Positions 1 through 21,625 of a DNA stretch of 21,625 bases are shown in pieces (the first letter of the stretch is position 1; each line of letters opens with the position of its first letter). The stretch is from a virus: IMG/VR virus record IMGVR_UViG_3300037189_004330, positions 1 to 21,625 of that record; one strand, 5' to 3'. The translations under genes and the position numbers were made by a program. The notes beneath the pieces were generated by a model. It did no database searches. It was not told where the DNA came from and saw nothing but the letters and a program-made list of their open reading frames with translations.

Positions 1-642
1 ATGGAGCGTTCGTTTAAATTTGAGACGCTATTTAGTATTATTACAGGGAATTTAACTTTAAACAAAAAGAACCTTCAACCTATTGAGATCCCTTTTGTTA
101 AAAGCCCTAAGATATTGTTTACTTCCAATTATATTTTGTCCGGTGTTGGAGACTCTCACGACGCGCGTAAAATTGAAATTGAACTATTCAGACATTACTC
201 AAAAAAATATAAGCCGGTTAATGAATTTGGCAAAATGTTTTTTGACGGATGGAATGAGTGTGAGTGGAACGCCTTTTTTAATTATATGATTTCAAACATT
301 CAAAAATACTTTAAAAATGGATTGATTTACTCAGAACTTAAAACCGGTAAAACCAAAAAATTAATTGCCAATACTTGCGAGGATTTTTACGACTTTTGTG
401 AGAATGAATTTTTATGGCAAAATGATTATTTTTATACTACAAAAGAAATAATGCAATCTTATGCAGATGGAGTCAGAGAGATGCCTCGAAATATGAACGT
501 CAGTTGGTTTGGCCGTTGGTTAGGAACTTATTTTGAATTTAAGCAATGGAAACGCGAAGACACCACAAACGGAGGTATTCGAAAATTCTCAATCAATGGA
601 TTTAAAAATGAATTAGAAATTAACGACGATATAGCTTTTTAA
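1..642 (+). CDS. Phage D5-type primase-helicase, C-terminal part (5' truncated by window)
   Basis: This is the C-terminal part of an SF3/D5-like replicative primase-helicase that would unwind and prime phage DNA. The opening residues (ERSFKFETLFSIITG) resemble the stretch that follows Walker B in this family. SPKILFTSNYIL (about residues 35-46) is a sensor-1-like strand ending in the conserved Asn, and NEFGKMFFDGWNECEW (about 74-89) is the typical region after the ATPase core. Residues 140-213 look like a winged-helix DNA-binding tail. The Walker A and B motifs are absent, so the ATG at position 1 is probably an internal Met and the true gene starts upstream of the window. It ends two bases before the methyltransferase start, so the two are probably co-transcribed. 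Family assignment rests on motif recognition only. Confidence 0.72.
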   Translation: MERSFKFETLFSIITGNLTLNKKNLQPIEIPFVKSPKILFTSNYILSGVGDSHDARKIEIELFRHYSKKYKPVNEFGKMFFDGWNECEWNAFFNYMISNIQKYFKNGLIYSELKTGKTKKLIANTCEDFYDFCENEFLWQNDYFYTTKEIMQSYADGVREMPRNMNVSWFGRWLGTYFEFKQWKREDTTNGGIRKFSINGFKNELEINDDIAF

Positions 643-644
643 TT

Positions 645-1619
645 ATGAATGTATTATCTTTATTTAACGGAATGAATACAGGGCGACAAGCCCTTGAAAA
701 TGTAGGTATTAAAGTTGACAAATATTATAGCTCAGAGATTAAGCCTTATGCAATAGAATTAACTCAGCACCACTTCTTAGACACAATCCAGGTCGGAGAC
801 GTTACCAAGTGGCGAGAGTGAAATATTGATTGGAAAACAATTGATTTGGTATTAAGTGACTCACCTTGTCAAGATTTAAGCGCTGCCGGTAAGCGTGCCG
901 GAATTAATGGTAAAAAGTCGAGTTTGTTTTTTGTCTTTATTGAAATATTAGAACATATAAAATCACTTAATCCAAACGTTTTGTTTTTACAAGAAAATGT
1001 CGGAAGTGCCTCGAAGTTAGACGTTGGAATAATGAGCCGAGCTTTGGGAGTTTACCCGGTTAGGATTAACTCTTCTTTGGTAACCGCTCAATTAAGAGAT
1101 CGATATTATTGGAGCAATATAAAAACAAAAGCGACAATGTTTGATTTAGTTACAGACATACCTCAGCCAAAAGATAGGGGAATTATGTTTAAGGATATTA
1201 TTACAAGTGGAGAAGTTGAGAGAATTAAGGCTTTGGCATTATTGGAAAGCGAAAGTAGAGCGGTAACAAGTCAAGAAAGTATTAAAAAAAGAGCTTCTAG
1301 AGAATTTATTAATATTATTTATGAACATAAAACTTATCAAATTAATCCGTCAAAAGAAAGTAACGGAATACAGCCTTATATTCAAAATAGAATTTACAAT
1401 ATAAAAGGGAAAGCTCCTTGCTTAACAAAAGAGAAAGCGCATTTTTTAAAATATGAAAACGAAATTGTTAGAACGGTTAATAAAATTGAAATGTGTCGTT
1501 TGCAAGGTTTTCCAGACAATTATTGTGATATTTTGACAACGGCAAAAGCTGGCTCATTATTGGGTGATGGTTGGACTCTTCCAATAATTGAACACATATT
1601 TTCATTTATACAATTATGA
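645..1619 (+). pseudogene. DNA (cytosine-5) methyltransferase interrupted by an in-frame TGA
   Basis: Read through one TGA, this is a complete phage-type C5 cytosine methyltransferase of about 324 codons. Motif I is VLSLFNGMNTGRQAL at the N-terminus. Motif IV is SDSPCQDLS with the catalytic Cys, motif VI is the ENV of LFLQENVGSAS, and motif VIII is QLRDRYYWSNI. The C-terminus has LQGFPDNY and LLGDGWTLPIIEHIF (motifs IX-X). The frame opens with ATG at 645, two bases after the primase stop. TGA at 819-821 splits it into a 58-residue piece carrying motif I and a downstream piece open from a TTG at 846 that keeps the catalytic loop but lacks the AdoMet-binding motif I. Neither piece alone should be active. 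The gene ends in an ATGA overlap with the helicase. A working enzyme would probably protect phage DNA from restriction. Family call is firm; whether it is dead, read through or a sequencing error is open. Confidence 0.8.
819..821 (+). other. In-frame TGA inside the methyltransferase
   Basis: The context is GDVTKWRE-stop-NIDWKTIDL, in the same frame as both methyltransferase halves (819 lies 174 bases, 58 codons, after the ATG at 645). Related phage enzymes, as I remember them, often carry a Trp just before the (D/N)IDW stretch, so a single TGG-to-TGA change is the simplest explanation. Confidence 0.85.
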
Positions 1620-2911
1620 AGCAATTAAGAGATTATCAAAATAGAATTTCAAATGATGCTGCCGAAATATTACAGACTAAAAAATTAGTTTGTTTATTTA
1701 TGGAGGTAAGAACGGGTAAATCATTGACAGCGTTAGAAACTTGTAAAAAAGTAAACGCCAAAAACGTTTTATTTATTACAAAAATCAAAGCATTTTCAAG
1801 CGTAACTGACGACTATTACAATTTTGGATATTCTAATAAATTTGAATTGACAGTAATAAACCGCGAGAGCTTGCATAAAGTAATTACAAACGATTTTGAC
1901 ATAGTTATAATTGATGAGGTGCACGGTTACTCGTCCTATCCTAAGCCTAGCAAATATTTTAAAGACGTAAAGCAAAGGTTTGGCAATATTCCAATGATTA
2001 TGTTATCCGGAACACCGACTCCAGAGAGTTACTCACAATACTATCATATATTTAATTTATCCAATTATTCGCCATTTAAACACGCTAATTTTTACAAATG
2101 GGCAAACGATTACGTTGATATTAAAATGAAATATTTAGGTTACGCCCAGGTTAAAGATTACTCCAACGCAAAAAGGAAAGATTTTTGGCATTTAATACGT
2201 CACTATATTTTGACATTTACCCAAGCCGAGGCCGGATTTACAACTTCTGTTAACGAAATGGCCCTAGAGTGTGAAATGAAGCCAATAACATACACAATCA
2301 TTAATAAATTAAAACGTGATCTCGTTGTAACCTCATCAACTACCGGCAAACAAATAATTGCAGACACTGGAGTTAAATTACAACAGAAAATACACCAATT
2401 GTCTAGCGGAACAATTAAATTTGAAGACGGAACCGCCCAAGTTATTGACGATAGTAAGGCCCAATTCATAAAAAATAAGTTTCAAGGCGTAAAAATTGCT
2501 ATTTTCTATAATTTTGTTGCAGAGCTTGAAATGCTAAAGGCAACATTTGGATCAAATTTAACAACGGACCTACAGGAGTTTAACACAACCGATAAAAATA
2601 TCGCTTTGCAAATTGTAAGCGGACGCGAAGGGATCAGCCTAAAAGCAGCAGAGCATTTGGTATTTTTTAATATCGCATTTTCGGCCGTTAGTTACTTCCA
2701 GGCAAAAGACAGACTTACAACAATGGAACGCAAAGAAAATACTATTTTTTGGGTATTCTCAAAAGGCGGTATTGAAGAAAAAATTTATAAATCAGTGCAA
2801 AATAAAAAAGACTATACTTTGAGCACATTTAAAAAAGATTACGATGTTAGAGCAAGCTATCCAAAAGAAAATAATAACGAAACTAGAGTTAGAAGGTTAT
2901 TTCGTACTTAA
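1616..2911 (+). CDS. SNF2-like superfamily 2 DNA helicase/translocase
   Basis: A 431-residue superfamily 2 ATPase of the SNF2-like type common in phage replication modules. Seen in order: an N-terminal LRDYQ Q-motif-like start; Walker A MEVRTGKS (29-36); the DEVH box IIDEVH (98-103); motif III LSGTPTPES (130-138); motif V SGREGISL (335-342); and motif VI FQAKDRLTTMER (361-372). It probably translocates on DNA during replication or recombination. It starts at the ATGA overlap with the methyltransferase. The last 22 residues, from about D410, are encoded inside the following nuclease gene in another frame. They look like a non-conserved extension, because the family usually ends shortly after the KDYTL-type segment seen at 398-402. 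Confidence 0.85.
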   Translation: MKQLRDYQNRISNDAAEILQTKKLVCLFMEVRTGKSLTALETCKKVNAKNVLFITKIKAFSSVTDDYYNFGYSNKFELTVINRESLHKVITNDFDIVIIDEVHGYSSYPKPSKYFKDVKQRFGNIPMIMLSGTPTPESYSQYYHIFNLSNYSPFKHANFYKWANDYVDIKMKYLGYAQVKDYSNAKRKDFWHLIRHYILTFTQAEAGFTTSVNEMALECEMKPITYTIINKLKRDLVVTSSTTGKQIIADTGVKLQQKIHQLSSGTIKFEDGTAQVIDDSKAQFIKNKFQGVKIAIFYNFVAELEMLKATFGSNLTTDLQEFNTTDKNIALQIVSGREGISLKAAEHLVFFNIAFSAVSYFQAKDRLTTMERKENTIFWVFSKGGIEEKIYKSVQNKKDYTLSTFKKDYDVRASYPKENNNETRVRRLFRT

Positions 2912-3104
2912 AATAATAAAAGCCAATAAAAATGGTTATCCGGATTTGATTGCTATTAAAAATAATATTACTACATTTGTTGAAGTGAAGCAACCAAAAG
3001 GCAGACTATCCGAATTGCAAAAGGTTAGAATTCAAGAGTTAAGAAGTAAAGGCATTAACGTAAAAATATGGTATGACTACAATAAAGATTTCATCGAAAA
3101 TTGA
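2844..3104 (+). CDS. VRR-NUC domain nuclease
   Basis: An 86-residue single-domain VRR-NUC protein of the PD-(D/E)xK nuclease superfamily, a class found next to phage SNF2-like helicases. N-terminal LEQAIQKKI gives the early acidic residue. The active-site core is GYPDLIAI (31-38, with D34) and FVEVKQPKG (45-53, with the ExK pair E47/K49), followed by LSELQ (55-59) with the conserved Gln. The start at 2844 lies inside the helicase gene with a 68-base overlap. It is needed because the IQ helix precedes the core, and no later Met occurs before the catalytic Asp. It probably acts on branched or nicked DNA with the helicase. The stop is TGA. Confidence 0.85.
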   Translation: MLEQAIQKKIITKLELEGYFVLKIIKANKNGYPDLIAIKNNITTFVEVKQPKGRLSELQKVRIQELRSKGINVKIWYDYNKDFIEN

Positions 3105-3318
3105 ATTAAATTTGAATTTTGAGACACAAACCGCACCAAGCGGCCGGCCTATTAGATTGTCCGGAATCACTAAGAATGTAGAAAAAGGCGAAAAATGGAT
3201 AAATAAAATGTATCGTAGTTGCTGGATTTATACATTTAAATATTTAGATACTCCATGCGAGTTTATAAGTTTTGAGTTTGATTATAACGATTGTTTTATA
3301 GGTAAATACACAAATTAA
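3073..3318 (+). CDS. Small hypothetical phage protein
   Basis: An 81-residue protein that I do not recognise. It starts inside the nuclease gene with a 32-base overlap in another frame. The start is not certain, but no other Met occurs until about residue 47. The composition is ordinary, with aromatic-rich beta-type stretches (CWIYTFKYL, ISFEFDY) and no signal peptide or membrane segment. It sits in the run of small early genes between the nuclease and the duplicated pair. It may be an accessory or host-takeover protein by position alone. Confidence 0.6.
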   Translation: MTTIKISSKIELNLNFETQTAPSGRPIRLSGITKNVEKGEKWINKMYRSCWIYTFKYLDTPCEFISFEFDYNDCFIGKYTN

Positions 3319-3320
3319 TT

Positions 3321-3557
3321 ATGTTTTTAGACGAATATTTAGGTACGGAAAAAAAGTTTACAACAAATGAGAATTGGAACGAAGAAATTTTAAAAGAAAT
3401 TCCAAAACAAACTATTGACACTTCAAAAATAAATAGAGTTGAAGTGATCCAATATTCAGCGCCTTACAACGGTAGGGCCTACACTAATTGCGACGCTAAA
3501 GACGTTGAAATTGAATTTCAAGACCAAGGAAGGACTATTAAAATATTTTTACGATAA
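3321..3557 (+). CDS. Small hypothetical phage protein
   Basis: A 78-residue acidic protein of unknown function, beginning two bases after the previous stop and ending two bases before the next gene, a spacing that fits a translated operon member. The N-terminal half is charged and probably helical. The C-terminal half (RVEVIQYSAPYNGRAYTN, then VEIEFQDQGRTIKIFLR) alternates as short beta strands. No motif known to me. Confidence 0.6.
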   Translation: MFLDEYLGTEKKFTTNENWNEEILKEIPKQTIDTSKINRVEVIQYSAPYNGRAYTNCDAKDVEIEFQDQGRTIKIFLR

Positions 3558-3559
3558 CC

Positions 3560-3781
3560 ATGCCAGATATAACAATGTGCAAAGGCAATTTTTGCGAATT
3601 AAGTAAAACTTGCTACAGATACAAGGCAGAACCAACGCCCTACAGACAATCGTATTTTGTAAAAGAACCAAACATTAATGATCAATGTGATTATTATTGG
3701 GAAGTTTGCGAATATTGTCACCAGGGAAATGGAGTGCACAAAATAAGTTGTAGTACACAAAAAATTCAAATAAGACTATGA
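3560..3781 (+). CDS. Small cysteine-rich protein, possible zinc binder
   Basis: A 73-residue protein with seven cysteines (C7, C12, C18, C43, C50, C53, C64) and H54 and H60. The C-terminal spacing C50-x2-C53-x6-H60-x3-C64 is compatible with a zinc finger. The middle segment CYRYKAEPTPYRQSYF resembles small uncharacterised proteins seen in Bacteroidota phages, as I remember them. It is probably a zinc-binding accessory protein. Metal binding is an inference from Cys/His spacing. It overlaps the next gene by ATGA. Confidence 0.65.
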   Translation: MPDITMCKGNFCELSKTCYRYKAEPTPYRQSYFVKEPNINDQCDYYWEVCEYCHQGNGVHKISCSTQKIQIRL

Positions 3782-4008
3782 CACCAAAAGAAAAAGCATT
3801 ATACTTATACGGAAGGTTTTTATTTTATACTGATATGAACCGCCAAGATTCAAAAGTTGAAATTTATAATACTAAACAATGTGCATTAATAGCAGTTAAT
3901 GAAATGTTTGAAGAAATTAGTAAATGGGCTGGTGGAGAATTTCAAGAATGGGAAAAAGAACGTTGGAAGTATCTACAAGAAGTTAAACAAGAAATAGAAA
4001 AATTATGA
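3778..4008 (+). CDS. Small hypothetical protein, first copy of a duplicated pair
   Basis: A 76-residue, mostly helical protein of unknown function. It begins MTPKEKA, carries a central KQCALIAVNEM and ends VKQEIEKL. The next gene has the same three blocks in the same order, so the two are paralogues by tandem duplication. Start and stop are both part of ATGA overlaps with the neighbours. This family is a frequent small member of early operons in Bacteroidota phages, but I know of no assigned role. Confidence 0.7.
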   Translation: MTPKEKALYLYGRFLFYTDMNRQDSKVEIYNTKQCALIAVNEMFEEISKWAGGEFQEWEKERWKYLQEVKQEIEKL

Positions 4009-4238
4009 CACCAAAAGAAAAAGCAAAAGAGTTAGTATTTGAATTTAAAAAATATGCATATTATCCAAAAACAAAAGATGATGAAATATTTGTAAATGAA
4101 CTTAAAACAAATGCTAAACAATGTGCGTTAATAGCTGTTGATGAAATAATAAAATCACAATACAAAGTTTTAAGCGGAGTAAAAAAAAGTTTTTATGATT
4201 ATTGGATTGAAATTAAACAAGAAATTGAAAAATTATGA
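4005..4238 (+). CDS. Small hypothetical protein, second copy of a duplicated pair
   Basis: A 77-residue paralogue of the preceding gene. It starts MTPKEKAKELV, has NAKQCALIAVDEI in the middle and ends IKQEIEKL. The region between the shared blocks has diverged (a Lys/Tyr-rich stretch here against an Asp/Arg stretch in the first copy). ATGA overlaps on both sides suggest coupled translation. Function unknown. Confidence 0.7.
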   Translation: MTPKEKAKELVFEFKKYAYYPKTKDDEIFVNELKTNAKQCALIAVDEIIKSQYKVLSGVKKSFYDYWIEIKQEIEKL

Positions 4239-4438
4239 ACCAATTAAAAATGTATAGATGTATTAGATTAATGCAATTCTTACAAGAAAAACCAAGACAA
4301 ATGCATTCAATTTCAAGGTATCTTTGCGTTAGTAAAAGGACAGTTTACAGATATCTTAAATTATATGAAGCCCTAGGATATACAATTGTAAAAGATAAAT
4401 TCGAAAAAATACAAATCTATAATACTAAAATTGACTAG
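4235..4438 (+). CDS. Small helix-turn-helix DNA-binding protein
   Basis: A 67-residue protein that is almost entirely a winged/HTH_11-like domain: an N-terminal helix (YRCIRLMQFLQEKP), then a helix-turn-helix of the form HSISRYLCVSKRTVYRYLKL at about residues 24-43, then the start of a wing (LGYTIVKDKFEKIQI). It probably binds DNA as a transcription regulator. It is the last gene before the structural genes, and its final codons overlap the -33 region of the promoter that drives them, so it is a natural candidate for control of the early-late switch or of its own operon. It overlaps the preceding gene by ATGA. The domain call is good; the target is inference. Confidence 0.75.
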   Translation: MNQLKMYRCIRLMQFLQEKPRQMHSISRYLCVSKRTVYRYLKLYEALGYTIVKDKFEKIQIYNTKID

Positions 4439-4459
4439 TTTTAATTTTATGTATCTTTG
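4430..4459 (+). promoter_or_regulatory. Bacteroidota-type promoter for the packaging/head operon
   Basis: TATCTTTG at 4452-4459 fits the -7 consensus TAnnTTTG exactly. ATTG at 4430-4433, 18 bases upstream, fits the -33 TTTG with one mismatch. Transcription would start near 4463-4467, giving a leader of about 25 bases before the ATG at 4489. This is the only gap in the first 13 kb larger than 16 bases between adjacent genes, which supports it as a real transcription start. Confidence rests on the consensus match; no start site was measured. Confidence 0.7.
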
Positions 4460-4488
4460 CATTAAAAATAACTTCAGACTAAGATAAA

Positions 4489-4833
4489 ATGCCGCACAAA
4501 GGAACAATAAATAATCCATCCGGTAAAGGTGGATTTTCAGACAATCCGCAGAACAGATCAAATGGAACTTGGACCAAAGACAGTTCTATTAGTTATTGGT
4601 ATAACTATTTAATTAGATTAGATATTGAAGCCTTCAGAACTTTCGATCCTCAGACAATGGCCCAGGAGTTGGCCTATGCTGCTGTATTGGAAGCCAAAGA
4701 AGAACTCAGCTATTTAAAAGAAGTAACAGACAGAACCGAAGGCAAAGCATCGCAATCAATTGACGTGACTTCAGACGGTAACGAGTTGAAGCAAACCGTT
4801 ATTAAATGGGGAGACAACGAGGTTAAAATATAA
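4489..4833 (+). CDS. terS: Terminase small subunit-like protein
   Basis: A 114-residue protein directly before the large terminase, with zero bases between stop and start. The N-terminus has a Gly/Asn/Pro-rich segment (NNPSGKGGFSDNPQNRSNG), which in Bacteroidota and other phages marks the small-terminase-like DUF5681-type leader. A central helical region (about 45-80) and a beta tail (IDVTSDGNELKQTVIKWG) follow. It should recognise phage DNA and load it on the large subunit. A clear DNA-binding fold is not obvious from sequence alone; position is the main support. Confidence 0.7.
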   Translation: MPHKGTINNPSGKGGFSDNPQNRSNGTWTKDSSISYWYNYLIRLDIEAFRTFDPQTMAQELAYAAVLEAKEELSYLKEVTDRTEGKASQSIDVTSDGNELKQTVIKWGDNEVKI

Positions 4834-6198
4834 ATGGAGTTAACGCCCAAACAGAGCGAAGCAATGGCAATGCTGCAATCCGAACAATACAATTTTATTT
4901 TGTATGGCGGTGCAATTCGTGGAGGTAAATCCGTTTGGAGCTTATCCGCATTACTTATCATGTGCGAAGTATTCCCAAAATCTCGTTGGTGCGTGATCCG
5001 TGAGGACATGGAGAAAATCAGAACGACAACAATTCCTTCCTTCCGTAAGATTGAGCCGAGCGGTATTGTTAGACAATCGCCTTATGAATATCACCATCCA
5101 AATGGATCAATAATATTATTTAAATCAGAGAATTACTCCCAGGATAAGGACATTGATTGGATGAAGGGACTCGAAGTAAATGGATTTTTATTTGAAGAAA
5201 TAAACGAGTGTCAACAACAAACTTTTTACAAGGCCTTTGAACGTGCTGGATCGTGGATCATAAAAGACAGCATCCAACCCAAACCCGTTATATTGGCAAC
5301 TTGTAACCCGACATTCGGATGGGTTAAGTCTTTAATTTATGACAAATGGAAGGACAACACCCTTCCAAAAGAATGGGTTTATATTCCAGCTAAGATAACA
5401 GACAACCCGTATTTGCCACAGGCTTATCTCGACAACTTAAAAAACCTTCCTACCTTTGAATATATGGTATTTGTTGAAGGTAATTGGGATATACAACTAA
5501 AAACCGGAGGGGAGTTTTACAAATGTTTTGAAATCGATAAGAATGTAAAACACACCGTTTATAATCCTAATTTACCGCTTCATATATCATGGGACGACAA
5601 CGTTAATCCTTATTTGCCCTGCGGTATATTTCAAATTGAAGGCAAGGAGTTGAGAATGATTGACGAAATTAGTGGGGTATCACCAAATAATACAGTGAGA
5701 GCTGTTTGTAATGAAATTATAAGAAAATACCAGGGACACGACACCGGAATGTTTGTTTATGGTGATGCTACAGCGAGCAAGGCCGACACCAAACTCGAAC
5801 ACGGATTTAATTTTTACAGATTAATTCTTAATTATTTAGAAGTATTCAAGCCAAGGTCCAGAGTGCAGCCGAGCAATCCTAGCGTAGTGATGCGCGGTAA
5901 CTTTATCAATACTATATTTGAGAAGAACTTTGAAGGAATTAACATAGTTATTGGAGAGAATTGTAAGACAGCAATAAGCGATTTGATAGGATTAAAAGAG
6001 GCTAGCGACGGAACTAAGTTGAAAGAAATGGCAACAAATCCGCAGACAGGTGCGAGGTTTCAAAAAATAGGTCACTATTCAGATTTATTTGATTATATTT
6101 GTTGCACGGCATTTAGTACGGAGTTCTCTAATTATCAAAGAGGTAATAAAAGTATGGGTATAACTGTCGGAAAAAATAGAAGTAAAAGCGGGTATTAA
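4834..6198 (+). CDS. terL: Terminase large subunit (packaging ATPase/nuclease)
   Basis: A 454-residue packaging motor. ATPase: Walker A GGAIRGGKS (25-33), Walker B GFLFEE (117-122) with the catalytic Glu, and motif III LATCNP (154-159). RNase H-like nuclease: acidic residues D254/D255 in SWDDN, D311 in VYGDA, and the C-terminal HYSDLFDY (414-421) with D417/D420. This is a full-length terminase with the usual domain order, which drives DNA into the prohead and cuts it. It directly abuts the small subunit. The complete motif set makes this one of the safest calls in the window. Confidence 0.95.
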   Translation: MELTPKQSEAMAMLQSEQYNFILYGGAIRGGKSVWSLSALLIMCEVFPKSRWCVIREDMEKIRTTTIPSFRKIEPSGIVRQSPYEYHHPNGSIILFKSENYSQDKDIDWMKGLEVNGFLFEEINECQQQTFYKAFERAGSWIIKDSIQPKPVILATCNPTFGWVKSLIYDKWKDNTLPKEWVYIPAKITDNPYLPQAYLDNLKNLPTFEYMVFVEGNWDIQLKTGGEFYKCFEIDKNVKHTVYNPNLPLHISWDDNVNPYLPCGIFQIEGKELRMIDEISGVSPNNTVRAVCNEIIRKYQGHDTGMFVYGDATASKADTKLEHGFNFYRLILNYLEVFKPRSRVQPSNPSVVMRGNFINTIFEKNFEGINIVIGENCKTAISDLIGLKEASDGTKLKEMATNPQTGARFQKIGHYSDLFDYICCTAFSTEFSNYQRGNKSMGITVGKNRSKSGY

Positions 6199-6212
6199 TA
6201 TAAATTAAAAAA

Positions 6213-6401
6213 ATGTATCACATTGTAAACCATCGAACAGGCGAAATAATTAATTTTGTGAAAGTCAAAGAAGCCTGTAGATATATGAAGGATTTGAAAA
6301 ATGACAACACCAAAGTTTCTAAGGATGAAATAATGGAGCTTTGCAATATCTTTGCAAAGTTTAAAAACAAAATCGCTATCAATTATGAGTTACCTAAATA
6401 G
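6213..6401 (+). CDS. Small hypothetical protein between terminase and head genes
   Basis: A 62-residue protein starting 15 bases after the large terminase stop, following an A-rich stretch. It is mostly helical and lysine-rich (FVKVKEACRYMKDLKND). No motif or membrane segment is visible and I do not recognise it. Its end overlaps the DUF1320 gene by 17 bases. It could be a head-assembly accessory protein by position. The coding call rests on spacing and the complete open frame. Confidence 0.55.
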   Translation: MYHIVNHRTGEIINFVKVKEACRYMKDLKNDNTKVSKDEIMELCNIFAKFKNKIAINYELPK

Positions 6402-6792
6402 TTCCGATTTTAATTTGCTAATTCAAGACGTTAATTTGCAACAAATTATTAACGAGAATGAAGCAATAAGACAACAAGCAGAACTTACGGCAATTGGCGA
6501 GGCTAGATCTTATTTAATTCAAAAGTATTTGTTTGACGATGAACTTTTAAAAACAGGAACAAACAGAGATCCGCAATTGTTAAACTATATTATTGATATT
6601 GCGTTATATCATTTGCATTCAAGAATTGCTCCCAGAAATATTCCAGAGTTAAGAATAACGCGCTACGAAAACGCTATTGGATGGTTAAAAATGTGTTCAC
6701 TTGGAAAGGTAACGCCTAAATTAGCATTACAACCAACAACCGGACGTTTTATTCAATGGGGTAGTAATGAAAAAAACACTAATATTTACTAA
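6385..6792 (+). CDS. Mu gp36-like (DUF1320) head-tail connector protein
   Basis: A 135-residue protein matching the pattern of the DUF1320 / Mu gp36 family: MSYLNSSDFNLL at the start, an AIGEARSYLIQKY helix, the Asp-rich DIALYHLHSRI helix, and RYENAIGWLKMCSLGKV before a short tail. It is probably an adaptor at the head-tail interface. I chose ATG 6385 over the in-frame ATG at 6352, because the MSYL start is where family members begin and the upstream 11 codons only add overlap with the preceding gene. In phage Mu this gene lies after the capsid gene; here it precedes the portal. Confidence 0.8.
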   Translation: MSYLNSSDFNLLIQDVNLQQIINENEAIRQQAELTAIGEARSYLIQKYLFDDELLKTGTNRDPQLLNYIIDIALYHLHSRIAPRNIPELRITRYENAIGWLKMCSLGKVTPKLALQPTTGRFIQWGSNEKNTNIY

Positions 6793-8115
6793 ATGGCTTC
6801 AATTAAAAACATATTGCCAAAAGGTTTCCTTTGGTTTGGGCAACCAAATGTACCAAACATATTAAGAAGCGAAGAAGCTAAAGCAAACTTATCAAAAACA
6901 ACGCTTCCAATTCGTTTGGCTCGTATTAAACAGGATGCTTTGTCCTGGAGATTAGCATGTGAAGAAGCGGAACGTCCATTCAATCCGTTTAGGGTTCGAA
7001 TGCAACAAATTTACATTGACACAATCTTAGATGGTCATGTTAAGGCTTGTGTTGAGAGAAGAAAGGATTTGACATTGTTAAGAGATTGGCAATTTGTAAA
7101 TAAAAACAATGAGGTTAACGATGAGGTTGGCCAGATGTTAAATAAACCTTGGTTTAATCGTTTTATGTCGCATTCCTTAGACACTTTAATGTACGGTTAT
7201 TCTTTAATTGAATTAGGAGACTGTGTAAACAATGAATTTAAAGACATAAAAGTAACAAAACGTTGGTACGTTTCACCGGATCGTTATGTTGTGTCAAATA
7301 TGGCCTACAATTTATCCGGGACACCTTTTAAGGATGAGCCTTGGAGTGATTGGCATGTATATTTATCAACTCCCAACGACATAGGAACCTCCGACAGTGG
7401 ATATGGTTTATTTTATGAAGTTGCTTTGTATCAAATATTTTTAAGAAATATTTTAGGGTACAATGGTGACTTTTTAGAATTGTTCGGCCAACCTATTAGA
7501 GTAGGTAAAACAAATAAACAGGAATTAGCAGAACGCGAGAACTTTGCTTCAGCATTGCAAGACATGGGAAGCGCGGGTTGGATTTTGATGGATGCAATCG
7601 ACGATCAAATCGAATTGATTGAAAGCGGAAACGTTGGAAGTTCATGGCAAGCCTATTCAAATTTTGAAAAACGCCTTCAAGGATTAATCTCGAAACTAAT
7701 TTTAGGACATTCTGACGCATTAGACAGCACACCAGGAAAGTTAGGATCTACTCAAGGAGAAGAAAGCCCGGCAGCGCAAGCAATGGAAGACAAACAATCC
7801 AAGGATGGAACGTTTATAACTGACGTTATTAACAGCGAGCTTCTTCCAAGACTTAGAAAATTTGGTTTTAATATTCCAGACGATTGTATTTTTGAATTTA
7901 AAAACGATCACGAAGTACAAGAGAATAACGACAAAGTTATAAGCCAAGCCGTAGAGATTAAAAAAGCCGGGTTCCAAATGTCAAAAGATTATTTTGAAGA
8001 GCAAACGGGAATTAAATTATTTGATTTGCCAGCTGCTGAGTCAAGCCCTGCGGTAATTCAAAGCCAGCCAACAACAAGCATAAAAGACAAACTTAAAAAT
8101 ATATACAAATCATGA
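6793..8115 (+). CDS. Mu gp29-like (DUF935) portal protein
   Basis: A 440-residue portal of the Mu type, forming the dodecameric channel for DNA entry and exit. Family signs: GHVKACVERRKDLTL (81-95), YGYSLIELG (134-142), DFLELFGQPIRVGKT (226-240) and the Gly/Ser-rich LGSTQGEESPAAQAM region. The C-terminal about 30 residues are Ser/Pro-rich and probably flexible. It begins directly after the DUF1320 stop and overlaps the ferritin-like gene by ATGA, so the next gene is translationally coupled to it. Confidence 0.9.
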   Translation: MASIKNILPKGFLWFGQPNVPNILRSEEAKANLSKTTLPIRLARIKQDALSWRLACEEAERPFNPFRVRMQQIYIDTILDGHVKACVERRKDLTLLRDWQFVNKNNEVNDEVGQMLNKPWFNRFMSHSLDTLMYGYSLIELGDCVNNEFKDIKVTKRWYVSPDRYVVSNMAYNLSGTPFKDEPWSDWHVYLSTPNDIGTSDSGYGLFYEVALYQIFLRNILGYNGDFLELFGQPIRVGKTNKQELAERENFASALQDMGSAGWILMDAIDDQIELIESGNVGSSWQAYSNFEKRLQGLISKLILGHSDALDSTPGKLGSTQGEESPAAQAMEDKQSKDGTFITDVINSELLPRLRKFGFNIPDDCIFEFKNDHEVQENNDKVISQAVEIKKAGFQMSKDYFEEQTGIKLFDLPAAESSPAVIQSQPTTSIKDKLKNIYKS

Positions 8116-8615
8116 AACCAAATACTATAAATCAAGCAACTATTGACGCTTTATTGACGCGTTTAAAAGATGAGTTTACGGCTTATTATTTTTATAGATC
8201 CGCTTCGAATTGGTGCAACAATGTAGGATATAAAAAAGCGGGCGAATATTTTGCAGCAGAAAGCGCAGACGAATTGGTGCACGCAAAAAAATTAGAAAAC
8301 TTTTTAGTTGATTGGAATGTTGACGTAAAACTGCCGTTTATCGACTCGCCACAAAGTACCTTTTTAAATTTAGTTGACGTAATAGAAAAAGCCTATCAAT
8401 TAGAGTACAATCTTTATTTAGGTTATGACTTTACAAGCGATGAGATTATAAGTAGAAAGGAACACAATACTTATGGATTTTTACAATTTTTTAGAGACGT
8501 TCAATTGAAGTCAGTTGCAGAATATAGCGACATGTTGAATTTATTGGACGGGGTAGATATTAGAGACAAGGCAAAATTATTGTTATTAGACGAGCATTTG
8601 TTCGGTGAAGATTAA
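8112..8615 (+). CDS. Ferritin-like diiron protein inside the head module
   Basis: A 167-residue protein that aligns by eye along its length with bacterial ferritins. Helix A carries DEFTAYYFYRSASNW with E21. Helix B carries ESADELVHAKKLENF with the ExxH pair E54/H57. The B-C connection has LPFIDSP, helix C has AYQLEYNLYL with E98, and helix D has FLQFFRDVQ with Q131. The ferroxidase ligands equivalent to E17, E50, H53, E94 and Q127 of E. coli FtnA are therefore present. The equivalent of E130 looks replaced (S134), so the second iron site may be altered. Coupled by ATGA to the portal and by TAATG to the MuF gene. It may bind iron or other metal, be a cage or virion component, or protect from oxidants; the virion role is inference. 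Confidence 0.85.
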   Translation: MKPNTINQATIDALLTRLKDEFTAYYFYRSASNWCNNVGYKKAGEYFAAESADELVHAKKLENFLVDWNVDVKLPFIDSPQSTFLNLVDVIEKAYQLEYNLYLGYDFTSDEIISRKEHNTYGFLQFFRDVQLKSVAEYSDMLNLLDGVDIRDKAKLLLLDEHLFGED

Positions 8616-10033
8616 TGAAATACACAGAGAGACAACTTAATAATCTATTAGAGGGTATCTATGCGGGTGATATCGACGTGGATAACCTTCCAAAAGATTT
8701 GTTTAATGCAGTTTCTAATTATTTAACCAGTGCGTTAGGTAAAATAGAGGGTAAAATTAGCGAGTCAATGACAAGGGAATTGACCTCTAATTTACAAATA
8801 TTTTCGGGAGCTAAAGTTTATCAAAGCGTGAGAGAAATGTCTTTATTAAAAGACGATGAAACGATAAAAACGTTTAAAGAGTTTTCAACAGAAGCCGAGA
8901 GAACATTTGATCAATATTACAAGCAATGGGCCCAGGCGGAATACAACACGACAATAGGCCAAGCGCAAATGATTGAGCGTTGGGAACAAATAGAAAACCA
9001 AAAGGAACGTTTGCCTTTTTTAAAATATTCGGCGGTAATTGATACGCAGACAAGTGAAATTTGTTTACCTTTGGACGGAATTTGTCTTCCGGTAAATGAT
9101 AGTTTCTGGGATAGCAATTCACCGCTTAATCATTTTAATTGTAGATGCACGTTAGAGCAATTGGATGAGTTTGATGCAGTAGTAACAGAACAAAGCAAAG
9201 TTGATGAAGCCACTAAAGAAATGGACGGTAAAAGAGAGGATTTATTTAGCAGTAATCCTTATAAGGATCGAGCTATCTTTAATGATACGCACCCTTACTT
9301 TGATATTCCGAAACAGGATTTAGGCAGCGTCTTAGAATTAGCGGATCAATTTATCCCAGCCAATAGTATAAAAGAAGCTAGGGGATTGTTTAAAACAATA
9401 GTAGAGGAAAACTCTGTATTAAAAGTTGATAAAGTTGTTTTTGATAGTAAACTAAGTTTAGAGTCGGTAAATTTAAGGCTAGAGTCTTTAAATGATTTGT
9501 TAAAAGAATATAATGTAGCAGAAGGAACAGGATTGGCAAATCCAACAAAAATAACTTTAAGAAGTACGGATAGCTACTACGGAGCTGTAACAAGATCAAG
9601 AAATTATCGAGACGGTCAATGGTTAAGTAATATAAATTTAGGTAGTAAGACGGACAGCGTAACAAATAGATTATTTTTAGAAGGAAAAACAATAGAGAGA
9701 GGCAAGAGCGCTGTAGATGCTATAAATATTGAAAAAGCAACAACAGTACACGAATTTGCACACGTTATCGCTGTAGATTATGACTCCGGTGTTAATGTTA
9801 AAGATTTTTTTGGCGATCTTAGAAAATTAATGAATGAATATCGAGAAGAAAGATTGGTATTAAATAAAAATAGTGATTTGAGTGGATTGTATAAAATATC
9901 TTTGGGTAAATATGCAAATACTAATATAAATGAATTTATGGCCGAAGGATTTACCGAATACAAATTAAATTCTAATCCTTCAAAGTACGCAAAAAAAATA
10001 GGTAATTTAATTGATAAATATTTCAAAAAATGA
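8615..10033 (+). CDS. MuF minor head protein fused to a zincin metallopeptidase domain
   Basis: A 472-residue two-part protein. Residues about 130-185 are the SPP1 gp7 / Mu gpF core: PFLKYSAVIDTQTSEIC, LDGICLPVNDSFW and the NCRC signature (175-178). A linker with HPYFDIP follows. The C-terminal region (about 255-472) contains HEFAH at 379-383, the HExxH zinc motif, and NEFMAEGFTEY at 439-449, whose E444 is a likely third ligand. MuF proteins sit near the portal and can enter the cell with DNA. MuF proteins with variable C-terminal enzymatic domains are known as a class of phage-encoded polymorphic toxins. This one may be a protease delivered to the host or competitor, or a capsid-processing enzyme. 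MuF and zincin assignments are firm; target and role are inference. Confidence 0.87.
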   Translation: MKYTERQLNNLLEGIYAGDIDVDNLPKDLFNAVSNYLTSALGKIEGKISESMTRELTSNLQIFSGAKVYQSVREMSLLKDDETIKTFKEFSTEAERTFDQYYKQWAQAEYNTTIGQAQMIERWEQIENQKERLPFLKYSAVIDTQTSEICLPLDGICLPVNDSFWDSNSPLNHFNCRCTLEQLDEFDAVVTEQSKVDEATKEMDGKREDLFSSNPYKDRAIFNDTHPYFDIPKQDLGSVLELADQFIPANSIKEARGLFKTIVEENSVLKVDKVVFDSKLSLESVNLRLESLNDLLKEYNVAEGTGLANPTKITLRSTDSYYGAVTRSRNYRDGQWLSNINLGSKTDSVTNRLFLEGKTIERGKSAVDAINIEKATTVHEFAHVIAVDYDSGVNVKDFFGDLRKLMNEYREERLVLNKNSDLSGLYKISLGKYANTNINEFMAEGFTEYKLNSNPSKYAKKIGNLIDKYFKK

Positions 10034-10200
10034 AAAATATTGAACCTTGTTTAAATTGTAAGTTTTTATTGGAATATGGTTGTAAGGCTTATCCGGATGG
10101 AATTAAGGATGAATTCGCCCAAGGGATAAAAATTCACACTAAAGTTGAAAAAGACCAGGAGGGAGATTTTGTATTTACACCTGTAGAAGATGGCGAATAA
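10030..10200 (+). CDS. Small Cys-rich protein following MuF
   Basis: A 56-residue protein starting at the ATGA overlap with the MuF gene and overlapping the next gene by 11 bases. It reads MKNIEPCLNCKFLLEYGCKA at the N-terminus, then YPDGIKDEF and a GDFVFTP end. C7-x2-C10 and C18 with the following (F/Y)PDGI resemble a small family often found right after MuF genes. It could be a zinc-stabilised accessory of the head or of MuF. An immunity role against the metallopeptidase is conceivable from position alone, but the same family seems to occur beside MuF genes without toxin domains, so I consider that unlikely. Confidence 0.7.
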   Translation: MKNIEPCLNCKFLLEYGCKAYPDGIKDEFAQGIKIHTKVEKDQEGDFVFTPVEDGE

Positions 10201-10591
10201 CTTTAATTTTGGAGAGATAGCAAAAAAAATAAAATCAATCGATTTGTCTTTGGATATGGCGAACACGGCAAAGAATGATTTTTTAAATAATTTTAAAACG
10301 CAATCTTTTAACGGTAAAGCGTGGCAAAAAAGAAAAAGTACTAAGGACGTGGGCCGAAATTTATTAGTAAAATCGGGAAGGTTGCGCCGAGATGTTTCGA
10401 ATTCAGTTAGTGCAGGACATAAGAACAGTAATTTAAGCTATACATTGGTAGTAAACAATCCTTATGCTGACTATAACAACGAAGGAACAAACAAAATGCC
10501 TCAGCGTCAATTCGTAGGAATGACACCGGAATTAAATAAAAAACTATTATTAAAAATAAGTCAAAGATTAAGTAAAGCATGGGAGATATAA
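10190..10591 (+). CDS. gpG-like phage virion morphogenesis / head-tail completion protein
   Basis: A 133-residue basic protein of the Mu gpG / HK97 gp10-like morphogenesis type. The diagnostic stretches are GKAWQKRKS (43-51), LLVKSGRLRRDVSNSV (58-73), NPYADYNNEGT (90-100) and MPQRQFVGM (103-111). It joins heads to tails late in assembly. The start at 10190 overlaps the Cys-rich gene by 11 bases, and the end overlaps the next gene by 13 bases. Confidence 0.85.
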   Translation: MANNFNFGEIAKKIKSIDLSLDMANTAKNDFLNNFKTQSFNGKAWQKRKSTKDVGRNLLVKSGRLRRDVSNSVSAGHKNSNLSYTLVVNNPYADYNNEGTNKMPQRQFVGMTPELNKKLLLKISQRLSKAWEI

Positions 10592-11061
10592 TTCAAGAAA
10601 TAATCGACAGGCTGAAATCTTTAAATGAGTTTAATTTTGTAACCATTTGGAACAATCAATTCCAATACATGCAAGACGGATCCATTTATTCATTTCCTAT
10701 GCCTTGTGCCTTAGTTGAAGTCCAAACAAATGACACGCAATCAATTGGCGGATATGTTCAAGGCTCTGACATTACGATTGTTATTCATATAGGCCAGGAT
10801 TATTACAATGGATCTAATATGGACGAGAATTTTAATATATTTCAATTGCGTGATATTGTTGTTAAATCAATTTCGCATTTTAAATCGACAAAAAGTAGTA
10901 TATTTGTAAAAGTTAGCGAGGATCAAGATTTTGAACATTCAAACGTTTATCATTACAAATTAACTTACAAAACGCAATGGATTGACGAGACGGCCAAAGC
11001 GTTGGAATATTACACAACCGGAACGACAGGAATTGACACAGCAATAACAATAACACATTAA
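10579..11061 (+). CDS. Tail terminator / tail completion-like protein
   Basis: A 160-residue protein with an N-terminal helix (IIQEIIDRLKSL) followed by alternating strands (CALVEVQ, DITIVIHIGQDYY) and a second helix (NIFQLRDIVVKSI). This arrangement is typical of tail terminator proteins that cap the tail tube. It lies directly after the gpG-like gene, the usual place for it. No catalytic motif. The call is from fold-like pattern and neighbours, so moderate. Confidence 0.6.
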   Translation: MGDIIQEIIDRLKSLNEFNFVTIWNNQFQYMQDGSIYSFPMPCALVEVQTNDTQSIGGYVQGSDITIVIHIGQDYYNGSNMDENFNIFQLRDIVVKSISHFKSTKSSIFVKVSEDQDFEHSNVYHYKLTYKTQWIDETAKALEYYTTGTTGIDTAITITH

Positions 11062-11065
11062 TAAA

Positions 11066-11911
11066 ATGGCTAGGACATTAGAACAAATACAGGCTTCAAT
11101 TATAGCTAATATTCAAAGCACGCCCGAACTAGTAGAGGCAAATAGTACAAGCACGCGCGCAATATGGCGTTTATTTTCTTACGTTGTATCGGTTGCAATA
11201 TTAATACTAGAGCAAATAATTGACGTTTTTAAGGCAGAAAATGAAATTACAATTGCTTCAGCAATTCCAAACACTGCCGCTTGGTTGACTAAGAGTGTTT
11301 TTAATTTTCAATATTCAGCAACCAATCCTCAAATTATACAATTAAACAATTTAGTTCCTTATTATCCGGTTGTCGATAGTTCGCTTAGAATAATAACTCG
11401 TTGTTCTGTTGTTACAACTATATCAAATAAAGTAACTATAAAGATAGCTAAAAGCGAGCCTCCTGTTGCGTTAAGTGCTGCGGAATTGAGCGCTTTGCAA
11501 GGTTATATTAATACCATTGGAGTTGCAGGAGTTCAATACAATTGTTTGTCAACTGCTGCCGATAGAGTTTACATAAGCGGCGACATTTTTTATGACGGTC
11601 AATATAGTTCAACCATTCAAGGTACTGTTATAAACGCAATAAATACCTTTTTATCGTCTCTACCTTTTAACGGACAATTAAAAATCTCAGACTTAGAATT
11701 GGCGATTAGAAATATTACCGGAGTAAACGATTTATTGATCAAAGACATTAAGGTCCGTCCTTATTCTACTACATTTGCAAATGGAACTTATTTAATACAA
11801 AATAAAACAACAATAAGCCGTTTATTCCCTACGATTTCGGGATACATTGTACAAGAAGACACCACAGGGAACACATTTGCTGACTCTTTAAATTTTGTAT
11901 CGAATGTATAA
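11066..11911 (+). CDS. Baseplate J-like (gpJ/gp47) wedge protein
   Basis: A 281-residue protein with the layout of baseplate J proteins. The N-terminus reads ARTLEQIQASIIANI, then a helical region carries IWRLFSYVVSVAILILEQII. Later come the VGVAGVQYNC-like turn (NTIGVAGVQYNC), the DIFYDGQYSSTIQGTV segment, and the end of the core NGQLKISDLELAIRNITGV. This last motif (lkisdl...i..v.GV.d) is the family signature. It builds the wedge of the contractile tail baseplate. The hydrophobic run near residues 36-50 is normal for the family and not a membrane anchor in my view. Confidence 0.82.
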   Translation: MARTLEQIQASIIANIQSTPELVEANSTSTRAIWRLFSYVVSVAILILEQIIDVFKAENEITIASAIPNTAAWLTKSVFNFQYSATNPQIIQLNNLVPYYPVVDSSLRIITRCSVVTTISNKVTIKIAKSEPPVALSAAELSALQGYINTIGVAGVQYNCLSTAADRVYISGDIFYDGQYSSTIQGTVINAINTFLSSLPFNGQLKISDLELAIRNITGVNDLLIKDIKVRPYSTTFANGTYLIQNKTTISRLFPTISGYIVQEDTTGNTFADSLNFVSNV

Positions 11912-12563
11912 TGTAGATTACAATCAAAAAGTAATTGAAACGCTTGTTCCAGATAAAAGGCAACCTAAAACAGTTGCGTTCCTTCAACAACTAGCAAAAG
12001 AAGTAAGTATTAACCATAATTTATTGTTCAATATTTACAAAAGTTACCAATCCGCAGCGGTATGGACTGCGGGAACTTATGCAAGGTATGACATTGTTAG
12101 ATATGCAAAAAGCATATACATTGCAGCGCAAACAACAACAAACGAACCGACATTTACAAACGCCTGGGTTTTGGTATCACCTAACTTTATGGGCAATGAT
12201 TTTCGTTTGGCTATTCGTGGTGAAAAATTAAACTTAGAATATGCGTTGAATACTTGGTTTAATACTACATTTAGACAACCTCCATTAACAAGCGATATTT
12301 ATTTAACTACAAATAATATTATTGATAGTGTTTTTAGAGTTGGTTTTAATGAATTTGAAAGTTCAAAAATTTACACAGAAACTTCTAGCGAATTTGTAAT
12401 AAATAATTACGCATTTACAAATCAATTTAATTTGACAATAAGTGTTCCTACAGGGGTTTATAATTCATTAGGAGCAACGAACGACATTAGAACTTCAATA
12501 ATTAGGAATTTTGCTGACTTATATATTAGCGCAGGAATAACATATAACATAATTACATACTAA
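11904..12563 (+). CDS. Baseplate-associated protein with a carbohydrate-binding-like module
   Basis: A 219-residue protein between the J-like wedge and the tail fibre, a slot held by the I-like (Mu gp48) baseplate protein. Residues about 53-93 carry VWTAGTYARYDIVRYAKS and then WVLVSPNF, the W-x2-GTYA...V.Y...Y.a pattern of small carbohydrate-binding (CBM5/12-like) modules. The rest (LAIRGEKLNLEYALN, YNSLGATNDIRT) is unassigned. An in-frame TTG at 11895 would extend it by three codons; ATG 11904 is preferred, overlapping the J-like stop by 8 bases. Probably at the baseplate rim near the fibre. Confidence 0.6.
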   Translation: MYNVDYNQKVIETLVPDKRQPKTVAFLQQLAKEVSINHNLLFNIYKSYQSAAVWTAGTYARYDIVRYAKSIYIAAQTTTNEPTFTNAWVLVSPNFMGNDFRLAIRGEKLNLEYALNTWFNTTFRQPPLTSDIYLTTNNIIDSVFRVGFNEFESSKIYTETSSEFVINNYAFTNQFNLTISVPTGVYNSLGATNDIRTSIIRNFADLYISAGITYNIITY

Positions 12564-12567
12564 AAAA

Positions 12568-13440
12568 ATGAAAAGATTAGACACCTCATCGATTACCTCA
12601 TCGATAGCAATGCCAATAAAAGCGGGAACGTTAGAATTTTTACAAGACGCAAACAAAGAGACAATTGCAAGCGTTATGAAAGCTCTGTTAGGATTTACTC
12701 CCGACTCAAATACTATTTATATTTTAAATGGTTGCATAAACTCAAATACGGCTCCATCTTATAATGTTAGTGCTGGGGTTGTTTATTATAATGGCGAAAT
12801 TTACGAAGTTTCCGCGTTTAGTTTTACAACTACGGGAACAGATCTAGCCTATCCAAATTTAACGGTTACACAATACACAACAAACGCGGATCCGGTACAA
12901 TTTACAGACGGAACTCCTAGAAATGTTCATAACATTAGAAGTTTTACAGTAACTGCAACCTCAACAAATACAGGTTATCCTGTTTTTAGTAATTGGTTGC
13001 AAGCGGGAGCCTGGATAAAAGGAGACACAAAAGAAATTGTTTGCGATAGTACTTACATGGGTATTAACTTTGATAGTACAGGTTTAGGACGTAAAGAACG
13101 CAAAGGATGGGCAATAATGAACGGATCAAATGGGACTCCAAATGATAACGGAAAAGTTGTAATTGCTTATGGTACCGACTACACAACATTGGGAGCAACG
13201 GGCGGAAGTAGAGATTCCGTAGTTGTTGCGCATACTCACGGACAAAGAACAAGTAGTTCAAACGGGAACGATACACCACAGATAAAAGCCTCCGGATCCA
13301 CAAATCCTGTTGCCGGTTATTCTGGTAATACTTCAGACGGAGGAACGCGGGAACAATTATTTACAGATAGCGCCGGGGTTTCTGGAGTTGATAAAAACAT
13401 GATGCCTTATGTTGTTCGTTTAAGAATTATGAAAATATAA
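12568..13440 (+). CDS. Tail fibre / collar-domain adhesin
   Basis: A 290-residue tail fibre or receptor-binding protein. The N-terminus (about 1-150) is strand-rich with an early helix that probably attaches to the baseplate. The C-terminal domain has KGWAIMNGSNGTPNDNGK (179-196) and GATGGSRDSVVVAHTHG (209-225). The AHTHG gives the HxH metal pair H222/H224 typical of short tail fibre collar domains. It ends with MMPYVVRLRIMKI (278-290), the usual terminal strand. It probably binds the cell surface. At 290 residues it is short for a main fibre. I see no separate fibre-assembly gene next to it. Confidence 0.75.
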   Translation: MKRLDTSSITSSIAMPIKAGTLEFLQDANKETIASVMKALLGFTPDSNTIYILNGCINSNTAPSYNVSAGVVYYNGEIYEVSAFSFTTTGTDLAYPNLTVTQYTTNADPVQFTDGTPRNVHNIRSFTVTATSTNTGYPVFSNWLQAGAWIKGDTKEIVCDSTYMGINFDSTGLGRKERKGWAIMNGSNGTPNDNGKVVIAYGTDYTTLGATGGSRDSVVVAHTHGQRTSSSNGNDTPQIKASGSTNPVAGYSGNTSDGGTREQLFTDSAGVSGVDKNMMPYVVRLRIMKI

Positions 13441-13447
13441 ATATTAT

Positions 13448-13600
13448 ATGAAAAACCAAACTTTGCAGCGTAGAGTTACAGCCTATCCCTTGCCAAATAC
13501 TTATCGAAAGTTAATGTTATTGGCCGATAAGCAAGGTAGGAGCGTGAGCGGGATAATTTCTGAAGCCTTGCAGGAGTACGTTAATAAACCTAAAAAATAA
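13448..13600 (+). CDS. Ribbon-helix-helix (Arc/CopG-like) regulator, small
   Basis: A 50-residue protein starting 7 bases after the fibre stop. It reads as a complete ribbon-helix-helix domain: a strand TLQRRVTAYPL (5-15), helix A TYRKLMLLADKQGRS (19-33) and helix B SVSGIISEALQEYV (33-46). Such dimers bind short palindromic operators. The stop codon is immediately followed, and in fact overlapped, by an inverted repeat that flanks a promoter for the capsid genes, so this gene probably encodes the repressor or modulator of that promoter and of itself only if read-through occurs. The fold is clear; the target is inference. Confidence 0.8.
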   Translation: MKNQTLQRRVTAYPLPNTYRKLMLLADKQGRSVSGIISEALQEYVNKPKK

Positions 13601-13646
13601 ATTTATAACGTACTTTTTAAGGTATGTTTGCAATTGTTATAAATTT
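13599..13646. repeat. Perfect 11-base inverted repeat around the capsid-operon promoter
   Basis: AAATTTATAAC at 13599-13609 and GTTATAAATTT at 13636-13646 are exact reverse complements separated by 26 bases. Inside lies a second, imperfect palindrome, TACTTTTTAAGGTA at 13611-13624. The arms bracket the -7 element at 13623-13630. An operator is the most likely reading; there is no trailing T run, so it is not an intrinsic terminator. Confidence 0.7.
13602..13630 (+). promoter_or_regulatory. Bacteroidota-type promoter for the protease/capsid operon
   Basis: TATGTTTG at 13623-13630 is an exact TAnnTTTG match, with TTTA at 13602-13605 as a one-mismatch -33 at 17-base spacing. Transcription would start near 13634-13638, so the right arm of the inverted repeat would lie at the start of the short leader before the ATG at 13652. 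The -33 candidate lies in the left arm, so binding there would block it. Confidence 0.55.
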
Positions 13647-13651
13647 GTATT

Positions 13652-14713
13652 ATGATTTATTGTATAGACGAAACTTTGGACGAGCCGATCATGCTTATTA
13701 ATTCTCACATTGGATTTGATGAGGAGGATGGAATGGGAATTGACGGAAATTTATTTCAAAAAGAACTTTTGTATTTAGATACATTAGGAAAAAAACGCAT
13801 TCAAGTTTGGATTAATTCAATTGGTGGAGTTGTTTTAGATGGATATTCTATTGGATCAACAATATTAAAAACAAAGACGCCTGTTGATACGTACAACGTA
13901 GGAATAGCGGCAAGCATTGCAGGTGCAATCTTTATGTGTGGTAGAAATAGAATTGCAATGGATTTTTCACAATTTATGATGCACCCTGTAAGTGGATCAG
14001 AAGACAAAAAGGGATATAAATCTTTTATGGATAGTATTTCAATGTTATTAAGTGCAAAATCAAACATGACTCAAGAGGAGGTTAATAAATTAATGACAGA
14101 GACAACCTGGTTAACTGCCGAAGAGTGTTTGGAAAAAGGAATTTGTACAGAAATTGAAAAAACAGCGAATATAAATAAAAAACGGCTATCAACAGCCAAT
14201 ATCGATAACTTCCTTCGAGAAGCTAATTTAATCACAAACAAATTTTTAAAAACAAAAAACAAAAAAAGTATGTTAAAAGTAACGAACAAACTTGGATTGA
14301 ATGATGATGCAAACGAAGAAAGCATTTTAAAAGCAATCCAAGAAATGGAAAACAAGGCGACAACTGCAAAAGAAAAACTACAAGCAGAAATGGACGCATT
14401 AAAGGAAAAAATGGAAGCGGACAACAAAGCATTTGATGAGTTGAAAGCTAAATTTGAAGCTACAAAAGACGACGCTTGCAAAAACATGGTAACAGAATTT
14501 GCAAAAGTTGGTAAAATTGCTAACGATGAAGCAATTATCAACAAATGGGCTGAATTGGCTAAGAATGATTTTGAAGGTACAAAAGAACTTTTGGAAGCAA
14601 TCCCGGTTAACAAAGTAGCTAACAAAATCGAAACTTCAAACGTTGAAGTTAGAGAGCCTCAAGTAGGTGACTACATGAATGAATTATTAAGAAAATTTAA
14701 CAACAAAAAATAA
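13652..14713 (+). CDS. ClpP-like prohead protease fused to a scaffolding domain
   Basis: A 353-residue protein. Residues 1-170 are a ClpP/S49-type protease: VWINSIGGVVLDGYSIG (52-68) oxyanion-hole region, the nucleophile S88 in VGIAASIAGAIF, and H111 in MMHPVSG. The third residue is uncertain: in GICTEI (163-168) the usual Asp position holds Thr. From about 207 on the protein is helical and Lys/Glu/Ala-rich (coiled-coil-like, about 220-290), a scaffold. Mu has the same arrangement (gpI with the internally started gpZ). It would cleave itself and shape the prohead. The scaffold may also start separately at 14270. Confidence 0.85.
   Translation: MIYCIDETLDEPIMLINSHIGFDEEDGMGIDGNLFQKELLYLDTLGKKRIQVWINSIGGVVLDGYSIGSTILKTKTPVDTYNVGIAASIAGAIFMCGRNRIAMDFSQFMMHPVSGSEDKKGYKSFMDSISMLLSAKSNMTQEEVNKLMTETTWLTAEECLEKGICTEIEKTANINKKRLSTANIDNFLREANLITNKFLKTKNKKSMLKVTNKLGLNDDANEESILKAIQEMENKATTAKEKLQAEMDALKEKMEADNKAFDELKAKFEATKDDACKNMVTEFAKVGKIANDEAIINKWAELAKNDFEGTKELLEAIPVNKVANKIETSNVEVREPQVGDYMNELLRKFNNKK
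14270..14713 (+). CDS. Possible nested scaffold protein from internal start
   Basis: In frame with the protease, Met207 at 14270 follows an unusually A-rich stretch (14245-14269). Translation from there would give 147 residues beginning MLKVTNKLGLNDDANEE, matching just the scaffold part. Mu gpZ is made this way. No Shine-Dalgarno is visible, but such sites are rare in this host group. This is a hypothesis about a second product of the same gene. Confidence 0.4.
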   Translation: MLKVTNKLGLNDDANEESILKAIQEMENKATTAKEKLQAEMDALKEKMEADNKAFDELKAKFEATKDDACKNMVTEFAKVGKIANDEAIINKWAELAKNDFEGTKELLEAIPVNKVANKIETSNVEVREPQVGDYMNELLRKFNNKK

Positions 14714-14720
14714 ATAAATT

Positions 14721-15734
14721 ATGTCTTTAGTATTATCAACAGCAAACTACACTCAGTTTGAAAAAGACTTCTTCATTACTGAAGCGGTTATCGGATTAGA
14801 CACCGTGAACAAAGGTCTTATGTATGTTGCAACAGGAGTAAAAAACGACCAATATGCGTTTCCTGTATTGTCAGCAGCTCCAAAATTGCAAGCATACGGA
14901 TCAACTCCAACGGCTTCTGGAACTACAACTTTAAGCAATAGATTATTAACATTAGGAAAATTCCAAGCATACGAGGAATTTGAGCCTTCTGTATTTGAAA
15001 ATCACTGGCACAAAGATGAATTAGCGGATAGATTATTGGCTCGTTCTCTTCCAACAACTTTTCAAAATTATTTAACTACTTACTACACTCAAAAAACATT
15101 CAAGCCAATTGAAGAAATGATCCACATCGGTTCAACTTCTTACGTGACTACTTCTGGAGGTTCTGCTGCTACAGGTGGAGTAAATGAGCAAAGAATTTAT
15201 TTTGATGGTATTATCAAAACTGCTTTAAACGCTACAACTCCAGCTTTGCAAGTTGCTTCGCCTTCTGCGATTACTTCTGCAAATGTTATCTCTAAAATGG
15301 AGGCAGCTAAAAACAAATTAGGTTCTACAACTTCTGGTATCGCTTTATTATCAAGAGCTAACAGATACGATCGTTTAAAATATGTAATGTCAGTTGTTGA
15401 CGCTCTTAAATATGAAGACGCTTTGACTACTACTACATACAAAAACAACGACACAACCGAAAGAGGTCTTAACAAATACAAAGGTTACGAAGTCGTTGTT
15501 GTTGCAGGTTTACCAGAAAATACATTCTATTTTGGTGAATTCGCAGGAGATTTAAACTCTAACTTACAATTGGCTGTTACAGATATGGACAACCTATCAT
15601 TTGAGATCAACAGATTACAAAACAACTCGGCTTTATTTTTCTACAAAGCTATCATGAAAATGGGAGTAGGGATTGCAAAACCTTCGGAATTTGTAATTCA
15701 CACTACTTATGTATTGTCTGATTTCTCAGTATAA
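14721..15734 (+). CDS. Major capsid protein
   Basis: A 337-residue protein directly after the protease/scaffold and before an intrinsic terminator. It has the expected size and position for an HK97-fold major capsid protein of a Mu-type head. Its codons and start region differ from the neighbours: it uses more C-ending codons, as expected for a highly expressed gene. Features include a hydrophobic-polar N-terminal arm (LVLSTANYTQFEKDFFITE), GKFQAYEEFEPSVF and a strand-rich C-terminus (NTFYFGEF, FEINRLQNNSALFF). No catalytic motif. The assignment is by position, size and composition. Confidence 0.82.
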   Translation: MSLVLSTANYTQFEKDFFITEAVIGLDTVNKGLMYVATGVKNDQYAFPVLSAAPKLQAYGSTPTASGTTTLSNRLLTLGKFQAYEEFEPSVFENHWHKDELADRLLARSLPTTFQNYLTTYYTQKTFKPIEEMIHIGSTSYVTTSGGSAATGGVNEQRIYFDGIIKTALNATTPALQVASPSAITSANVISKMEAAKNKLGSTTSGIALLSRANRYDRLKYVMSVVDALKYEDALTTTTYKNNDTTERGLNKYKGYEVVVVAGLPENTFYFGEFAGDLNSNLQLAVTDMDNLSFEINRLQNNSALFFYKAIMKMGVGIAKPSEFVIHTTYVLSDFSV

Positions 15735-15746
15735 TATTAACTAATC

Positions 15747-15775
15747 AAAAGGGCGGTTAATTTCGCCCTTTTTTT
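15747..15775 (+). terminator. Intrinsic terminator after the major capsid gene
   Basis: AAAGGGCG at 15748-15755 pairs with CGCCCTTT at 15764-15771 across an 8-base loop, followed by a T run ending at 15775. The stem has five consecutive G-C pairs, which stands out in this AT-rich sequence. Confidence 0.88.
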
Positions 15776-15788
15776 AAAACTCTTAATC

Positions 15789-15947
15789 ATGCACAACGAA
15801 GAATTAAAAGAGTTACTTTTGTCAAATGTTAATATTTTGTCAGTTTGGATTGACGAGAATAAAGATTGGCACACTTCTAAAATTGAAGGGGCAAAAGAAG
15901 TAACAAGAGAGGAAATTTTAAAACCTAAAAAATCAAAAAATGAATAA
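15789..15947 (+). CDS. Small hypothetical protein between capsid and sheath
   Basis: A 52-residue acidic-then-basic protein. It begins MHNEELKELLLSNVNILSVW, continues DENKDWHTSK and ends in a Lys-rich tail (EEILKPKKSKNE). Small proteins of this pattern often stand between the capsid and tail genes of Bacteroidota phages, but I know no function. It overlaps the sheath gene start by 8 bases, which supports translation. It lies just downstream of the terminator, and no promoter is visible before it. Confidence 0.65.
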   Translation: MHNEELKELLLSNVNILSVWIDENKDWHTSKIEGAKEVTREEILKPKKSKNE

Positions 15948-17448
15948 TATAACCTTTGTAAAAGGACAAGGAGGACTAGGGCGACCATTAGCAGGGAGCG
16001 ATTATATTTCGGGCCTTTTATTTTATACGTCGACTTTACCTTCTGGGTTTTCGTCTACTAATAGAATTAAACAATTTTTTTCTATTTCTGACGCTGTAAA
16101 TGCAGGAATAAAAAACGATTACAACGACGAAACTCAAGCGATTGGGGTTTTTACCGTTTCAAATGTTGGAGCAACAGGAGACAGTATAACATTAAACTTT
16201 ACAGAACCTTCTAAAACAATAGTTTTAGGTAGTTACGTAAAAGTTTCGACAGACACAACCGTTACGGCTGTTGCTACGGCTTTGGTTTCTGCAATCAATG
16301 CTTTGACTTATTCTCACGGATATAGCGCAACAAACACAGCGGGCGCAATTTCAATCACAGCTCGCAAAGGGTTAGGGATTTTCCCAAATACCGGAACTCC
16401 TTTAACTGCTACAATAGTAGGGACAATTGCCGGATCGGTTACAACTGCATTCTCTGGAGGTGTTGCCTCAAAACAAGCTGTTTGGTATTATCATATTTCT
16501 GAATATTTCAGAATACAACCAAAAGGAAACTTATTTGTTGGAATGTATGCCGTGCCAAGTACTTACGATTTTGCGGAAGTTCAAACAATGCAAACTTCAA
16601 CTTTGGTAAATGGATCAATTAGACAAATTGGAGTTTATGTTGATGCTTCAAACTACACAGCGGCATTAACAACAACTTTACAAACTCAAGCAACTGCATT
16701 GGACGTGTTAAAAATGCCTTTGTCAATTGTTTTAGGAGCTAACATATTACCAGCTACAGACATAACAAGTTTAACCGATTTATCAACTTTAAGTAACAAC
16801 AAAGTGAGCGTTGTTATTAGCCAGGATAATGGAGGCCAAGGATTAGCGTTATGGAATGCAACCGGAAAATCAATTACAACTTTAGGAGCTACGTTAGGGG
16901 CTGTTGCTTTGGCTTCAGTTCATGAGGACATTGCCTGGGTTGGTAAATTTAATTTATCAAACGGAATAGAATTGGAAAGCGTTGGTTTCTGTAATGGAAC
17001 AAGCGGACAAAGTGCAAGTGCTTTAGATGCTATCGATTTAAAACGATACATTTTCTTAAGAAAATTCCCGAATTTAGCTGGATCGTTTTTTAACGACTCA
17101 CACACAGCAATTTCAAAAAGTAGCGATTACGCTTACATTGAAAATAACAGAGTAATTGACAAAGCAATAAGAGGCGTTGATACAGCGTTAATTCCTTCTT
17201 TAAATTCACCTTTATTGTTAAACGCAAACGGAACCTTAGCAAACAGCACAATTGCATTTTTGGAAGGTCAAGCCGTAGTTGTTACAAATGATATGGTAAG
17301 AAACGGAGAGGCTTCTGCTATTGGTGTGTTAATTAATCCAAATCAAAATGTTGCTTCTACTAGCAAAGTGATTGTAACAATTACCATTGTTCCTGTAGGA
17401 GTTGCAAGAAATATTCAAGTAAACATCGGATTTAAAACATCATTATAA
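15940..17448 (+). CDS. Contractile tail sheath protein (DUF2586-like)
   Basis: A 502-residue sheath protein that contracts during infection. The N-terminus KGQGGLGRPLAGSDYISGLLFY is typical of DUF2586 sheath proteins. The C-terminal core has WVGKFNLSNG (about 333-342), DLKRYIFLRKFPNLAGSFFND (split by context at about 367-387) and the conserved terminal strands. An extra strand-rich Thr/Ala/Gly section (about 70-175) with TVTAVATALVSAINAL is probably an exposed inserted domain on the sheath surface. Its presence shows that the phage is a myovirus. Confidence 0.85.
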   Translation: MNNITFVKGQGGLGRPLAGSDYISGLLFYTSTLPSGFSSTNRIKQFFSISDAVNAGIKNDYNDETQAIGVFTVSNVGATGDSITLNFTEPSKTIVLGSYVKVSTDTTVTAVATALVSAINALTYSHGYSATNTAGAISITARKGLGIFPNTGTPLTATIVGTIAGSVTTAFSGGVASKQAVWYYHISEYFRIQPKGNLFVGMYAVPSTYDFAEVQTMQTSTLVNGSIRQIGVYVDASNYTAALTTTLQTQATALDVLKMPLSIVLGANILPATDITSLTDLSTLSNNKVSVVISQDNGGQGLALWNATGKSITTLGATLGAVALASVHEDIAWVGKFNLSNGIELESVGFCNGTSGQSASALDAIDLKRYIFLRKFPNLAGSFFNDSHTAISKSSDYAYIENNRVIDKAIRGVDTALIPSLNSPLLLNANGTLANSTIAFLEGQAVVVTNDMVRNGEASAIGVLINPNQNVASTSKVIVTITIVPVGVARNIQVNIGFKTSL

Positions 17449-17450
17449 TT

Positions 17451-17870
17451 ATGGCAACACCTTTAATAAATGGGGTAAACTACAGTTGGGCAAACGTTAA
17501 ACTTATTTTGTTTGGCGTTCCTGTTGTAGGTATTACAAAAATTTCGTACAAAACGAAACAGAAAAAAGAAAACCAATACGGAGCGGGTTACGAGCCAATT
17601 AGTAGAGGTTATGGGAATAAAGAATATGAAGGTAGTATTGAAATTTACACCGACGAATTAAAAAACATTATTGCTTCAGCTCCTAACAGAGACTTGATGG
17701 CAATACCGCCTTTTAATATTCAAATCGTATTTGAAGACGCAGCAAACGGGTTTTTAACACAGGATAATTTATTAATGTGTGAATTTACTGAAGAAGGTTT
17801 GGATGCTTCGCAATCAGATACAAAATTATTAGTATCTTTGCCGTTAGTAATCGGTAAAATAACTAGATAA
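17451..17870 (+). CDS. Tail tube protein
   Basis: A 139-residue protein two bases after the sheath stop, in the fixed place of the tube gene. SWANVKLILFGVPVVGITKISYK at the start, the GAGYEPISRGYGNKEYEGSI turn in the middle and strand-rich ends are typical of the small tube proteins of Bacteroidota myophages. It polymerises as hexamer rings inside the sheath. The next start overlaps its stop by one base. Confidence 0.83.
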   Translation: MATPLINGVNYSWANVKLILFGVPVVGITKISYKTKQKKENQYGAGYEPISRGYGNKEYEGSIEIYTDELKNIIASAPNRDLMAIPPFNIQIVFEDAANGFLTQDNLLMCEFTEEGLDASQSDTKLLVSLPLVIGKITR

Positions 17871-18187
17871 TGGACAAAATTGAACAACAAGCGCAAGATT
17901 TAAGCGTAAAATTAAATTGCCAAGTGTTACCAATCGTTTTTCACGATGAGGAAACTAACCAGGACATTGTAGGATTTATAAAAGAACCTTCAAGAGTCGT
18001 GAAGTTGAGAGTTATGGACAAAGCGATGACATCGCCTGTAACTGCTGCGGCTGAATTGTTCGAAAGTGTTTTTATTGCAGAGGCAAGCGATGCCAGATTT
18101 TTAACTGAGGATAAATTTTTCTTAGGTGGAACAATGGAGGCTTTCAAAACTGTTGAAATGGCTGTAAATACTTTTAAAAAAAAATAG
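17870..18187 (+). CDS. Tail assembly chaperone (short form, before frameshift)
   Basis: A 105-residue protein between the tube and tape measure genes, the invariant place of tail assembly chaperones. It ends in TFKKK encoded on nine consecutive A residues immediately before the TAG stop. Residues 30-90 are a small mixed fold (VGFIKEPSRVVKLRVMDKAM). It should bind the tape measure protein and help tube assembly. The A run just before the stop is a likely -1 frameshift site; the continuation is described separately. Confidence 0.8.
   Translation: MDKIEQQAQDLSVKLNCQVLPIVFHDEETNQDIVGFIKEPSRVVKLRVMDKAMTSPVTAAAELFESVFIAEASDARFLTEDKFFLGGTMEAFKTVEMAVNTFKKK
18176..18184 (+). promoter_or_regulatory. 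Slippery A run for -1 ribosomal frameshifting
   Basis: Nine A residues, read in frame 0 as three AAA codons and directly followed by TAG. The A-AAA-AAA heptamer (18178-18184) allows both tRNAs to re-pair after a -1 slip. I did not establish a downstream pseudoknot by eye. Confidence 0.7.
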
Positions 18188-18360
18188 AAGACTACACCAT
18201 TAGCGAACAAAGTAGCGAGGAAACGAAAATGATTGCGTTGCTTCGCTACTTTTCGCATTTTAGCGTTGACGTTGACAATCTTAGCGACGACGATTTTGCT
18301 AAAATGTGGGGACAATTACAATATTCACTAGAAAAAACAGGATATTACAACAATGGATAA
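18184..18360 (+). CDS. -1 frame extension of the tail assembly chaperone
   Basis: Reading one base back at the A run gives an open frame of 58 codons that follows the short form without a break: IEDYTISEQSS at the start, a central MIALLRYFSHF and the end FAKMWGQLQYSLEKTGYYNN, before a TAA at 18358-18360. It fills the otherwise empty 165-base gap and ends 8 bases inside the tape measure gene. A -1 shift gives a fusion of about 163 residues. An independent start at ATG 18229 (43 residues) is the alternative. Frameshifting here is conserved across long-tailed phages (gpG/gpGT of lambda), which strongly supports it. Confidence 0.72.
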   Translation: MEDYTISEQSSEETKMIALLRYFSHFSVDVDNLSDDDFAKMWGQLQYSLEKTGYYNNG

Positions 18361-19990
18361 TCAAATTAGATATACAATAACGGCTAACGACATGGTTTCT
18401 GGCAAGCTCCAAGGAATGCAAGGTCAAGCGGTTAAATTAGAGAGTACAATGGGTGGCCTTAGCAAAGTAATGGGAACCCTTGGGATTGGCTTTGCAGTTT
18501 TTAAAGGTTTAGAATTTGTCAAAGGAGGAATTGAAAAAGTTGAAGAAATGCACCAAGCCACGGCCCAGGTTCAAGCCGCTTTGACTTCTACAAATAATGC
18601 AGCTGGATTGTCGATGAAGCAACTCGAAGAGAGCGCGTCGTCTTTGGCTTCAAATACCAAATTTAGTCAAACCGACGTTTTTGGAATGCAATCTTTATTA
18701 CTAACATTTACTTCCGTAAAAGATAAAATTTTTAACGAGGCGCAGCCGGCAATTATGGACTTGGCGCAAAGAATGGGAGGCGATTTAAAAGGAGCGTCCA
18801 TTCAAGTGGGTAAGGCTTTAAACGATCCGGTTCAAGGTATGACAGCGCTTCGACGTGTTGGGGTTTCTTTTAGCGAAAGCCAAAAAAATGTAATTAAACA
18901 TTTACAAGAGACCGGAGATTTAGCAGGAGCACAAAAAATAATTTTAAAAGAGTTATCAACAGAGTTCGGCGGTTCGGCACAAGCTGCCTTCAATGCGGAT
19001 CCTTTGGCACAATTTAACAAAACTATGGGCGGTTTTCAAAAGTCTATAGGATTGGGAGCGATGGCATTATTGGAAGCGTTAAAACCCGCCTTAGATTTAA
19101 TAGCCTCAGCGTTCAAATCTTTGGGAACTGGAATAAAAAACGTAATTGCTTTTTTTGAAAAACATGTTGTTTTAGCCGACACCTTAAAAGTATTTTTGTT
19201 TTCTATTGTAACTATTTTAATTTTGTACAATACACAACAAAAGTTAAGCGCTATGTATACCGCATTTACTACGACTTCATTTATTGCCAATACTTTTGCA
19301 GCGGGAGCAATGACAGCGGGAATGGCTGGAGCTTCAGCGGGTGGAATGATTTTAGCGGGCGTAATGGCTTTAATAAATTCAGTAAATCCATTTGTTTGGA
19401 TTGTTTTAGCAATAGCGGCCGTAATTGCGGCGGTTGTAGAATGTTATAATCATTTCGAAACATTTAGGGGTGTTATTTTTGCAATTGGAAACGTAATAAA
19501 AGAATATGTAGGTATTTGGGTTGATATGTTTATGGGATTTGGCAAAATGTTAAAAGGGGTATTTACCCTTGACTCCGGATTAATAAGCGAAGGATTTAAC
19601 CAGGCAACTTCAGCCCTTTTTAATGCCGGTAAAAACTTAGGAGACGCAGCAAAAAAAGGTTACAAAAACGGAATTGCTGACTTCCATAAAGACGCGGTAA
19701 AAGATGCCAACGCAGAAAAAGAAGGCAAAGAAGGTAAAACAAAAGGAATGGGCGGAATGAAGCCTATGATTGCAGGAGCCGGAGGAACAACAACGAAAGC
19801 CGCTCCAAAAGGAACCGGAGGCGTTCAAGGTAACAAGGCGGTAACTGTTAACATTCAAATAGGATCATTAATACACGATTTTAGTATTAAAACAACTAAC
19901 ATACAAGAGAGTGCAACAGCTATAAAAGAAAAGGTAGTAATGGCTTTGACAAGCGCGGTGAATGACTCACAACTAATAGCAGGAAATTAA
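18353..19990 (+). CDS. Tail tape measure protein
   Basis: A 545-residue protein, largely helical, with a tape measure N-terminal repeat-like part (LEESASSLASNTKFSQTD, then FTSVKDKIFNEAQPAIMDLAQRMGG, given here in pieces) of the TMP core. Three hydrophobic stretches (about 278-294, 313-341, 346-364) look like the membrane-active segments of such proteins. A low-complexity Gly/Lys/Ala linker (about 455-495) precedes the C-terminus. At 0.15 nm per residue it predicts a tail of about 80 nm, short for a myovirus. It follows the chaperone, as expected, with the start overlapping the frameshifted extension. Confidence 0.87.
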   Translation: MDNQIRYTITANDMVSGKLQGMQGQAVKLESTMGGLSKVMGTLGIGFAVFKGLEFVKGGIEKVEEMHQATAQVQAALTSTNNAAGLSMKQLEESASSLASNTKFSQTDVFGMQSLLLTFTSVKDKIFNEAQPAIMDLAQRMGGDLKGASIQVGKALNDPVQGMTALRRVGVSFSESQKNVIKHLQETGDLAGAQKIILKELSTEFGGSAQAAFNADPLAQFNKTMGGFQKSIGLGAMALLEALKPALDLIASAFKSLGTGIKNVIAFFEKHVVLADTLKVFLFSIVTILILYNTQQKLSAMYTAFTTTSFIANTFAAGAMTAGMAGASAGGMILAGVMALINSVNPFVWIVLAIAAVIAAVVECYNHFETFRGVIFAIGNVIKEYVGIWVDMFMGFGKMLKGVFTLDSGLISEGFNQATSALFNAGKNLGDAAKKGYKNGIADFHKDAVKDANAEKEGKEGKTKGMGGMKPMIAGAGGTTTKAAPKGTGGVQGNKAVTVNIQIGSLIHDFSIKTTNIQESATAIKEKVVMALTSAVNDSQLIAGN

Positions 19991-19991
19991 G

Positions 19992-20639
19992 ATGAGCAAC
20001 TTTAAAATAAATGATTTAGGAGTACAAAAAATAACTTTAAATGCGGCAGAGGTTGCAGCTAGAAAAATAGTAATTAATTCTTTAGTCTCTAAGGCTAATT
20101 TGCAAAATGTAAAAATACATGATGCTGCAAGCTCGCCTTATATTATTGGTGCAGGAGACACGCAGGACGTGACTAATTTTGTAAGTCAATTAGGAACGCC
20201 TGTTTATTCAAATGTTATTTTTAATGCCGGACAAGTTTATACAAACGATGGAAACGTAATTAATAAATGGGAAGACTTTAGAATTGACGACGTTTTATTG
20301 CAAGTTTCACAATCTAAAAAAATAGTTACAACCGAAATTCAAGGACGTGACGGAACGGTTAAGGAATATATTGGTTTGGACGATTTCCAGGTGCAAATTA
20401 CGGGCCGTTTAAATGGTAAGTACAATGTAAATCCAAAAGAAAAAACAAAGCAATTAAAAGAGATTTTGGACGCGGGCCAACCATTAGCGATAACAAATTG
20501 GTGGTTGCAAAATTTAGGGATTACCGATATAGTAATACAAAACTATAGTTTTGAACAAACAGAGGGCGAATATAGCACCCAATATTTTACAATCAATGCA
20601 ATTTCAGACAAAGTAGTCGAGGCAACAATTACACAATAA
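19992..20639 (+). CDS. Tail/baseplate protein following the tape measure
   Basis: A 215-residue protein directly after the tape measure gene and before the hub-like gene. That slot is normally held by a DNA-circulation (Mu gp43) or LysM/hub-adjacent protein. The central TTEIQGRDGTVKEYIGLDDFQVQITG (in two parts) recalls the GRxGTVKEY..xxD(Y/F)xIxI pattern of the Bacteroidota-phage family DUF6046, as I remember it. It is probably part of the baseplate hub or tube end. The DUF match is from memory of the pattern; context is the firmer support. Confidence 0.65.
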   Translation: MSNFKINDLGVQKITLNAAEVAARKIVINSLVSKANLQNVKIHDAASSPYIIGAGDTQDVTNFVSQLGTPVYSNVIFNAGQVYTNDGNVINKWEDFRIDDVLLQVSQSKKIVTTEIQGRDGTVKEYIGLDDFQVQITGRLNGKYNVNPKEKTKQLKEILDAGQPLAITNWWLQNLGITDIVIQNYSFEQTEGEYSTQYFTINAISDKVVEATITQ

Positions 20640-20641
20640 TT

Positions 20642-21625
20642 ATGTTAAAACCAAATGTAAATATTACAATTACAACAGCTACAAAAACAATGTTTTTTGA
20701 TTTTGTAAATCATTGGGAATTTTCTAATAATTGGGAGGATTTAAGCGCGCATGGTAAAATAGTATTTCCAAAGAATATTTATGTACGTGATACAAAAACC
20801 AATAAACGTTTACCATTATTTGGAGCCAATAAGGCAACCGGTGAACTTTTTAAAAAAGGTGACAAAATAAAAATTGAAGCGCAATATATTTATTGGGATG
20901 AAAATTTAAATAGAAAAACAACTCCTATGACACAAATTGTCGAAGGGTATATTTCAAATGTTAAAATTGAAATGCCGGTAACTATTGAATTTGAAGACAA
21001 CATGTATTTGCTTAAAAAAACGCCTATGATAAATAAAGCGTTTGACGGTAGCCAATCGATTGAAAGTATTTTAAACGATGCGCTCCAAGTAACAAATAAT
21101 ACTTTTGGAACTAATTTTAAATGCGAAACGATAAATAAAACGTTAATAAGTTGGGATAATTCATTGTTAACGGCAGAGAATGAAACTTTAGCTACTTTTT
21201 TAGCAAAATTAAAAAAGGACGCGTTTATTTTTACTTATTTTCGTGGCAATACGTTAAGAGTTGGCCGAAGTGTTTATTTAGATTTGGAGTCAAAAACTAA
21301 AATATTTGAATTTCAAAATAATATTATTAGTTCGGATCTAAGTTTTAAACGCAAAGACGATATTGTATTGTCGGCCGTTGCATCAAATCACATACAAGAG
21401 CAAACGGGAACTACAAAAGACGGAAGCGTTAAAACTAAAAACAAAAGGATTGAAGTTTTAGTAACTTTGCAAAATGACAAAGTAATTTCAAAAGTTGTAA
21501 AACAAGGAGACAAACCGGATCCAAATACTGATGGAGAGCGCAGAACATTTACATTTTTAGAAGCTAAAAACGAAAGTGATTTGATTAGGTTAGCAACTGA
21601 GGCCTTAAGAAAATATTACTATAGC
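20642..21625 (+). CDS. Baseplate hub-like (gpD/gp44-type) protein, 3' truncated by window
   Basis: An open frame of 328 codons from ATG 20642 to the window end, with no stop, so the gene is cut off. It starts MLKPNVNITITTATKTMFFD, followed by IVFPKNIYVRDTKT and KGDKIKIEAQYIYWD, short beta segments like the first barrel of hub proteins of the late-control D type. Later parts (SIESILNDALQ, TLATFLAKLKKDAF) match the helix-rich linker of such hubs. It follows the tape measure and a hub-adjacent protein, as expected. The call is by pattern and position; the C-terminal domain is not visible. Confidence 0.6.
   Translation, partial: MLKPNVNITITTATKTMFFDFVNHWEFSNNWEDLSAHGKIVFPKNIYVRDTKTNKRLPLFGANKATGELFKKGDKIKIEAQYIYWDENLNRKTTPMTQIVEGYISNVKIEMPVTIEFEDNMYLLKKTPMINKAFDGSQSIESILNDALQVTNNTFGTNFKCETINKTLISWDNSLLTAENETLATFLAKLKKDAFIFTYFRGNTLRVGRSVYLDLESKTKIFEFQNNIISSDLSFKRKDDIVLSAVASNHIQEQTGTTKDGSVKTKNKRIEVLVTLQNDKVISKVVKQGDKPDPNTDGERRTFTFLEAKNESDLIRLATEALRKYYYS

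Follow-up and report, generated by a model that had tools for sequence, protein, structure and literature searches.

The window analysed here is an IMG/VR record of 21.6 kb, the head module of which includes Mu-like portal and F proteins. By PHROG matches, a sheath and a tube gene lie 5' of a small chaperone gene, and a tape measure and a baseplate hub gene lie 3' of it. The features of this region are as follows:

15940..17448, + strand: contractile tail sheath (PHROG 907 tail sheath, E=3.9e-33; Pfam DUF2586, E=9.4e-40)
17451..17870, + strand: tail tube protein (PHROG 4579 tail protein, E=7.9e-20; position 3' of the sheath)
17870..18187, + strand: tail assembly chaperone, short form (G-like), 105 aa (flanked by tube and tape measure genes; AF2 fold; ATG overlaps the tube stop)
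18176..18184, + strand: A9 recoding site (in-phase heptamer A_AAA_AAA; TAG immediately 3')
18184..18360, + strand: -1 frame extension (T-like), 58 codons plus TAA (without a start codon of its own; open in all relatives)
Predicted fusion junction peptide, spanning NTFKKKIEDYTI
18203..18256, + strand: RNA hairpin within the extension (z-scores, compensatory changes; 18 nt 3' of A9)
18353..19990, + strand: tail length tape measure protein (PHROG 27166, E=1.4e-35; ATG overlaps the -1 stop, ATGGATAA)
19992..20639, + strand: baseplate hub-like protein (PHROG 5233, E=2e-17; Pfam DUF6046, E=4.2e-29)

The tube ORF (17451..17870) matches PHROG 9206 as well as it matches PHROG 4579, yet PHROG 9206 is annotated as a major head protein.

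The recoding site and the chaperone gene

The chaperone ORF (17870-18187) ends in AAT ACT TTT AAA AAA AAA TAG. The original prediction had placed nine A residues directly 5' of the TAG and an open -1 frame of 58 codons beyond them, and both are present: the run, A9, occupies 18176-18184, the TAG at 18185-18187 directly adjoins it, and the -1 frame extends from ATA (18184-18186) to GGA (18355-18357), its 58 codons encoding IEDYTISEQSSEETKMIALLRYFSHFSVDVDNLSDDDFAKMWGQLQYSLEKTGYYNNG, with the stop TAA at 18358-18360. A9 is found once in the window, with no second copy, and runs of at least eight As are far rarer there (5 overlapping matches) than in shuffles (27.9). A heptamer of the form X_XXY_YYZ is present in the zero frame, as A_AAA_AAA at 18178-18184. 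Because the -1 frame is closed on the left by a TAA at 18175-18177, the shift must occur inside A9. The extension had also been predicted to fill exactly the gap before the tape measure gene; it does reach that gene, but its stop overlaps the tape-measure ATG (18353), the overlap being 8 nt. Gene callers will miss the extension in genomes of these phages.

Profile searches with Pfam, PHROG and NCBIfam gave no match above threshold for the chaperone, so its classification relies on gene position and architecture and does not place it in any named sequence family. By position, and with moderate support from its predicted fold, it is a tail chaperone of the G/GT type. It is situated between the major tail tube and the tape measure, with PHROG matches on both sides, and comparative sequence evidence gives it a frame-changed C-terminal extension ending at the tape-measure start. 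The short form and the extension were modelled with AF2 as separate chains; the short form had a pLDDT of 85, and the extension was modelled as two helices with a pLDDT of 86. At or near the top of the PDB list for the short-form model were 3fgx (Z 7.9), YqbN (3klu, Z 5.1) and the HK97 tail chaperone (2ob9, Z 4.1). These scores are moderate, unrelated PDB entries having mostly Z of 3 or less except 5ir0 at 6.1, and Foldseek E values for the chaperone model matches were 0.01-0.9. The similarity of the predicted fold to known tail chaperones is support, not proof. We regard the gene as a new, unnamed tail chaperone family with a real recoding site; the kind of device is already known.

Conservation of the extension among relatives

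Relatives were obtained by searches of IMG/VR and GTDB contigs and grouped into lineages as clusters of 75% identity; those in named genomes belong to the Bacteroidota in every case. Fifty-one divergent lineages bear the extension: in each of them no stop interrupts the -1 frame for ~50-80 codons past the A-run, and an extension can be recognised in its translation. Since it is present in all 51 extension-bearing lineages, the arrangement is, on this comparison, far beyond chance. The original prediction, of a conserved -1 frame extension without its own start on a tail assembly chaperone, had named stops in the -1 frame of relatives, or a conserved start at 18229, as findings that would speak against it. 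No such stops are present in the relatives, and the ATG at 18229 is not conserved. The protein-level conservation that had been proposed as a check is seen in a dN/dS of 0.17 for the -1 frame in nine near relatives, in which the zero frame of the same stretch contains 30 stops. In 60 of 67 sequences, the tape-measure start falls in the interval -14 to +10 nt relative to the -1 stop. These comparisons place the frame change within A9 and both reading frames under protein-level selection, and there is hardly any doubt that the frame changes at the A-run. Because of the open -1 frame, the low dN/dS, the zero-frame stops, the position of the tape-measure start and the unconserved Met at 18229, the extension is almost certainly translated by fusion.

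Two other explanations of the arrangement were considered and rejected. The extension might be a separate gene with its own start, either the ATG that does occur in the -1 frame of the window at 18229 or a non-AUG codon. Relatives, however, have I, T, W or another residue in place of this Met (KIIALL, KITALL, QWECLI), and the 15 codons upstream of it, none of which is ATG, GTG or TTG in the window, are conserved as protein back to A9, so that an independent start is extremely improbable. Homopolymers mutate by replication slippage, and A9 might accordingly be a phase-variable contingency tract, or the site of damage to a single gene, without programmed recoding. A fused in-frame form was found in none of more than 80 distinct relative sequences, independent metagenomes gave concordant contigs, and selection acts on both frames; phase variation or error is thus very improbable.

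A tblastn search against annotated phages gave no match, which left no annotated relative for comparison, and 395 sampled genomes of the host phylum yielded no further prophage, their one weak match (L168) being unrelated. In lineages L006 and L007 the upstream part of the extension matches the window's group and the C-terminal part matches the L008-type branch (FTLDVENMSDDELAKNWGQLKWGL), which suggests recombination inside the extension.

RNA structure within the extension

The hairpin at 18203-18256 is composed of an outer stem GCGAA/TTCGC, a core AAGTAGCGAGG/CTTCGCTACTT and an inner stem AACG/CGTT. Its z-score is -3.9 for a 129-nt stretch and -4.8 when compared with synonymously recoded versions of the protein. 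All 11 tested members of the window's tree clade (W, L002, L008, L012, L018, L020, L022, L031, L051, L101 and L102) have p of at most 0.02, and in 60-nt windows the signal is limited to ~15-75 nt after the run, with nothing upstream. Mean z is -5.8 in 16 hairpin-bearing lineages, a set picked after the folds had been seen, for which the clade-wise count is the fairer statement; it is -2.8 in the L121-L156 group and ~0 in the L024-L055 group. The latter group lacks the hairpin and keeps A9.

Covariation was counted after 17 sequences had been aligned in a single register; for some of them the best helix falls in a neighbouring one. Sixteen cells carry changes in both sides of the helix. Shuffles give 5.8 (0 of 500 reach the observed count) and slid registers 1-4. 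Ser, for example, is mostly encoded by AGT when the partner codon is Tyr TAC, and by AGC when it is Cys TGC. Other lineages keep the helix with differing letters and register (L048, AAAGTACCGGGG/CTCCGGTACTTT; L068, AACGCAAGCGATGA/TTATCGCTTGCGTT), and because the registers differ (102, 104, 105, 108) no RNAalifold consensus was obtained over all hairpin-bearing lineages. The covariation and z-scores indicate that the hairpin is selected beyond the protein; this long covarying hairpin is a new observation here.

Stimulatory structures of -1 ribosomal frameshift sites usually, though not obligatorily, lie ~5-9 nt downstream. Judged by this spacing, the hairpin of the window should be out of reach of a ribosome halted at the TAG, and because of the 18-nt distance its role as a classical stimulator there is doubtful. 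The structure of lineage L031 does fall within the usual range (7-8 nt), and a large group has no structure at all. Among the possible roles of the hairpin are stabilising the message 5' of it, obstructing Rho or nucleases where translation is poor, and affecting frameshifting.

Run length and the mechanism of the frame change

The A-run is 9 long in 48 of the 51 lineages and 10 in 2, and in L031 it is 6 followed by G; 50 of 51 thus have at least nine. It occurs in three codon phases, represented by TTT AAA AAA AAA TAG (also with TAA or TGA), CAA AAA AAA AGT TAG, GTA AAA AAA AAT TAG, GCA AAA AAA AAG AAC TAA and ATA AAA AAA AAC TAA. In a tree built from 67 fusion proteins, the combination of run and phase changed at least 8 times. 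The residues encoded at the site vary (KKK, QKKS, KKN, KKKN, KKKS) and the count of As is nearly constant. Among ~40 phase-1 lineages the third Lys codon is never AAG, which makes up a quarter of Lys codons; this absence has a probability of ~1e-5 if the lineages are independent. In E. coli A_AAA_AAG is the better ribosomal site (PMC4066793).

Runs in other genes of the same phages (249 kb) were compared with expectations from synonymous shuffling. A7 shows no depletion (71 runs, 62 expected), A8 is halved (18 seen, 32 expected), and runs of nine or more are absent in all phases (0 seen, 8.2 expected). In a host genome 1 run of nine or more was seen against 13 expected. Selection against transcriptional slippage is described for many bacteria with a usual threshold of nine As or Ts (PMC1088944), and the pattern in these phages agrees with it. 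Nine As form an RNA polymerase slippage site in dnaX of Thermus thermophilus (PMC1088944, PMC5009743), and sliding of ribosomes on As in vitro is robust with eleven (PMC4363877). Coding strands of the phage loci, in all phases, and of the host G002 contigs are depleted of long T-runs as they are of A-runs.

The run length is kept in every phase, and runs of nine or more are purged from other genes where A7 is tolerated; therefore the pattern favours polymerase slippage. We put at about an even chance that RNA polymerase slips at A9, with ribosomes perhaps helping. Polymerase would stutter on A9, so that some transcripts gain one A or lose two, and ribosomes translating these normally would continue into the extension; a ribosomal -1 slip on the embedded A_AAA_AAA probably contributes. 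Most of the product would be the 105-residue short form, and a minority would carry the 58-residue extension. Apart from L031, the family has what is expected of a transcriptional site, a run of at least eight to nine As or Ts with its length conserved irrespective of phase. The L024-L055 group, with A9 and without RNA structure, counts for polymerase slippage, as does L311, a host prophage copy lacking both the homologous extension and A9. Against it stand the -1 direction in every relative, shifts of orthologues in either direction being a supporting though not obligatory sign of slippage (PMC3711429), and L031, in which A6G leads into the same extension although polymerase would not be expected to slip there. 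Moreover, the three Lys codons of phase-1 lineages could be protein-driven, the avoidance of runs may stem from replication slippage, and any A9 contains the ribosomal heptamer A_AAA_AAA. An upstream hairpin able to drive terminator-like slippage was not found in windows from -150 to -60, and a literature search found no description of a tail chaperone made by transcriptional slippage, which is no proof of absence.

A purely ribosomal -1 frameshift, which we rate somewhat below an even chance, would have tandem tRNA-Lys slip on A_AAA_AAA before a slow TAG, as in the G/GT genes of other phages, with help from the hairpin where one is present. Phage tail chaperones are classic users of ribosomal frameshifting (PMC5009743), with 6-7% measured for genes of an HK97-like cluster (PMC3711429), and a single direction of shift, here -1 in all relatives, has been read as a sign of it (PMC3711429). 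A_AAA_AAA or A_AAA_AAG is in phase in 100% of relatives, although any A9 contains the heptamer; the covarying hairpin of the window's clade is under RNA-level selection, and L031 combines A_AAA_AAG with a long, near stem into a dnaX-like signal. A purely ribosomal shift, however, gives no account of a run of 9 or 10 across codon phases, of the avoidance of AAG, or of in-phase A7 being tolerated in other genes, and the hairpin of the window lies past the usual distance and is absent from a whole group. Of the programmed -1 frameshift originally predicted, the change of frame and the chaperone extension stand; for the mechanism, ribosomal shifting is a candidate, and the run-length pattern fits RNA-polymerase slippage at least as well.

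Two relatives lack A9. L031 (IMGVR_UViG_3300020045_009111), the sole extension-bearing lineage without A9, has GCA AAA AAG TAG near 3309 and a stem of -31 to -34 kcal/mol 7-8 nt 3'. The third prophage copy, L311 (reverse complement; host genome G002 contig C89), has TTA AAA AAG TAA, a terminator-like hairpin of 7-8 bp, GGGGCGG..CTGCCCCTTTT, ~10 nt 3', and a 34-codon -1 frame without similarity to the extension, with the tape-measure gene directly after. L311 appears to be a form that lost the extension, and in one branch of the family the ribosome alone seems to suffice. A fuller account, tentative and a little more apt to be wrong than right, is that in this family of Bacteroidota phages the ratio of short to long chaperone is set by programmed polymerase slippage at a fixed A9, that one branch switched to ribosomal frameshifting (A6G with a near stem), and that the hairpin, beyond the footprint of the terminating ribosome, serves the mRNA in a way of its own, for instance by protecting the 5' message for high-copy structural proteins.

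The best explanation of the gene is that it yields two tail assembly chaperones, like lambda G and GT (Xu, Hendrix and Duda; PMC5009743). Shared with lambda and its relatives are the order of tube, chaperone, -1 extension and tape measure, an extended fusion whose extension ends at the tape-measure start and, with moderate scores, a predicted fold resembling HK97 chaperone 2ob9. In contrast to lambda, there is no detectable similarity to named families, A9 replaces a G_GGA_AAG-like heptamer, and the relatives in named genomes are all Bacteroidota; the head genes are Mu-like and the tail is contractile. By analogy with lambda (PMC5009743), where the ratio of short to long form is ~30:1, the short form would coat the tape measure protein, the extension would recruit tube subunits, and the ratio would matter for tail assembly. 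Only ribosomes that read the extension would end at the tape-measure start, so tape-measure translation may be coupled to the long form.

Thermus thermophilus dnaX (PMC1088944, PMC5009743) likewise has nine As within a coding region and makes two protein forms; its long form comes from the unslipped transcript, whereas here it is proposed to come from the slipped one. Transposases of the IS630 and IS3 types, which use A-run slippage or A_AAA_AAA/AAG shifts, have a first ORF ending at an A-run and a second in another frame. IS families with transcriptional slippage, however, show both shift directions (PMC3711429), and only -1 is seen here. E. coli dnaX uses ribosomal frameshifting on A_AAA_AAG with a downstream stem. 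It is matched by the junction and stem of L031, unlike the window and 49 other lineages, which have A9 or A10 and a stem that is further off or absent. The features that are uncommon here are the phase-independent conservation of nine As, the natural contrast of A9 with A6G, and the covarying hairpin at an unusual distance.

Tail chaperone frameshifting is among the most widespread phage recoding events and is treated as ribosomal. An A-run conserved in length through changes of phase offers a clean natural system for asking whether polymerase or ribosome sets the ratio. If the proposal is true, homologous phage genes use transcription or translation to the same end, as dnaX does.

Two further observations concern other parts of the window. 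An ORF at 8112-8615, in an unusual position between the Mu-like portal and F-like head genes, has a ferritin-like look (ADELVHAKKLENFL). Within 3778-4238, two small neighbouring ORFs (3778-4008 and 4005-4238) have similar products that both start MTPKEKA and share the motif TKQCALIAV; they are likely a tandem duplication.
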